Assembly: GCF_000473895.1 (NCBI RefSeq)
Contig: NZ_ASSJ01000041.1
Coordinates: forward strand, 62,001-126,000
DNA length: 64,000 nt
Source: Rubidibacter lacunae KORDI 51-2
GTDB lineage: Bacteria > Cyanobacteriota > Cyanobacteriia > Cyanobacteriales > Rubidibacteraceae
Direction: 5' to 3'
Position 1 is the stretch's first letter. Each line of letters begins with the position of its first letter. Positions 1 through 64,000 of this stretch are shown piece after piece. Both the position numbers and the translations under genes were made by a program. The notes under the pieces were generated by a model, which saw only the letters and a list, made by a program, of their open reading frames with translations, was not told the origin of the DNA and did no database searches.

Positions 1-70
1 CCTCTCAAGAAAGTCCGATAGAAACCTGTCCGGGGTTTTCACCCAATTCCCGACCGCTCCATGTCTTGCA

Positions 71-202
71 GAGGCTGTTTAAAAAGGGTCCAGCTGGGCA
101 TAAGACTCCCCCTGAGCTACCCGTTGAAAAGCGCGATCGTCAGGTTCACTCGTCGTGAGACATGTGCCTAATGTCGCGCAACTCGATTTTTCAAACAGCC
201 TC
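71..202. mobile_element. 132-bp MITE-like element, family 1 copy 1
   Basis: The element begins GAGGCTGTTTAAAAA and ends with the inverted equivalent TTTTTCAAACAGCCTC, and it has no coding capacity. A second copy of exactly the same length lies at 24143..24274 in the opposite orientation. Reverse-complementing one copy aligns the two over their whole length, including the internal GGGTCCAGCTG block. No clear target duplication is visible at this copy. The remaining sequence up to base 335 shows no gene. Confidence 0.8.
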
Positions 203-335
203 TCAGCTGTTCGTCTCAGATTCCTTGTGGGTGCCAAGAGATGGGTTAACTGAGAGCACTATCGCAACCACACTTGCAAGCACAGACTTTTCGACTTGGT
301 GCTACGCTTCAAAAAGTCTGTCGATTTGAAAACTC

Positions 336-746
336 ATGAAAAAAATTCTTTTTCTTAGCCTTGTCACTCTGCTCACTTGCACCTCTGCCTCCCAAAAAGT
401 GGTGGCTGATGAGAGGTGGTCGACGGAAGAATACGACGTCGTTTATCAAGAAGACCGGAATAGAACGGCTATTTGGACTTACGGAAGCGTCGGCACGATC
501 TTTATCGACGGTTTGGCAGGAGTGTATACCGACCGAGGCTCCTACACCGGCTATTGGGTGCAAGAAACTTCTTCGTTGCGGTGCGATACCTATAGAGAAG
601 GAGCAGATGGCAAGCCAACGTATCACTGGGGAAGATTTGAGATTGCCTTCATCGACCCAGACTTTCCTTCGCGTTGGCAAGCCAATATTGGACTCTGCGA
701 TCGCGAACCCACCATCCGCTTGAACGGTGTGCCCATGACACCTTAA
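336..746 (+). CDS. Secreted hypothetical protein
   Basis: A 136-residue protein I do not recognise. It opens with a typical signal peptide: MKK, a hydrophobic stretch (about residues 4-18), then small residues and a likely cleavage site near VVADE. The mature part is about 110 residues, rich in Tyr, Trp, Gly and Asp, with two well-separated cysteines that could form a disulphide. It has no transmembrane helix after the signal. There is no strong Shine-Dalgarno before the ATG. It stands alone between a MITE and a convergent oxidoreductase gene, so context gives no function. Reality as a gene rests on the signal peptide and the intact frame. Confidence 0.6.
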   Translation: MKKILFLSLVTLLTCTSASQKVVADERWSTEEYDVVYQEDRNRTAIWTYGSVGTIFIDGLAGVYTDRGSYTGYWVQETSSLRCDTYREGADGKPTYHWGRFEIAFIDPDFPSRWQANIGLCDREPTIRLNGVPMTP

Positions 747-808
747 ACCGAGAGTTTTGCCAAGCATTCGGCCGCGGTAAATCGACCGAATATTGGCACC
801 AAAAGGTT

Positions 809-2749
809 TCACCAGCGATCGCGCAACCCTCGATCTTGCAGGTGCTGGCGCAGTTCGGTCATCTGTTCGGGGGCGAGCGCGTCGGGCGGCGACAAGTCCG
901 GACGCTCGATCAGCCAACCAGCGGTTGCGCCGGCCGCCGCACCGATACTCCACTCGCCATAGTGGGTGCGAGTAGCACCGTTGGCAATATGCGAGACGGC
1001 AATGTTCTTCCCACCGATCAGCAAGTTATCGACGCCTTGCGGAATGAGGCTTTCTAAGGGAATTGCGATTGGTCGGACGACGGTCTCGATCGCAGGCGCG
1101 CTACTAGCCTCTCCGGAAGGCGCACCGTTTCGGTAAAGACAACCGTGGATGTCGATGGCGTAATGGGTTACGGCAACGGTGGTGGGCGAGAAGTCTCGGC
1201 CGCCGGGCTGGTCGCGACGCAGGTCGGCTTCGCGGATTTGGAACTCGGACTGCCCGTAGGCCGCTCGCCCGAGGATGCGCCGCCCCTCGCGAATGTAGGG
1301 CTCTACGCTCAAGCCCGATTGAGTACCTAACAAAGACCCCGCGCCGGCTTCGTAAGCAAGCGGTCGGTCCGGTTGCGCGTGGGTCTCGAGCAGCCAGTGT
1401 GCGAAAGCAAAGGCTCGCTGTTCTCCGTGACGCAAGGCGTCGACGGACATGCCGCCGAACCAATTTTGCTGTTGTCCGGCCGCCGCGATCGCCTCGGCAT
1501 CGAGCAGCAAGGGTGGGTCCATTGCTCCCCAATCGTTCCCGCCATTCCAATTGACGAGGGTGCGATCGCCGCGGGCAGGCATGCCGGTATTGGGGTCGTT
1601 GCGCGTCACGCTGAAACCGCGTCGGTAGTGGAAGAAACTACGTCCTGCAAAAAACGGATAGCCGTGCAGTTTAAAGCTGCGGCGGTGTTCGTCCGCCGAA
1701 AATGCCAGGGGTTCGTGCGCCAAGGCATCGCGACTGCGACCGCCGTCGTCGCGGATAGCCAACGCAAACGGATAGGTGAATGCCTGCGTACAGGCAGGGT
1801 TGTCGCGATCGCTAGCATGTACTTCACCCGTCGTCGCAACGGATTCCGAGCCGAGGCGGTACGGAATGTCCGCCCAGCCGACGAATTCGCCCGTATCGGT
1901 CGCGTCGATGACGAGCATACGCTCCCCCGGCGGCGGTTGCAGGTAAAGCGGGATCTTCTCAAACGTGTCGTCACTCGTCCAGGCGTACCACGCGTACAGC
2001 TCTTGCGAGAGGCGGCCGCTGGGTATGCGGTCCGGGTTGCTTGGCACGCGACGCACGGCATAGATGGCAGCGATCTCGCGACCCGCCGCATCGAACTCGG
2101 CACCTTTGAATGCGATGCGCGCCCCCCAGCGGCTGTTAGGCGATCGCGTCGCAGCATCCTCCAGCACGGAAATTGCTGCCGCCGCTCCTGCCTCTGGCGG
2201 GAAGCACAGGTCGCCCACCCAGCAGCTGTTGACATCGGCAACGCGGGTGGAGTCGGGCAAGGTCACATCCGACGGCACGCGCACGGGCCGACGCGCGATC
2301 GCGTCCTTAAACGCTTGCCAGCTCTGGGAGAAATTCTGGAGTGCCCGCATTGTCAGGGATTCGTCGATCGCGGCCACGCCCTGGGAGCTAATTTGTCCGC
2401 CAAACCAGGGCGATCGCTCGATCGTGCAAGTTTGAGCACCCGAGTGCATGGCATGGGTCGCTGCAGCCACGCCCCCAAGCGACCCGCCGATGACCACAAC
2501 TTGGCATTCCCACACTTCCTCGGCAACCGGGAGTGGCTCGAGGCGCGGTCGCCCGTTGGGAAGCACGCGCGGACGCTCTGGTGCAGTATCCCGTGCAGTC
2601 TCCTCTGAGGCGATCGCATCAGGCTCGGGCAATTCGTCGGTGGAACTCATCGGGACGGTCCTACAGCCAACGGCAAAGCCGACCGCAAACGCCCAAATGG
2701 CAAATACCGCGAACGGGGGGCGAATCGCTGGCTGGTTTGGGAATTGCAT
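809..2749 (-). CDS. FAD-dependent oxidoreductase, lipoprotein-like
   Basis: A 646-residue member of the FAD-dependent oxidoreductase family (PF12831 type). Residues 10-28 are hydrophobic and end in a lipobox-like AVGC (Cys29), suggesting export and lipid anchoring. A linker of about 50 residues rich in Pro, Glu and Asp follows. The Rossmann nucleotide-binding motif VVVIGGSLGG lies at about 85-93. The C-terminal region carries the second FAD contact (NLLIGGKNIAVSH, then a Gly/Ala-rich helix), as in proteins annotated as FAD-dependent oxidoreductases or xanthan-lyase-like. The substrate cannot be read from sequence. It ends 62 bases from the convergent gene at 336..746. Family is confident; substrate and export are inference. 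Confidence 0.8.
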   Translation of the reverse strand: MQFPNQPAIRPPFAVFAIWAFAVGFAVGCRTVPMSSTDELPEPDAIASEETARDTAPERPRVLPNGRPRLEPLPVAEEVWECQVVVIGGSLGGVAAATHAMHSGAQTCTIERSPWFGGQISSQGVAAIDESLTMRALQNFSQSWQAFKDAIARRPVRVPSDVTLPDSTRVADVNSCWVGDLCFPPEAGAAAAISVLEDAATRSPNSRWGARIAFKGAEFDAAGREIAAIYAVRRVPSNPDRIPSGRLSQELYAWYAWTSDDTFEKIPLYLQPPPGERMLVIDATDTGEFVGWADIPYRLGSESVATTGEVHASDRDNPACTQAFTYPFALAIRDDGGRSRDALAHEPLAFSADEHRRSFKLHGYPFFAGRSFFHYRRGFSVTRNDPNTGMPARGDRTLVNWNGGNDWGAMDPPLLLDAEAIAAAGQQQNWFGGMSVDALRHGEQRAFAFAHWLLETHAQPDRPLAYEAGAGSLLGTQSGLSVEPYIREGRRILGRAAYGQSEFQIREADLRRDQPGGRDFSPTTVAVTHYAIDIHGCLYRNGAPSGEASSAPAIETVVRPIAIPLESLIPQGVDNLLIGGKNIAVSHIANGATRTHYGEWSIGAAAGATAGWLIERPDLSPPDALAPEQMTELRQHLQDRGLRDRW

Positions 2750-2984
2750 GGTTAGAAAAGCAAATGCGAGTACCGGACAGCCACATCGACTGCCAGCAAC
2801 AACCGTCAGGGATTCTACCGCGACCGTTTGCTGGACGCGGTATGGATTTCAGCAAGGCGATCGCGATCCCCTCGGGCGGGCTAAACGACAGCGGCGGCTC
2901 GGCGAAAGACACGCATGCGTTCCCCGCCAGACAGCACGATTGGGCATTGCTAACTTAACAGCGTGTTTCAGAAAACTGACGCTA

Positions 2985-3335
2985 TTTTTCGCATGGATGC
3001 CTCGTCTCGTCGGCTCGGCCTCAGGATGTCGATGACTTGACCGTGTCGGTCGAAAGCTCGCCAGAGATCGAACGGCTTGCCCTCGATTTTGATAAGGACT
3101 TCGTCAAGATGACACCTATCGACAGGTCTGGGGCGACGGCGACGAAGTTGGTTGGCGCCAGCTTGGGGTAAATTTCGGCACCACTGCCGAATTGACTCGA
3201 GGGCGACCTGGATGCCGCGTTAGAGCATCATTATTTCGATGTCGCGGAAGCTGAGGGCGCAGGAATCTTAGAGCCAAAACCAGTAGAAGATGATTTCTGC
3301 CGGGAAGCAGTGGCGTTGGTAAGAGATAGTGCTCA
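2985..3335 (-). pseudogene. IS6-family transposase remnant
   Basis: Reading the minus strand gives a broken IS6/IS240-type transposase N-terminal half: YQRHCFPAEII, SFRDIEIMML, RGIQVALESIRQWC, then QLRRRRPRPVDRCHLDEV carrying the first DDE aspartate, GKPFDLWRAFDRHGQVIDIL and SRRD. In-frame stops interrupt it after the first block and inside the RDIEIMML segment, and the second half of a roughly 230-residue enzyme is missing. No inverted repeats were found at the edges. The flanking stretches 2750..2984 and 3336..3534 show nothing else supportable. The remnant is dead and marks an old insertion. Confidence 0.75.
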
Positions 3336-3534
3336 ACGGGCAAGGGTCTCGCGAACCGAGACACCGGGCAACATGGATAAGTTGTAAATCCCGCCAATTT
3401 GTCAAGGAATTTTTCGGCAAATTTCGGTGCGCGATCCGCCAGCGCAATTGACCCAAACCTTACTCAGTCCTGCGTGAGTCATAGGGTAACTTAAACGGTA
3501 TAGGACGATATCGAACAGCCACGGATTTAGGACC

Positions 3535-4224
3535 ATGAGCAACGACGCGATCGCACCTACAACGCTTGATATTCTGGTCGTCGACGACCACGAAATGATG
3601 CTTGACGGTACGGTCGGCGCGCTGCAAGCGGCCTACCCTGACGCTACCTTGCGTCGCGCTCAAACAACCACAGCGGCGCGCGAACAGCTGACTGCCGCCG
3701 AACCCAATCTTGCAGTTGTTGATTTATCGCTGCCGAAAACACCCGACGACACCAGCCAGGTTGATAACGGACTGGAGTTGTTGCGGTCGCTCTTGCAAGA
3801 TTTTCCGCAATTAAACCTTGCCGTGCAAAGTACTTACGTGAAAGTACTCGTACGGCTCAAGCACGAGATCGACGCGCATCAAGGCGGCTTTACCGTCATC
3901 GATAAATCCCTGTCTAAGGACGACATGCTGCTGCGAATCGGTTGGGCATTGCAAGGATTGACCCACACTAAAGACATCCGCGCTATGCAAGCTGGGCTTG
4001 AAGTCAAACCAGAATGGCTGGATGTCTTGACCTTTGCCTTTCAAGAAGGTTTACAAGATAAAGCGATCGCTGCCCGCATGCACGTCTCCGAGCGATTGGT
4101 GCGACATTACTGGACCAAGCTCCAAGACGCGCTCGACATCTATCCAGAAGATAGTAAAAAAGACGGCAAGAACCTGCGCATCATCACGGAAATTCGCGCC
4201 CGCGAGGAGGGTTTAATCAATTGA
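3535..4224 (+). CDS. Response regulator, LuxR/NarL-like
   Basis: A 229-residue two-component response regulator. The receiver domain (about 10-135) has the acidic pair Asp17-Asp18, the phosphoacceptor Asp63 in VVDLSLP and the conserved Lys124 in VIDKS. An insertion rich in Asp and Thr follows Asp63. The C-terminal part (about 160-229) holds a helix-turn-helix (KAIAARMHVSERLVRHYW) resembling LuxR/NarL output domains. The stop TGA overlaps the TTG start of the histidine kinase that follows, so the pair is translationally coupled and is the likely cognate system. The stimulus and target promoters are unknown. Confidence 0.85.
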   Translation: MSNDAIAPTTLDILVVDDHEMMLDGTVGALQAAYPDATLRRAQTTTAAREQLTAAEPNLAVVDLSLPKTPDDTSQVDNGLELLRSLLQDFPQLNLAVQSTYVKVLVRLKHEIDAHQGGFTVIDKSLSKDDMLLRIGWALQGLTHTKDIRAMQAGLEVKPEWLDVLTFAFQEGLQDKAIAARMHVSERLVRHYWTKLQDALDIYPEDSKKDGKNLRIITEIRAREEGLIN

Positions 4225-6206
4225 GACAGCTTCGCCGGCGCGCGCTCCTCACGTGGCAGGGCACTCAGCGCGCGTTGCAAGCGACCCTGCCGTGGACCAC
4301 CCACCTCGCTCGCCAGCCAGGGTTTTACGCGCTCGCCTGCGTGCTGGCGCTGCGCGCGTCCGGCGCGTTGCAGGGTCTTGAGTGGCGCGCACTCGATTAC
4401 ACGCTGCGTTGGCGTCCGGCCGAGCCAACGAGCGATCGCGTGTCGATTTTGGCGATCGAGCAAGCGGACGTCGAGCGCTTGGGCGAACACCCGCTACCGG
4501 CTGAGGCGATCGCGCGTGCGATCGAAGAACTCCAGCGCTATGAACCGTTAGTTGTAGGGCTCAGCGTGCTGCAGCGCGACATCGACACCCGCAGTCCGGT
4601 TGGGAGTAGCAACTTAGCCGAAGTCCTCGCCAGCCACTCGAACGTTGTAGCTGTGGAAAAGGTATTGCCGCCGTTAATTGAAGCCCCATCCAGCGTTCCG
4701 GCCGAGCGAGTGGGCTTTGTTGATATTCTGCTCGATCGCGACAACCACTTGCGGCGCATTCTGCTGGGGACGCCAAATCCTAGCGGGCGCGGCACCTACG
4801 AATTCGCCCTTTCGATCCGCCTCGCACAAGCCTATCTGGCACCGTTGGGCATCGAGCTCTCTGCCGGACGGCGCAACCCAGCAGCTATGAGCTTTGGCGA
4901 CACCGAAGTTCCTTACCTAACGCCGAACTTTGGCGGCTACCGGGATGTAGATGACGGTGGCGTGCAAACCTTGCTCAACTATCGGCGATCGCCACAACCC
5001 TTTCGAGAGTTTTCCCTTGACGACCTGCAGTCCGAGCGGGTCGATCCCGATTGGATTCGCGATCGCGTCGTGATCGTCGGCGTTACGGACCCACGCTACA
5101 AAAACACCGTCCAAACTTTAGCCGTCCGGGGTTTGAATGCCACCCCCGGTTTGATTGACGGCGTGGAAGTTCAAGCTCACGCCACAGAACAATTGCTGGC
5201 TGCCACCCTTGACGGTCGCCCGTTGCTGCGCTCTTTGCCAGAGGGTTGGGAATACGTCTGGATTGTCGGCTGGGGCGTTCTGGGTGCGGTCCTCGGCCGG
5301 CGGCACTTGCACTCGAGCGGCGCGATCGCTCGAACTCTTGCCTACATCGGGCTGGCAAACGCGGTCGCAATCGGAGCAAGTTATGGGTTGTTGCTGTGGG
5401 GCGGTTGGTGGTTGCCCGTGGTGCCGGCCGTAGCTATCTTGACCGTCAATGGAATTGGATTGAGTTCTTTTGCCATTTTCCAACACAGTCGCGACCTGCA
5501 CATGCGCGTCAGCGAACGCGAAACGGTCATCGATCGCACTTTTAACGTTATTCATAATGGTCCGCTGCAGCGCTTGGCTAACCTCATGCGCAGTGCGCGC
5601 GATCGCGAGCTGCCCAAAGATTATTTAATCGACGAGCTCAGCAGCCTCAACCGGGAGCTGCGCCAGCTAAGCGAGGCGCTCGAACTCGATCTGCTCGGCC
5701 AGGATGAGAGCCTCCTGCTGGGCAGTGGTGCCAAACTCGACCTCCGCCTTCCCGTCCACGAGCTCTTGTACGAAGTTTACAGCCGCACGTTAGAGCGCGA
5801 GTTTCCCGGTTTTGCCACCCTGCGGGTCAAGGTTCGCGCCTTCGATCCGCTCGACGATAGCGGGATCGCTGTCGATCGCAAGCGCGGGTTGTGTCAGTTC
5901 CTCGAAGAAGCCTTATGTAACGTCGGCAAGCATGCCTGCGGTGCTACGCAGCTCAAAGCGATCGGCAAACAGCACGAAGACGGTTGGTACGTTCTCGGCA
6001 TTCGCGACAATGGACCCGGCATTTGCTCCGACCGCAATGGGCAGGGCACCAAGCAAATTTTGCGGCTCAAAGCCGACCTCAACGGCACGTTCAAACGAGA
6101 ATCTTGCCAACCCAAAGGCACGCTCTGCGAGTTAAGTTTCCCCATTCGCCAGCGCCGGCCCCTCTGGCAGCTGCCCAGAGCATCCCCTAGCGTCCGACCC
6201 GGTTAG
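4221..6206 (+). CDS. CHASE2-domain sensor histidine kinase
   Basis: A 661-residue membrane sensor kinase. After an N-terminal hydrophobic segment comes an extracytoplasmic CHASE2 domain (about 70-320; note VSILAIEQADVERLG and VVIVGVTD). Then come about three closely spaced membrane helices (about 345-425) and a cytoplasmic kinase. The H-box histidine is near residue 444 (VIHNGPLQRL, NarL-class), the N-box near 561 (EEALCNVGKHA), and the G-box DNGPGI near 596. The start is TTG at 4221, inside the stop of the response regulator gene, with a strong GAGGAGG just upstream. That overlap, and the NarL-type pairing of kinase and regulator, support one operon. The ligand sensed by CHASE2 is unknown. 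Confidence 0.85.
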   Translation: MRQLRRRALLTWQGTQRALQATLPWTTHLARQPGFYALACVLALRASGALQGLEWRALDYTLRWRPAEPTSDRVSILAIEQADVERLGEHPLPAEAIARAIEELQRYEPLVVGLSVLQRDIDTRSPVGSSNLAEVLASHSNVVAVEKVLPPLIEAPSSVPAERVGFVDILLDRDNHLRRILLGTPNPSGRGTYEFALSIRLAQAYLAPLGIELSAGRRNPAAMSFGDTEVPYLTPNFGGYRDVDDGGVQTLLNYRRSPQPFREFSLDDLQSERVDPDWIRDRVVIVGVTDPRYKNTVQTLAVRGLNATPGLIDGVEVQAHATEQLLAATLDGRPLLRSLPEGWEYVWIVGWGVLGAVLGRRHLHSSGAIARTLAYIGLANAVAIGASYGLLLWGGWWLPVVPAVAILTVNGIGLSSFAIFQHSRDLHMRVSERETVIDRTFNVIHNGPLQRLANLMRSARDRELPKDYLIDELSSLNRELRQLSEALELDLLGQDESLLLGSGAKLDLRLPVHELLYEVYSRTLEREFPGFATLRVKVRAFDPLDDSGIAVDRKRGLCQFLEEALCNVGKHACGATQLKAIGKQHEDGWYVLGIRDNGPGICSDRNGQGTKQILRLKADLNGTFKRESCQPKGTLCELSFPIRQRRPLWQLPRASPSVRPG

Positions 6207-6327
6207 AGGGGGCAGGCACGCGTTGCCGAAATGATTAGACGCGCAACATGCATACAGTCCCCACCCTCAACTGACTTAGTTTTTAACATCCATCGCCGGT
6301 CTTATCCCAAATTTGAAGGTACTCGCA

Positions 6328-6567
6328 ATGATTGCACTCCGACCGATTCAATTAGGAAGCATCCTCGCCGTTAGCTGTTTCTTTGGCATCACCCTCGCAG
6401 TCGCACTGCTGCAGGCAAAGTACGTTCCTTCCTTCGTCCAGCGCCTGTCCAGCGACAGTCGCACCACTACTACGGCCCTGGCTCGCCCAACAACTAAGCT
6501 TGCAGAGTACGTGCCACCGGAAGGTCAAAAGCCGCCTCAGGACGACGGTTCGACAACGACGGCGTAA
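6328..6567 (+). CDS. Small single-helix membrane protein
   Basis: A 79-residue protein from the ATG at 6328, which has GAAGGT seven bases upstream. A longer TTG start at 6313 is possible but lacks such a site. Residues about 6-28 form one transmembrane helix or uncleaved signal. The rest is a polar tail rich in Thr, Pro and Arg. It has no cysteines and no recognised domain. It lies about 120 bases after the CHASE2 kinase gene on the same strand and could be co-transcribed. Function unknown. Confidence 0.5.
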   Translation: MIALRPIQLGSILAVSCFFGITLAVALLQAKYVPSFVQRLSSDSRTTTTALARPTTKLAEYVPPEGQKPPQDDGSTTTA

Positions 6568-6629
6568 CCCACGCAGAGCATTTTTCGTGCTGTGTTCTCA
6601 GCCACTTGTCTATCAGGCATCCAGAAGTC

Positions 6630-6658
6630 ACTCGCGTTTCGGATCCCGGAACGCGAGT
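6630..6658 (+). terminator. Stem-loop downstream of small membrane protein
   Basis: ACTCGCGTT and AACGCGAGT form a perfect 9-bp stem around an 11-base loop that itself can pair CGG with CCG. It lies about 60 bases past the stop at 6567. There is no T tract, so it may be a weak terminator or an mRNA 3' end stabiliser. Confidence 0.4.
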
Positions 6659-6795
6659 TCGACGTGCGCTAGACTGAGCGCACGAATCCTAAACCCGGCG
6701 GTATTAGTTGCGATCGCGCAGCTCGCTCGGAAACAGAACTATCAAGCCTTTTTAAATCCATAGAGAAACTCTTTAAAATTGCGAGCTAAATTGCA

Positions 6796-6885
6796 AGAAA
6801 TTGCGAGGCTTTAGCGTATTGGCAGCAGAAATACTCATGCGGCCGTGCCGACCTTCAGTCTTGAGCGAATGAATCGAGTGGCCCC
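6796..6885. repeat. Dispersed repeat family 2, degenerate copy
   Basis: This segment matches the copies at 22943..23045 and 37411..37512, most clearly in its right half: CCGTGCCGACCTTCAGTCTT, then GAGCGAATGAATCGAG. The left terminal repeat has decayed. It sits between the stem-loop and the 3' end of aroA, and no gene is present in 6568..6929. Confidence 0.65.
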
Positions 6886-6929
6886 ATAGTGATTAAGTCG
6901 GCATGTACGGTGGTTGAGTCGGTCAGGGC

Positions 6930-8288
6930 CTACATCCCACACGCCTGCTGCAATTGCGCTATGAATTCCGGGTAAGATATCGCCACGGCTTCCGCACCGC
7001 CGATTGTCGTCGTACCCTTCGCTAGCAGCGCCGCGATTGCCAAGCTCATTGCAATGCGGTGGTCGCCAAAGGAATCCACTTCTGCTCCTCGCAATGGCGC
7101 GCCCCCTTCGATCTCCAAACCGTCCGGCAGCTCTGTTATCCGCGCGCCCAGTCGCGCCAGCTGCGAGGCAGTCACTGCCAGGCGATCGCTTTCCTTCACC
7201 CGCAACTCTGCCGCATCTTCGATCGTGGTTTTCCCCGTTGCCGCCGTTGCTGCCACTGCCAGAATTGGAATTTCGTCGATGAGACGCGGGATCAGCGCCC
7301 CCCCCAACTTGCAACCGTGGAGCTGACTGGTCCGCACCAGAACGTCCGCAACCGGCTCGCCAGCCACCTCGCGTTGGTTGAGAAGCTGTACATCCGCACC
7401 CATCAGCGCCAGCGCTTCCAAGATGCCCGTCCGGGTTGGATTCACGCCGACGCCCGTCACCAGCAGCTCCGAATCCGGGACGATTGCGCCTGCCACCAAC
7501 CAAAACGCCGCCGAACTAATGTCTCCTGGCACCACTACGGTTTGCCCCCGCAATTGCGTCGGACCCGTCACCGTCGCGCTATGTGCTTCCAGGTCTACTC
7601 GCACCTCGGCACCGAACGCTCGTAGCATCCGTTCGGTATGGTCGCGCGATCGCGCCGGTTCCACCACGGTCGTCTTGCCCTCCGTTGCCAGCCCTGCCAG
7701 CAACACGCACGACTTCACCTGGGCCGATGCGATCGGCGACTCGTAGCGCAGCGGCTGCAATACTTGTCCTCGAATTGCCAGCGGTGCAAGCGTGTCTCCC
7801 CGACGACCCCATATCTGCGCGCCCATTGCTCGCAATGGCATCACCACTCGCGACATCGGTCGCGATCGCAGCGATCGATCGCCCGTCACTGTAAAACAAC
7901 AGCCGGACTGAGATGCCAAAAGCCCCAACAGCAATCGCAGTGTCGTGCCGGAGTTGCCCGCATCCAAAACGTCTGCCGGCTCCTGCAAGTTGCCGACTCC
8001 GACCCCGCGCACGACCACTTCAGATGCATTTAGCCCGGAAATCTCGGCTCCCATGGCTTGCAGGCAGAGTGCCGTACTGCGAGGGTCTTCCCCCAACAGC
8101 AGACCGCGCACGCGCGTCTCTCCTGACGCGATCGCGCCCAACATCAATGCCCGGTGAGAGATCGACTTGTCGCCCGGTACTGCGAGGGTTGCGTGCAGCG
8201 CGAGCCCGGCAAACGGACGGTTTATCGTTAGTGTCTGGCGATTGCCGTTTGTCGCCACCTCAACAATTGGAAGGGATGCAGCAGGCAT
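6930..8288 (-). CDS. aroA: EPSP synthase
   Basis: 3-phosphoshikimate 1-carboxyvinyltransferase, 452 residues, the sixth shikimate-pathway step, joining phosphoenolpyruvate to shikimate-3-phosphate. Signatures are the N-terminal PGDKSISHR (Lys41), [13 protein letters not shown] near 107-118, the late KESDRLA and the C-terminal FGDHRIAM. It has the two repeated inside-out barrel halves of the family and is of normal length for cyanobacteria. The enzyme is cytosolic. The upstream neighbour on the same strand is the TrpD-like gene about 145 bases away, so a loose aromatic-metabolism grouping is possible. Confidence 0.96.
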
Positions 8289-8433
8289 AAAAGCAGCTCA
8301 AAACAGTAGCGATTAATGGAGCATTGCGGGCGATCGAAGCTCGATTATCTTATCAAGCTGCCAGTCTGCAAGCATGTATCGGGCGATCGCCAATCTCCTT
8401 ATGGTGAGATCGCAGCAGCATCTGTCGATCGCA

Positions 8434-9507
8434 TTAGGAAGCGATCGCATCCCGGCAGGCAAACGCCACTTGCTCGCACTTACCCGCCGCTACTCCATCT
8501 TTCAGCATGGCTTCGGCTTTAGCAAAGCCCGTTTCCAGATCCGTACAAACGCCGCAGTGCCAGAGATAGAATCCGCCGTTCCAAATCGCTGCAGTCGTTA
8601 GTGCGCTCGCTTTGCCCTCCAGCACCGCACGCAGTTGGGCGCAATAGATCTCCGGGGCCTCCAGCGGGGCGTCCGAGCCACCGAGTCCGTGGTCGTGTGG
8701 GTGCAGGGTCAGGCGATCGCAACTGCCGTCTGCTCGCACTACCCCGACAATGCCCGGTCGGCTGCGAGCCAAATCGCAACTGCCTTCCAAACCCTTCACG
8801 GTGGTCAGTGCAGGCGCGCCGCGCAGGGCCAATGTCGTGCGAAGCAACCCCTCGGTCGGCGGATGGACGAAACCCACGATCGCCCGAGTTGCGCCATCGT
8901 AAGGTGACCACACCAACTCCAGCGTTGCCAGCGGCGGCCGCTTGCCGATTTCATCGCGGTAGGGGACGAGTTGCGCGGCTTGGGGAAACTGCACGGGCAA
9001 GTAGGTAAAGCCCACGCCCGTCTCAACCAAGACCTTTCGGACCTGTGCCAAGGACAGCGTCGCGAATGCTACCCCCAAGCCCTGCCAAATCCCCACCTGC
9101 GGCAACCCGTACTTTGTCGGCATGCGATCGCCGCCGTGCAGTAACACTGGCACCCCTGCTGCTGCCAATAACAGAGCTGTCACCGCCATGACTGGGGCCG
9201 TGCGTGCGCGCCCGTCGTATGGCACCCCGAACACGGTCACCGGCGTTGAGGCGATCGGCGCGATATGAGGTCCTAGCTTGCTGCAGGCATCTAGCATGCC
9301 CGCCAATTCCTCTGGCGCCGGGCGCCTGATGCGATGGGCGATCAGGAATGCCCCGATTTGCGCGGGCGTTGCTTCTTGCTTCAGCATCATGCGCATCGCG
9401 GCAGCCGCTTCAGCACGCGTCAGGGCTTCGCTGGTGTGAGTGCCGCTGCCGACTTTCTTTAACAGTTCGCGAAATTGCTCGACTTTACTTGGTGTGTCCC
9501 GTCCCAT
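8434..9507 (-). CDS. TrpD-family (anthranilate phosphoribosyltransferase-like) protein
   Basis: A glycosyltransferase family 3 protein related to anthranilate phosphoribosyltransferase but of the divergent TrpD2/YbiB-like group. The all-helical N-terminal part includes LTRAEAAAAMRMML and IGAFLIAHRIRRP. The phosphoribosyl-binding segment is altered: where TrpD has a GTGGD-type loop this protein has PYDGRARTAPV, then LLHGGDRMPTKYG. I place the start at the ATG at 9507 (357 residues) because family similarity begins just after it. An upstream ATG at 9600 would add 31 residues of no family character. It is probably not the pathway TrpD; YbiB-like relatives bind nucleic acid, so the role here is open. 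It lies directly downstream of ntcB on the same strand. Confidence 0.8.
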   Translation of the reverse strand: MGRDTPSKVEQFRELLKKVGSGTHTSEALTRAEAAAAMRMMLKQEATPAQIGAFLIAHRIRRPAPEELAGMLDACSKLGPHIAPIASTPVTVFGVPYDGRARTAPVMAVTALLLAAAGVPVLLHGGDRMPTKYGLPQVGIWQGLGVAFATLSLAQVRKVLVETGVGFTYLPVQFPQAAQLVPYRDEIGKRPPLATLELVWSPYDGATRAIVGFVHPPTEGLLRTTLALRGAPALTTVKGLEGSCDLARSRPGIVGVVRADGSCDRLTLHPHDHGLGGSDAPLEAPEIYCAQLRAVLEGKASALTTAAIWNGGFYLWHCGVCTDLETGFAKAEAMLKDGVAAGKCEQVAFACRDAIAS

Positions 9508-9700
9508 ACCCCAACTATTCGAAATAATGCGATCGCCATGCGGTCGTCTCGTTATGGTATCGAGTCCGATAGCTAGTGGCTTTGATTCCCTGTTTGACAT
9601 GCTGAAAGTAGCGCAGCCAGCCAGTCAGTCGGTTAGCCGATCGATACAACCACTGAAACAATAACTGACTGCTCTGCACTCTGATGTTGTAATGCTTCGG

Positions 9701-10702
9701 CTAGCCAACTCGACGGAGTGAAGTGTTGGTTGGCTGCTCGGCCGGAGACCGATCGGCCGGTGCGGATATGCCGTTCTGGAGAACCAGTTGGCGGAATGCC
9801 TGGATCGGAGGAATCTGAAGGCGATCGCGGGTTGTGGCTAACACCACTTGACGGACGAGCGGCAGTTGAGTCTTCTTGCTGCCGACCGTTCTACCCGGTT
9901 CGACGGCAACAGCGGGCGTCACTGTCCGAATGGCGAGCGTCGGATCGTTACGGGCTTCCACTAAAGCCGAACGCGGCAGGAGTGCCAGCATTTTGCCCTG
10001 ACGCACGACCCCGCGAAAAGCATCGAGGGTGTTCAGCTCCATAGCTGCCTGTAGCTTCAAATTGCAACCGGCAAACCAATCCCCAACCAATCGCTGCATC
10101 CCATAGCCGTCTTTAAAGACAACGTGCGGGTAGCGCCCCAGCTCCTCTTGGCTGAGTTCCGAGCGCTGGGCCAGCGGATGCGTTGCCGACATCAGTACCT
10201 CGATCGGCTCCTCAAACAGTACGTCGACGACCATTTCGGCACTCGCCGCCAAAAATGGGTTTTTCATGACGATCGCGATGTCCACTAAGCCGTCTCGCAG
10301 CACCTTGAGTGCGCGATCGCTACCGAGAGCGGTTACGCGCAACTGCACGTGCGGATAGTTGCGGCAAAATGCCTGGAGTAACGGTGGCAAATGGTAAGAG
10401 CACACGGAGTGGATGGCAGCAACGCACAGCTCCGGTTGTTTCCCCGCCAGCAAGTCGCTGAGTTCCTCAGAAACTGTTTGCCACTCGTGGCAAATTTTGC
10501 GGACGCGGGGCAAGCAGCGCTCCCCGGCCACCGTCAACTTTGCTTGGGCGGTGCGATGAAATAGCGGCAAACCCAGATCGGTCTCGAGTGACTGAATCTG
10601 GCGGCTGATTGTCGATTGCGTGACGCCACACTGCTGTGCTGCCTGACCGAAGTTGCCAGTCTCTGCGACGGCTAAGAATGCTTGAAGCTGCTCGATCCGC
10701 AT
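9701..10702 (-). CDS. ntcB: LysR-type regulator NtcB
   Basis: A 333-residue LysR-family transcriptional regulator. Residues 1-60 form the winged helix-turn-helix (QCGVTQSTISRQIQSLETDL), and about 90-290 the periplasmic-binding-protein-like effector domain. The protein closely matches my memory of cyanobacterial NtcB, the nitrite-responsive activator of nitrate assimilation genes: note AVAETGNFGQAAQQCGVTQS and VTALGSDRALKVLRDGLVD. No nirA, nrt or narB genes are in the window, so it acts in trans. An NtcA-type palindrome lies two bases upstream of the start codon. The C-terminal 30 residues are Pro/Arg-rich and probably unstructured. Confidence 0.88.
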   Translation of the reverse strand: MRIEQLQAFLAVAETGNFGQAAQQCGVTQSTISRQIQSLETDLGLPLFHRTAQAKLTVAGERCLPRVRKICHEWQTVSEELSDLLAGKQPELCVAAIHSVCSYHLPPLLQAFCRNYPHVQLRVTALGSDRALKVLRDGLVDIAIVMKNPFLAASAEMVVDVLFEEPIEVLMSATHPLAQRSELSQEELGRYPHVVFKDGYGMQRLVGDWFAGCNLKLQAAMELNTLDAFRGVVRQGKMLALLPRSALVEARNDPTLAIRTVTPAVAVEPGRTVGSKKTQLPLVRQVVLATTRDRLQIPPIQAFRQLVLQNGISAPADRSPAEQPTNTSLRRVG

Positions 10703-10704
10703 AA

Positions 10705-10730
10705 CCAGATGTAGCTTGGGTTACATCTGG
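10705..10730. promoter_or_regulatory. NtcA-type palindromic site abutting ntcB start
   Basis: The sequence is CCAGATGTA, eight bases, TACATCTGG: a perfect 9-bp inverted repeat whose core is GTA-N8-TAC, the NtcA consensus. It begins two bases upstream of the ntcB ATG and takes the place of a Shine-Dalgarno. No TAN3T box lies about 22 bases downstream inside ntcB, as a canonical NtcA-activated promoter would need. A repressor role, or an RNA hairpin masking the start codon, is therefore possible. Confidence 0.7.
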
Positions 10731-11173
10731 CTAACATTAGCCGATCCGAGCAGCCTGTTTAGTACAGTGCGCTACAACCATCTGAGGAAGTTTAGGCGAT
10801 CGCTTGGGAGGTGCTGCAGCCTATGACCGCGCACCTCATGGCAATTGGGAACAATGGCAAAGCGGCTAGGCGACTCGTTATGGATATCCGTGCTTTCCCC
10901 GAACGAATGTGATTCTGCGCTCGCAGCCATCGGCTTTAGCAACCTGATGGCAGATTATTGCACTCGCTGCAGTAAGGCAGCGCTCGCGGGGGGAGACTAT
11001 TTCCCTAGGAACATTTTGCTGCCGAGGCACTCGTAAAATACCGAAGCGCTTTTGGGAACTACCGAGTCACTAGCGGGGCCCCAGAACCGTTGCAGTTGCC
11101 TCAACGGAGTCAGAACGGCTTGCAGTCCGGTGATTGCCCGCAAGATTTTTTTAACCCTTGGTACAGACAAGCC
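10731..11173. other. Intergenic region upstream of ntcB and the 11174 gene
   Basis: A 443-base divergent intergenic region. Apart from the site abutting ntcB I see no further palindrome, RNA gene or convincing ORF. It must hold the promoters for ntcB and for the hypothetical gene at 11174. Confidence 0.5.
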
Positions 11174-11530
11174 ATGCAGCCACAGCCCACCGATCCCACT
11201 ACTGAGATTGCGACCGCGTCAGACGCCGAACTGCCCGTTCTAGTCGATCCGATGACGCTGCACCTTGCTCGCGAGCTTTACCAGCAGTGCTACGACATCT
11301 ATCCTGCACGTGCCGAGTCCAGTCGAGGTGTTGCCGTGCGGCAGGATACCCATCGCGCGCACATCATCTTGAGTTCTAAGCCAGTGCTGTTGCCATGGGA
11401 ACGCTTCGTTCCATCTCATCAACTGCGGGTCGGCTGGGAAATTAACGATATCCCGGCAGCTGCATCGAGCGACGACATCGATCTACTCATCGATGGGATT
11501 GTCGATGCTTGGGACGATCCAGAAGACTAG
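11174..11530 (+). CDS. Conserved-looking hypothetical protein
   Basis: A 118-residue acidic protein starting at the ATG at 11174. An upstream TTG at 11090 would add 28 residues that do not look conserved. It has no signal peptide, membrane helix or cysteine cluster. The middle (HLARELYQQCYDIYPARAES, then HIILSSKPVLLPWERF) looks like a folded alpha/beta unit. The end is an acidic helix (DDIDLLIDGIVDAWDDPED). I do not recognise the family. It stands alone, downstream of the ntcB intergenic region. Confidence 0.55.
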   Translation: MQPQPTDPTTEIATASDAELPVLVDPMTLHLARELYQQCYDIYPARAESSRGVAVRQDTHRAHIILSSKPVLLPWERFVPSHQLRVGWEINDIPAAASSDDIDLLIDGIVDAWDDPED

Positions 11531-11990
11531 TCCTCCCGAACGGATCTAGGGGCAGCTGGCAAGCAACGAAATCTGCCTACTGCGGGGAAGAGAGCCTTAA
11601 AATTCGACTCCAGCAATCGGCCAGCCAGCTGCTGAAAAGAAGAGTTCTCCTCGTTTATTAAAATTAGCTATTTCAGTGGGCTTGGGCGATTGCCAAAGAT
11701 CGGGTGCGATCCCCGGGGAATTTTATCTTTAGCGCGAGCTCGATAGGCGACCGACTCGCTGGTGTAGTCGGTCGTGATAGGAAGACATGCATTGGCGAGA
11801 TCTGAGCGATCGCCGAGCGCCGCTGCAATTGCCGATGAATTTGAATTGGGCAGGCTCGAGAACCTTTGCTGTTAGCCCTGGCATCGATTGCAATAGTTAC
11901 CTTTGATAGCGTTAGCTTCAATGACCTGTGGCAAATACCGACAGCTTCCCCAGGCACGAGTGCGGTTTTCAAAAGATTTAGCTAGAACGC
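11531..11990. other. Intergenic region, no gene seen
   Basis: 460 bases between the hypothetical gene and the tRNA-Glu terminator. A 99-codon minus-strand frame (11673..11972) has no start signal or family resemblance, and I do not call it. Nothing else is supportable. Confidence 0.5.
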
Positions 11991-12022
11991 AAAAAGGCAC
12001 TGACATTATCGAAGTCAGTGCC
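11991..12022 (-). terminator. Rho-independent terminator of tRNA-Glu
   Basis: On the minus strand GGCACTGAC, nine bases, GTCAGTGCC form a perfect 9-bp stem followed by TTTTT. It begins 10 bases after the tRNA-Glu 3' end. Confidence 0.9.
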
Positions 12023-12032
12023 CTACCGCCAA

Positions 12033-12105
12033 TACCCCCAAGGGAATTCGAATCCCTGTCGCCTCCGTGAAAGGGAGGTGTCCTAGGCCACTAGACGATG
12101 GGGGC
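12033..12105 (-). tRNA. tRNA-Glu (TTC)
   Basis: A 73-nt cloverleaf on the minus strand. The acceptor 5' GCCCCCA pairs with TGGGGGT before discriminator A. The D arm contains TAGTGGCCTAGGACA, the anticodon loop CTTTCAC gives TTC, and the T loop is TTCGAAT. CCA is not encoded. In cyanobacteria this tRNA also supplies glutamate for 5-aminolevulinate and hence chlorophyll and haem synthesis. A strong terminator follows it directly. Confidence 0.97.
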
Positions 12106-12204
12106 TTGTTTTTTTCGACGTTTCTTAATGTAGCGAACGAGTGAAAGAGTGTCAACTCCACTTGCGTTTCCGAACCTAAATAACCAAACAGCTTGCTGGG
12201 ATGG

Positions 12205-12747
12205 TTAATTCTCGCGCTTGCCTTCGCGCATTTGCTCAAGCCGCTGCTGAGCTGCTGCATCGAGGGAGTGAAATAGCGATCGCCCGCGCGTGCTGCGCGG
12301 CTTCTGGTGAGAGCGCGTCTGCTGCTGGGTGTGACGGACGACTTGTCCGAGCTGCTTTGCCGACTGCCACAGCGCGCCATAACCCCCCACGGTTAGCTGC
12401 TGGGCGCGATCGGAGGTAGCGACAAGCAAGGGTTTGCGAGCGTATTCCGGCAGTCGGGCATAGCTGGCACAGACTTTTTCGATGTAGGTGTCGGCAGTTT
12501 GAGCGTAGGCGGTGTAGTACGCTGCCAACAGGGTTCCATGGGTTTCCCAGCAACCTGGCGTTCGCTGCATCTGAGCGTCAAAGACGATTTGCGTGGGCAA
12601 ATCGCAGGCCGCACTGTAGTCAACCAGCTCTTCGATCAGTCGGTACCGTGAGGCTTCCAGATCGCGCTCGCGCTGGAGTTCGGGCCAGGCTCCAATGATG
12701 TTGTAGCCATCAACGAGCAATAGTGGTCGGCGGAAATCGGTATCCAT
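12205..12747 (-). CDS. NYN-domain (YacP/Rae1-like) ribonuclease
   Basis: A 180-residue NYN (PIN-like) nuclease of the YacP family. The N-terminal LLLVDGYNIIGAWPEL holds the first catalytic aspartate, a later strand IVFDAQMQRTPG the second, and LLVATSDRAQQLTVGGYGA the third acidic site and helix. The C-terminal 40 residues are basic and probably contact RNA. Family members such as Bacillus Rae1 cleave mRNA at the ribosome; the cyanobacterial role is inferred from that. tRNA-Glu is encoded 100 bases downstream on the same strand. Confidence 0.88.
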   Translation of the reverse strand: MDTDFRRPLLLVDGYNIIGAWPELQRERDLEASRYRLIEELVDYSAACDLPTQIVFDAQMQRTPGCWETHGTLLAAYYTAYAQTADTYIEKVCASYARLPEYARKPLLVATSDRAQQLTVGGYGALWQSAKQLGQVVRHTQQQTRSHQKPRSTRGRSLFHSLDAAAQQRLEQMREGKREN

Positions 12748-13222
12748 ACTACATCGCGACTACAGAAGTCAAATTGTGGTGCTATCTTTAACCTTAATGA
12801 GACTTGTTGTGAAAAATTCAGCTAAATGTAACCTCTGCTAGAAATCTCCCTCGCTTGCTCAGGCTGCCATCCGATAATAGTTCCACAGCCCCCTTTCCGT
12901 AGGGATTATCGCCTCATTCACCAAAGGCCTGACGTTATACCCAGTCTCAAAACAAGACACCCGGCAACACGGTTTGGTTGGGCATTCTGCGTCAGAGCCC
13001 CCCATTAGAGAAGAACCCGAGCAAACTCCTGACCGAGGAAGCGTCAAAAGTCTTTATTAAAGAATACGCGGGAAATCGCATGTCTGGAACGAGGCGTCGC
13101 TTCCGCATCGTAAATGCCCTCGCCTGGAATTTAACCTGCCCACTGGGTCGTATACAGTCCAAGCAGCGACCTATCGAGATTGACCCCACCTGCAATCTAC
13201 CCAGTGAGGCTGTCTAGGAATT
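12748..13222. other. Intergenic region, no gene recognised
   Basis: 475 bases upstream of the NYN gene and downstream of lipB. Short open frames occur on both strands (12859..13047 minus, 12978..13217 plus), but none has family resemblance or a start signal. The mixed composition suggests decayed sequence. Confidence 0.45.
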
Positions 13223-13903
13223 TCAAGGGTGGGGCACCGAAAGTTGTTGGGCTGCAACAGATACAAATTGCACGCCAAAAACCCCTGCAAATGCAGCCGC
13301 AACGAGGGGCCTTGCCGACTCCACGCTAGCCTCGGGAACGAACTGCGCAACGCTGCCTACCGGGCGATCGCCGATTCCACAGGGAACAATGCGTGCGAAG
13401 CCGCTGAGGTCCGGGCAAACGTTGAGGGCGAAGCCGTGCATGGCAATCCATCGCCGCACTTTAATCCCGATCGCAACCAACTTGCGGCCGTCGACCCACG
13501 TCCCCGTTCGTCCAGGCACCCGTTCGCCGCGCAACCCGTAATTATCGAGCACATCAATGGCTACGGCTTCTAGCTGTCGCAGGTACCAATGCAAGTCCCG
13601 GCGATAATACTGCAGGTTGAGGATGGGGTAACCGACTAGTTGACCCGGACAGTGATAGGTAACCTCTCCACCGCGTTCGGTGCGGATCAGTTCGACATCC
13701 ACTCGGTCGGGGTCGAACCGCACAAAGTCCTTGCTAGACCCAGTACCAAGGGTGTAGACGGGCGGGTGCTCCATCAGCAATAGCACGTCGGGCAGACTGG
13801 CATTAACCAGCCGTTGCACGACTAAATCGCGTTGCAGTTGCCATGCCGCGCGATAGGGCACGCAACCGAGGTTGACCAGCCAGCAGCAGCGGGGAGCAGT
13901 CAC
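13223..13903 (-). CDS. lipB: Octanoyltransferase LipB
   Basis: Lipoyl(octanoyl) transferase, 226 residues, moving octanoate from acyl carrier protein to lipoyl domains, the first step of lipoate assembly. Signatures are [15 protein letters not shown], the [19 protein letters not shown] block, [22 protein letters not shown] with the active-site lysine, and [11 protein letters not shown] with the catalytic cysteine. The partner lipoyl synthase is at 48857 and a lipoamide dehydrogenase at 24535. It ends near an uninformative intergenic stretch. Confidence 0.96.
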
Positions 13904-14484
13904 GAGGGCAACGCGGACACGCGACCGCTTCGGGCGAATGAGTTAAGCATTGCGATCGCCGAGTTTAACGATAGGTGAAGTAGCCGATGTCGTGTAAAAC
14001 ACCAAGTGCTAGGCTATGGTTACAGAAACAGAGTTAGAGCGTTCAAATTCAGTCGGCACCCTAGTAGACCATCCTAAGCTTTGTCGATATTCCCGATTGC
14101 ACGTATCGCGATCGAGCCCGTCTTCCTAAGAGCAGTGCTAAAGCCTCTTGTGCGCAACCTCTTTGACACGAGTCCGGCAGCCAGTTGGTAACTGACCGTT
14201 CGTCGCCTCGCATCCCAACAAGTTCGCCGCAAGGAATGGCGAGATTGCGAGAAGACTGGGACTAAAAGTACTCAGTAGCCCTTGTCAGAAAATTAAAGAG
14301 CACTTCCCAGAGTCTATTGCAGATGGGTTCTCGGTAGAAACCGCCAAGCGATTACTAACCTAATTAGCCGCAGTGCGGTTTTGCGGCAGATGCAAGCTTG
14401 ATGCTCGTCAATTTGGAGTCGCTCTATCGATTGTTTCCGTTCTCTTTACAACGCTTGCAATGCGCGAAGGATCGAGGAGAGAAT
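13904..14484. other. Long intergenic region and lrtA leader
   Basis: 581 bases separate the divergent lipB and lrtA. Cyanobacterial lrtA is known to carry a long 5' untranslated leader affecting transcript stability in light and dark, so much of this stretch may be transcribed leader. I see no strong palindrome or protein gene in it. Confidence 0.45.
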
Positions 14485-15195
14485 ATGAAATTTTCCATCC
14501 AAGGCAAGAACGTCAACGTTACTTCCGCCGTTCGCGACCACATCGAGAAGAAAATGCACCACGCGATCGAGCATTTTCAGGGCATGACATCTAAAGTCGA
14601 TGTCAACCTCTCGGTAGAGCGCAACCCACGCATCGAAGCTAAGCACATTACAGAAGTAACGGTTCGTGCCAATGGAAAAGTAATTCGCGCTTGTGTCGAT
14701 CACGGGAACCTATACGCCAGTATCGATTTGGCTGCCGATAAGATTTCCCGCCAACTCAGAAAGTACAAAGAGCGCAATCTTGCCAAGATCGCTCACGGGG
14801 GAAAGACAAGCGCTTCCGTACCAACCGATTCTGTTGCTGAAACGCTGATCGGCAATCGCGAACCGCAACTGCCCTCTGAAGTCGTGCGGACCAAGTACTT
14901 TGCAATGCCCCCGATGAATGTTGCCGATGCACTGGAACAGCTGCAACTAGTCGATCACGATTTCTTCGTTTTTCGGAACGAAACTACGGACGAAATAAAC
15001 GTTATCTACGAACGCAATCACGGGGGGTACGGCGTCATTCAGCCGCGCAATGGCAACGGTCACACACATGGCAACCATGCCGATCGCCACGTCCGCAGCA
15101 GCGCTCTTAACGGTAATGGACATGCGGCTGCAGGCGAGACCATAGACTTCGACATGGAAGTCATCAGCGATACGTTGCCACCGGCACAAGTTTGA
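14485..15195 (+). CDS. lrtA: Ribosome hibernation factor LrtA (long HPF)
   Basis: Light-repressed protein A, a long-form hibernation promoting factor, 236 residues from the ATG at 14485 (GAGGAGA is five bases upstream). Residues 1-100 are the S30AE ribosome-binding domain ([19 protein letters not shown], then RKYKERN). About 130-190 is the dimerisation domain ([20 protein letters not shown], then DEINVIYER). It acts at the 30S subunit to form inactive 100S dimers in the dark or under stress. The odd part is a tail of about 45 residues rich in His, Asn and Gly ([14 protein letters not shown]), beyond the usual end of the family. A terminator follows. Confidence 0.95.
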
Positions 15196-15242
15196 GCGAA
15201 CGCTCAGTCTTTATCAAGGTTCGCGAGTCCCCTTGTTTTTGG

Positions 15243-15274
15243 CAACCTCCGGTCGTGCGGCCGGAGGTTGTTTT
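15243..15274 (+). terminator. Rho-independent terminator of lrtA
   Basis: CAACCTCCGG, an eight-base loop and CCGGAGGTTG make a perfect 10-bp stem followed by TTTT, about 50 bases after the lrtA stop. Confidence 0.92.
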
Positions 15275-15582
15275 CTAGCGCGATCGCCCTCGGGAAGGTC
15301 TGCTAGATAGAAACACAAAGGCTGGTCGGGACAATCTCCAGAATGGGAGTTCCGACACACCGTTGTTGCAGACTTGAACTATCCGAAGTAGCTCCTCAAC
15401 TGCTATAACAGTGTTGTCTCGAACTAGTCGGTGCCGTTGCTTACGGAGCAAGGCGATCGCTTAGTCGCTAGGCTATAGCTGTTCGATCGACCGCTGTTCT
15501 GCTAAACCTGCAATCGAGCGTGGCAATTACCTGCGATTTCGTCACGTGCTCTCGTGCTTTTTTACAGAAGTTAAAGAGTCTT
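15275..15582. other. Intergenic region upstream of tal
   Basis: 308 bases between the lrtA terminator and the transaldolase start. Presumed tal promoter and leader; nothing else seen. Confidence 0.4.
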
Positions 15583-16764
15583 ATGAGTCAACAAAATTTG
15601 CTGGAACAGTTGCGTGCCGTAACGGTAGTTGTGGCAGATACAGGTGATATTCAGGCAATCGAAAAGTTTACGCCGCGCGACGCAACCACAAACCCATCGC
15701 TGATCACGGCTGCCGCGCAAATGCCGCAATACCAAGAGATTGTCGACGAAACGCTCGAGGGTGCACGTGGGGAATTGGGAGCAAATTCCGGAGCACGGGA
15801 AGTTGCAGCACTGGCGTTCGATCGCTTAGCCGTGGCCTTCGGGCTGAAGATTTTGCAGATCGTTCCCGGTCGCGTTTCGACAGAAGTAGATGCACGCCTG
15901 TCCTACAACACTGAAGCAACCCTAGAGAAGGCTCGATACCTCATTTCGCAATACGAAGCAAACGGTATCGGACGCGATCGCGTGCTGATCAAAATTGCGG
16001 CAACCTGGGAAGGTATTCGTGCAGCAGAGGTTTTAGAAAAGGAAGGCATTCACTGCAACTTGACCTTGTTGTTCGGTTTTCATCAAGCCGTTGCCTGCGC
16101 CGAGGCAGGTGTAACGCTGATTTCACCCTTCGTCGGGCGCATTCTTGACTGGTACAAAAAAGATACCGGACGCGATTCTTATCCCCCAGAGGAAGATCCG
16201 GGCGTGCTGTCGGTCACGCGAATTTACAACTATTACAAGAAGTTTGGCTATTCCACAGAAGTGATGGGTGCGAGCTTCCGCAATATCGGCGAGATCTCGG
16301 AGTTGGCTGGATGTGACTTGCTGACAATCTCGCCCAAGCTTCTCGACCAATTACGGGTAACAACGTGCAATTTGCCGCGCAAGCTGGATCCGGCGAAAGC
16401 CGCCGAGATGGGCTTGGAAAAGATTTCAGTCGATAAAGCGACCTTCGATGAAATGCATGCAAGCGATCGCATGGCGTCGGACAAACTATCCGAGGGCATT
16501 AGCGGCTTTTCTAAGGCACTAGAAGCATTAGAAACTTTGTTGGAGCAACGACTGGCGCGTTTGGAAGGCAGCTCGGCCATCTCCCACGCGGCAGAGGAGT
16601 TATTCCGCACCTACGATCTCGACGGCGATGGTTCGATCACGCGTGAGGAATGGTTGGGCACTGATATCGTCTTCGACGCACTAGACAAAGACCACGACGG
16701 TAAGATCACGCCCGAGGAGTTGCGGGCAGGATTGGGTGCGGCCTATTTCGCCGTTGCATCTTAA
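15583..16764 (+). CDS. tal: Transaldolase with C-terminal EF hands
   Basis: Transaldolase, 393 residues from the ATG at 15583, of the oxidative pentose phosphate pathway. The aldolase barrel is intact ([12 protein letters not shown] near 30, Schiff-base lysine in [12 protein letters not shown], then [18 protein letters not shown]). After about residue 325 comes an added domain with two EF hands, [12 protein letters not shown] and [12 protein letters not shown], each with the acidic loop that binds calcium. EF-hand transaldolases are known from cyanobacteria. The gene is not next to opcA-zwf here. Calcium control of the enzyme is an inference. Confidence 0.95.
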
Positions 16765-16923
16765 GCCACTCGAGCGCGATCTGCGGTCCTCAAACTCCTT
16801 TGAACCTCGTCCGCGAAGGCAAGCAGCAGGGCTGAGCGCTGCCGAGCACATCAAAATTTATTTGCAGGTATTGCGCCAACTAAGTGGAGAAGGCTACAGA
16901 TCCTGCCCTGTGACGCACTCGTC

Positions 16924-17688
16924 TCAAAGATTGCATTTGATCATGCGACTTGCCAGCGATGAAAACCGAAACGTCCCGATGCCCGAGCCCGCACCTAACA
17001 AAGCACCACTCGCGCGCAATACCGGCAGGTGACCTTCCGGCGGATTGGGATTGCTGTGGAAAGCCAGTTGTGGATAAGTCAGCCAGCGATCGTTCTCGCG
17101 CCAACCGATACGCTCGCCGAAAGCAAAGTAGTCCCGATTGACCTCTAGCCATATACGTTTCTGCACGCTGAAGCAGAAGCGCCCGCGCGTGAGCTGTGCC
17201 CAGATCTGGTCGATCGTTCTCAACTCGTCGCAGGGAAACTGTTCGATCGAATCGAGGTCGAACCACCCTTCCTGCTCGCGTCCGACAATTTCGAGCATCA
17301 CCCGCCGCGTTTCTTCGTCGGCATCTTTCCACTTGCGATCGCTTAAAAACGAGCGCAGCCGCGAGTAACGACTGCCCCCCGTTCGATCGGGTTCGGTTTT
17401 CTTGTGGTCCGGAGCTGCCGCCACTGGCGGCACATTTGGCTCCAGCACAGGGGGCGATAGCGGTTGTCCCGCTCGTCCTCCACTTAAAGTATGGTTGCGG
17501 AGCCGATCGAACTCCAATCGCAGCAACTGCTGGTCCTCGCGCAACTGCTTTAGCTCTTGCTGGAGCGATCGAACTAGTGGTTGGAGATCCGTTTCGGATT
17601 CGTTAGACATCGGCGGTACTTTGTTCAGATCCCCAAACGCACCCAATCCGAAGGTCGCATAGTGATGTCGGAGATCGCAATCATTCAT
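16924..17688 (-). CDS. GUN4-domain protein with coiled coil
   Basis: A 254-residue protein ending in a GUN4 domain (about 110-254; YSRLRSFLSDRKWKDADEET, FPCDELRTIDQIW, GRFCFSVQKRIWLE). GUN4 binds porphyrins and helps magnesium chelatase, though cyanobacteria also carry several GUN4-like proteins of unknown role. Residues about 30-70 are a heptad-rich coiled coil (LVRSLQQELKQLREDQQLLRLEFDR is cut here to its character), followed by a Pro-rich linker. An internal ATG at 17610 is an alternative start; neither start has a good Shine-Dalgarno. With the extra N-terminal region it is probably a paralogue rather than the core gun4. Confidence 0.82.
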   Translation of the reverse strand: MNDCDLRHHYATFGLGAFGDLNKVPPMSNESETDLQPLVRSLQQELKQLREDQQLLRLEFDRLRNHTLSGGRAGQPLSPPVLEPNVPPVAAAPDHKKTEPDRTGGSRYSRLRSFLSDRKWKDADEETRRVMLEIVGREQEGWFDLDSIEQFPCDELRTIDQIWAQLTRGRFCFSVQKRIWLEVNRDYFAFGERIGWRENDRWLTYPQLAFHSNPNPPEGHLPVLRASGALLGAGSGIGTFRFSSLASRMIKCNL

Positions 17689-17807
17689 GATGGGGTCAGT
17701 CTAGCCCATAGCGATCGCGGCGGTTGCGACGCCACCGAGCATCTTAATTTCTCCAGCAAGCCAATATTTGGGGAGCGCGCGCGATCGCTCCTCAGCTTAG
17801 GTCTCAA

Positions 17808-18401
17808 TCATCGAAATCCAAACGGAGCCGGCACTGGAAATCCAAGTTCGTTCGTGAAGGTGGAGATCGCGTTCAAGCGCTCCAGCAACTCCAGCAACTC
17901 CAGCAAGCGATCGCCTTCTATGTGGACCTCGCGGGTGGGATAGTTCTGGAGTACCTCGAGAATGGTGAACTCGTCATCCGGTAAGACCGACCCGACGAGG
18001 GCAGCGCGCATAGATTGAACATTGGCTTTGTCGTCGGGCGTGTGGACGTAGCGCGAGATCTGCTGCAAGCCCAATTCGCCGACGGGGGTTTTAAGCTGCC
18101 GGTACAAGTCGAGACTTACGGCGGGAATCGGCGTTGTTAACAGTGCTTTGAGCTCCTCAGGACTGCTGCCGCCCTGGCGAAGGTAGGACTCAAGCGAATG
18201 CGACGCTTCTCCGGTTGCTGCAAACGCTGCCAGGTCGTCAATTTCGACCGACTCGCGCAGGAAGGAAATCTTAAAGATCAGAATCTCGGCAGCCGTCGCC
18301 GGACGCGGTGCGGTAATTACGGCGATCGCGGCGATCGCCAGCAGTCCGAGCGATCCGAACCGATGACGGGCATGCAGGCGTTGTAAGCAGTGACGCAACA
18401 T
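17808..18401 (-). CDS. DUF1400-domain secreted protein
   Basis: A 197-residue exported protein with a signal peptide (hydrophobic about 17-37, cleavage near ATAAE). The mature part resembles DUF1400, the short N-terminal domain attached to some cyanobacterial alpha/beta hydrolases (FKISFLRESVEIDDLAAFAATGE, VSLDLYRQLKTPVGE, ISRYVHTPDDKANVQSMRAAL). No hydrolase domain follows, so this is a stand-alone DUF1400 protein. A short in-gene repeat of CTCCAGCAA near 17878-17905 encodes the Leu-Glu run ELLELLERL. Confidence 0.72.
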   Translation of the reverse strand: MLRHCLQRLHARHRFGSLGLLAIAAIAVITAPRPATAAEILIFKISFLRESVEIDDLAAFAATGEASHSLESYLRQGGSSPEELKALLTTPIPAVSLDLYRQLKTPVGELGLQQISRYVHTPDDKANVQSMRAALVGSVLPDDEFTILEVLQNYPTREVHIEGDRLLELLELLERLNAISTFTNELGFPVPAPFGFR

Positions 18402-18733
18402 AGTATCGACCTTTGCCGACCGGGGACCGGCCGCGTGAGAGTGAACGGAGATAAAAACCGGGACTCGGCCGAGAACGCACGTGCCCGCAATATAGGAGCG
18501 ACCAACCCGGCCGATGGCGCATCGTTTTCTCAGAAGACTGCGCCGTTTTGACCGGGCGACGATCGCTTCTATTGCTGGTGTAGGATCTTCGGGAGATGTT
18601 CCCGATAGGCAGAACCCTTGCTGCGGAGATCGATCCGACCGCGCAATTGGACCGCGCGATCGCCCGGCAGGTTCGCTCCCCGATCGGACAGGCTAGTTTT
18701 TTACACCCGCGGATATGCCCATAGGGAGGAATC
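18402..18733. other. Intergenic region upstream of ilvD
   Basis: 332 bases between divergent genes; presumed promoters of ilvD and the DUF1400 gene. No leader peptide or attenuator typical of branched-chain operons was seen. Confidence 0.4.
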
Positions 18734-20419
18734 ATGCCAGACAACCGCCGCAGCCAAATCATTACCAGCGGCCCGCAGCGCACGCCCAACCGCGCCATGT
18801 TGCGCGCGGTTGGGTTTGAGGATGCCGACTTTAGCAAGCCAATTGTCGGACTCGCCAACGGGTACAGCACGATTACACCATGCAACGCTGGCATCAACGA
18901 TCTGGCTCTGCGTGCGGAAGCCAGTTTGCGTCAGGCCGGCACGATGCCTCAGATGTTCGGGACGATCACGATTTCCGACGGCATCTCCATGGGCACGGAG
19001 GGGATGAAGTATTCCCTGGTCTCGCGCGAAGTGATTGCCGATGCGATCGAAACTGTCTGCAACGGTCAGAGTCTGGACGGCGTGCTCGCGATCGGCGGTT
19101 GCGACAAAAATATGCCCGGCGCTCTAATCGCGATCGCGCGCTTGAACATTCCGGCGATTTTCGTTTACGGTGGCACGATTAAGCCCGGACACTACGACGG
19201 TCGCGACCTGACAGTTGTCAGTGCTTTTGAGGCCGTCGGGCAGCACAGTGCTGGGCGCATAGACGAGGCGGAACTCCTACAGATCGAACGCCACACCTGT
19301 CCCGGTGTCGGCTCTTGCGGTGGTATGTTCACGGCCAATACGATGTCGTCGGCGATCGAGGCGCTGGGCTTGAGCTTGCCTTACTCGTCCACGATGGCAG
19401 CGGAAGATGCCGAGAAAGCCGACAGTGCGGAGAAATCTGCGTTCGTACTGGCCGATGCCATCCGCAAGCAGATCTTGCCGAGCCAATTATTGACGCGCCA
19501 AGCCTTCGAGAACGCGATCTCAGTGGTCATGGCGGTGGGCGGTTCGACGAACGCGGTTCTACATTTGCTGGCGATCGCGCGGGCGAGTGGTGTAGAGCTA
19601 ACCCTAGACGACTTCGAAACGCTAAGACAACGAGTGTCGGTGCTGTGCGATCTCAAGCCATCGGGACGTTACGTGACGACCAACCTGCACGCAGCAGGTG
19701 GCATTCCGCTGGTCATGAAGATGTTGCTAGCGCAGGGTTTGCTGCACGGCGATGCCCTGACGATCTCCGGCCAGACCATTGCTGAGGTCTTGGCAGACGT
19801 GCCATCGGAACCGCCAGCCAATCAGGATGTGGTGCGACCGTGGGACAAGCCAGTGTATGCCCGAGGACATCTAGCCGTACTCAAGGGCAATCTGGCATCG
19901 GAAGGCGCGATTGCAAAGATCAGCGGCGTGAAGACACCGCAGATCGTGGGGCCGGCACGAGTGTTTGAATCCGAGGAAGACTGCCTCGACGCGATCTTGG
20001 CCGGGCAGATTCGGGCGGGAGATATTGTCGTCGTCCGTTACGAAGGTCCAAAGGGCGGACCGGGTATGCGCGAGATGCTCGCCCCCACCTCGGCAATCGT
20101 TGGTGCGGGACTGGGTGACTCGGTTGGCTTGATTACCGACGGGCGTTTTTCCGGCGGCACCTACGGCATGGTAGTCGGTCACGTTGCGCCCGAGGCAGCC
20201 GTGGGCGGGACGATCGCCCTAGTCGAGGAAGGCGACACGATCGCGATCGATGCCAACGCTCAATCCCTGCACCTAGACGTCTCGGAGTCAGAACTAGAGC
20301 GACGTCGCGCCAAGTGGCAGCCACCAGCCCCGCGCTACGAGACGGGCGTGTTGGCAAAATACGCCAAACTCGTGTCGTCGAGCAGCCTGGGAGCGGTCAC
20401 CGATCTAGATCTCTACTAG
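18734..20419 (+). CDS. ilvD: Dihydroxy-acid dehydratase
   Basis: IlvD, 561 residues, dehydrating dihydroxy acids to the 2-keto acids of valine, leucine and isoleucine synthesis. The Fe-S ligands are visible: a cysteine near 51 ([10 protein letters not shown]), Cys123 in GGCDKNMPG and Cys195 in [16 protein letters not shown]. The C-terminal region has [12 protein letters not shown] and [18 protein letters not shown] site precedes the ATG. It is transcribed alone, convergent with dut. Confidence 0.97.
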
Positions 20420-20531
20420 AGCCACAATCAAATCGGCCTGGCAAGCGCGAGGAGATTGCAGGCATCATCAATTTGCGACGATTGCCTCCGGTCGCCGCCC
20501 GCCCGATCTCGTTCGCTGCTCATTCTTCGTC

Positions 20532-21020
20532 CTAAATACCTGTCGAACCGAAGCCTGCCGAGCCGCGATCGCTGCTGTCGAGGTGCTCGACGGGTACCAC
20601 TTGCACGCGCGCGATCGGGGCAACAACGAGTTGAGCGATGCGCGCGCCCGGCTCGATGCGAAACGGTTCGCGTCCGTGGTTGATCAGGATGACGCCGATT
20701 TCACCGCGATAGTTGGCATCGATCGTCCCAGGCGAATTCAGTACGGCAACACCGTGCTTTAGCGCTAGTCCGCTGCGCGATCGAACCTGAGCTTCGGTAT
20801 CGAGCGGGAGTTGCAGTGCAATGCCTGTCAAAACGAGCTGCGTTGCGCCAGGCGGAATCTCGGCGGCTTCGACGGCACAGAGGTCGAGACCGGCATCGTC
20901 GGGGTGGGCGTAGCGCGGTAGCCGCGCGTCCGGGCGCAATTTCATAACCTTGAGGGTCGCAACATTCATGAGGGCGATCTCGACAGTTGGCGTCCCGATT
21001 GTGACACGCAAGCGCGGCAT
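20532..21020 (-). CDS. dut: dUTP diphosphatase
   Basis: Trimeric dUTPase, hydrolysing dUTP to dUMP and keeping uracil out of DNA. The five motifs appear in order: DDAGLDLCA, RSRSGLALKHGV, GTIDANYRGEIGVILINH, RIAQLVVAPI and the flexible arm DRGSAGFGSTG. I choose the ATG at 21020 (162 residues) because GGGAGA lies eight bases upstream. The ATGs at 20969 and 20945 fit the core length of about 145 but lack such a site. A longer open frame to 21146 looks like non-coding extension. Confidence 0.94.
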   Translation of the reverse strand: MPRLRVTIGTPTVEIALMNVATLKVMKLRPDARLPRYAHPDDAGLDLCAVEAAEIPPGATQLVLTGIALQLPLDTEAQVRSRSGLALKHGVAVLNSPGTIDANYRGEIGVILINHGREPFRIEPGARIAQLVVAPIARVQVVPVEHLDSSDRGSAGFGSTGI

Positions 21021-21742
21021 TGCCTCGATTCTCCCTGAGAAATGGCTTGTCAGTGGGGAGATCGAACACTTTCCTTCCGACCAGAGCCTTTTTAATGCTG
21101 AGTTAATACCAATTTGCACAATGCCTAAGACAGACAAGGAAAACAATCGTTAAGAATAAAGGTTCCAGAGCTACGATCTACCGCAGCACTTCCAAAAGTT
21201 GGTATAAGGTGCTATCTGACATTTTGCACCAACCTCAGAATTTTGCACGAACCAAAGAATAGATACAAGCAGTCCGGACCAATACGTTGTTAAGCCTGGC
21301 CTGGCTTTTTGGCAAAAGGTTTTCTGCCCTGCTCATACCGGCATGATGCTACAAGAATCTGTTGCGGTGTCCTGCTGGTCTGTGTAGCTAGTCCAAGCGG
21401 GCGAAAAGGCCAATTGTCTTGGGCGTTAGCGGACAATTGAAATTGGTTAGGTGAGAGTGGTGCAATAGCTGCTAGACTCTTCTCACAGTCTTGCTCCCGA
21501 TCTCCTTAACTCACCGATTCCAGGGAAGGTGAAAAATGTCAGTCAAGCTCGTGAAGCGGTTGCTAATAAGCTGAAAGAAGACTTAGAGGCCGCGCGTAGG
21601 AACGCCATGCTGTAAAAGTCGAGCAGTGGGAAACAGAATAAGCCAAGCGTGATGAGTTCTGGCGTCGATGTGATGGCAGACTGGACTTTGAAGGGCGCAA
21701 GAGACAAACGAACTAGACTATTGATAGATTGGGGGAGCCATA
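21021..21742. other. AT-richer intergenic region before LRAT-like gene
   Basis: 722 bases, less GC-rich than the flanks. It contains a loose inverted repeat (AATACCAA near 21108, TTGGTATAAG near 21198) and repeats of GTTGGT/GCACCAAC near 21196-21235 that may be remains of a mobile element. A short motif of the form CACTTCC, three to four bases, AGTTGGTAT recurs inverted near 27365. No gene is supportable. Confidence 0.4.
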
Positions 21743-22834
21743 GTGGAAAGACCACACTTAAGTGGAAATCTTCTTAGCGATTTTCTTACTCAGCTTCACG
21801 AAGAAGATCGCATAAAATACGAGCAGAGAAGGCAAGAGATCTCAATTATCGATAACTCTAGCATCCGCGATCGACTAGCAATGGAGTTGTTGATGGAGAA
21901 ATTCTTGTCTCCTACAGCAAAGGTGCAGGCTCAGATTCAAGATGCGGCCAAGCACGCCCAGTACATGGCAGAAGCTATGGGCTACTACTATGCCGATCAC
22001 GGCTTAACCCGAGATCGAGCTAGAGTGATTAGCTCTCAATTTCGGTTATTAGCTCTCCAATTGACTGCAGTAAACTCCCTGCACTCATTGAAGCTCCTCT
22101 ACACAGCAACCACACTCTTTTTAGATTCCATCTCAATATTCCAGCATCGAGAAAGGAAGTACTCAATCGAACATGGGATGCGTCAAGGTATCCTCAATCG
22201 CATAAATGATTGCATAAGCAAGCCCGAGAATTTCCAAAGCCACATAGACTTGTCTACTGTCAATAGACGAGCATCTTCAGAGTTGTCAAACGATGAAGTT
22301 GAGGAAGTAGTCGAGTCTGCCCGCCAACTAACCAGGTCCTTGCATAAGAATCAAGAGCTTTTAGGGGCTACTTGCCCTAAAGTCGAGGAGGCAGTAAAAG
22401 CAATCGATCTTTTTGCTAATCCATCGAGCGAGCGCTATGGACGTTTGCTCAGTTGGCAGAATCCACCCGACCCATTCTGGCACTACGGGATCGGTCTTTC
22501 AGATACACACATATTTGATACGGGTCAAGGATTGCGTGTATTTGAAAGAGAGAATGCAGGACTTGTTGAAGGTATCGACGACATAGCCTTTGAACCAGAA
22601 CGAGCGATCGCAAGATTAAAACATGCTCTTCATGTTTTTTCTGAATGGGAATACACCTTGACCGGTTGGAACTGCGAGCACCTCAGTCGGCTAGTTGCGA
22701 CCGACCGGCCGAGATGCTATCAAAGCAGCGTTCTATGGTGGATGTGTAACCTGACTCCTGAAGGCGATCACAAAACTGCTCGCCAAGTATTGCTTAACCA
22801 TCTCACGAGAGTCGATCCCAGCCTTACTAGATAG
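21743..22834 (+). CDS. LRAT-like (permuted NlpC/P60) domain protein
   Basis: A 363-residue protein starting at GTG 21743, with GGGGGAG five bases upstream. The C-terminal third resembles the lecithin-retinol acyltransferase/permuted NlpC-P60 fold: His247 in WHYGIGL, His256 in DTHIFD and Cys311 in WNCEHL match the His-His-Cys arrangement of LRAT-type thiol enzymes (NCEHF in the family). The N-terminal 240 residues are helical, with no recognised domain and no signal peptide. It may act on lipid acyl groups or peptides; the substrate is unknown. It lies in an AT-richer islet flanked by small mobile repeats and faces the tail-anchored protein gene at 23029. Confidence 0.68.
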   Translation: MERPHLSGNLLSDFLTQLHEEDRIKYEQRRQEISIIDNSSIRDRLAMELLMEKFLSPTAKVQAQIQDAAKHAQYMAEAMGYYYADHGLTRDRARVISSQFRLLALQLTAVNSLHSLKLLYTATTLFLDSISIFQHRERKYSIEHGMRQGILNRINDCISKPENFQSHIDLSTVNRRASSELSNDEVEEVVESARQLTRSLHKNQELLGATCPKVEEAVKAIDLFANPSSERYGRLLSWQNPPDPFWHYGIGLSDTHIFDTGQGLRVFERENAGLVEGIDDIAFEPERAIARLKHALHVFSEWEYTLTGWNCEHLSRLVATDRPRCYQSSVLWWMCNLTPEGDHKTARQVLLNHLTRVDPSLTR

Positions 22835-22942
22835 GCAAGATGCAATTTTAATTCGCTCCAATGTCTGACTGTAAGACGAACTCGGACTTCTGTTTCCCAC
22901 AATTTTAGCAATCTAGAACAGGTTGTGTAGAAACTTTTGATA

Positions 22943-23045
22943 AGGGTCACCTCGAAAAATCGCCGGATTGTGGCGAGCCGGCGGCTGAAATGCCCGTGCT
23001 GCGGTGCCGACCTTCGGTCTTGAGCGAATTAATCGAGGTACCCTA
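22943..23045. repeat. Dispersed repeat family 2, copy with terminal inverted repeats
   Basis: The left end AAGGGTCACCTCGA and right end TCGAGGTACCCT are inverted repeats around a GC-rich core containing CTGAAATGCCCGTGCTG. It matches 37411..37512 closely and 6796..6885 partly. The right end supplies the last codons and the TAA stop of the minus-strand gene at 23029..23991. Confidence 0.8.
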
Positions 23046-23991
23046 AGATCGAAATCCCCTCCGGTTGTAGAGGTGCTTCCTCGAAAGATTTTGGAGGAGA
23101 CTGACCCAAAAGCCAGATTGATAGAATTGCAACTCCCACGGCCACAGCACTCCCAAGTAAAATCAAATATCTCACATTAAGGTGAGAAATGGCAGTGTAA
23201 GAGCTATGACTACTATCAGTGCCAGAGCAAACAACTTCGACTGGCTGCTCTAAACCAGCATTAACGTCTTCCGAACCTACTTTTGCCGAACGAGCACGAT
23301 CTTCGTCGGGGGACTCCCACTCGAATTCTGAAGGTTCGATTGCATCACATTCGTTGTTTTTATCTCGAACAGGTTCTCTTGTGACAGATGGATTCTGTGG
23401 ATGGTTGTCAGAAGTTGTCTGAAAGGTAAAAACAACTGGTCGAGCACGCCTTGAATCCGAGGAAGTGCTGGGGTTTTCACCATACTTCCCAAGCATTGAT
23501 GCCCGCGACCGATCGGAAAGTTCTTGCTCGCCATGCAGTTTCCCACATTGCTCGAACTCACTGTTAGAGGGCATGCCATCGTTACTATTGCCAGTCCCCT
23601 CTTGGGTATCTTTCTCGTGAGCATCGAGAATCGGGCGCTCTTTTGCCACGTCTTTCAACTCCTCTAACGAAACAGTCCAACAGGTGACAGGTTCGTCATC
23701 GGAATTCAGCTCGTGCAACTCAACTCCAGCTAGAGTACTGGTCTTAGAACTCCAATCAATGTATTGGTAAATTGAGCGGTCGTTGAGAAGAAGCCGAAAT
23801 CCGCCTACCAAGACGATCGTCACATCATCTCCTACCAGGAGAAAGTCCTCGACTCCGCGAAAAATAAGGCGGAATTTTGACTTGAACCAGTGCGAACGAT
23901 CGTGATGGAACGTCGGAGCATTTCGATCTACATGCGTGTAAAGCTTGACCGCAATATCGTGAAATTCAACATGTGTTGAGTTTGTCATCAT
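23029..23991 (-). CDS. Tail-anchored hypothetical protein
   Basis: A 320-residue protein I do not recognise. Residues 1-120 look folded (FRLIFRGVEDFLLVGDDVTI, FRLLLNDRSIYQYIDW). About 120-270 is polar, low-complexity and acidic. One transmembrane helix spans about 277-297 (ILLGSAVAVGVAILSIWLL), followed by 23 residues, so it is probably anchored by its C-terminus with the N-terminal part in the cytosol. The final residues GYLD and the stop codon come from the terminal repeat of the mobile element at 22943..23045, so the original C-terminus may have been longer. It is convergent with the LRAT-like gene and shares its AT-richer composition. Confidence 0.6.
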   Translation of the reverse strand: MMTNSTHVEFHDIAVKLYTHVDRNAPTFHHDRSHWFKSKFRLIFRGVEDFLLVGDDVTIVLVGGFRLLLNDRSIYQYIDWSSKTSTLAGVELHELNSDDEPVTCWTVSLEELKDVAKERPILDAHEKDTQEGTGNSNDGMPSNSEFEQCGKLHGEQELSDRSRASMLGKYGENPSTSSDSRRARPVVFTFQTTSDNHPQNPSVTREPVRDKNNECDAIEPSEFEWESPDEDRARSAKVGSEDVNAGLEQPVEVVCSGTDSSHSSYTAISHLNVRYLILLGSAVAVGVAILSIWLLGQSPPKSFEEAPLQPEGISILGYLD

Positions 23992-24142
23992 CGAGGTTTC
24001 AACCGGTATGCTCGAAAGAGTCTTTTAAAGTCAATATGGAAAATGCAATAAATTTGCAATGCATTCTACCATAGCTACCTCGCTAGTTGCCGAGTCAAGT
24101 TAGAAAATATAAAATTGCAAGTTTTCTTTGAGAAGCATTTTA

Positions 24143-24274
24143 GAGGCTGTTTAAAAAAGTCGAGTTGTGCGAAATTAGGCAGGTATCTCACTACGGGGGA
24201 ACAGGACTTTCGGGGCTTTTCTGCGGGTGACTCGGGGTAGTCTGCTACTCAGCTGGACCCTTTTCAAAAAGCTC
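24143..24274. mobile_element. 132-bp MITE-like element, family 1 copy 2
   Basis: It starts GAGGCTGTTTAAAAAAG, ends CTTTTCAAAAAGCTC, and is flanked by TA on both sides (24141-24142 and 24275-24276), suggesting a TA target duplication. It is the same length as copy 1 at 71..202 and inverted relative to it. It lies in the 543-base gap 23992..24534, which otherwise holds only the lpdA upstream region. Confidence 0.82.
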
Positions 24275-24534
24275 TAACTTGCTGTGGAGAAACCTGCTCG
24301 TGCAGATGGATGTCTAACGTCAACCGCTCGAACTCGTGCTTTAAATGCAAGTGTGTTGATGTTCTCTGGTCGATCGCACGATCTCCTCGCCATCTCCGTC
24401 AGTTGGGCTGCACGCGATACTCTCGTATCATAGAAAGCCAGTCGGGCTGGCGAGACGCTGCCGGCGGCAACCGTTGCGACCGTGCCGCCATCGGCAGCGG
24501 CCGAGCCTTTCCAGCCATGCACAGGAGCTAAAAC

Positions 24535-25959
24535 GTGACTCAGGAATTTGATTTCGACCTCGCGATTGTCGGGGCGGGCGTCGGCGGCCACGGTGCGGCA
24601 TTGCACGCCGTCAAGCAAGGACTCAAAACTGCCATCATCGAAGCCAAGGACATGGGCGGCACCTGCGTCAATCGCGGTTGTATTCCCTCCAAAGCCCTGC
24701 TCGCAGCTTCCGGACGCGTGCGCGAACTGCAAGATCGGCATCACCTCCATAACCTCGGCATCAGTGTCGGTGGCGTCAGCTTCGATCGCCAGGCGATCGC
24801 CGACCACGCCCTCGATCTTGTCAGCAAAATTCGCAACGACCTCACGGGCAGCCTCACGCGCCTGCAAGTCGAAACCATCCACGGCTGGGGTAAATTACTC
24901 GGACCGCAAAAGCTCTCCGTGCTGGCCGAGGAAGGCGAAAAGATCGTCACCGCCCGCGACATCATCCTCAGTACTGGCTCGACGCCGTTCGTGCCGCCGG
25001 GGATTCAAATCGACGGCAAGACAGTCTACACCAGCGACGATGCCGTTAAACTCAATTGGCTGCCTGACTGGGTCGCCATTATCGGCAGCGGTTACATCGG
25101 TCTGGAATTCTCGGACGTCTATTCCGCTTTGGGTTGCGAAATCACCATGATCGAAGCCCTCGATAACTTGATGCCCGGCTTCGATCGCGATATCGCCCGG
25201 ATTGCCCAACGCCTTCTGATCGAGCCGCGCGACATCGAAACCCATACCGGCACCCTTGCTCTCAAAGTCACGCCCGGTTCGCCGGTAGTCATCGAACTTG
25301 CGGACGCCAAAACCAAAGACGTCAAAGACGTCATTGAAGTCGATGCCGCATTGGTGGCAACCGGTCGCATTCCCGCGACCAAAAACCTCGGCTTGGAATC
25401 CGTCGGCGTCCAAACCGATCGCCGGGGCTTCATTCCTGTGGACGATCGCATGCACGTGCTGCTCGATGGCGAACCCGTTCCCCACCTATGGGCGATCGGC
25501 GACGCGACCGGCAAGATGATGCTCGCCCACGCCGCCTCCGCTCAAGGCATCGCGGCCATTGAAAACATCCTCGGTAACGACCGCGCGATCGACTATCGCA
25601 GCATTCCAGCAGCAGCGTTTACCCATCCGGAAATCAGCTACGTCGGCCTGAACGAGGAACAGGCAAAAGCCCTCGGCACGGAAGCAGGCTTTGCCGTCGG
25701 CTCGGTGCGTACGTACTTCAAGGCCAACTCCAAAGCCCTCGCTGAAGGCGAACCCGATGGTATTGCCAAGGTCATCTACCGCAAGGAATCCGGGGAAATC
25801 CTCGGCGCGCACATTATCGGCATTCACGCTTCTGACTTAATTCAGGAAGCCGCCAACGCGATCGCCGCCCGCCAATCCGTGCGCGATCTCGCCTTCACCG
25901 TCCACACGCATCCGACGCTCTCGGAAGTGCTGGACGAAGCTTACAAGCGCGCTGCCTGA
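24535..25959 (+). CDS. lpdA: Dihydrolipoamide dehydrogenase
   Basis: E3 subunit of 2-oxo acid dehydrogenase complexes (and L protein of glycine cleavage), 474 residues, starting at GTG 24535. FAD-binding GAGVGG is at 13-18, the redox-active disulphide Cys44/Cys49 in [13 protein letters not shown], the NAD-binding GSGYIGLE near 185, and the C-terminal dimer interface has [10 protein letters not shown] with the catalytic histidine. It reoxidises lipoyl groups made with LipA and LipB, both encoded elsewhere in this window. trpC follows 90 bases downstream on the same strand. Confidence 0.96.
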
Positions 25960-26049
25960 TGCCCGCGCAGTATTAACTTTCAGCCAGCGGGCCAGTCGCA
26001 GCCCGTGCGCTGGACGACCGTCTATATCGATCGCCGTCATATTTCGAAC

Positions 26050-26937
26050 ATGGAAATTCGCCGCCGTCCGGTCGGTTCCGGCGTTAATACGGGCGAGGTG
26101 CTTTACCAAGTGGCCTTACCCGACGCCGAGCCGCGCAACATTCTTGAAAAGATCGTCTGGCAAAAGGAAAAGGAAGTCGAGCGCCTGCGGGAGCGCCTAC
26201 CGCTGCCGGACCTGCGCCGACGGGTGCAGCAAAGTGCTCCACCCGTCCGCGACTTCCTCGGCGCGCTGCAGGCGGGCAAAACGCAACCGGCACTGATTGC
26301 CGAACTCAAGAAAGCTTCCCCTAGCAAAGGGACGATCCGCGCCGACTTCGATCCCGTCGCGATCGCCCAAACCTACGAGCGATCGAGGGCAAGCTGCCTC
26401 TCGGTCCTCACCGACGAACAGTTCTTTCAGGGCAGCTTCGAAAACCTGATTGCCGCGCGCCAAGCAACAGCGTTGCCAGTGTTGTGCAAGGACTTCCTGA
26501 TCTATCCGTATCAAATTATGTGGGCGCGCTTACATGGAGCCGATGCTGTTCTGCTGATTGCAGCCGTTCTGAATGACAAGGATCTGTCGTATTTCGTCAA
26601 AATTGCCCGCAGCTTGCACCTGACCCCCTTAATCGAAGTCCACACGCTCGACGAACTCGATCGTGTCTTGGGGGTGGATGGAGTTACGCTGGTCGGTATC
26701 AATAATCGCAATCTTGAAGACTTTTCGGTGGATGTTGCGACGACGCGCGATCTGCTACTCGCTCGCGGCAAGCAATTGCGAGAACGCGGTATCGCTATCG
26801 TTAGCGAATCGGGTCTGCACGTTGCTGCCGACGTACAAGTCGTCCGTCGGGCCGGTGCCGATGCGGTCCTGATCGGCGAGTCGTTGCTCGCTGCGCCCGA
26901 TTCTGCCCGCCACATTGCCAGTCTGTTTGGCTTGTAA
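26050..26937 (+). CDS. trpC: Indole-3-glycerol phosphate synthase
   Basis: TrpC, 295 residues, closing the indole ring in tryptophan synthesis. I choose the ATG at 26050 because MEIRRRP begins the typical cyanobacterial N-terminus; an upstream start at 26005 is possible. Barrel motifs are [13 protein letters not shown] with the catalytic lysine, [44 protein letters not shown] and the phosphate-binding DAVLIGESL. It lies between lpdA and a small DUF5340-type gene, probably in one transcript. Confidence 0.96.
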
Positions 26938-26967
26938 GCAAACGCGGCCCACGCGAAGGAACGTTCC

Positions 26968-27234
26968 ATGAACCCGCTGCCTCTACCCTCCCACGTGCAT
27001 TACGAGCTGCTACTGCAGCTTTTAGAGCGACAGACTTTACCTGCCAGCGATCGCAATCCGCTATTGCGCGACCAAGTACGCCAATTGGTCGTGACGCTCC
27101 GCAAAGCACTCGCACAGCAGAAGCAAATTGAAGCCACCTGCGAACAAGCCCAAAACCAAGTAGACTACCGCTGGTCGCTTAACAGCGACCTGATTACCGA
27201 AATCCCCCGCGTATTGCCACGGAAGCCCTCCTGA
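26968..27234 (+). CDS. DUF5340-like small protein
   Basis: An 88-residue soluble protein, 30 bases after trpC. The N-terminus (PLPSHVHYELLLQLLERQT) matches my memory of DUF5340, a small cyanobacterial family of unknown function. The middle is a long helix (QVRQLVVTLRKALAQQKQIEAT). It has no membrane segment or cysteine motif. The close spacing after trpC suggests co-transcription. Confidence 0.7.
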   Translation: MNPLPLPSHVHYELLLQLLERQTLPASDRNPLLRDQVRQLVVTLRKALAQQKQIEATCEQAQNQVDYRWSLNSDLITEIPRVLPRKPS

Positions 27235-27589
27235 GGTGTGCTCCAAGTTTCCATAGCGCATCCGCCCCAGCCGCTCTCATTCAGTTTTTGGAGTGTGGGC
27301 AACTTTATCTGACGGTGTTCTCAACCGCTCGGGGCGCGCGGCATGCTGACAGCCCGGCTAGGGTAATACCAACTCTAGGAAGTGCCGCGACAAATGGCAG
27401 CTCGGGAACTTTTACTCCCGGGGCTCGCTTGCACCATCTGTCGTAGGCATTCTGCAAATTTATATAAATAGGCGATAGCCTAACGACACCGAAGATTTAT
27501 TGGTCGGACAGAGCCAGCTTGGCTCAAACTGCCGGCCCGATTGCACCTTTTATTCCTCTCCTTTTCCTTTACTTGCCGCACAAACGACG
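27235..27589. other. Intergenic region, no gene seen
   Basis: 355 bases between convergent genes. A short stretch near 27362-27390 is an inverted match to one near 21182-21207 (GTTGGTAT next to GGAAGTG on the complementary strand), perhaps a decayed repeat. Nothing else is supportable. Confidence 0.4.
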
Positions 27590-28729
27590 CTAACTGACAC
27601 CGAGCGATTGGGGCTGCCGGACCTCGGCATAAAGTGATTCCAGTAAGGCAATGCTGCCATTGAGGGTGTAGCGTTCGAGGACCCGCTGGCGCGCGCGTTG
27701 CCCCAGTAGATCTGTAACTTCGTGGCGATCTCGGCACAACGGCAGAAGCGTCCGCAGCTGGGCAACTGTATCTTGCGTGCTGAGGATGACTCCCGCTCCG
27801 GATGCCAGCACTTCGCCATCGGCTCCGGCATCGGTTGCCAGGCACGCCACACCGCAGGACATGGCTTCTAATAGCGATAGGGAAAGTCCTTCTACAAAAG
27901 ACGGCAAGACGAAGACGTCTGCCGCGCGCAAAATATCGATCCGCTGCTGTTCGTCGGCAACGAACCCAAGCCAGATAATCCCGCTGGCTTTGCCGTATAG
28001 CGGTTTCAACAACGGCAATAGCGGTCCATCGCCAACAATAACGAGTTTGCAGCGATCGCCGAGCCGACATTGCTGCCACGCCTGTAGCAGTGCTTCCAGG
28101 TTCTTCTCGGCCGAGATGCGCCCTTGATAAACGAAGAGGCGCTCGGCTCCAACTCGCTGTTTGAAATTTGACGGCCCGGGCGAATATTGCTGGGCGTCTA
28201 CGCCGTTCGGAATGACTGCCAGTCGTCCCGCTGGAACACCCAAACGTTCGAGCAAGTCCCGTTGGACGCGCGAAAACACGATTGCGCGATCGTAGCGGGC
28301 GAGGAATGGGGCGTACAGGCGATAAGAAAGCTGCAGGGTGCTGGCCTTAAAGTTGCGTAGCTTGCTATCGAAGGGGGGATGAAAGGTTGCGATGAGCGGA
28401 ATGCCAAGTTCCTGGCAAATGTCCGGCAAGCGAAAGTCCAGCGGCGACAGTGTTAGCGACGCATGCACCACATCGGGTTTGAGCTTAGCAAGTGCTCTCG
28501 CCAGGAATTGACTCGACCTCGGGGCAGGAATCGTATAGATCTGCGACTTGTGCCAAAAGGGCAGCGCCACTTCATGGCAATGCGGCCAGCTTTCGCCGTA
28601 CGCAGCTGTGCGAGCAAAATGCAAAAAGCTAACTTGATAGTTTCGTTCGAGCAATGCATGCGTCGTTTGTCGACTGTAGGTTACATTGCCGCAAAACGGC
28701 GACTTCTTTCCCAACCAGGCAACATGCAT
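27590..28729 (-). CDS. GT4 glycosyltransferase, DgdA-like
   Basis: A 379-residue GT-B fold glycosyltransferase of family GT4. The N-terminal half opens MHVAWLGKKSPFCGNVTYS, and the donor half has VYQGRISAEKNLEALLQ, LVIVGDGPL and the nucleotide-sugar motif FVEGLSLSLLEAMSCG. The N-terminal start and the segment DVVHASLTLSPLDF resemble cyanobacterial digalactosyldiacylglycerol synthase (the slr1508 type). That would add a second galactose to monogalactosyl lipid at the thylakoid or envelope membrane. The GT4 call is firm; the DgdA assignment is from memory and less certain. Confidence 0.78.
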   Translation of the reverse strand: MHVAWLGKKSPFCGNVTYSRQTTHALLERNYQVSFLHFARTAAYGESWPHCHEVALPFWHKSQIYTIPAPRSSQFLARALAKLKPDVVHASLTLSPLDFRLPDICQELGIPLIATFHPPFDSKLRNFKASTLQLSYRLYAPFLARYDRAIVFSRVQRDLLERLGVPAGRLAVIPNGVDAQQYSPGPSNFKQRVGAERLFVYQGRISAEKNLEALLQAWQQCRLGDRCKLVIVGDGPLLPLLKPLYGKASGIIWLGFVADEQQRIDILRAADVFVLPSFVEGLSLSLLEAMSCGVACLATDAGADGEVLASGAGVILSTQDTVAQLRTLLPLCRDRHEVTDLLGQRARQRVLERYTLNGSIALLESLYAEVRQPQSLGVS

Positions 28730-28818
28730 GCAATTGCGAGCGCGACAAAGTTAAAGAGGTAATAACAGCACGGCGATCTCGCCGCCCCGACCGAGTGGCA
28801 GCCTAACTGTTCGCCGCG

Positions 28819-30213
28819 TCATGTCCGCGCCGAGATTGCGACTCCCGTACGGGAAATATACCAGGTTAAGAGCCCGCCCGCGATGGCAAGGGCAGCTAAT
28901 CCGAAGAATACGGCGCGCAGTCCGAAGACGGCTTCGGCCGCGCCAGCCAGTGCCAGCGGCAAGCTCAGAGCGATATTGACAGCATTGTTTTGCAGCCCGA
29001 AAACCTTGCCGCGCATAGCTTCAGGCGTTTCAGCTTGAATCGTGGTCTGCATGGGTACGCCGACCAACGCAGCGAAGGCTCCTAAGGCCGTCGTCAGGGC
29101 GATCGCCAACCAAAGTCGGTCGGTCGCCAGTGCCAAGCCAGCGAGGGATGCGGCAACGCCTGCAGAGCCGATGATACCGAGGCGTGCGGTACTGAAGCGA
29201 TCGCCCCAAGTTCCTAAAAATCCCGCTCCGACGGCCATGCCAACACCTCCGGCTGCCAACAGGAAGCCAAATTGCGAGGCTTTCAAACTGGGAATGCGAT
29301 CGGCAAGGCTTACGGCCAGCACGGCCAAAGCGGCAAAAATACAGAACAAAAGTATCAGTTGCACCATGGCGTTGCGGACGCGGTGGTGGGTGCGCAGGTA
29401 GCAAATGCCGTCCCAAATATCTTGTAAAACGTGAGGGGAATCGTCATTTTGGCGGCGTTCGCGTTCGTAGGTTTGCAGCGGCAGCAGCACGAGACCGGCC
29501 AGGACATAACTACCGCCAACGACTAACTCGCGGCTGAAGCTCCAGGTCAATCCCAGCCCATCGGCAAGAATGTCGGTCAATTCCAGTAACGGCTCTCCGA
29601 TCGCGAAACCGAGGATCAGCGCGGCCATCATGGTCGTGGTATAGAGGGAGTTGGCCGGCAGGAGGTCGCGCTTGCGGACAATCAGCGGGATGGTTGTTTG
29701 TTCGGCCGGTGCAAAGAACTGCGTCAGCGTCGAAACCAGAAACGTAATCGCCAACAGCATCCAGAAGCCGACTGGCAGCCCGAGCCACGGCGCTCGATCT
29801 GTCGAGACATACAGCAGCAACGGTACCGACCACACCAACAACCCGCGCATCAAATTGGTGCCCACGAGCACGGCTTTCTTCGACCAGCGATCGACATACG
29901 CACCGGCCAGCGAGCCGAACAGCACAGCAGGAATCGTAAACGCCACCATCACTGCTGAGACCCAAGCCCCGATCTCGCGATCGGGCCCCTGAAAATGGGT
30001 GGCTATGGTCGCGACGACGAGCACGAGGTAAATTTTATCGGCTAGCTGTGAAAAAATCTGTCCCAGCCATAGAATCAAAAAGTGTCCGTTTTGCAAAACG
30101 GGCAGGAAGCCTTTCGGGGCGGTGTCCTCGTGGCAGGAGTTGGAGTCCATCGGAGCAACGGATTCGGTTTCCGAGTTGATAGCCCGATCGGTGAGGTTCG
30201 GTCGTGTTTTCAT
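28819..30213 (-). CDS. MFS transporter
   Basis: A 464-residue major facilitator with about 12 membrane helices, after a polar N-terminus of about 50 residues. Features are the loop-2/3 signature region (FGSLAGAYVDRWSKKAVLVG), FFAPAEQTTIPLIV and the mirrored second half (GFLGTWGDRFSTARLGIIG). It resembles the MFS group with drug or macrolide-type exporters and enterobactin-exporter relatives; the substrate is unknown. The start ATG at 30213 overlaps the recO stop (ATGA), indicating translational coupling. A longer frame up to 30384 lies inside recO and is not credible as the start. Confidence 0.85.
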   Translation of the reverse strand: MKTRPNLTDRAINSETESVAPMDSNSCHEDTAPKGFLPVLQNGHFLILWLGQIFSQLADKIYLVLVVATIATHFQGPDREIGAWVSAVMVAFTIPAVLFGSLAGAYVDRWSKKAVLVGTNLMRGLLVWSVPLLLYVSTDRAPWLGLPVGFWMLLAITFLVSTLTQFFAPAEQTTIPLIVRKRDLLPANSLYTTTMMAALILGFAIGEPLLELTDILADGLGLTWSFSRELVVGGSYVLAGLVLLPLQTYERERRQNDDSPHVLQDIWDGICYLRTHHRVRNAMVQLILLFCIFAALAVLAVSLADRIPSLKASQFGFLLAAGGVGMAVGAGFLGTWGDRFSTARLGIIGSAGVAASLAGLALATDRLWLAIALTTALGAFAALVGVPMQTTIQAETPEAMRGKVFGLQNNAVNIALSLPLALAGAAEAVFGLRAVFFGLAALAIAGGLLTWYISRTGVAISART

Positions 30214-31118
30214 CGGGTCGATGCTGGATCTGCGGGCGACGGGCGAACGGTAGATGGCGGCTCGGCACCGGCGGCGATCTCGTCGAGCAAAGCAGCGGAG
30301 CGAATGGGACGCCCGCAGTGATATTGGGCGTAGTTCCGCAGGACGCGCTCCACGCGGGACCAAGCAGCTCGGTCGACCTCGCATCCGCTCTCAGTACTTG
30401 AAGTTATCACTTCAGGGAGTGTCGGACTAGCCAGGGCTTGCAGCAGCATCAGCTCGCACGCGCGCAAGCGTGTATTGCTGCGCGCGCGTGGAGCCTCCGC
30501 GGAGGGTGCCGCCGTGCCGCCGGCTGGTTGCCTGGCTAAGCGATCGTCCGCGCGCGCAACGGTCCCGCCAAGTTCGGGGCTGAACCCGACGCGCCAGCCC
30601 GGATCGCAGGTGTCGATCGCGATCGGCTCCTGGGTCCGGCAGCACATGCGCACCTGGGGCGCGATACCAGCCACCGCGAGAAGGTGGAAAGTCCCCTGCG
30701 CCAGATACGGTTGCAGGTGTTGCGGGTCGCGCTCGGACACCCGTTCGAGACGGTGCAGATGTTCGAGCAATAGGGAATACAAGTCAGCTTGGGAGCGATC
30801 GCTCGCGCTGACGTAGAGGGCGATTTCGGTCAAATACTGATAAGCCGCAAGCTTACCGAGGTCGCAACCAACGCCGGTGAACGAACGAATGCGTTCGACT
30901 TGGGACACTTTATCGAGCGATCGCCCACGTACGAACAGCCAGTGGTTGACTGCAAGCGGTTCGCAACGCCCGCGCAATGAGGATGTTGGCTTGCGCGCTC
31001 CATTAGCGACGGCACGAACCAGTCCAAATTCGGGCGTGAGGACAGTTAGCAGGCGATCGGCTTCCCCGTAGGACGTACTCCTCAGAGTGATGCCGGTAGC
31101 TCGATAGGTACGGCTCAT
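30210..31118 (-). CDS. recO: DNA repair protein RecO
   Basis: RecO, 302 residues, which loads RecA on gaps with RecR. The N-terminal OB fold (TGITLRSTSYGEADRLLTVLTPEFGLVRAVANGARKP in character) and the helical C-terminal half with QPYLAQGTFHLLA and a cysteine pair (MCCRTQEP) fit the family. The length is near the upper end because of a Pro/Ala-rich insertion about residues 200-215 and a C-terminal extension. deoC lies upstream with a gap of about 100 bases, a neighbourhood seen in other cyanobacteria, and the MFS gene overlaps the 3' end. Confidence 0.92.
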   Translation of the reverse strand: MSRTYRATGITLRSTSYGEADRLLTVLTPEFGLVRAVANGARKPTSSLRGRCEPLAVNHWLFVRGRSLDKVSQVERIRSFTGVGCDLGKLAAYQYLTEIALYVSASDRSQADLYSLLLEHLHRLERVSERDPQHLQPYLAQGTFHLLAVAGIAPQVRMCCRTQEPIAIDTCDPGWRVGFSPELGGTVARADDRLARQPAGGTAAPSAEAPRARSNTRLRACELMLLQALASPTLPEVITSSTESGCEVDRAAWSRVERVLRNYAQYHCGRPIRSAALLDEIAAGAEPPSTVRPSPADPASTR

Positions 31119-31220
31119 TCAATCTCGGTCGGCAGTCTGGGTAGGGCAGGAGCGGCAAGAGCAACCCGCGAGCAGGTGCTCCTGAATAAAGGCAGTTTAC
31201 AGACCAAAGTCTTAAATGCC

Positions 31221-31940
31221 TTAGATACCGACGTCACGAGGATCGCGGTCGAGCCCGGTGAGTAGGTCGGCTTCTTCCAGCGTATCGCGCTGCCGCAGGA
31301 GGAACGGTCCGCGCGAGGTTCCCAGGCGCGACGCGCCCGCACGGACGAGAGCGCTGGCCTGTTCGTAGGTGCGGATGCCGCCCGAGGCTTTGATACCCAC
31401 TTGACCGCCCGCGATCGCTCGCAAAATGCGAACATCGGCGATGGTAGCACCGCCAAACCAGCCAGTATGGGTTTTCAAGAACGCAGCTCCGGCGTCGAGG
31501 CAAACTTCGGCGGCTAGACGAATTTGTTCGTCGTCGAGCAAGCCCATTTCCAAGATTGCCTTCACCAGCAAGCCGGTTTCCTCGCAGATTTCGGCAATTT
31601 CGCGGTAGACCTCGTCGCTCATTCCGGCTTTGAGTAAACCGACGTTAATGACCACGTCGAGTTCGGTAGCGCCATTTTCGGCAGCTTCTTGGGCTTCGAA
31701 GAGCTTAGTGGCGGGTGTAGTAGCTCCACTCGGAAATCCGATGACCGTGCATACGGCAATGCGCTTGCCATAGAGAAAGTCAGCGGCTTGGCGAACGGCA
31801 GATGGGTATACGCAAACGGCAGGGAAGTTATAACGCTCGGCTTCGATACAGCATTGCTCGACGCGTTTGGGCGTAGCGCTGGGGTCCAGGAGCGCGTGGT
31901 CGATGTATCCGGCCAAATCGAAATCGAGAGCGAGTTCCAC
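31221..31940 (-). CDS. deoC: Deoxyribose-phosphate aldolase
   Basis: DeoC, 239 residues, splitting 2-deoxyribose 5-phosphate to acetaldehyde and glyceraldehyde 3-phosphate in deoxynucleoside catabolism. It has the class I aldolase barrel: [44 protein letters not shown] with the catalytic lysine, [13 protein letters not shown] and the final IKASGGIR lysine. It is first in a probable deoC-recO-MFS transcript. Confidence 0.95.
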
Positions 31941-32584
31941 AGGTACGTTCTGCCAGCGAGCTGATTTGAGATGCTTATTCGAGCTTTCCTAAATTTTGCA
32001 TCTAATGGGACGCATCAGGCCTAGCACCTCTGTTACTCGAGCGATCCGCGCCACCTTGCATTGCTCGCTGGCGCATTGCAGTTGAACAAAGGGGACCCCG
32101 GTTACGGGCGATCGCGGTCCGGACGCTCTCCCTGTGGCATCTTCTCGTTGCCTTTCGTTGCGCGATCGGGCGAGGGACTGAATAACTAAACAAGTGCCTC
32201 AAGCCCTGCAAGTTTGTGGCGAAATTTCGGGAGGTTCAGGAGATGTGTCAATTAGCCAGGCTTGAGCCTCCACCCCTACTTATTAACCACTACGTCCATT
32301 GAGAAGGTTGCACCTGATTGACCGACAAAACTTATGGATGGTCGCACCTTTCCGATGTCAGAAGAGCTTGAGTTCTAGGAGTCCAGCACTCCTGGAACTG
32401 CTCTCGCTGAAGCATGCGAGCCTTCCAGTGTTGGCCCTTGCGATCGCGGTGCTCTAGGACATCGTAGTCGTGGGACAAACCGATCTGGAGAGAACTTCTG
32501 AGATTTCTCTGGAGATTTTAGACCCGTGTTTAGTCAGTTAAACAGGTATACAGTGCTTCATCAAGTTCTCACCCTTGGGCTCTT
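31941..32584. other. AT-richer gap, no gene recognised
   Basis: 644 bases between deoC and the methyltransferase. Short frames on both strands show no family resemblance. It marks the left side of an accessory-looking region. Confidence 0.4.
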
Positions 32585-32700
32585 TTATCTCTGAGCTCCT
32601 TTATAATGGGCAATAATTTCTGTAGAAATAACTGGCGTTTCCTGCTTTCTTCCTAGGAAAAACACTCCACTCGCAGCATCAACATTGTAGGCATTGGGTA

Positions 32701-33525
32701 TTAATCGATCGCAGTATTGCAACCAAAAAAACAAAGCTTGACGACTTTGCCAGCCTTTCTGGATCTAAATAGTCCGCGAAAGAAGTGTTCGAGCGACCAC
32801 AGCAGCTGAGTTCCGGCGCCGGCTGAAGCGCCTGACGAAATCGCCTCAAACTGCTTGAATAAATAGCGGTGCCCGCTTTCAGTGAATCGGGTGAAATCGT
32901 AGGCACCTTCATGAACGTGTTGGAGAAAAGGAGTCTCGGCATACACAATTCCATCGAGCTTTAAAACTCGGTGAATTTCTGAAACCACTCTGCCTGGGTC
33001 TAGAACGTGCTCTAGCACTGCCTGAATGATGACTGCATCGAAGCTACTGTCTTGTAGTGGAATACTATGGGCATCAGCTATAAACTGAACGCTTGGTGAA
33101 GAGTAAATGTCGAAAGACACCAGTGCAATATGAGGGTCGTTGTAGAGCGATTCCATACCCTGGCCGACAGTCCCGCCGCCAATCACTAAAATGCTTGCGC
33201 GATCGCGCGATGCAAATAACAGCGCTAATAAATGCTTCACGTTTTCAGTAGTGGTTTCCAGGGGCGGGGATATCAAGCGCCTGATCGCTCCCGAAACCTT
33301 GCCATAAGAACGTCGCTCGACAGCAGATGAAAGGGTTTTGACGCCGTCCTCAGTGAGAACGCTTTTGTCAAAGTCGATCAAAACCGGATAGCCATCGATT
33401 ATTTTATATTCAATACATTGCGTATCGAGTTCCGCAATCAGCTTTCTGTCGATTGCCCTCAGGAAAACACCCGATCTGGGACAGCGTAGCAAAGGGAAAA
33501 TATCTTCTTTTTCTACTAACACCAA
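32701..33525 (-). CDS. Class I methyltransferase, 3' frameshift
   Basis: A SAM-dependent methyltransferase with a short Trm112-like N-terminal segment (FPLLRCPRSGVFLRAIDRKL, DGYPVLIDF) and then a Rossmann core: ILVIGGGTVGQGMES (motif I), DAHSIPLQDSSFDAVIIQAV, EHVLDPGRVVSEIHRVLKLDG and AETPFLQHVHEGAYDF. Such proteins are common in polysaccharide clusters. The 274-residue frame ends in a run of seven A/T at 32725-32731. Shifting frame there restores FWLQYCDRLIP, ASGVFFLGRKQE and a stop at 32585, which resembles the normal family end. It is either a real frameshift or a homopolymer sequencing error. It is less GC-rich than its neighbours. Confidence 0.75.
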   Translation of the reverse strand: MVLVEKEDIFPLLRCPRSGVFLRAIDRKLIAELDTQCIEYKIIDGYPVLIDFDKSVLTEDGVKTLSSAVERRSYGKVSGAIRRLISPPLETTTENVKHLLALLFASRDRASILVIGGGTVGQGMESLYNDPHIALVSFDIYSSPSVQFIADAHSIPLQDSSFDAVIIQAVLEHVLDPGRVVSEIHRVLKLDGIVYAETPFLQHVHEGAYDFTRFTESGHRYLFKQFEAISSGASAGAGTQLLWSLEHFFRGLFRSRKAGKVVKLCFFGCNTAID

Positions 33526-34196
33526 ACTTATCTCCTCAGCTTACCTACTAGCTCGAACGTCGATAGAGCGAGTTTTCTATCGAGCAAACCTCGGCAAACG
33601 TTATGCGGTTCTCAGCGACGCAAGTCAGGGTGTTACTTATCTCAACCGATTGCCGGCACGAGAAAACCCTCACATTTTACGTATGGCTTCATACTGTCCG
33701 TTAGTCTTCTGCAATAGCATACAGCACTGAAGAATCTATTGGGTTCTTGCTGCGCATCGCCTCCATCAAAAAATGCTTTCTTGATAGGGTACTTTCTCGA
33801 GAACCTATCAACTCGGCCCAGCATCGCTCGATCTACACTCAACGCGATCCCTGGTAACCGTGCTCGTTGCCATCAGTTGTTTCGTGCTTGGCCCGAGGAA
33901 AACAAACTGGGAAGAACTCGCTGGTCGCGATCGCGCCCAAGTCAACTTCCAACCGCTTCCGTCTAACCCCGCTGGGAGAATCCAGGCGGCGAAAGACCAG
34001 TTGTGAATTAGGCGATAATGCCTACGGAAAGCTAGAAATCAGACAGGGTCATGCTGGCTCAACACCACGCAGTTAGGCGGAGATTAAATGGAACGGCGGG
34101 CTTTTCCAGCGCCAGTAACAAGCCCAAACGCTGCAGTGTCAATAGCTAAATGTGACTTTATAGAGCATCGAACGCCAATTGCTTCTAAACACCAAC
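33526..34196. other. Gap between methyltransferase and hopanoid locus
   Basis: 671 bases with short uninformative frames on both strands. No transposase, RNA gene or repeat was recognised. Confidence 0.4.
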
Positions 34197-34225
34197 GCCG
34201 ATAAGGATGCTATCGCCTTATCGGC
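34197..34225 (-). terminator. Hairpin downstream of sqs1
   Basis: GCCGATAAGG, nine bases and CCTTATCGGC form a perfect 10-bp stem, 54 bases past the sqs1 stop. The T tract is poor. It probably ends or stabilises the shc1-sqs1 transcript. Confidence 0.6.
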
Positions 34226-34278
34226 ACTGAAGCATCCGAGTCTCTGGCTTAAGCAGAGTGAGCGTGAGCGGGTCGTTT

Positions 34279-35097
34279 CTAGTTACTACTCGTAGCCATT
34301 GCCACCAGTGCCAGCACGTCGCTGCGGCTGAGCTTCTCTTTGCCCTGTGACAGTGCATCCAGCGTCCCGTAAGCCAGCGCCAGCGGAATCCGGCAGAAAT
34401 TCAGTGCTGGACCGTGAGGTAGCGACGCACAGTACTGATCTGCCAGCGAAAGATTGTAGCGCGCGTAATCGTGTAAGTCCGCTGTGCTCCATCCCTCGGG
34501 GAGAAAGTCCGCACCCCGGCCGAGGTCTTCGCTGCGATTGCGCAGAATGTTGACCGCCTGCAACCCTCGCCCGAAACCGATCGCATGCATGCGATCGGTC
34601 TGAGTGTTGTCGTACCATCCCCACAAATCCGAGAGCAGCAAACCCACCGCACCGGCAACACTAAAGGTGTAACAATCCAAATCGGCTTGCGATCGCACCA
34701 ACCAATTGCATTCCGCCCAGTAGGCCATACGATCGGCCATCGCTGCTGACGCATCCCAGACCCGCGGTGCGATCTCATCTGGAGCCAATAACGCCCATTC
34801 GCCGACGCGCATCGTTACCGAATCCAGGCGATCGCGGAACGATTCTAGCCCGATCGTGAAGTCATCGATAGCCGTACTCGCATTTGCGGACTGCAAGTTC
34901 AGGCTTAGAGAACGCAACAACTTTGCCTTAAGTACATTATCGAGATGGGGGTGATCTTCAATTTCGTCGATCGCTCGCATGCACAGATAGGCAGAAGTTA
35001 CAGCCTCTTTAAGACGCGGCGGCAATCCGCTAATTGGAATGAGAAACGTGCGGCTAGTCGCCTGCAACATATCTATCGCATTGCGAAGCAAACTCAT
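34279..35097 (-). CDS. Squalene/phytoene synthase-like protein, copy 1
   Basis: A 272-residue trans-isoprenyl head-to-head synthase family protein, close in size to HpnC/HpnD. The first Asp-rich motif is intact (Asp44 to Asp48 in AIDEIEDH). The second is altered: where the family usually has an Asp, this protein has Asn187 in LRNRSED, followed by Glu190 and Asp191. FSVAGAVGLLLSDLWGW matches the central helix. GAGGAG precedes the ATG. It lies downstream of shc1 and is presumably co-transcribed, so a role in supplying or processing a squalene-type substrate is likely. A near copy is at 37903..38670. The exact product is not predictable. Confidence 0.85.
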   Translation of the reverse strand: MSLLRNAIDMLQATSRTFLIPISGLPPRLKEAVTSAYLCMRAIDEIEDHPHLDNVLKAKLLRSLSLNLQSANASTAIDDFTIGLESFRDRLDSVTMRVGEWALLAPDEIAPRVWDASAAMADRMAYWAECNWLVRSQADLDCYTFSVAGAVGLLLSDLWGWYDNTQTDRMHAIGFGRGLQAVNILRNRSEDLGRGADFLPEGWSTADLHDYARYNLSLADQYCASLPHGPALNFCRIPLALAYGTLDALSQGKEKLSRSDVLALVAMATSSN

Positions 35098-35211
35098 TGT
35101 TAGTAGGACTCCTCACACGATTTAGCTAATTAACGATACCCACTAATCTGCATCCGATCCAGCCAGCACAGTAACACGTATGCTGCGAGCAAGCTAGCCG
35201 GAGCGCGGTAC

Positions 35212-37140
35212 TCATGTCCGCTCGGCAAGGAACTGCCGGTAGCGTCCGAGTGCAACCAGTGGGAAATACTGGTAGTAGTAGTGGTAGCGAATATAGAAGT
35301 GACCCGGGAAACCCGTACCGGTAAACTCCGCCTCTTCCCAGCGTCCGTTCTCCAGCTGTGTGCCTAAAAGATACTCGACGCCGCGTGCCAGAAACTGTTG
35401 CGCGTAGCTACCCGTGGCGTCTCCCGCTGCCAGTAGCCCGATGAGCGCCCATGCCGTCTGCGAGGCCGTGCTGACTCCCTTACCTTTGAGCGTCGGATCC
35501 TCGTAACTGCGGCAGGTTTCGCCCCAACCGCCATCGGGGTTCTGGACGCCGACTAGCCAAGCTGCTCCTCGCTCGATGGCATTGCGGGCGCGCTGGGGAG
35601 CCACCAACGCCAGGGCCGAGAGCGCGCCGCTGGTGCCGTAGATGTAGTTGACGCCCCAGCGTCCGAACCAGCAGCCCTCGGATTCTTGCTCGTCTAGCAA
35701 ATAGTCGAGCGCACGATCGCAGCGCTCGCGGGCGATCCCCGGTTGTTGGGGATCGAGGTAGCCGACCATCTCCAGCACGCGTGCCGTCACGTCGGCAGTA
35801 TTGGGATCGATCGTGGCTTTAAGGTCGGAGTAGGGCAAGAGGTTGAGCCAATCGCTGTCGTTGTCGACGTCGTATGCAGCCCAGCCGCCTGCCCGACACT
35901 GCATTGTTGCAATCCATTGCGTTGCTCGCGCGATCGCTTGGCGTTTGAGAGCTTCCTCGGGCAGGCATAACTGCTCCAGCGCTATCACGACCACAGCCGT
36001 ATCGTCTATATCGGGGTAATACCTGTTGACGAACACGAATGCCCACCCGCCGGGTTCCCCCTGGGGGTTTTTAACCCTCCAGTCGCCGTAATCGAGAATT
36101 TGCCGCTCCAGCAGCCAACGACCGGCAGCCACAACTTCGGGCGCGTCTGGTGCCATGCCCGAATCGACTAAAGCACGCACCACCCAAGCCGTATCCCACA
36201 CGGGGGAGACGCAGGATTGCACGCGATACACTTCGTCGTCTTCCAACACGAAGTTGTCGATCGCTTGAAAACCGCGATCGACAATCGGATCGTCAACCGC
36301 ATAGTCGAGCGATCGCAGGGCCAGCATTGAGTTGACCATCGCAGGGATGATTCCGCCCCAGTCGCCAGTGGCTTCTTGGCGCTCTACTATCCAGCGCTCA
36401 GCGGCTTTGAGTCCCTCCTCGCGCAACGGCACGAGGTTCCAGTCCTCTGCGAACTTAAAAGCATCGTCGAGCCAAACGAAGGCATCGCTCCAGTCATTGT
36501 TGCGCGGCAATTCGTACCGGACGTTGGCACTACCTTCGGCAAAGAGTTCGTCGAGTTTGACAGACGGTTCAACCGGATAAACAGGTTTTTTGTCGAATAC
36601 GATTGCCAAGGGAACCGTGCTGCAACGCGCCCAGCTAGACATTTCGTAAATCGAAAAGGGAAAGGGTGGGTGGCAGAACACGATCCACGGTGGAATCGAC
36701 GGTAACCCGCGCCAGTTGTAGCAGTCGACAAGGGCTAACTGAAACTTCGTAAAGATTCGAGTTTTACTGATGCCGCCGCGTTCCAAAATAAACGTACGGG
36801 CTTTGACAAGTGCCGGATCGCCAGCAGGAACCCCGAGCAAGCGCAAACCCAAGTAGGCTTCAACACTGGTACTAAGATCGCCGCCATCGCCATAAAACAC
36901 TTCCCAACCGCCACTTTCGCATTGTTGCTGGCGCAGATAGGTTTCAATTTTATGCAGCGGCCTTAATCTATCGGTCCTCCAAATTTTGTGCAAGAGAAGC
37001 ACTTCAACTGTAACCGTGACATTAGCTTCGAGCTCTGCCCACCAATAACCTTCAGGATATTGCTGGGAAAGTAAATAACGTTGACTGGCAGCCACGGCCT
37101 CTTCGAGCCGGCCGAGCCAAACCTCAGAGTGAAGTTGCAT
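35212..37140 (-). CDS. shc: Squalene-hopene cyclase, copy 1
   Basis: Squalene-hopene cyclase, 642 residues, cyclising squalene to hopene at the membrane. The catalytic DXDD is Asp377-Ile-Asp379-Asp380. QW repeats are spread through both barrels (for example QNPDGGWGE and QYPEGYWW), with SPVWDTAW in the active-site wall. The copy differs from shc3 at a usually conserved spot just before DXDD: AFVFVN here (Val369, Val371) versus AFEFDN there. That replaces an acidic residue common to the family and may alter product or activity. It is over 90% identical to shc3 by eye. sqs1 follows 114 bases downstream. Confidence 0.94.
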   Translation of the reverse strand: MQLHSEVWLGRLEEAVAASQRYLLSQQYPEGYWWAELEANVTVTVEVLLLHKIWRTDRLRPLHKIETYLRQQQCESGGWEVFYGDGGDLSTSVEAYLGLRLLGVPAGDPALVKARTFILERGGISKTRIFTKFQLALVDCYNWRGLPSIPPWIVFCHPPFPFSIYEMSSWARCSTVPLAIVFDKKPVYPVEPSVKLDELFAEGSANVRYELPRNNDWSDAFVWLDDAFKFAEDWNLVPLREEGLKAAERWIVERQEATGDWGGIIPAMVNSMLALRSLDYAVDDPIVDRGFQAIDNFVLEDDEVYRVQSCVSPVWDTAWVVRALVDSGMAPDAPEVVAAGRWLLERQILDYGDWRVKNPQGEPGGWAFVFVNRYYPDIDDTAVVVIALEQLCLPEEALKRQAIARATQWIATMQCRAGGWAAYDVDNDSDWLNLLPYSDLKATIDPNTADVTARVLEMVGYLDPQQPGIARERCDRALDYLLDEQESEGCWFGRWGVNYIYGTSGALSALALVAPQRARNAIERGAAWLVGVQNPDGGWGETCRSYEDPTLKGKGVSTASQTAWALIGLLAAGDATGSYAQQFLARGVEYLLGTQLENGRWEEAEFTGTGFPGHFYIRYHYYYQYFPLVALGRYRQFLAERT

Positions 37141-37902
37141 TCGCTATCCTCAGGGTGAAGTTGAACTAGCGATCGCGGGCAAACGTATACAGATTTCTTT
37201 GTCACGACCAAAGTTAGAGTTTCAGCGATCTGGATACTTAAAACCTAGCGCTCTGGTCTCAACGTGTCTAAATCAAGCCCCACATATTGCGATAATTGAG
37301 CAGCGATTCCCAAGCTATGCGTTTGCCCTAGCGGCACTAATATTAGCCCAGCAAAGATTTGACAGTAGCGTCAGAGAACGACTTGGGGAAAAACTTGCAG
37401 TAATAATGCTAAGGCACCTCGAAAAATTGCCGGATTATGGCGTATCTGCGGCTGAAATGCCCGTGCTGCCGTGCCCACCTTCGGTCTTGGGCGAATTAAT
37501 CGAGGTGCCCTTGAGGAAGATGCTTTTGCGTGCATCTAGTGATGGAACCATTTCGGATGGTGTGTAGAACCGCAGCATGGGCAGACTTGTTATATGCTAC
37601 CTCGAGCATTCTTAAGACCAAGTGCTCTTGGTTTATTAACATCGTTATTAAGGCAGACAATGAGATAGAGGAGACGGGTTAATACAAAAGTTGTCATGAG
37701 TAACCGAGGTGCAAGTGCTATATATCATGAGCAATCATGTTGACTAAAATTGCCGCCAAGCCATGCCCTGAATTGGCTGCGTCCCACCCATCTTGAAAAA
37801 TATTTTGGACTTGCTGATAGCGGCGCGTTTTCTTAGACCCTACACTGACGAGTCACAGAGTGGCTAACGCAATCGCCAACCACAAGCGCTGGACTGGGTC
37901 AG
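37141..37902. other. shc1 upstream region and decayed 3' flank of sqs2
   Basis: 762 bases. The first roughly 150 resemble the region upstream of the shc2 pseudogene (40927..41080), sharing CTATCCTCAG, a GATCGCG site, CGATCT and CTCTGGTCTCAAC versus TATGTTCTCAAC. They are therefore a duplicated promoter block. A family 2 repeat lies at 37411..37512. Just before sqs2 the sequence still aligns to the missing C-terminus of sqs1. Confidence 0.55.
37411..37512. repeat. Dispersed repeat family 2, best-preserved copy
   Basis: The left end AAGGCACCTCGAAAAATTGC and right end TCGAGGTGCCCTT form inverted terminal repeats. The core contains GCGGCTGAAATGCCCGTGC and ACCTTCGGTCTT, as in 22943..23045. Length is about 102 bp with no coding capacity. 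It separates two hopanoid units. Confidence 0.8.
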
Positions 37903-38670
37903 TCATCTTGGTATCATGCAAGTACTACTACGTAGTGCCCCGTATGCCAGCTTCAGCGGAATCCTACAGAAATTCAATGCTGGACCTGGAGGCAGCGAAG
38001 AACAGTACGCATCTGCCAGCGACAGATTATTGCTTGCGTACTTGTGTAAGTCCGTTATGCTCCACCCATTAGGCAGAAAATCCACGCCGCGAGCGAGGTC
38101 TTCGCTGCGACTGCGCAGAATGTTGACCGCCTGCAACCCACGCCCGAAGCCGATCGCGTAGGTGCGATCGGTTTGGGTTTTATCATACCATCCCCACAAA
38201 TCCGAGAGCAGCAAGCCTACCGCACCGGCAACGCTGAAGGTGTAACAATCCAAGTCGGCTTTCGATCGCATCTTCCAATTACATTCCGCCCAGTGGGCCA
38301 TACGGTCGGCCATAGCTGCTGTCGCATCCCACACCCTCGGAGCGATCTCAACCGGGGCCAGCAGCGCCCATTCGCCGAGGTGCATCGTTACTGACTCCAA
38401 GCGATCGCTGATCGGTTCCAGCTCAATAGTGAAATCATCAACAGTAGTAGTCGGGTTCGCCGACTGAAGGGTGAGACTCAGCGAACGCAACAACTTTGAC
38501 TTGAGTGCATTGTCGAGATCGGGGTGATCTTCAATTTCATCGATCGCTCGCATGCATAAATAGGCAGAGGTTACAGCCTCTTTCAGACGCGGTGGCAATC
38601 CCCTAATTGGACTCAGAAAAGTGCTGCTGGTCGTTTTCAACGCATCCATCGCATTTTGCAGTAAAGCCAT
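37903..38670 (-). CDS. Squalene/phytoene synthase-like protein, copy 2, altered C-terminus
   Basis: A 255-residue paralogue of the gene at 34279..35097. The first motif AIDEIEDH is intact. The second reads LRSRSED, again lacking the usual Asp. After LAYGAL the frame departs from copy 1, and the last residues (RSSTCMIPR) replace a helix of about 30 residues. The DNA beyond the stop still aligns to the copy 1 tail, so small deletions have broken the 3' end. It may still fold but is probably on the way to pseudogene status. It lies downstream of the shc2 pseudogene, as sqs1 lies after shc1. GAGG precedes the ATG. Confidence 0.7.
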   Translation of the reverse strand: MALLQNAMDALKTTSSTFLSPIRGLPPRLKEAVTSAYLCMRAIDEIEDHPDLDNALKSKLLRSLSLTLQSANPTTTVDDFTIELEPISDRLESVTMHLGEWALLAPVEIAPRVWDATAAMADRMAHWAECNWKMRSKADLDCYTFSVAGAVGLLLSDLWGWYDKTQTDRTYAIGFGRGLQAVNILRSRSEDLARGVDFLPNGWSITDLHKYASNNLSLADAYCSSLPPGPALNFCRIPLKLAYGALRSSTCMIPR

Positions 38671-38786
38671 ACTACAGTGTTTCCTCAGACGGTTTAACTA
38701 TTCATCAACACACGATTGTCTGATACGTACTCAAGCCACGCATTTAGATGACTACTGTGCGCAATCTAGCCTTAGAGCGGAAATTT

Positions 38787-40926
38787 TTAGCTTCCGGCAA
38801 ATATGTGTTTGTAGCGTCCAAGTGCAGCGAGCGGGAAATACTGACAGTAGTTATGGTAGCGGATGTACATAGGGCTTGCTGAAAAAGGCTGGAATTGTTT
38901 TAGCGAGAAGGTTCCAGCGTTTTCTGCGTCAGAGAAGTGCAAGGTTATGGTTGCTAGAGCCTCAAAACCCTTGCACTTGAGCCGAGATCTAGGGGCGAAA
39001 ATCTGGGGCTAGATGGCGAAAGCCTGATTTCATGAGCTCTCTGTCCCCTAAATTCACTTTGTGGACTTTTTCAGCAAGCCCTACATATGCTTTGTGAAAC
39101 CCGTACCTGTAAACTCCGACTCTTCCCAGCAACCGTTCTCCAGTTGCGAGCCTAAGAGATAATCGACCCCGCGTGCCAGAGACTCATGCGTGTATTCATC
39201 CGTGACATCTCTCGCTGCCATTAGCCCGGTGAGCGCCCACGCCGTCTGTGAGGCCGTACTGACTCCCTTGCCTTTGAGCGCCTGATCCTCATAACTGCGG
39301 CAGGTTTCGCCCCAACCGCCATCGGTGTTCTGTATGCCGACTAGCCAGGTCGAGCCTCGCTGGATCGCGTCGCGTACTCGGTGGGGAGCTATCAGTACCA
39401 GCGCCGAGAGCGCGCCGCTGGTGCCGTATATGTAGTTGACACCCCAAAGTCCGAACCAGCATCCTTCAGGTTCTTGCTCTTCGAGCAGATAGTCGATGGC
39501 GCGATCGCAGCGTTTGCGGCCGATCGCGGGTTGTTGGGGATCTTGGTGACCAACCATCTCCAGCACGTGTGCTGTCACATAGACGGTGTTGGGATCGATC
39601 GAGGATTTAAGGTCGGAGTAGGGCAAGAAGTTGAGCCAATCGCTGTCGTTGTCGACGTCATCTGCCGCCCAGCCGCCCGCCCTACACTGCATGGTTACAA
39701 TCCATTGCGTTGCTCGCACGATCGCTTGGTGTTTAAAAGCTTCCTCGAGCATGCGTAGCTGCTCTAGTGCCATTACGACCACAGCCGTATCGTCTACATC
39801 GGGGTAAAACGGTTGTCCAGCTCGAAGGCCCACCCACCGGGTTTTCCCTGGGGGTTTTTAAAACTCCAGTCGCCGTAATCGAGACTTTGCCGATCCAGCA
39901 ACCAACGACCAGCAGTCACTAGCTCGGCTACGTCCGGTTTAATACCCGAATCGACCAGCGCACGCACCACCCAAGCCGTATCCAAAACGGGGGAGATGCT
40001 AGCTTGCATTCGATATACTTTGTCATCTTGTAGCACGAAGTAGTCCAACGCTTTAAAACCGCGATCTACAATCGGGTCGTCAACCGCGTAGTCAGGCGAT
40101 CGCAGGGCCAGTATTGAGTTGAGCATCGAAGCAAAGAATCCACCCCAGTCAACGGTGGCTTCTTGGCGCTCGATTAGCCACCGCTCGGCGGCTTTAAGCC
40201 CCTCTTCGCGCAACGGCACGAGGTCCCAGTCCTCTGCGAACTTGAAAGCGTCGTCAAGCCAAACGAATGCATCAGTCCAGTCATTGTTGCGCGGCAATTC
40301 GTAACGTACTTTCGCAATTCCTTCGGCGAATATTTCGTCGAGTTTGACAGCTGGTTCAACGGGATAAACAGGTTTTTTGTCGAATACGATATCAAGGGGA
40401 CGGTGCCGAGTCGTGCCCAGCTGGACATTGCGTAAATCGAAACAGGGAAAGGTGGTTTGCAGAACACGATCCAAGGTGGGATCGATGGCAATCCCCGCCA
40501 TTTGTAGCAGACCACAAGTGCCAAGTGAAGCTTCGTAAAGATCCGGGTTTTGCTGATACCGCCGCGTTCCAGAATAAATGTTCGGGCTTTGACAAGTGCC
40601 GGATCGCCAGCATGAACCCCAAGCAAGAGCAAACCCAAATAGGCTTCAACACTGGTGCTAAGATCGCCGCCGCCGCCATAAAACAATCTCCAACCGCCAT
40701 TTTCACTTTGTTGCTGGCGCAAATAGGATTCAATTTTATGCAATGGCAATACTGAGTCGGCCCCCCAAATTTTGTGCAAGAGGAGCATTTCGACTGTATT
40801 CGTGACGTTAGATTCTAGTTCTGCGCACCAATAACCTTCGTGATTTTGCTGGGACAGTAAATAACCTTGACTGGCATCCACAGCACGGTCGAGTCGGTCG
40901 AGCTAAACCTTAGAGTGAAGTTGTAT
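38787..40926 (-). pseudogene. Squalene-hopene cyclase pseudogene, copy 2
   Basis: A full-length but wrecked cyclase. Compared with the intact copies: the start ATG is ATA (40924-40926); codon 8 is TAG; a frameshift near 40390 splits TVPL from DIVFDKKP; another near 39815 splits FELDNRF from FYPDVDDTA; and a 212-bp MITE (38871..39082) interrupts the codons before YIRYHNYCQYFPL. The C-terminal end with a TAA stop remains beyond the insertion. DXDD is still readable, so decay is recent enough to leave most codons aligned. It is more diverged from shc1 and shc3 than they are from each other. Confidence 0.93.
38871..39082. mobile_element. 212-bp MITE inside shc2 pseudogene
   Basis: Perfect 17-bp terminal inverted repeats, AGGGCTTGCTGAAAAAG and CTTTTTCAGCAAGCCCT, flanked by a 4-bp duplication ACAT (38867-38870 and 39083-39086). 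Removing the element and one ACAT restores the cyclase reading frame across the junction (HMYIRYH). No transposase is encoded, so mobilisation would be in trans. Confidence 0.93.
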
Positions 40927-41125
40927 AAGCTATCCTCAGAGAGAAAATGCGATCGCGATAACAGATAGGGCATAGGTATATAGATTTTAGTGCCACAACC
41001 TAAATTAATATTCCAACGATCTAGGGTGCTTGAAATTAGATCTATGTTCTCAACAAGTCTCGACGTGCCCCACTTATTAAAAAATTATAAGCTGAGATTC
41101 CGTCTTAGCGATTACTTAGCTGCAT

Positions 41126-43054
41126 TTATGTCCGCCCGGCAAAAATCTGCCGGGTGCGCCCGAGGGCAATCAAGGGAAAATACTGGTAGTAGTAGTGGTA
41201 GCGCAAAAAGAAGTGCTCTGGGAAACCCGTACCGGTAAACTCCGCCTCTTCCCAGCGTCCGTTCTCCAGTTGTGAGCCTATCAGATACTCGACGCCTCGC
41301 ACAATAAACTGTTGCGCGTAGCTACCCGTGGCGTCTCCCGCTGCCAGTAGCCCGATGAGCGCCCACGCCGTCTGCGAGGCCGTGCTGACTCCCTTACCTT
41401 TGAGCGTCGGATCCTCGTAACTGCGGCAGGTTTCGCCCCAACCGCCATCGGGGTTCTGGACGCCGAGTAGCCAAGCTGCTCCTCGCTCGATGGCATCGCG
41501 GGCATGCTGGGGAGCCACCAGCGCCAGGGCCGAGAGCGCGCCGCTGGTGCCGTAGATGTAGTTGACGCCCCAGCGCCCGAACCAGCAGCCCTCAGGTTCT
41601 TGCTCGTCTAGCAAATAGTCGAGGGCACGATCGCAGCGCTCGCGGGCGATCCCCGGTTGTTGGGGATCGAGGTAGCCGATCATCTCCAGCACGCGTGCCG
41701 TCACGTCGGCAGTGTTGGGATCGATCGTGGCTTTAAGGTCGGAGTAGGGCAAAAGGTTAAGCCAATCGCTGTCGTTGTCGATGTCGAATGCTGCCCAGCC
41801 GCCTGCCCGACACTGCATGGTTGCAACCCATTGCGTGGCTCGCACGATCGCTTGGCGTTTGAGAGCTTCCTCGGGCAGGCGTAACTGCTCCAGCGCCATC
41901 ACGACCACCGCCGTATCGTCTACATCGGGGTAAAACCGGTTGTCAAACTCGAATGCCCACCCGCCGGGTTCCCCCTGGGGGTTTTTAACCCTCCAGTCGC
42001 CGTAATCGAGAATTTGCCGCTCCAGCAACCAACGACCGGCAGCCACAAGTTCGGGCGCGTCTGATGCCATGCCCGAATCGACTAACGCACGCACCACCCA
42101 AGCCGTATCCCACACGGGGGAGATGCAGGGTTGCACGCGATACACTTCGTCGTCTTCCAACACGAAATTATCGATCGCCTGAAAACCGCGAACGACAATC
42201 GGATCGTCAACCGAGTAGTCGAGCGATCGCAGGGCCAGCATTGAGTTGAGCATCGCAGGAATGATTCCGCCCCAGTCGCCAGTGACTTCTTGGCGCTCTA
42301 TTACCCAGCGCTCGGCGGCTTTGAGTCCTTCTTGGCGCAACGGCACGAGGTTCCAGTCTTCTGCGAGCTTAAAGGCATTGTCGAGCCAAACGAAGGCATC
42401 GCTCCAGTCATTGTTGCGCGGCAATTCGTACCGGACGTTTGCACTACCTTCGGCGAAGAGTTCGTCGAGTTTGACAGACGGTTCAACCGGATAAACAGGT
42501 TTTTTGTCGAATACGATTGCCAAGGGAACCGTGCTGCCACGCGCCCAGCTAGACATTTCGTAAATCGAAAAGGGAAAGGGCGGGTTGCAGAACACGATCC
42601 ACGGTGGAATCGATGGCAATCCCCGCCAGTTGTAGCAGCCGACAAGCGCCAAGTGGAACTTCGTAAAGATCCGAGTTTTACTGATGCCGCCGCGTTCCAG
42701 AATAAACGTACGGGCTTTGACAAGTGCCGGATCGCCAGCAGGAACCCCGAGCAAGCGCAAACCCAAATAGGCTTCAACACTGGTGCTAAGACTGCCGCCG
42801 TCGCCATAAAACAATTCCCAACCGCCACTTTCGCGTTGTTGCTGGCGCAGATAAGCTTCAATTTTATGCAGGGGCCTTACCGTATCGGTTCCCCAAATTT
42901 TGTGCAAGAGGAGCACTTCGACGGTAATCGTGACATTAGATTCGAGTTCTGCCCACCAATAACCTTCAGGATATTGGTGGGAGAGTAAATAACGTTGACT
43001 TGCAGCCACGGCACGGTCGAGCCGGTCGAGCCCAACCTCAGAATGAAGTTGCAT
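41126..43054 (-). CDS. shc: Squalene-hopene cyclase, copy 3
   Basis: An intact 642-residue cyclase with the expected motif set: AFEFDN before FYPDVDDTAVV (DXDD at 377-380), SPVWDTAW and QW repeats including NPDGGWGE and QLENGRWEE. It has the consensus residues that copy 1 lost, so it is the best candidate for the main hopene-forming enzyme. No sqs-like gene follows it; the shc2 pseudogene starts 200 bases downstream. It is divergent from hpnB, 94 bases away, so a shared promoter region (43055..43148) probably serves both. Confidence 0.95.
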   Translation of the reverse strand: MQLHSEVGLDRLDRAVAASQRYLLSHQYPEGYWWAELESNVTITVEVLLLHKIWGTDTVRPLHKIEAYLRQQQRESGGWELFYGDGGSLSTSVEAYLGLRLLGVPAGDPALVKARTFILERGGISKTRIFTKFHLALVGCYNWRGLPSIPPWIVFCNPPFPFSIYEMSSWARGSTVPLAIVFDKKPVYPVEPSVKLDELFAEGSANVRYELPRNNDWSDAFVWLDNAFKLAEDWNLVPLRQEGLKAAERWVIERQEVTGDWGGIIPAMLNSMLALRSLDYSVDDPIVVRGFQAIDNFVLEDDEVYRVQPCISPVWDTAWVVRALVDSGMASDAPELVAAGRWLLERQILDYGDWRVKNPQGEPGGWAFEFDNRFYPDVDDTAVVVMALEQLRLPEEALKRQAIVRATQWVATMQCRAGGWAAFDIDNDSDWLNLLPYSDLKATIDPNTADVTARVLEMIGYLDPQQPGIARERCDRALDYLLDEQEPEGCWFGRWGVNYIYGTSGALSALALVAPQHARDAIERGAAWLLGVQNPDGGWGETCRSYEDPTLKGKGVSTASQTAWALIGLLAAGDATGSYAQQFIVRGVEYLIGSQLENGRWEEAEFTGTGFPEHFFLRYHYYYQYFPLIALGRTRQIFAGRT

Positions 43055-43148
43055 TCGCGATCGCGGGCGATTGGATAGTTGACATCTACCTGCCTGGTTG
43101 GGCAGATACTGTATTCTGCTCTCTAGTGGACAGGAATGGCAATAGTCG

Positions 43149-44315
43149 ATGGCAATCGCAGGCGTGACGATCGTGGGGCTGGCATTAGCAAGTTGGCTGG
43201 TGCTGGTGGTAGTTTTGGGGCAATTTTGGCGGGCAGACCAGCGGCTAGAGGCAATCGTGTCGCCAACCTATCCGTCAGTGTGTGCGGTGGTGCCCGCGCG
43301 CAATGAAGCAGTCTTGCTGCCGACAACGCTGCGATCGCTGCTGTCCCAGGACTATGCCGGTTCGTTCCGTATTGTTTTGGTGGACGACCAGAGTACGGAC
43401 GGCACGGGCACGATCGCGCAACAAACTGCCGAACAACTTCACTTTACGGAGCGGCTGGACGCGATTGCGTCGCAGCCCTTGCCCGCTGGGTGGACGGGTA
43501 AACTATGGGCGATGGAGCAGGGGCGGCGCTTTGTAGCCGAGCGCTATCCGGAGACCGAGTGGCTGTTGCTGACCGACGCGGACATTCAACACGATCCGCT
43601 CAATCTGCAGCAGTTAGTGGCTAAGGCAGTGGGCGATCGCCGCGATTTGGTCTCGCTGATGGTGCTGTTGCGCAGCGAGACGGCGTGGGAACGCTGGCTG
43701 ATTCCGGCATTCGTGTACTTCTTCATGCAGCTCTATCCGTTTCGTTGGGCGAACGACCCGCAACGATCGCTGGCCGCGGCAGCCGGCGGCTGCATTTTGA
43801 TCCGGTGCGCGGCACTAGAGGAAATCGGTGGGTTTGCGGCGGTGCGGACGGCGCTGATCGACGATTGCGCGCTAGCGGCAGCCGTGAAAGGCCGCGGCCG
43901 TCGGATTTGGTTGGGGCTTACGCAGCACACGATGAGCTTGCGGTCATATCCCTCGCTGGCGAGTATTTGGGATATGGTGGCACGCACGGCATACGCACAG
44001 TTGCGTTACTCCCCGCTACTGCTGGTCCTGACGGTGTTGGGCATGACATTGGTATATTTAGTGCCGCCGTTGGGGACGCTGTGGGGGGTCGCCCGCGGGG
44101 AATGGTTGGTGGCTGCACTGAGCGCGATCGCGTGGTTGCTGATGGCAGCCACGTACCTACCGACCCTGAAATTTTACGAGCGATCGCGGCTTTGGAGTTT
44201 GGGATTGCCCGCGATCGCCGCGCTTTATACGGCAATGACCGTGGATTCGGCGTGGCGGCATTGGCGCGGTCGAGGCGGACGTTGGAAAGGGCGTGCCTAC
44301 GCCCAAGTGCCCTGA
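43149..44315 (+). CDS. hpnB: Hopene-associated glycosyltransferase HpnB
   Basis: A 388-residue GT2-family enzyme of the HpnB type. There is an N-terminal membrane helix (about 5-27), then the GT-A core with VVPARNEAVLLPTTL, VLVDDQSTDGTG and the metal-binding LTDADIQHD, a GGCILIRCAALEEIGGF acceptor loop, and three or four C-terminal helices (about 285-370). HpnB genes travel with hopanoid clusters, though their exact reaction is not settled. Divergent placement next to shc3 supports the hopanoid link. The start ATG at 43149 keeps the helix; an upstream ATG nearby is out of frame. Confidence 0.88.
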   Translation: MAIAGVTIVGLALASWLVLVVVLGQFWRADQRLEAIVSPTYPSVCAVVPARNEAVLLPTTLRSLLSQDYAGSFRIVLVDDQSTDGTGTIAQQTAEQLHFTERLDAIASQPLPAGWTGKLWAMEQGRRFVAERYPETEWLLLTDADIQHDPLNLQQLVAKAVGDRRDLVSLMVLLRSETAWERWLIPAFVYFFMQLYPFRWANDPQRSLAAAAGGCILIRCAALEEIGGFAAVRTALIDDCALAAAVKGRGRRIWLGLTQHTMSLRSYPSLASIWDMVARTAYAQLRYSPLLLVLTVLGMTLVYLVPPLGTLWGVARGEWLVAALSAIAWLLMAATYLPTLKFYERSRLWSLGLPAIAALYTAMTVDSAWRHWRGRGGRWKGRAYAQVP

Positions 44316-44463
44316 CGGCAGGCGATCGGTGCGTTAGCATTCCGGCGATCGCGCCCTTAGAACTGCTGCTTCACCGGACTCGCAATGCAAGCCCACTGAT
44401 GAGTGGACAATACCGCCAACGATCCGGCAAGATTACCCGCTTGGTTGATTCTAGACCGCGAGT

Positions 44464-44727
44464 CTAGTTCGTGGTGTCGGCGGGCGCGATCGAAGTCATG
44501 CGAACGCTCAAGCCGTTATCTGCTATGACGGCGGTGCATGTAACAGCGTCCGTCTTCGATCCCGCCCATACGATGGCAGCGCCTTCATTGTGCACTCGCA
44601 TCGTCAGCTCGATCGCTCGGCCCTCAGTAATTCTGGGGAGAGAAGCCAAGCAATCAACCAAACGATCCATCGTATTGACGTTGTCATCAAAGACCAACAG
44701 GACGTGCGTATCATCCGCCCGCATCAA
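44464..44727 (-). CDS. clpS: Clp protease adaptor ClpS
   Basis: An 87-residue ClpS-family adaptor that delivers N-degron substrates to ClpAP/ClpCP. Features are HVLLVFDDNVNTMDRLVDCL (the substrate-pocket strand and helix) and ELTMRVHNEGAAIVWAGSK (the conserved ClpC-contact segment). Residues fit the cyanobacterial ClpS2-like group better than plain ClpS1: DDNVNT replaces the more common DDYTPM. The gene is monocistronic and convergent with hpnB. Confidence 0.85.
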   Translation of the reverse strand: MMRADDTHVLLVFDDNVNTMDRLVDCLASLPRITEGRAIELTMRVHNEGAAIVWAGSKTDAVTCTAVIADNGLSVRMTSIAPADTTN

Positions 44728-44859
44728 GTGCCTAGCTCCTGGTCTGGCATCACGACCCTTAAAAAGGAATTAGCAAAGTGAGATCGCGGCCGAGGCAACA
44801 GAGACGAGTGCAACCAGTTGAAGGAATATCATGCATATTGCTCCTGTAGCTCCCAAATT

Positions 44860-45159
44860 TCATTGGCTTGAACTACCTGCAAGCCCGCCGTCTGGAGCAG
44901 ACTCGAGGATCGATTTTACACGAGTGAAACTCGATTGGTGAAAGCTGGGCGAACTACTCTCTAGCAGCGAAGAAAGAAGGTTTGCTCGCCGCCGGGAGAC
45001 TTCTCGGGCATTGACTGCAATCCTTGCGCAGTTGGTGCAAGCGTTCGTTTGATGTGTTTCCTGACGTGCATGCAATAACGCCAGCATCCCCAAATGAAAC
45101 TGGTGATACTCTGCAGACCAAAGTTGTGTTTGGGTCACGGTGCGCGCATCAGATGTCAA
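44860..45159 (-). CDS. Possible small hypothetical protein
   Basis: A 99-codon frame with a TTG start and no clear Shine-Dalgarno. The composition is protein-like (YHQFHLGMLALLHARQETHQ, then CTNCARIAVNAREVSRRRA, then FTRVKSILESAPDGGL). I recognise no family. It sits downstream of thrS on the same strand. An internal ATG about residue 24 is another start. The rest of 44728..45202 shows nothing. Confidence 0.35.
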   Translation of the reverse strand: MTSDARTVTQTQLWSAEYHQFHLGMLALLHARQETHQTNACTNCARIAVNAREVSRRRANLLSSLLESSSPSFHQSSFTRVKSILESAPDGGLAGSSSQ

Positions 45160-45202
45160 GCAGACTGAATTCTCGACCGTACTCCAAGTAGGTGGGGCAT
45201 AA

Positions 45203-47038
45203 CTAGAAGGTGATGCGACGGGCGATCGTGTCCGTCAGCTTATCCAAGACCTCCGAAACGGGCAGCGATCCGAGTTCGCCATGGGCACGCGTGCGGATGC
45301 TCAAATTGTTCGACTCCACTTCTTGCGCACCGACCACTGCCATCACGGGAATCTTTTCCTTCTCTGCGTTGCGAATCGACTTGCCCAAGCGCTCGCCGCT
45401 GGTATCCGCCTCGGCACGGATGCCGCGCGATCGCATCTGAATTGCAACCTGCTGCGCGTATTCCAAATGCGCGTCGCTGACCGGCAGCAACCGCACTTGC
45501 ACGGGCGCGAGCCAGAGCGGGAAATCCCCGGCATATTCCTCAATGAGGATGCCGATCAGGCGCTCTAAGGATCCAAACGGCGCGCGGTGAATCATCACCG
45601 GACGCTGGCGCGAGCCATCTTCTGCCACGTAAGTTAAATCGAAGCGCTCTGGCAGGTTGTAATCGACCTGCACCGTCCCGAGCTGCCACTCGCGCTCCAG
45701 GGCATCGCGGAAGATGAAGTCTAGTTTTGGACCGTAAAAGGCAGCTTCGCCGATGCCCTCGAAATGTTCCATACCCATATGCTGGACAGCGCGGCGAATG
45801 GCATTCTCGGCCTTATTCCAGGCCTCTTCGGAGCCGATATATTTGTCGGAGTCCGGATCGCGGAAGCTCAAGCGCGCGCGGAAGTCCTTCAGCTGCAAAC
45901 TCGTCAGCACCGACAGGATCAAGTCCACGACATTGAGAAACTCCGCGTCGAGCTGCTCCGGCGTCACGAATAAGTGCGAGTCGTCTACGGTGAAGCCGCG
46001 CACTCGCGTTAATCCGCCGAGTTCGCCCGACTGTTCGTATCGATACACCGTCCCGAACTCCGCTAACCGCAGCGGCAGATTCCGGTAAGACCGCAGCTCG
46101 TTCTTGTAAATCTGGATGTGGAACGGACAGTTCATCGGCTTGAGCACGAAGCCCAACTCCTCGGCAGCCGCTTCAGCCGACTCCGCCATCATCGGGAACA
46201 TGTCTTCTTTGTACTTCTGCCAGTGTCCCGATGTTTTAAAGAGATCCACGCGCGCGATGTGTGGCGAAATCACCGGCAAGTAACCGCGCGCGACTTGCTC
46301 TTGCTTGAGGAAATCTTGCAGAAGGTCGCGCAAGATCGTGCCCTTCGGCGTCCACAGCGGCAGTCCCGGTCCGACCGGATCGGCAAACAGAAACAGTCCG
46401 AGTTCTTTCCCGAGCTTGCGATGGTCGCGACGTTGGGCTTCTTCCTTGCGGCGCTTGTATTCGGCTAACTGCTTGGGCGTTTCCCATGCCGTGCCGTAAA
46501 TGCGTTGGAGCTGCTGCTTATTTTCGTCGCCGCGCCAGTACGCCCCGGCTACAGATTCGAGCGCGATCGCCTTGGGATTCAAATCAGCCGTTGATTCCAA
46601 GTGCGGTCCAGCACAGAGATCCCACCACTCGTCGCCGAGGTGATAAATCGAGATCGGATCGGTTTTGATATCTGCCAGAATCTCGAGCTTGTAGGGTTCC
46701 TGAATCTCGCGAATGCGGCGCTCGGCTTCTTCGCGGCTGACGACCTCGCGCACGACGGGCAACTTTTTCTTGACGATCTTGACCATCTCCTTTTGGATGG
46801 CCTTCAGATCCTTGTCTGCAAAAGATTCCGGGCTATCGAAGTCGTAATAGAAACCGGCTTCTGTCCACGGTCCGATCGTGACCTGCGCCTTGGGGAACAA
46901 TCGCTGTACGGCCATTGCCAACACGTGCGATGCAGTATGGCGGATGCGCTTGAGCTGTTCGGACTCGCTCGTGCGGGGCAGGTGGATAGGTTCTGGAGAC
47001 TGTTCGGCGCGCTCGGCACTCTGCTCGGCACTCTGCAT
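45203..47038 (-). CDS. thrS: Threonyl-tRNA synthetase
   Basis: ThrRS, 611 residues, a class II synthetase charging tRNA-Thr. It lacks the N-terminal TGS domain, as is usual in cyanobacteria, and begins with a Glu/Ser-rich segment and the editing domain (RIRHTASHVLAMAVQRLFP, then DEWWDLCAGPHLESTADL). Motif 2 (FGTVYRYEQSGELGGLTRVRGF), the zinc region MNCPFHIQIYKNELRSYR and motif 3 (HRAPFGSLERLIGILIEEY) are intact. The anticodon-binding domain ends the protein. Confidence 0.97.
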   Translation of the reverse strand: MQSAEQSAERAEQSPEPIHLPRTSESEQLKRIRHTASHVLAMAVQRLFPKAQVTIGPWTEAGFYYDFDSPESFADKDLKAIQKEMVKIVKKKLPVVREVVSREEAERRIREIQEPYKLEILADIKTDPISIYHLGDEWWDLCAGPHLESTADLNPKAIALESVAGAYWRGDENKQQLQRIYGTAWETPKQLAEYKRRKEEAQRRDHRKLGKELGLFLFADPVGPGLPLWTPKGTILRDLLQDFLKQEQVARGYLPVISPHIARVDLFKTSGHWQKYKEDMFPMMAESAEAAAEELGFVLKPMNCPFHIQIYKNELRSYRNLPLRLAEFGTVYRYEQSGELGGLTRVRGFTVDDSHLFVTPEQLDAEFLNVVDLILSVLTSLQLKDFRARLSFRDPDSDKYIGSEEAWNKAENAIRRAVQHMGMEHFEGIGEAAFYGPKLDFIFRDALEREWQLGTVQVDYNLPERFDLTYVAEDGSRQRPVMIHRAPFGSLERLIGILIEEYAGDFPLWLAPVQVRLLPVSDAHLEYAQQVAIQMRSRGIRAEADTSGERLGKSIRNAEKEKIPVMAVVGAQEVESNNLSIRTRAHGELGSLPVSEVLDKLTDTIARRITF

Positions 47039-47491
47039 GGCTTGCCCTGTCTGTCTGAGCTCGTTCGGATTCGGAAAATGCTTTGAAAGGGCGTTCGCGG
47101 TGATTCAGTGCATCCAAAAAAGTAATGCGAGGGCAGCGCAAACGCGATTTATTCTACCTTAGCAATCGCCCCCGAACCGATTCGAACGGGCAAACTGAGA
47201 AAAACAAACGCATACAGCTTTTCTGCGCCAGGACCGAATTCAGGCTTTAGCGAACTGGATTGCTGGAACCTAGCTCTTTGTTCACAGCCAGTCCAGATCG
47301 AGCCTCGCCGATCGCGAAAATCGTGCCGTGATTCCGAGTATGAGTTTGCCCTAGCGAACTGAGCCACTGAGTCTCATACAGGAGTCGCTCGTTAGTAAGA
47401 GGTCCGCTGCGAGCCGGGGAGCGATAATAATAAATGAATATAAAATTTGCAGATGCCTCCCAATACGCCCTAATAAGTGCGTCGTTTAAAC
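47039..47491. other. Divergent intergenic region thrS / DUF2605
   Basis: 453 bases; promoter region for both genes. A T-box is not expected in cyanobacteria and I see none. It includes a short AT-rich stretch (TAATAATAAATGAATATAAA) near 47424-47444. Confidence 0.4.
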
Positions 47492-47851
47492 ATGCAGCCA
47501 TCACCTCACTCAGACGACCATCGCGCGGTGCTCAAGGCAGTTTTGGGACCCCTCCTCGCAGACTTTCAGTATTGGTTTTCCCGCTCGCGCGACATGCTTG
47601 AAACGCGGGACCTGCCAATGTTGCAACCAGAGGAGCGCGATCGCTTGTTGGAGCGCCTCAAGCAAGCACAGCTGGAAGTAACGGCGGCGGAAGGGCTGTT
47701 TCGCGCGACCGACGGTGCGGTGGGGATCGACATGAACGCAGTGGCACCGTGGCACCAGCTCGTCACCGAATGCTGGCGAGTGTCGGCACTGAGCCGCCAA
47801 TCGACGGGGATAACCGAGGCAGATCGAACGGACGAGTCTGCTGAAGCATGA
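47492..47851 (+). CDS. DUF2605 protein
   Basis: A 119-residue soluble cyanobacterial protein of the DUF2605 family: LKAVLGPLLADFQYWFSRS, ERDRLLERLKQAQLEVTAAE and DMNAVAPWHQLVTECW match its long helical pattern. It starts at the ATG at 47492. The next gene downstream encodes a DUF2973 membrane protein, and the two families are often neighbours, suggesting a joint role. No reaction is known. Confidence 0.82.
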   Translation: MQPSPHSDDHRAVLKAVLGPLLADFQYWFSRSRDMLETRDLPMLQPEERDRLLERLKQAQLEVTAAEGLFRATDGAVGIDMNAVAPWHQLVTECWRVSALSRQSTGITEADRTDESAEA

Positions 47852-48119
47852 CCCCGTATCTTATTGGGAAATTGGCTCACCTCCCGCCAGATGTAACGTG
47901 AGGCAGCAGGAACAAGATGCTGTTTCCCATTGCACCCTAGCGAGCCTTACCATGTGTATGAGGATTTACAAAATATTTTGGGAGTTCGGGGAAATCACTC
48001 GGGCACCATCCAGCTTTCTGCGGCAGCTAGAGAACCTTGACCTGTAGCTCCTCACTTCCATTATCCTTGACAGTCATCGCGGCGCATCAGCGATCCGCCT
48101 TTAGAACCCGAAAGCGACT

Positions 48120-48425
48120 ATGCTACACCTTCTTTACATCCTTGCATTTTCGATTATTGCTTTCCTTGCGGTCAGCAATCTCATCCGCAGCATGGTTAGT
48201 GTCAATAGCGAGCCCCAGATTTCAACTGCCCGCCGGCGCCCGCCTACCCCTGAACCCATTCACCCGGAGCTGCTGGACGAGCGGGGTCGCCCGATCGACG
48301 AGCCGCTACTCGTGATGCGATCGGTCAGTGTCGAGGATGCACGCGAGAAACTCGACGCGTTGTATGAGAACTCGCCTGGAGTTTCCCGCGACGATGACGA
48401 CACCGATCGCGCGACCGCTCACTAG
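48120..48425 (+). CDS. DUF2973 membrane protein
   Basis: A 101-residue protein with one N-terminal transmembrane helix (about 2-24, LLYILAFSIIAFLAVSNLI) and a polar, proline-rich cytosolic tail (HPELLDERGRPIDEPLLVM, VSVEDAREKLDALYE). This pattern matches the cyanobacterial DUF2973 family. It lies 268 bases after the DUF2605 gene, so the two may share a transcript or have separate promoters. Function unknown. Confidence 0.82.
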   Translation: MLHLLYILAFSIIAFLAVSNLIRSMVSVNSEPQISTARRRPPTPEPIHPELLDERGRPIDEPLLVMRSVSVEDAREKLDALYENSPGVSRDDDDTDRATAH

Positions 48426-48467
48426 TTCTAGCTGTTCTCGACTCAATTTGACATTGCAATTTTTTAG

Positions 48468-48511
48468 AGCTCTGCAGGTTCGGCTTGATAACAAGCGAGA
48501 ACTGCAGAGCT
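48468..48511 (+). terminator. Long hairpin downstream of DUF2973 gene
   Basis: AGCTCTGCAG and CTGCAGAGCT form a perfect 10-bp outer stem, and GCTTG-ATAA-CAAGC forms an inner stem-loop. It lies 43 bases past the stop codon without a T tract; probably a terminator or 3' stabiliser. Confidence 0.55.
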
Positions 48512-48608
48512 TAATATTCATGCGCTATCTGACCCTTCTTAAAGCGCTTTCTTAAACCTGTAAGGCTTGGCAAGCTGGGGGTGCTCGCATCCTCCCATCC
48601 ACCGGAAA

Positions 48609-48639
48609 GGGGTCCGAGCCCTTCGCGGCATCGAACCCC
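48609..48639 (-). terminator. Candidate terminator of tRNA-Pro
   Basis: On the minus strand GGGGTTCG and CGGACCCC pair with one G-T wobble, followed by TTT, about 25 bases after the tRNA 3' end. Confidence 0.5.
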
Positions 48640-48662
48640 TCTTAAACGAGTATTCCTAGCGA

Positions 48663-48736
<74 letters not shown>

Positions 48737-48856
48737 CTTTGAACCTAACCAGGATAGCACGCATCCTCGACAATGCTGTTAGTCCCTGGTTGATAGCATA
48801 CGGAAAGTCCAAACTCATCACCACAGATTGCGATAATCGATCGCCAAAATAGAAAC

Positions 48857-49753
48857 GTGACAGTAAAACCAGACTGGCTGCGAGTTAAAGCTCCTCAGCA
48901 ACAGCGCGTTGGTAGCGTCAAGGCAATCCTGCGCGACCTCGGTCTCAACACCGTGTGCGAAGAAGCCTCTTGCCCCAATATTGGTGAGTGCTTCCACAAC
49001 GGAACGGCAACGTTTCTGATTATGGGTCCGGCCTGCACGCGCGCCTGTCCTTATTGCGACATCGATTTCGAGAAGCGCCCGCAAGCCCTCGATCCGCTGG
49101 AACCGCTGAACCTTGCCGAAGCTGTGTCGCGCCTGGGACTTGCCCACGTCGTGATCACGTCGGTCAATCGCGACGATTTGCACGATGGTGGAGCGGCTCA
49201 GTTTGTTCGCAGTATTGACGCAATTCGCAAAGTCTCGCCGCAGACGACAATCGAATTGTTAATCCCCGACCTCTGCGGGAACTGGGACGCATTGGCGGCG
49301 ATTCTGCGCGCCGAGCCAGACGTACTCAACCACAATACCGAGACGGTCTCGCGTCTCTATCGCCGCGTGCGCCCGCAGGGAGATTACCGGCGATCGCTCG
49401 ACCTGTTGCAAGCCGCGCGCCAGCTTGCACCGTGGGTTTACACCAAGTCCGGGATCATGGTCGGCTGGGACGAAACCGATGCCGAAGTCCGGCAGGTGAT
49501 GCGCGACCTGCGGGCAGTCGATTGCGATATCCTGACCGTCGGACAATATTTGCAACCGACGCAAAAGCACCTGGGCGTTCGGCAATTCGTAACGCCCGAG
49601 CAATTTGCCACTTGGCAAGCTTACGGGGAAGAGATCGGCTTCCTACAGGTCGTATCCTCACCGCTGACGCGGAGTTCTTATCACGCCGAGCAGGTGCGAT
49701 CGCTGATGGAGCGCTACCCGCGCGCGAAAGCATCGCGATCGCCGAATACGTGA
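48857..49753 (+). CDS. lipA: Lipoyl synthase
   Basis: LipA, 298 residues from GTG 48857, a radical-SAM enzyme inserting two sulphurs into protein-bound octanoyl groups. The auxiliary cluster cysteines are Cys34, Cys39 and Cys45 ([12 protein letters not shown]), and the SAM cluster cysteines are Cys60, Cys64 and Cys67 (CTRACPYC). The C-terminal RSSYHAEQ supplies the serine ligand of the auxiliary cluster. It uses octanoylated proteins made by LipB (13223) and serves the complexes that use LpdA (24535). fmt follows nine bases downstream. Confidence 0.97.
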
Positions 49754-49762
49754 GGCAAGGAC

Positions 49763-50761
49763 ATGAGAATCGTCTTTTTTGGGACGCCAGCATTTGCAGT
49801 TCCGACGCTGCAGCAGCTGTTGGCGCGATCGGAGTTCGAGGTTGTTGCAGCTGTTACGCAGCCGGACAAACGGCGCGGGCGCGGGAAACAGGTGATGCCG
49901 TCACCGGTCAAACAGCTTGCCGAAGAGCAGGGGATTCCCGTGTGGCAGCCGCGCCGCATTAAGAAGGACCAACCGACGCTCGAGCGGTTGCGTCAGGCGG
50001 CAGCCGATGCCTTTGTTGTCGTGGCTTACGGGCAGATTCTCTCCCAGGCAATCCTCGATATGCCGCGCTTGGGTTGCGTCAACGTTCACGGCTCGCTGCT
50101 ACCGAAGTATCGCGGTGCGGCACCGATTCAATGGTGCTTGCACGCCGGCGAGACCGAGACCGGCATTGCGACAATGCTGATGGATGCAGGTATGGATACA
50201 GGTGCGGTATTGCTGAAAGCGAGCGTGCCGATCGCCTGGGGGGAAAATGCTTGGCAGTTGGGCGATCGCCTGGCGGATCTCGGGGCGACGCTGCTCGTTG
50301 AGACGCTCCTGAAGCTCGAGCGCGGCGACATCGAACCCCTGCCGCAAGATAGCAAATTAGCAACCTACGCGCCGCTCATCCAGAAAGCGGACTACGCCCT
50401 TGACTGGTCGCGAACGGCGATCGCGCTCCACAACCAAGTGCGCGCGTTCTATCCCAGCTGCACGGCAACCTACGCCGACAAACCGTTAAAAATACTCCAG
50501 ACCGTGCCGTTGACCTCTGCCGCGAGCGCGAACGCAAACCTGCTGCCTAACATTGCGGCACTGCAAGCGATCGCATTCCCTGAAGGGGCACCGGGAGAAG
50601 TCGTCCATCTGGCAAAGCAACTCGGTCCTGTCGTGCGGACGGGCGGGGGCGTGCTTTTGCTGAGTAAAGTGCAGCCGAGCGGCAAGAAACCGCAATCCGG
50701 CTGGGATTTTGTCAACGGCACGCGCGTCCGAGTTGGCGAACGCCTTGGCGGCAGTCTTTAG
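49763..50761 (+). CDS. fmt: Methionyl-tRNA formyltransferase
   Basis: Fmt, 332 residues, formylating initiator Met-tRNA. The N-terminal formyltransferase domain begins [17 protein letters not shown] and includes [14 protein letters not shown] with the folate-site signature, and the C-terminal OB-like tRNA-binding domain starts near 210. GAGGCAAGGA precedes the ATG. Spacing to lipA indicates one operon. Confidence 0.96.
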
Positions 50762-50875
50762 TAACTCAACCGCCGTAATAAAATCGATGGGGCAGGCGTC
50801 AGCGCGCGAGCGGCAATGCTCCCAATGCCTTCAACCCAGAGTTCATAAGAGATTTCTGAATCACAAGACTTCCCT

Positions 50876-52405
50876 ATGGGTAATGCTCGCCAACAAGCTA
50901 TTTTCCGACGGTTGCGCCCACTCGATCGCGTCGCGCTTCTTACCATTGCCACCCTCGGCAGCGCGATCGTTTTATTGCTGGGCAGCCCGCTCGCCTGCGG
51001 TCGGAATTGTTCCTGGCTCAGCCGCCCGCGCGTGCGAGACTTCACCTGGGACGAGGGGCGCATCGGCCGCCAGGATCGGGCATTCATTCTGACTTTCGAC
51101 CGCCCGATGGATCGCGAGAGCGTTGAAGACGGTCTGAAAATCGTGCCGCCATTACCGGGGAAGTTTAGTTGGTCGGGACGGCGGATGGCTTACACGCTGG
51201 CGGCGGCGGCACCCTACGGAACGACCTTCGAGCTAACACTAGACGGAGCCCGCGCCCGGGCAAGTGATGGCATGGGTAATGCCGTGCAAATGTACCGCAG
51301 TTCATTTCGGACGCGCGATCGCGCCTTTGCCTATATCGGCGTTCAGGGTGAAGAGCAAGGCCGGCTCGTGCTCTACAACTTGACACGACAAGAAAAGACT
51401 ATCTTGACGCCGCTCGAACTAGTCGTGACCGATTTTAAGCCTTATCCCGAAGGCGATCGCATCCTGTTTGCTGCAACCTCACGTCGAGATTGGCGGCAGG
51501 GCTTATTTCTAGACGTGCAGCTTTACGACGTCACGACCGGTGCAAACCTGCCCGATGCAACAGCAGCTGCCGACAAACTCTCATCGGGAAAAACCGAGTT
51601 GGTGCTCGACCACCGCACCCATCGCATCCTGCAGTTCGACCTCGGACCGGACGGCGAAACGGTGGTGGTAAGGCGAGCAAACCGCAAGGATCCAGCCGAC
51701 TTCGGGTTGTGGGTCCTGAGCGACAAGCAGCTGCGACCGCTGAACAATCCCCAGGGTGGAGATTTTACGATCGCCCCCGACGGACAGACGCTGGCCATGG
51801 CCCAAGGAGAAGGTATCGCATTGCTGCCGTTGGATCCGGACGGACAGACGCTGGATTTCCTGCCGGCATACGGACTGGTGCTGGATTTTGCGCCCGACGG
51901 GACGGCTGCGGCTATGGTGAACTTCAACACCGATGCGCCCGAGCTGAAATACGTGCGCTCGCTGCATCTAGTAACCAACCAGGGAACGCAACAGAAACTT
52001 CTGGAAACTGATGGCACGATCCGCTCCTGCCAATTCGCTCCGACAGTTGAGGACTTGTATTGCTTGCTGACGCGCTTGGAAACCGACGAGACTCAGAATT
52101 TAGTGGAGATTCCATACCTGTTGGCAATCGACTTAGCAACAGCTGAGCGAGTGCCGCTCCTGGGGTGGCCGGGACCGCAGCCGAATATTCACTTCGACCT
52201 CGCACCGGATGGCCTGGGGTTGCTGTTCGATCAGATCGAAACAGTTGCCCAACCCCTCAGCCCCGATGCCCCACGCGCCGACTCGGGTGAAGCGATCGCC
52301 GGCAGCCGCTTGTGGTTGCTGTTGCCATCAACTGTATCGGATACCGACGCACCCGAATTTGAGGAACTTCCCCTCTTGGGCTACCGCCCGCAGTGGTTGC
52401 CGTAG
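50876..52405 (+). CDS. Membrane-anchored Ig-like/beta-propeller protein
   Basis: A 509-residue protein with one N-terminal membrane helix (about 18-38) and a cysteine nearby (LACGRNC). A bacterial Ig-like domain of the SbsA type follows (about 50-150; FILTFDRPMDRESVEDGLKI). The remainder (about 155-505) has repeated blade-like segments, each with an aspartate-glycine turn (APDGQTLAM, LGPDGETVVV, LAPDGLGLLF), resembling a TolB/WD40-type propeller. It is probably exported. No catalytic motif is visible; a scaffold or binding role is inferred. It is not clearly linked to fmt (114-base gap). Confidence 0.7.
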   Translation: MGNARQQAIFRRLRPLDRVALLTIATLGSAIVLLLGSPLACGRNCSWLSRPRVRDFTWDEGRIGRQDRAFILTFDRPMDRESVEDGLKIVPPLPGKFSWSGRRMAYTLAAAAPYGTTFELTLDGARARASDGMGNAVQMYRSSFRTRDRAFAYIGVQGEEQGRLVLYNLTRQEKTILTPLELVVTDFKPYPEGDRILFAATSRRDWRQGLFLDVQLYDVTTGANLPDATAAADKLSSGKTELVLDHRTHRILQFDLGPDGETVVVRRANRKDPADFGLWVLSDKQLRPLNNPQGGDFTIAPDGQTLAMAQGEGIALLPLDPDGQTLDFLPAYGLVLDFAPDGTAAAMVNFNTDAPELKYVRSLHLVTNQGTQQKLLETDGTIRSCQFAPTVEDLYCLLTRLETDETQNLVEIPYLLAIDLATAERVPLLGWPGPQPNIHFDLAPDGLGLLFDQIETVAQPLSPDAPRADSGEAIAGSRLWLLLPSTVSDTDAPEFEELPLLGYRPQWLP

Positions 52406-52451
52406 ACTTACTGCTGCGTCAAGCAAGACCTCAGGAGTTGTTGCCCTCTAG

Positions 52452-52613
52452 CCTGGATTATTCACGAAGATTTTGAAGTAGCCTCAAACCCTTGCTCTGA
52501 CTAGGCTCCAATCTACGTGTATAGAAACGCACTGTCATTGAGCGAAAAAGTCTGCAAGCCTTGAACGGCTATAGGTTTAGGGTCTCCGCATAAGAGTTCA
52601 TGAATAATCCAGG
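52452..52613. mobile_element. 162-bp MITE, IS1380-like ends
   Basis: The left end CCTGGATTATTCACGAA and right end TTCATGAATAATCCAGG are inverted repeats with one mismatch, flanked by CTAG on both sides (52448-52451 and 52614-52617) as a 4-bp target duplication. The ends recall IS1380-family termini. It has no ORF. It lies in the 485-base gap 52406..52890, where nothing else is supportable. Confidence 0.88.
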
Positions 52614-52890
52614 CTAGACCCCTATCAGAACGGGCGCTCGGAGTTAGCCTAGTTTGAGAGCTTGACACAGCATTCGGATAAGACCTCTCACCCCGCTTCA
52701 GTTAGGTAAGGGGGAGCAAAAAAGTCGCTCTGTTCTTCCTGTGTTTTCAGAATAATTTACGAGCTCGCTCAAACGAAGATCTGTCGTTACTTTTTAGTAC
52801 TAGCCAAATTTGATTTTGCCATCAAGATAATGCCGATCCCGATGTTGACGTGCCGGTATTGCGATCGCGGGCAATTATGCCGGCCCGGCA

Positions 52891-54843
52891 TCAAGCATTT
52901 AGGATTTCAGTTAGGGGAATCTGACTGCGCTGGCGTGCGAGTTCGGCACTCCGGCGCTGAGCGTTGTAGAACTCTTGGTAGTAGTACTGAGAGCGATCGG
53001 CATCGGCGACGGGATCGAGCTGCTGCCATTGCTCCAGGCAATAGCGCTTGCGTTTCTCGCAAGTAACTTGCTCGAGAGCGGCAATCGCGGCACGGACGGA
53101 TACGCTGGCGCGGTCGAGGTCGCGAGCTTTCGCTTCATCTAGCTGTAACAAGGAGGCTGTTGGTGCGAGAGCACGATCGCTGGCCAGACGGTCTTGCAAA
53201 CGGGCAAGCAAGCGGTTACCGAAGTCGCTGCAGAGAGTTGGGTCGGCGGTTTCGAGGTCGCAGATGTGCTGCCACAGGGTACGATGCGGCGCGAGAGAGA
53301 AGAACAGCTCCTCGCGCTCGAGGCGACCGGCAATATCCGTGCGGCGATCGGGACAGTGCAGATAAATTGCCAATAGCAACGCTTCGGCACGGGCGAGTAG
53401 CTCGCCAGTGCTAGCGGCCTCGGGTGCCGTCGCAGAGCCGACAGGACGGCCGTTGCGGCGCGGGAGGCGCTCGATTTGAGCGAGTAGGCTCTTACTGTAA
53501 AGGTCGATTGTGCGGGCATCGCCTTGGCTGAGGCGATCGGCACAGGTGCGGAGATAGTGGGCCCGCTGGGTGGCGTCGTCGAGGCGGGCGAGAAGTTGCA
53601 CCATGCCTTTTGCAACTTGCTGGTATTGGTCGGCATGCTTGAGGTCGCGATTGTCAACCAAACAGTCGATCTGCCAGTCCAACCACAGCGGCGCAGAGTC
53701 TAATAAATCGCGATATTGCTGGGCCGGGTTGCGTCGCGTCGCGTCGGATCGAACGCGCAAGAATTCATCTGCGTCTTTCCCATCGGGAAGATTTAACACG
53801 CGTAGTTGTACGTGCCCCGAGTAAACCAATGCTTCCACGTCGGTAATCGCCCGCTGAGTGGCTTTGATCCCGGCTGCGTCAGCATCGAAGTTGAGTACAA
53901 CCTGCTTGGATTCGGTGAAGCGCAGCACTTGGCGCAGCTGCCGGTCCGTGAAAGCGGTGCCCAGGGCAGCAACGGTGTTAGCGATCCCGGCAGCGTGAAG
54001 GGCGATCGCGTCGAAGTAACCCTCCACGACGATCGCGCAGTCCTGTTTGGCAATCGCACTGCGGGCCTTGTCGAGAGCGAAGAGCGTGTTGCTTTTATCG
54101 AAGAGGGGTGTTTCGGGAGAGTTGAGGTATTTCGGCTCGTCGTCGGGAGTAAGTGCGCGGGACCCGAAGCCGATGGTGCGGCCTTGAGCATCGGCAATCG
54201 GAATGGCAATGCGGTTGCGGAAGCGATCGATATAGCCGCTGCCGGATTTGCGCGGCTGGATCAGTCCGACTTGCTCGACAAGGGCTTCTGGGTAGCGTTT
54301 GTGCTCGACCAGGTAGCGATGCAGCGTGTCCCAGCCGGCCGGCGCGTACCCGAGTTGGAACGTCTGGAGCGTGGAGTCGCTTAAACCGCGCCGTTCGATG
54401 AGATAGTCTCGAGCGGCGCGACCTTGCGGTTGATGAAGGGCGTGTTGGTAGAAGTTGGCGGCGACGGCGAGGATTTCATGCAGTTGCTCGCGCAGGGTAA
54501 GCTGGCGCTGAAGTTCGCGGTGGCGCTCGGGCTCGAGGGTTTTGATCGGGACGCTATAGCGCTTGGCCAGGTCGAGGACAACATCGGCGAAGGATTGCTG
54601 TCCGGTTTCCATCAGAAACTTGAATACGTTACCCCCCGCACCGCACCCGAAGCAGTAGTAAAGCTGTTTGCTCGGGCTCACGCTAAAGCTCGGGGTTTTC
54701 TCGTCGTGGAACGGGCACAACCCCAGGTAGTCGCGCCCGCGCTTGCGGAGCGCAACGCGATCGCTGATGACATCGACGATGTCGGACTGCTCGCGGACGG
54801 CTTCAATGGTGTCGGGGTGCAAGCGCGGGATCTCGGCAGCCAT
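52891..54843 (-). CDS. dnaG: DNA primase
   Basis: DnaG primase, 650 residues, making RNA primers at the replication fork. The N-terminal CHC2 zinc finger is Cys43, His46, Cys64 and Cys67 (LCPFHDEK, YYCFGCGAGGN). The catalytic core has RNRIAIPIADAQGRTIGFGSR, and the Toprim motif IVVEGYFDAIALHAAG with LGTAFT and NFDADAAG. The C-terminal helicase-binding region is about 440-650. A perfect 7-bp-arm palindrome (ATGCCGGCCCGGCAT) abuts the 3' end. Confidence 0.97.
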   Translation of the reverse strand: MAAEIPRLHPDTIEAVREQSDIVDVISDRVALRKRGRDYLGLCPFHDEKTPSFSVSPSKQLYYCFGCGAGGNVFKFLMETGQQSFADVVLDLAKRYSVPIKTLEPERHRELQRQLTLREQLHEILAVAANFYQHALHQPQGRAARDYLIERRGLSDSTLQTFQLGYAPAGWDTLHRYLVEHKRYPEALVEQVGLIQPRKSGSGYIDRFRNRIAIPIADAQGRTIGFGSRALTPDDEPKYLNSPETPLFDKSNTLFALDKARSAIAKQDCAIVVEGYFDAIALHAAGIANTVAALGTAFTDRQLRQVLRFTESKQVVLNFDADAAGIKATQRAITDVEALVYSGHVQLRVLNLPDGKDADEFLRVRSDATRRNPAQQYRDLLDSAPLWLDWQIDCLVDNRDLKHADQYQQVAKGMVQLLARLDDATQRAHYLRTCADRLSQGDARTIDLYSKSLLAQIERLPRRNGRPVGSATAPEAASTGELLARAEALLLAIYLHCPDRRTDIAGRLEREELFFSLAPHRTLWQHICDLETADPTLCSDFGNRLLARLQDRLASDRALAPTASLLQLDEAKARDLDRASVSVRAAIAALEQVTCEKRKRYCLEQWQQLDPVADADRSQYYYQEFYNAQRRSAELARQRSQIPLTEILNA

Positions 54844-55397
54844 AGCGTCTCTCGATCGCGACAGGCACTTATTCTAGCGTCAACTTGCCCGAACGCGATC
54901 GCCCACTAAGCCTAGCAACATTTGCAGAGGTCGCCTGCAGCGGTCGCCTCTAGGAGCAGCTATAGAAATCCATTCCCTGCGAGCATACCAGGGGCACCGT
55001 TGACGATAAATTACACTGCGATGGCTAGGAAAAAGAACCCCACCCGGGATTCCTTTAATCGCAAAAACTCTATTTTGGCCTAGCACTTCTAATTGTGGCT
55101 GCCCCAGTGTCAAGTACAGGTAAGGAATCAGACTGATACCTTCTATCACGAGCAGATGTTAGTTGTCACACTAAATCTAAGAATAAAAGTACTCTGAGAC
55201 TCTTTTCGTATTTCGTAGGAAATTTCTGTGTCCCCAGACACATCTCTGCCCTCAACAGTCGCAGCCATAGGGCCAGTACTATTAACCATGCGACGTTTGA
55301 AGGGCGACTGGCGCTGCGAATACGGCTTATCAGGTGCTACAATTTGTGATTAGTCTAAATTGTTGCTGTACGTACGATTCTGCCTGCACCAAAATTT
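54844..55397. other. Divergent intergenic region dnaG / rpsP
   Basis: 554 bases containing the promoters for dnaG and the rpsP operon. An 89-codon minus frame is open but has no family resemblance. No RNA gene was recognised. Confidence 0.4.
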
Positions 55398-55658
55398 ATG
55401 ATCAAGTTGCGCCTGAAACGACTGGGAAAGAAGCGAGAGACTTACTATCGCATCGTGGCGATAGACAGCCGTACGCGCCGCGACGGCCGGCCGATTGAGG
55501 AACTGGGCATTTATAACCCTCGTACGGGCGAGACGCGCCTAAACGTTCCGGCCATTGTCAAGCGACTTCGGGACGGAGCCGAGCCAACCGAGACAGTTGG
55601 CAGCATCCTGAAGAAAGCCCAAGTGTCCAAGGCATCTCCGATACCCGAGTCAGTTTGA
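55398..55658 (+). CDS. rpsP: 30S ribosomal protein S16
   Basis: S16, 86 residues: [20 protein letters not shown], the [19 protein letters not shown] block and the [15 protein letters not shown] end are diagnostic. It is a small-subunit assembly protein. Its TGA overlaps the ATG of the KH-domain gene (TGATG), so the two are coupled. It is first gene of an rpsP-khpA-phoH transcript. Confidence 0.98.
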
Positions 55659-56035
55659 TGCCCGATCCGACCCCATCAATCAAACCTGTAGCCACAAAAC
55701 CCGATTACGCCAACCTGCTGAGGTTTTTGATCTTGCCGCTCCTCGACACGCCCGACGCACTGCGCGTCGATTGTGAGGCTTACGGTCAAAGCCAGCGAGT
55801 TTGGGTCAGGGTCGCCTTCGAGCAGTCCGAAAAGGGACGCGTTTTCGGTCGCGGCGGGCGCAACATCCAGGCAATTCGTTCGGTGCTCGGTGCGGCCGCG
55901 CGCGCGGCGAATCAGTCCGTACATCTCGATATCTACGGTTCCGGGGGCGATCGCTCTTACGGCAACGGGGATGGTGGCGGTCGACGCGGCGGCGGTCGCG
56001 GACGGCGTCCCCGGCGACCCACAGTCGGGTCCTAA
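55658..56035 (+). CDS. khpA: KH-domain RNA-binding protein KhpA
   Basis: A 125-residue RNA-binding protein. The KH domain (about 20-100) carries the GXXG loop in FGRGGRNIQAIRSV, after an acidic strand region (ALRVDCEAYGQSQRVWV). The last 30 residues are an Arg/Gly-rich tail (GGGRRGGGRGRRPRRP), longer and more basic than in short KhpA proteins, and probably add RNA affinity. It starts at the ATG overlapping the rpsP stop. Confidence 0.92.
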   Translation: MPDPTPSIKPVATKPDYANLLRFLILPLLDTPDALRVDCEAYGQSQRVWVRVAFEQSEKGRVFGRGGRNIQAIRSVLGAAARAANQSVHLDIYGSGGDRSYGNGDGGGRRGGGRGRRPRRPTVGS

Positions 56036-56110
56036 CGTCCTAGCTAGATCGCGGTTGCGGGCAATCGCGTCCTTCTGGGCAGTTACGCAGCACAACGGCG
56101 CAGATCTTGC

Positions 56111-57070
56111 ATGGCAGAGGCGTCAGAAACAATCGAACTCCCGAGCAGCGACAGCGCGATCGCGCTGTCCGGTCCGCGCGAAGAGAACTTGCGGGCATTG
56201 GCAGAACGCACGGGCGCGAAGCTAGTGATGCGCGGTCAGGAGCTGTCGATCTCCGGCCTGCCGCAGCACGTGGAACGCTGCGCCCAACTCGTGCGCTCGC
56301 TGGAGCCCTATTGGTGTGAAGGCAAGGCCATTACTGGCGTCGAACTGAAGACGGCGCTGCAAGCCCAAGCGACCGGACGCATGGACGACTGGCGCGAGTT
56401 GCAGCAAGACGTACTGATGCGCACCCGACGGAGCGATCCGATTCGGGCAAAGACATTTCACCAGCGGCAGTACGTGCGGGCTATTCAGTCCCACGACATC
56501 ACGTTTTGTATTGGACCGGCCGGCACGGGCAAAACATACCTCGCTGCTGTACTGGCAGTAAAAGCGCTGCTGGCCGGCGAGTGCGAGCGGTTGATCTTGA
56601 CGCGGCCGGCTGTGGAAGCGGGCGAGAAGTTGGGCTTTTTGCCCGGCGACCTGCAGCAGAAGGTCAATCCGTTTCTGCGGCCGCTGTACGACGCGCTTTA
56701 CGAGCTGATCGAGAGCGATCGCATTCCGGATCTAATGGCTCGAGGCACGATCGAAGTTGCGCCGCTGGGTTACATGCGCGGGCGCACGTTAAGCAATGCT
56801 TTTGTCATTGTGGACGAGGCGCAAAACACCACGCCGGCCCAAATCAAGATGGTCCTGACGCGCTTGGGCTTCGGTTCCCGTATGGTCGTCACAGGGGACG
56901 TGACGCAAACAGACTTACCAACCCATCAAGAATCTGGCTTAGCCGTAGCGCTAAAGATTCTAAAATCTGTGGATGGGATCGCCGTCTGTCGGCTGACACA
57001 GGCAGATGTGATTCGGCATCCCCTCGTACAGCGCATCGTGGCCGCATACGAACGCCACGAGCAACGTTAG
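56111..57070 (+). CDS. phoH: PhoH-family ATPase
   Basis: A 319-residue PhoH-like ATPase. A KH-like N-terminal part (about 10-70) precedes the nucleotide-binding core: Walker A GPAGTGKT at about 136-143, RPAVEAGEKLGFLPGDLQQK, Walker B FVIVDEAQNT and VTGDVTQTDLP. PhoH proteins are linked to RNA metabolism. It lies 75 bases after khpA in the same direction, giving an RNA-related operon. Confidence 0.94.
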   Translation: MAEASETIELPSSDSAIALSGPREENLRALAERTGAKLVMRGQELSISGLPQHVERCAQLVRSLEPYWCEGKAITGVELKTALQAQATGRMDDWRELQQDVLMRTRRSDPIRAKTFHQRQYVRAIQSHDITFCIGPAGTGKTYLAAVLAVKALLAGECERLILTRPAVEAGEKLGFLPGDLQQKVNPFLRPLYDALYELIESDRIPDLMARGTIEVAPLGYMRGRTLSNAFVIVDEAQNTTPAQIKMVLTRLGFGSRMVVTGDVTQTDLPTHQESGLAVALKILKSVDGIAVCRLTQADVIRHPLVQRIVAAYERHEQR

Positions 57071-57199
57071 ATCGGTGTTATGGCTTGCTCGGACGCTAGC
57101 AAGATGGCAGCGTTCGATGTCGCTAAGCTAGAAGTTGGCAACGACGGGCAGTCGCCCCGTCGACGATCTGTATTTATCGGGCATGCTGGAGAGCGAGTT

Positions 57200-58504
57200 G
57201 TGGCGTTGCGAGTAGGATTGTTGGGTTTGGGAACGGTTGGCAGCGGAACGGCGGCGATATTGCTCGACCCGAGCCAACGCCACCCGCTCGTCCGGGAGCT
57301 AGTCATCGCGCGCGCGGGCGTGCGATCGCTGGAGAAGCAGCGCTCCATCTCCCTCCCGGCGGAGCTGCTGACCACCGATCTCGATGCGATTGTCTCGGAC
57401 CCGAATGTCGATATTGTCGTGGAGGTTTTGGGCGGGCTCGAACCAGCGCGATCGCTCATCCTCAAGGCGATTGCCCACGGCAAACACGTGGTGACCGCCA
57501 ATAAGGCGGCGATCGCGCGGTATGGCGATGAAATCTTTGCCGCCGCCCGGGCGGCAGGCGTCTACGTGGCGATCGAAGCAGCTGTGGGCGGCGGGATTCC
57601 CACGATCCAACCGCTGAAGCACGCCCTGAGCGTCAATCGGATTCGGCGGGTGCTGGGAATCGTCAACGGCACGACGAATTACATCCTCACGCGCATGGCA
57701 ACGGAAGGAGCGGACTTTGCCGAAGTGCTCGCGGACGCTCAGCGTTTGGGCTACGCAGAAGCAGACCCCACTGCCGATGTGGATGGGTTGGATGCGGCGG
57801 ACAAAATCGCCATTCTGGCCGCGATCGCCTTCAGCGATCGGGTGAAGCTAGACGATATTCACTGCGAGGGAATCCGGCAGATCGGAGCGACGGACATCGG
57901 CTACGCCGAGCGGTTGGGATTCGCGATCAAATTGCTGGCGATCGCGCAGCGGGAAGCAGGCAATACTAACGACGACGCGTTGCAGGTGCGAGTCCACCCG
58001 ACGTTGGTGCCGCGGGAACACCCGCTCGCTAGCATCAACGGTGTCAACAATGCAATTTTCATCGAAGGCGACCCGATCGGCGAGGTGATGCTGTTCGGTC
58101 CGGGTGCGGGTGCGGGTCCGACTGCCAGTGCGGTCGTTGCGGACTTAGTGAGTTTGGTGGCGTTGATGAAGACGCAACCCCAGGGAACCGACTTACACGG
58201 TCTGATGAGCTATATGCGACAGGCCGATTGCCGGATCGTGCCGATAACGGAGCTAGTCACGCGGTTTTATGCCCGCATCGACTGCATCGATCGCCCGGGG
58301 GTCATCGGATATTTGGGCACGACCTTTGGCAAACACGATGTGAGCTTAGAGTCGATCGTGCAGACGGACCGCCGGGAGGGTTTGGCCGAGATCGTCGTGG
58401 TCACGCACGACGTGCGCGAAGGCAACTTCCGCGACGCGCTCGCGGAGCTGGCGTCGGGGGCAATCGAGCAGATTGCGATTCCGAGCGTATTGCGAGTGCT
58501 TTGA
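57200..58504 (+). CDS. hom: Homoserine dehydrogenase
   Basis: Hom reduces aspartate semialdehyde to homoserine for threonine and methionine synthesis. The Rossmann motif GLLGLGTVGSGTA is at the very start, then VTANKAAIARYGDEI, EAAVGGGIPTIQPL, GIVNGTTNYIL and AEADPTADVDGLDAADKI with the catalytic acidic and lysine residues, and a C-terminal ACT domain (about 355-430; RIDCIDRPGVIGYLG) for feedback control. I choose GTG 57200 (434 residues), with GGAGAG seven bases upstream, since the motif lies at the N-terminus in this family. An upstream ATG at 57080 would add 40 atypical residues. Confidence 0.95.
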   Translation: MALRVGLLGLGTVGSGTAAILLDPSQRHPLVRELVIARAGVRSLEKQRSISLPAELLTTDLDAIVSDPNVDIVVEVLGGLEPARSLILKAIAHGKHVVTANKAAIARYGDEIFAAARAAGVYVAIEAAVGGGIPTIQPLKHALSVNRIRRVLGIVNGTTNYILTRMATEGADFAEVLADAQRLGYAEADPTADVDGLDAADKIAILAAIAFSDRVKLDDIHCEGIRQIGATDIGYAERLGFAIKLLAIAQREAGNTNDDALQVRVHPTLVPREHPLASINGVNNAIFIEGDPIGEVMLFGPGAGAGPTASAVVADLVSLVALMKTQPQGTDLHGLMSYMRQADCRIVPITELVTRFYARIDCIDRPGVIGYLGTTFGKHDVSLESIVQTDRREGLAEIVVVTHDVREGNFRDALAELASGAIEQIAIPSVLRVL

Positions 58505-58686
58505 ATCGATCGCTTTAAGTCGGATGCATTGAATAGTTTGCTTTGAATCGGGTAGTGAGGTGCTGCAAGCCGAGTGATTCGGTTTAACAGGAGACCCTGG
58601 CGGCGGCCGCTCCTCGGTAAGGTTAATTTTTCAGGGAAAATCCTGCGGTCGAGCAAATTATCGTGCGATCCTGACAGGGTGCATAC

Positions 58687-59691
58687 GTGCCGGAGTTACT
58701 GATGGAATGGAATCCCACAGACGTCGAAGATAAGCTGCACCTGCAGTTCAAATCTGAGGAAATGTTGCGACTGGCGCTGACGGACCTTTCCTACGCCGAA
58801 CAGGCGAACGAACCGGAAACGAACAACATTCGCCTCGAGTATCTGGGACGGTCGGTGCTGGAGTTGGCGATCGCGGATTATCTCTACCGATTTTGTCCGT
58901 ACCTGGAAACGGGGAAATGCGCGCGATTGGTGGAAAAGCTGGCGGGGAGCGATCGGCTGACGAGCTTGTGGTTCCATCTGGACCTAGGCAATACCTACCC
59001 GTTTCTGGCTGCCTCGGAGTCGCGGCCGCTGTTGCGCAAGCAGGCGCAAAACCCGTTTGAGAAAACCCTTCGAGCCGTGGTAGGGGCCATTCATCGCGAT
59101 CGCGGCTACGTGCAAGCGCGCAATTGGCTGCAGAAACACCTCATTGCGCCGTTACTAGAGAAACACCTCAAGAAGATTACCGAGCGCAAAGAGCCGGAGA
59201 AACAATTGCGGTGGCTGGGAGATCTGTTGCTGCCGGCAATTCTGGATGACCACTTGTTTGAGATGCTGCCAGAGGTCGATGTGGACCTGTTGTGCGCGCT
59301 GCGCCGGGCGCTAACGACAAACGCGTTTCAGACCACCTGGGCGCAGCATTTAACGGATGCCGATCGCGAGCGATTGCTGAATCCGCGGGGCACGAAGCCG
59401 GTACAAATGCTGCTGGCACAAGCGTTTTTGGATTACTCGTCCGAGAACGAGAAACTAGCGTTTCGGCAAGCGCGGGACTGGTTTGTAGAGCGCTTCCTCG
59501 ATAAGGAAGCAATTTTGCGAGAGGCGATCGTGCGGCTACAGGCACGTGGAGTGCCGCAGAAGTGGCTCGTCCACAACGTTCTCGGCTACTCCAGCAAGGA
59601 CTACCACGACGGCCGCGATCGTCTCCAGGAAATTCTCACGGGTAAATCGGCGAAGCAGAACGCGGAAGAGAAGCAAGGCGAAGAAGAGTAA
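58687..59691 (+). CDS. RNase III-like protein lacking active-site residues
   Basis: A 334-residue protein whose first 150 residues resemble an RNase III domain: NIRLEYLGRSVLELAIADYLY matches the NERLEFLGDAVL signature, and NPFEKTLRAVVGAIHRDRGY the second conserved block. Key acidic residues differ: the signature Asp after LEFLG is Arg here, and the first Glu is Ile. It is therefore unlikely to cleave RNA by the normal two-metal mechanism. No double-stranded-RNA-binding domain follows; the C-terminal half (about 180-334) is helical and ends in a Lys/Glu-rich tail. It may be an RNA-binding or maturation factor. It is convergent with aspS. Confidence 0.72.
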   Translation: MPELLMEWNPTDVEDKLHLQFKSEEMLRLALTDLSYAEQANEPETNNIRLEYLGRSVLELAIADYLYRFCPYLETGKCARLVEKLAGSDRLTSLWFHLDLGNTYPFLAASESRPLLRKQAQNPFEKTLRAVVGAIHRDRGYVQARNWLQKHLIAPLLEKHLKKITERKEPEKQLRWLGDLLLPAILDDHLFEMLPEVDVDLLCALRRALTTNAFQTTWAQHLTDADRERLLNPRGTKPVQMLLAQAFLDYSSENEKLAFRQARDWFVERFLDKEAILREAIVRLQARGVPQKWLVHNVLGYSSKDYHDGRDRLQEILTGKSAKQNAEEKQGEEE

Positions 59692-59736
59692 GCAACAGCA
59701 ATACCCTAGCCACAATACCCGAGCCACCGACGTGCC

Positions 59737-59773
59737 CGGCCGAGCGAGCTGCACGTTAAACGCGACTCGGCCG
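59737..59773. terminator. Hairpin between convergent genes
   Basis: CGGCCGAG and CTCGGCCG form a perfect 8-bp stem between the RNase III-like gene and aspS. The loop is long and a T tract is absent. It could serve either direction. Confidence 0.45.
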
Positions 59774-59788
59774 AGAGGCGATCGCGCG

Positions 59789-61591
59789 TCAGTCGGCGTC
59801 AGGTTCGTAAGTCGATGCGACGAAGAGTTCCCCGAGCTGCTTTTCGTCTACCGCATTTGGCGCTTCGGTGAGCAAGCAGGCCGCCTGCTGCGTCTTCGGG
59901 AAGGCAATCACGTCGCGGATGGATTCCTCGCCCGCAATCAACATGGCAAGGCGGTCCAAGCCGTAGGCAATGCCGCCGTGGGGCGGCGTGCCGTACTCGA
60001 ACGCGTCGAGCAAGAACCCGAATTTGGCGTAGGCTTCTTCCTGCGCTAGCCCGATTGCCTCAAATACTCGCTCTTGAATCTCTCGCTGATAAATCCGCAA
60101 GCTGCCGCCGCCAATTTCGACGCCGTTTAACACCAAGTCGAAAGCGCGAGCGCGGGCAGTCTTCAAATCGTCGAGATCGTCGGGATTCGGCGCGGTGAAG
60201 GGGTGGTGCAGCGCTTCGAGACGCTTTTCGTCAGCATTCCATTCGAACATCGGAAAATCCGTGACCCACAGCAGGTTGAGTTGCTCCGGGTCGATGAGTC
60301 CTAACTCTGCGCCGACAACTTGACGCAGGCGATCGAGCGACTTGTTAACGATCGTCGACTCGCCGGCCCCAAACAGCAGCAGATGTCCCGGTTCGGCACC
60401 CGTCCGCGCTAAGAGCTCTTGCTTTTGTTCGTCGGTGAGATTGTCTTCGATCGCGCCGATGGTGTCGATGTTGCCGCCGTCGCGAACGCGGATAAAAGCG
60501 ATGCCCTTGGCACCGGCAGTCGTTGCCTCTTTGAACAGATCGCCACCCGGTTTGATGCGAACGTTGGAAATCGCGTCGTTCCCGCCCGGAATCGGCAGCA
60601 CCTTCACCAAGCCGCCGCTCTTCACCGCGCCGGAAAACACCTTAAACCCCGAGTCCTTGACGATGTCCGAGACGTCAACTAGCTCCAGCCCGAAGCGCGT
60701 GTCCGGTCGATCGCAACCGTAGCGCGCCATGGCGTCGGCATAGGTCAGGCGCGGGAACGGCTGCGGCAACTCGACCCCTTTGACCGTACGGAAAATGTGG
60801 CAGATCAACGCTTCGCTCAGGGTCAGAATTCCCTCTTGGGACATGAAACTCATTTCCATGTCCAATTGCGTGAACTCCGGCTGGCGATCGGCGCGCAGGT
60901 CTTCATCGCGGAAGCAGCGAGCAATTTGGTAATAGCGATCGAAGCCCGCCACCATCAGCAGCTGTTTGAACAACTGTGGCGATTGCGGCAGCGCGAACCA
61001 TTCTCCAGGATTCACGCGCGATGGCACCAAATAGTCGCGCGCGCCTTCGGGGGTCGATCGCGTCAGTATTGGTGTTTCGACCTCGACGAACTGATGCTCG
61101 TCTTCTAGATAGCGGCGAATGGCTTTGACGATCGCATGACGCAAGCGGAGATTGCGATTGAGGCGATCGCGTCGCAAATCCAAGTAGCGATACTTCAGGC
61201 GCAGGTTTTCGCGGACGGTCTCGGTTTCCGTCGTCGATATCGGAAACGGCAGCTGCTTGCCAACGCCATTCAGCACCTCGATGCGATCGGCGTAAATCTC
61301 CACCTCGCCGGTTGGCAGCTTCGGATTGAGCGACTCGTCCGGACGGCGGCTAACGCGCCCTGTCACCCGTACGACGTATTCCCCGCGCACTGCCTCGGCT
61401 TGCACGTACGAGTCCGGCGTGCGCTCGGGATCGCTGACGACTTGCACTACCCCTGCGCGATCGCGCAAATCCAGGAACACCACGCCGCCGTGGTCGCGAC
61501 GGCGATCGACCCACCCGCACAGGGTCGCTGTCGTACCGACGTGCTTGGCGCGCACGTCGCCACAATAATGCGTCCGCATCGACTCGCCCAT
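59789..61591 (-). CDS. aspS: Aspartyl-tRNA synthetase
   Basis: AspRS, 600 residues, bacterial type. The N-terminal OB anticodon domain ([20 protein letters not shown]), motif 2 ([20 protein letters not shown]), the bacterial GAD insertion (about 300-430; VKVLPIPGG) and motif 3 ([15 protein letters not shown]) are present. An ATG four codons inside (61579) is an alternative start. Cyanobacterial enzymes may be discriminating or not; the sequence alone does not decide. Confidence 0.97.
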
Positions 61592-61854
61592 CGTTATCAG
61601 TCGCCCACCCTATCTCAAAGGACTCGACCATTATGCGGTATTTCCCGGTCCCCGGACGGGGGCAACCGCGCGGGCCCAGCTAGCAGCCCGCGCCCGTGGT
61701 GACACATAACCGCGAACGCCAGCAGTTGCCCCGATACTCGTCGATAGGCTCCCGACAATTGCCAAATTGTTACAAGTTCCGCTAGAGGGATACGGGAACG
61801 GCTGCTCCCTGTTAAGCTTTGTTAAGAAATTACATTCGATGAGGACTTTAAAAT

Positions 61855-62037
61855 ATGCCTTACGTAGAAGAAGACGGCGGTCGCTTAAATAATTACGCCA
61901 TCACTCCTAAAATCTACAGGGCCGACCCGCCGACGGCCAGCCAGAAGCGCAACTACATCATCTTGGGTGCTCTTTCGACAGTTTTGCTGGCGGGTTTAAT
62001 GTTTGTCGCTGTGGTTGCGTCCAACTCCGTTGCCTAG
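61855..62037 (+). CDS. psb34: Photosystem II assembly protein Psb34
   Basis: A 60-residue thylakoid protein of the ssl1498/Psb34 type. The N-terminal half MPYVEEDGGRLNNYAITPKI resembles the N-terminus of high-light-inducible proteins, and one helix spans about 34-56. Psb34 joins CP47-containing photosystem II intermediates during late assembly and repair. GAGGA lies upstream of the ATG. A strong terminator follows, so it is monocistronic. Confidence 0.9.
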   Translation: MPYVEEDGGRLNNYAITPKIYRADPPTASQKRNYIILGALSTVLLAGLMFVAVVASNSVA

Positions 62038-62056
62038 ACTCCAGCTAGAGCCAGTC

Positions 62057-62084
62057 GCCTCGCGCAGCGCGCGGGGCTATTTTT
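62057..62084 (+). terminator. Rho-independent terminator of psb34
   Basis: GCCTCGCGC, loop AGC, and GCGCGGGGC form a 9-bp stem with one T-G pair, followed by TATTTTT, 20 bases after the psb34 stop. Confidence 0.9.
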
Positions 62085-62183
62085 GGGTTTTATGTAGTTT
62101 GGTTCGGGGCCGTACATCACGGGCCGAGGTCCGCCGGGTGAGACAATGAGCGAAGGGTGCGCGAGGTTTTCGAGGCGTTTTTG

Positions 62184-62735
62184 ATGACTAGGCTAGCTCT
62201 AGCTTTCGCGATCGCGTTGCTGTACCTGGGTTCGGTCGGCTGCAGCACCGGCGTCAGCGGTTTGCAGGCTTATGTGAACGCGACGAGGGGCTATGAGTTC
62301 CGCTATCCGAACGGGTGGGTAGAAGTGACTGTTGATAGCGGCTCGAGCGAGATCGACTTGGTCTTGCGCGATTTTGTTGAACGGACCGAAAATCTCAGCG
62401 TCGCGATCGGCGATGTGGCACCGGGCAAGACGTTGGCAGCGCTGGGTTCGCCGTCCGAGGTCGGCTATCGCTTGCTGAAGAACGCGATCGCACCAGCGGG
62501 TGCAGACCGTAAAGCCGATCTCGTCGGGGCCGAGTTGGGGAACGTCGGCACTCAAACCTACTATCGACTGGAATACGCGGTCACCTTGCCGAGCGGGCAG
62601 CAGCGCCACAATTTGGCTAGCGTGGCGGTCAGCCACGACAAACTATTCACCTTCAACGTGTCCGTTCCGGAACGACGGTGGCAACGCCTTAGTGCCGTGT
62701 ACGAGGCTATGGTCGATTCGTTCCGCGTGTATTGA
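62184..62735 (+). CDS. CyanoP lipoprotein (PsbP family)
   Basis: A PsbP-family photosystem II protein, 183 residues from the ATG at 62184 (GAGGCG six bases upstream). A hydrophobic signal ends in the lipobox GSVGC, so it is lipid-anchored on the lumenal side. The mature domain has the PsbP pattern: YEFRYPNGWVEV, LVLRDFVERTENLSVAI, YYRLEYAV and LFTFNVSVPERRW. CyanoP acts early in photosystem II assembly. maf follows 25 bases downstream. Confidence 0.9.
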   Translation: MTRLALAFAIALLYLGSVGCSTGVSGLQAYVNATRGYEFRYPNGWVEVTVDSGSSEIDLVLRDFVERTENLSVAIGDVAPGKTLAALGSPSEVGYRLLKNAIAPAGADRKADLVGAELGNVGTQTYYRLEYAVTLPSGQQRHNLASVAVSHDKLFTFNVSVPERRWQRLSAVYEAMVDSFRVY

Positions 62736-62760
62736 CGTTCGCTTCCGAGGGATTAGCTAT

Positions 62761-63384
62761 ATGGGAGTTCGCGCGAGTGCCCGCCGCATTCCACAATTGG
62801 TACTCGCATCGGCATCGCCCGCGCGCCGCCGCCTGTTAGATGCTGCCGGCTTCCGCCCGGAAGTATGCCGCAGCCACTTCGACGAGTCGCAGGTGCAGCT
62901 CGACGATCCTGAGGCGCTCGTGTGCGAGCTCGCCACTTGTAAGGCCCGCGTTGTTGCCCAGCAGTTTAGCGATCGCCTCATTCTCGGTTGCGATTCGGTT
63001 TTGGTCTTCGAGGGCGAGGTTCACGGGAAGCCACCGACGCCAGCGGCAGCGATCGCTCGCTGGCAGCGCATGCGCGGCCGGTGGGGTACCTTGTTGACCG
63101 GTCACGCCGCCATCGACCAACTGCAGGGCGGACGCGAAATCGTCCGCTGCGGCAGCACGCAGGTACACTTCGCCTGGGCGAGCGATCGCGCGATCGCGGA
63201 TTACGTTACCAGCGGCGAACCGCTTCAGTGCGCTGGCGCATTCGCCCTCGAAGGACGCGGGGGGTTGTTCGTCGAAGCGATTGAAGGCTGCCATACCAAC
63301 GTCATCGGCTTGAGCTTGCCGCTCCTGCGGGAGTTGCTGCAATCCCTCGGGTACGAACCCAGCGATTTCTGGGCAGATTCTTAA
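62761..63384 (+). CDS. maf: Maf-family nucleotide pyrophosphatase
   Basis: A 207-residue Maf/YhdE-type nucleoside triphosphate pyrophosphatase that removes non-canonical or specific nucleotides. It has LVLASASPARRRLLDAAGF at the N-terminus, SHFDESQV, VLGCDS-like ILGCDSVLVF with the catalytic Asp, GKPPTPAAAIARW and GAFALEGRGGLFVEAIEG. It is close behind cyanoP and probably co-transcribed. Confidence 0.93.
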   Translation: MGVRASARRIPQLVLASASPARRRLLDAAGFRPEVCRSHFDESQVQLDDPEALVCELATCKARVVAQQFSDRLILGCDSVLVFEGEVHGKPPTPAAAIARWQRMRGRWGTLLTGHAAIDQLQGGREIVRCGSTQVHFAWASDRAIADYVTSGEPLQCAGAFALEGRGGLFVEAIEGCHTNVIGLSLPLLRELLQSLGYEPSDFWADS

Positions 63385-63828
63385 GCAGGGAGAAATCATT
63401 CCACACCGCACCCGAACTTCCTCGCAAGGATAAGTGTTGCACTCCCTGCGCCGAACGCATCTACTCGTTCGACGCGTTGGATGGCGCGCTTCCAACAACT
63501 CAAACTGCAATTATTTGGGATTGTTGACCCTCTATCCTACGTAGTCTTGGGACCGTCGGGCTGCGATCGCGCGCGGGGATCCCGACGGCAACCACAAGCA
63601 ATCAAAGCCCCAAAGGAAAATGAGCAATCGCCCTAAAAACAGGGTTGTTGTGTCCTGGCTGGTTACAATAGCGTCTAAACTTTACAAGGTTCAGTTCCTT
63701 TCTGTATGAAGGCATGCTGCGCGCGCGTGGACCGCTAATTGCAAACAACCGCCCGGACTGGCGTTCGGTTGCGAGCAGCCCCGAACGGGTACAATCAAAC
63801 TCACCAACTGACGAGCAGGAGAAGCAGC
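63385..63828. other. Intergenic region upstream of sqdB
   Basis: 444 bases; presumed sqdB promoter and leader. A HIP1-like site and a repeated AGCAG stretch are present, but no gene was recognised. Confidence 0.4.
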
Positions 63829-64000
63829 ATGAGAATCATCATCCTCGGCGGAGATGGGTTCTGCGGCTGGCCGACGGCTTTGCATCTGTCCGACCAGGGG
63901 CACGACATTGCCATTGTCGATAACTTGTCGCGGCGCAACATCGACAACGAACTCGAAACCGACTCGCTGACGCCGATTCAGCCAATGTCCGTTCGCCTCA
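63829..64000 (+). CDS. sqdB: UDP-sulfoquinovose synthase, 5' part
   Basis: The first 57 codons of SqdB, cut by the window edge. MRIIILGGDGFCGWPTALHLS contains the NAD-binding glycine motif in the exact SqdB form, followed by IVDNLSRRNID and LETDSLTPI. The enzyme makes UDP-sulfoquinovose for the anionic thylakoid lipid SQDG. CAGGAGAAG precedes the ATG. The partner sqdX is often next and would lie outside the window. Confidence 0.94.
   Translation, partial: MRIIILGGDGFCGWPTALHLSDQGHDIAIVDNLSRRNIDNELETDSLTPIQPMSVRL

Follow-up and report, generated by a model that had tools for sequence, protein, structure and literature searches.

The genome of Rubidibacter lacunae KORDI 51-2T contains a lineage-specific amplification of hopanoid genes that is real, ordinary in kind, and exceptional among the cyanobacteria sampled. 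Three squalene–hopene cyclase (shc) copies and two copies of an sll0513-type predicted squalene synthase gene (sqs) lie in a row on the minus strand, in the order shc3 (intact), shc2 (pseudogene), sqs2 (3′-truncated), shc1 (intact), and sqs1 (intact) in the direction of transcription. This gene order, claimed in an earlier sequence-only reading of the DNA, was confirmed by open reading frames and profile matches.

Organization of the Array

The window, C41:62001–126000, is the whole 64,000-nucleotide stretch that was analysed, from a genome of 4,153,658 bases in 99 contigs. The following features were annotated within it:

43149..44315, plus strand: hpnB, hopene-associated glycosyltransferase, head-to-head with shc3 (TIGR03469, 548.6 bits; cut-off 379.25)
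41126..43054, minus strand: shc3 (copy A), intact squalene–hopene cyclase gene of 642 codons, at the common hpnB–shc locus
40929..41125, minus strand: spacer S, between shc3 and shc2
about 38787..40926, minus strand: shc2 (copy B), pseudogene
38872..39081, no strand: 210-bp MITE inside shc2, with 15-bp perfect inverted ends and a 6-bp target duplication, TACATA
37903..38670, minus strand: sqs2, 255 aa, without the conserved C-terminal end
37413..37788, no strand: dispersed genomic repeats in the junction, including a ~100-bp element with palindromic ends (37413–37511)
37346..37416, minus strand: 3′-end remnant of a further shc
37143..37345, minus strand: second copy of spacer S, upstream of shc1
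35212..37140, minus strand: shc1 (copy B′), intact squalene–hopene cyclase gene of 642 codons, changed at conserved positions
34279..35097, minus strand: sqs1, intact sll0513-type squalene synthase gene, 272 aa

The full array thus reads shc3, spacer S, shc2, sqs2, a repeat-filled junction, an shc tail remnant, a second spacer S, shc1, and sqs1. The six places in the genome that match SHC are all pieces of shc1, shc2, and shc3, and HpnH has one match over its cut-off. Assembly of a single gene twice was ruled out, the copies differing by about 7–18% in DNA and lying on the same contig.

Family Membership of the Encoded Proteins

DxDD is the catalytic motif of squalene–hopene cyclase, and it is kept as DVDD in shc3 and DIDD in shc1. 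Both genes match TIGR01507 over their full length (shc1 871.9 and shc3 885.9 bits; equivalog cut-off 431.1), whereas the one shc2 fragment scanned (39081–39833) scores 313.8 bits, below that cut-off. The role of the motif is also described in an excerpt of PMC3953072. By profile score and motif, shc1 and shc3 are assigned to the squalene–hopene cyclases, with hopene-making activity predicted.

Both sqs genes exceed the PF00494 cut-off and fit the columns of the sll0513-type family in a 14-row alignment, by which they belong to this squalene synthase type. Neither reaches the cut-off of the squalene synthase equivalog TIGR01559 (sqs1 70.5 and sqs2 60.7 bits, against 286.75), and none of 60 relatives does so. 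According to excerpted text of PMC3953072, inactivation of sll0513 in Synechocystis abolishes the squalene peak, and the enzyme of Thermosynechococcus differs from sll0513. The sll0513 protein of Synechocystis PCC 6803 is short like that of sqs1 (277 vs 272 aa); R. lacunae differs in having two copies, adjoining shc. A Synechocystis salina protein 69% identical to the sqs query is presumably the sll0513 orthologue. We rejected an assignment of the sqs genes as phytoene synthase, since a separate gene on contig C49, the only further squalene/phytoene synthase match in the genome, has cyanobacterial CrtB as its best fit (the 261 residues available score 497.5 bits; the cut-off of 550 applies to the whole protein).

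sqs2 is truncated: compared with sqs1 it falls short by ~26 residues at the C terminus, a conserved end that sqs1 shares with 12 of 12 aligned relatives. The earlier reading had overlooked this truncation, as well as the shc 3′ remnant at 37346–37416.

Decay and Constraint of the Copies

The lesions of shc2 comprise a start codon changed from ATG to ATA, a TAG stop in place of codon 8, loss of one base each at positions 537 and 1118 of the coding sequence, and the MITE. The genome is a draft assembled from 454 reads (PMC3910548, in excerpt), so sequencing error could account for each one-base deletion, an explanation that fits the stop, the lost start, and the MITE less readily.

The insertion resembles bacterial MITEs in being 210 bp without a gene and in having inverted ends, 6-bp target duplications, and many near-identical copies. 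With 40 of 60 candidates scored, the query had at least 44 matches in the genome including itself, some being fragments of a single copy. At least 18 matches, counting the query locus, reach ≥96% identity across ≥190 bases. Exact copies of its 15-base ends occur 58 times in the genome, vs none for a reversed control. In 20 loci scanned, 14 copies had both exact ends, and their 6-bp flanks were identical in 13 and differed by a single mismatch in one. The MITE in shc2 is a young insertion.

The omega of shc2 against shc1 or shc3 is 0.24–0.32, which suggests that constraint acted on shc2 over most of its history and that its inactivation came late. sqs2 probably decayed recently, and past constraint would apply to it as well. 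At 148 amino-acid sites with a two-to-one split, polarisable or ambiguous, clear changes away from relatives number 40 in shc2, 9 in shc1, and 3 in shc3. Protein-tree branch lengths are 0.39, 0.095, and 0.036 for these three, and 0.5 for sqs2 vs 0.054 for sqs1 in a quick sqs tree.

Both shc1 and shc3 are under purifying selection. With changes polarised by shc2, pN/pS is 0.345 for shc1 and 0.31 for shc3 (Fisher p = 0.85), and the chance of a 642-codon frame staying open under neutral drift, at 0.065 changes per site, is 0.006. Selection for dosage or new products had been proposed from the sequence; constraint on both intact cyclases (pN/pS about 0.3) agrees with selection, which may be for either.

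Changed Residues in shc1

Of 236 columns that are near-invariant in 51 relatives, 12 are violated by shc1 and 5 by shc3, and each relative compared with the rest departs at 0 to 11. Eight columns are changed in shc1 only, with shc3 normal (L81V, H134Q, G139D, L269V, E369V, F374Y, M386I, and F423Y), at residues conserved in 50–51 of the 51 relatives. By alignment, H134, E369, and F423 correspond to W133, Q366, and Y420 of the Alicyclobacillus acidocaldarius SHC, in which position 420 and the stretch beside F365 presumably line the active site. A. acidocaldarius variants that include position 420, namely L36V/Y420F/G600L (PMC11165016, in excerpt) and A419G/Y420C/G600A (PMC9586974, in excerpt), have other products or substrates. 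An altered shc1 product is therefore possible, and recruitment of shc1 to a new product, rather than its retention for dosage, is conceivable though not the reading we favour: the number of departures, which exceeds that of every relative, and the eight that shc3 does not share, including E369V and F423Y, speak for it. However, the similar pN/pS of the two genes and the intact DxDD motif argue against it, one relative has 11 departures with no known novelty, and Y is the ordinary residue at position 420 of A. acidocaldarius, so that F423Y need not be exotic. In its specific form, that shc1 is a neofunctionalised cyclase making a C30 product other than hopene, with conversion keeping it similar to its paralogue shc3 while residues surrounding the active site of shc1 diverge, this proposal is speculative; if true, shc1 and shc3 would be a natural pair for studying how triterpene product choice evolves.

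The same eight changes could instead mark shc1 as a second copy on its way out, with shc3 and sqs1 alone of consequence. The adjoining shc2 and sqs2 have decayed, and the genome report counts 283 pseudogenes (PMC3910548, in excerpt), yet the open frame of shc1, its pN/pS of about 0.35, and its dS to shc3 of 0.13–0.21 make this unlikely. We favour the reading in which both cyclases are kept at work.

The Repeated Unit and Its Junction

The sequence-only reading had described the repeated unit as promoter–shc–sqs. That description is right only in part, since the unit also held the 3′ tail of the preceding shc. The block upstream of shc1 matches spacer S (40929..41125) almost end to end (score 114, against at most 35 in 500 shuffles), and 37143–37416 aligns continuously to 40929–41205 (185 of 282 columns identical; score 157; maximum of 1000 shuffles 39). 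Within this block, the remnant at 37346–37416 corresponds to ~70 bases from the very end of an shc gene. The match is short, with 47/67 identical columns against the 3′ end of shc1 (score reached by 0/1000 shuffles), 48/72 against shc3 (1/1000), and 49/72 against shc2 (0/1000). Between shc and sqs, the intergenic sequences of both units are likewise similar (score 58, against at most 32 in 500 shuffles). The flanks of shc3 have no clear match to those of shc1 (upstream score 27, reached by 8/500 shuffles). What had been called the upstream block is thus the shc3–shc2 spacer together with an shc tail. The array before duplication would then have been shc–shc–sqs, and the duplicated segment would have run from the tail of the upstream shc through the spacer and an shc into sqs.

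At the other end, homology of sqs2 to sqs1 is lost near 37932. The ~500 bases between this break and the shc tail are filled with dispersed genomic repeats, which mask a direct junction of sqs2 to the shc tail. With 40 of 98 candidates scored, parts of 37245–37940 have at least 43 other matches in the genome, of which at least 39 cover the ~100-bp element, and this element (37413–37511) has a fold z-score of −3.3. Searches for further shc or sqs fragments returned nothing beyond shuffles in 37420–37940 (score 26, reached by 226/300) and nothing clear in 33526–34250, where the best match, against shc3, was reached by 18/300 shuffles.

A single tandem duplication that broke within the shc tail and close to sqs codon 247 would account for both the lone shc tail and the missing 3′ end of sqs2. 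Alternatively, the whole shc–shc–sqs array might have been duplicated, and the complete fourth shc thus produced deleted down to its 3′ tail, e.g., by recombination between repeats. The remnant stops at 37416, bordering on the dispersed repeat 37413–37511, as expected after a repeat-mediated deletion; however, this history needs extra losses (the body of the fourth shc and the 3′ end of sqs2) that a single two-breakpoint event spares, and the lack of any further shc fragment above shuffles in 37420–37940 also weighs against it. We regard a fourth complete shc as doubtful and retain the single tandem duplication.

Relationships Among the Copies

The pairwise alignments and synonymous divergences for which the earlier reading had called gave the following values. 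Nucleotide and protein identities are 93.3 and 91.0% for shc1–shc3, 83.7 and 78.1% for shc1–shc2, 84.2 and 78.9% for shc2–shc3, and, over 246 codons, 82.5 and 80.9% for sqs1–sqs2. The two intact, non-adjacent cyclases are therefore more than 90% identical with the decayed shc2 between them, as had been read from the sequence. By NG86 (YN00 in parentheses), dS is 0.16 (0.13) for shc1–shc3, 0.47 (0.38) for shc1–shc2, 0.45 (0.38) for shc2–shc3, and 0.60 (0.42) for sqs1–sqs2. The bootstrap 95% intervals of the NG86 values are 0.127–0.210, 0.386–0.561, 0.356–0.532, and 0.462–0.795, respectively; that of shc1–shc3 overlaps none of the others. Synonymous divergence of shc1 to shc3 is a third of that to shc2. 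These intervals indicate that shc1/shc2 and sqs1/sqs2 look similar in age and that shc1–shc3 looks far younger.

By its flanks, shc1 pairs with shc2, whereas by coding sequence its nearest copy is shc3. This discordance points to gene conversion, or an equivalent replacement, between shc1 and shc3, as the sequence-only reading had suggested. That part of the suggestion stands, but the scan for an internal tract lends it no further support: with free choice of tract, the best candidate (codons 159–577) has a permutation p of 0.22, and we therefore claim no tract. Clustering of site patterns is weak by five statistics (p = 0.034, 0.028, 0.060, 0.013, and 0.22). Fourfold-site identity of shc1 and shc3 is 191/204 in codons 161–580, 39/46 in codons 61–160, and 38/49 in codons 1–60 plus 581–642. 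A Fisher test of ends vs centre gives p = 0.0017 with regions picked after looking and codons 61–160 left out; the controls give p = 1 for shc1–shc2 and p = 0.37 for shc2–shc3.

The three shc copies form one clade with 100/100 support against 51 relatives, and the two sqs copies form one clade with SH-aLRT 99 against 31 relatives in a quick tree. The tandem, lineage-specific amplification is thereby borne out, and the copies do not fall into separate, unrelated clades, the outcome named beforehand as contrary to it. Independent horizontal acquisition of the shc genes at one locus, for which we found no support, is highly improbable in view of these two monophyletic groups. Within the shc clade, the protein tree pairs shc1 with shc2 with bootstrap 99 but SH-aLRT 28, so that the branching order of the three copies is weakly fixed; shared derived amino acids number none for shc1–shc2, none for shc1–shc3, and one for shc2–shc3.

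Distribution in Cyanobacteria

Copy number was surveyed in two overlapping samples, 386 genomes of the phylum (R. lacunae among them) and 388 of the order, with at most three candidates scored per genome. In the phylum sample, 88 of 386 genomes have an SHC match at 1e-60, and R. lacunae alone has more than one. SHC matches were found in 223 of 388 genomes of the order sample, where seven others also have two (G018, G424, G498, G519, G557, G577, and G587). None of their best E-values is stronger than 1e-245, too weak for a full-length match, which suggests that these seven carry split shc genes; in G018, the one inspected, shc is in pieces with stops. No second genome with two full-length SHC genes appeared in either sample, and the expectation of a single shc as the rule holds for the cyanobacteria sampled. 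Two Acidobacteria also have two shc copies per genome (PMC5462960, in excerpt), a likeness to R. lacunae in copy number. Within a limited literature collection, no title or abstract opening mentioned tandem shc in a cyanobacterium, and no paper on Rubidibacter and hopanoids was found.

The sll0513-type synthase family tracks shc across genomes, and the tie is not strict. It occurs in 79 of the 386 genomes, all of them among the 88 with SHC; two copies are present in R. lacunae only, and the other 78 have a single copy, mostly unlinked to shc. Nine genomes have SHC but no such synthase: G095 and G413 (each with a partial SHC with stops), five of family f40, and the distant G064 and G083. Among the 60 relatives, G049 and G050 have the synthase with an oxidosqualene-cyclase-like protein in place of a canonical SHC, which argues against a strict tie.

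hpnB lies head-to-head with shc in 33 of 57 loci containing shc, some of which are incomplete and not all of which are independent. This layout suggests that shc3 is the copy at the likely ancestral site. R. lacunae shares it with the single-copy cyanobacterial hpnB–shc locus and differs in having further shc and sqs copies. On the strand of shc, a sqs gene follows it after about 140–410 bases in G365 (L130), G130, G274, cyanobacterium PCC 7702 (L212), and Gloeomargaritales VI4D9 (L224), and 1.3 kb downstream in G136. The pairing itself is therefore not unique to R. lacunae; those pairs have the same strand order but are single, not amplified.

Proposed History and Implications

Taken as a whole, the following history is in our view probable. 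In the Rubidibacter lineage, the shc at the hpnB–shc locus would have been duplicated beside a squalene synthase gene, giving shcA–S–shcB–sqs. A second, tandem duplication would then have copied a segment reaching from within the shcA tail to within the 3′ end of sqs, and dispersed repeats may later have filled the junction. The extra copies would have stayed long under constraint until, recently, shc2 and probably sqs2 decayed, shc2 partly through the young MITE, and gene conversion may have homogenised shc1 and shc3. At present, squalene would come from sqs1 and be cyclised by shc3 and shc1, according to their predicted activities.

Hopanoids serve as biomarkers for ancient bacteria. Because shc is single-copy in the other shc-bearing cyanobacteria sampled, two constrained cyclases in one genome offer a natural test of dosage vs a new lipid, and tandem duplication, homogenisation, and decay involving a MITE can all be read from a single gene array.

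Repeat Families in the Array

The junction between sqs2 and the shc tail remnant carries a dispersed repeat of approximately 100 bp with palindromic ends, which also occurs elsewhere in the window:
37413-37511, dispersed repeat
22938-23044, dispersed repeat

At least 39 other matches were identified in the R. lacunae genome (40 of the 98 candidates were scored), and the repeat folds better than 199 of 200 shuffled sequences. The element inside the shc2 pseudogene (38872-39081) belongs to a young 210-bp MITE family with many further sites across the genome, characterized by perfect 15-bp inverted termini and 6-bp, mostly TA-rich target duplications.

Squalene Synthase and Cyclase Genes in Other Cyanobacteria

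In G018, a relative (86% complete), the sole shc is fragmented with internal stops and sqs is likewise broken into two overlapping pieces (L032 on G018:C57; G018:C80), reflecting either ongoing hopanoid loss or poor assembly.

Five f40 genomes (G134, G215, G280, G313, and G329) encode SHC, and no sll0513-type synthase was found in them at 1e-30. This pattern would agree with the report that Thermosynechococcus, whose family f40 might be, has a squalene synthase of another kind (PMC3953072).

Two genomes lacking canonical SHC encode the sll0513-type sqs, with a cyclase gene about 3 kb (G050) or 11 kb (G049) away:
L033, G050:C452:14387-19273
L034, G049:C8:8144-11629

The top-scoring model for both cyclases is 2,3-oxidosqualene cyclase TIGR03463 (721.8 bits in G050 and 693.2 in G049, below the 851-bit cut-off), and the G050 protein matches human lanosterol synthase (E 4e-142). 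These findings suggest sterol-type cyclization in G049 and G050.
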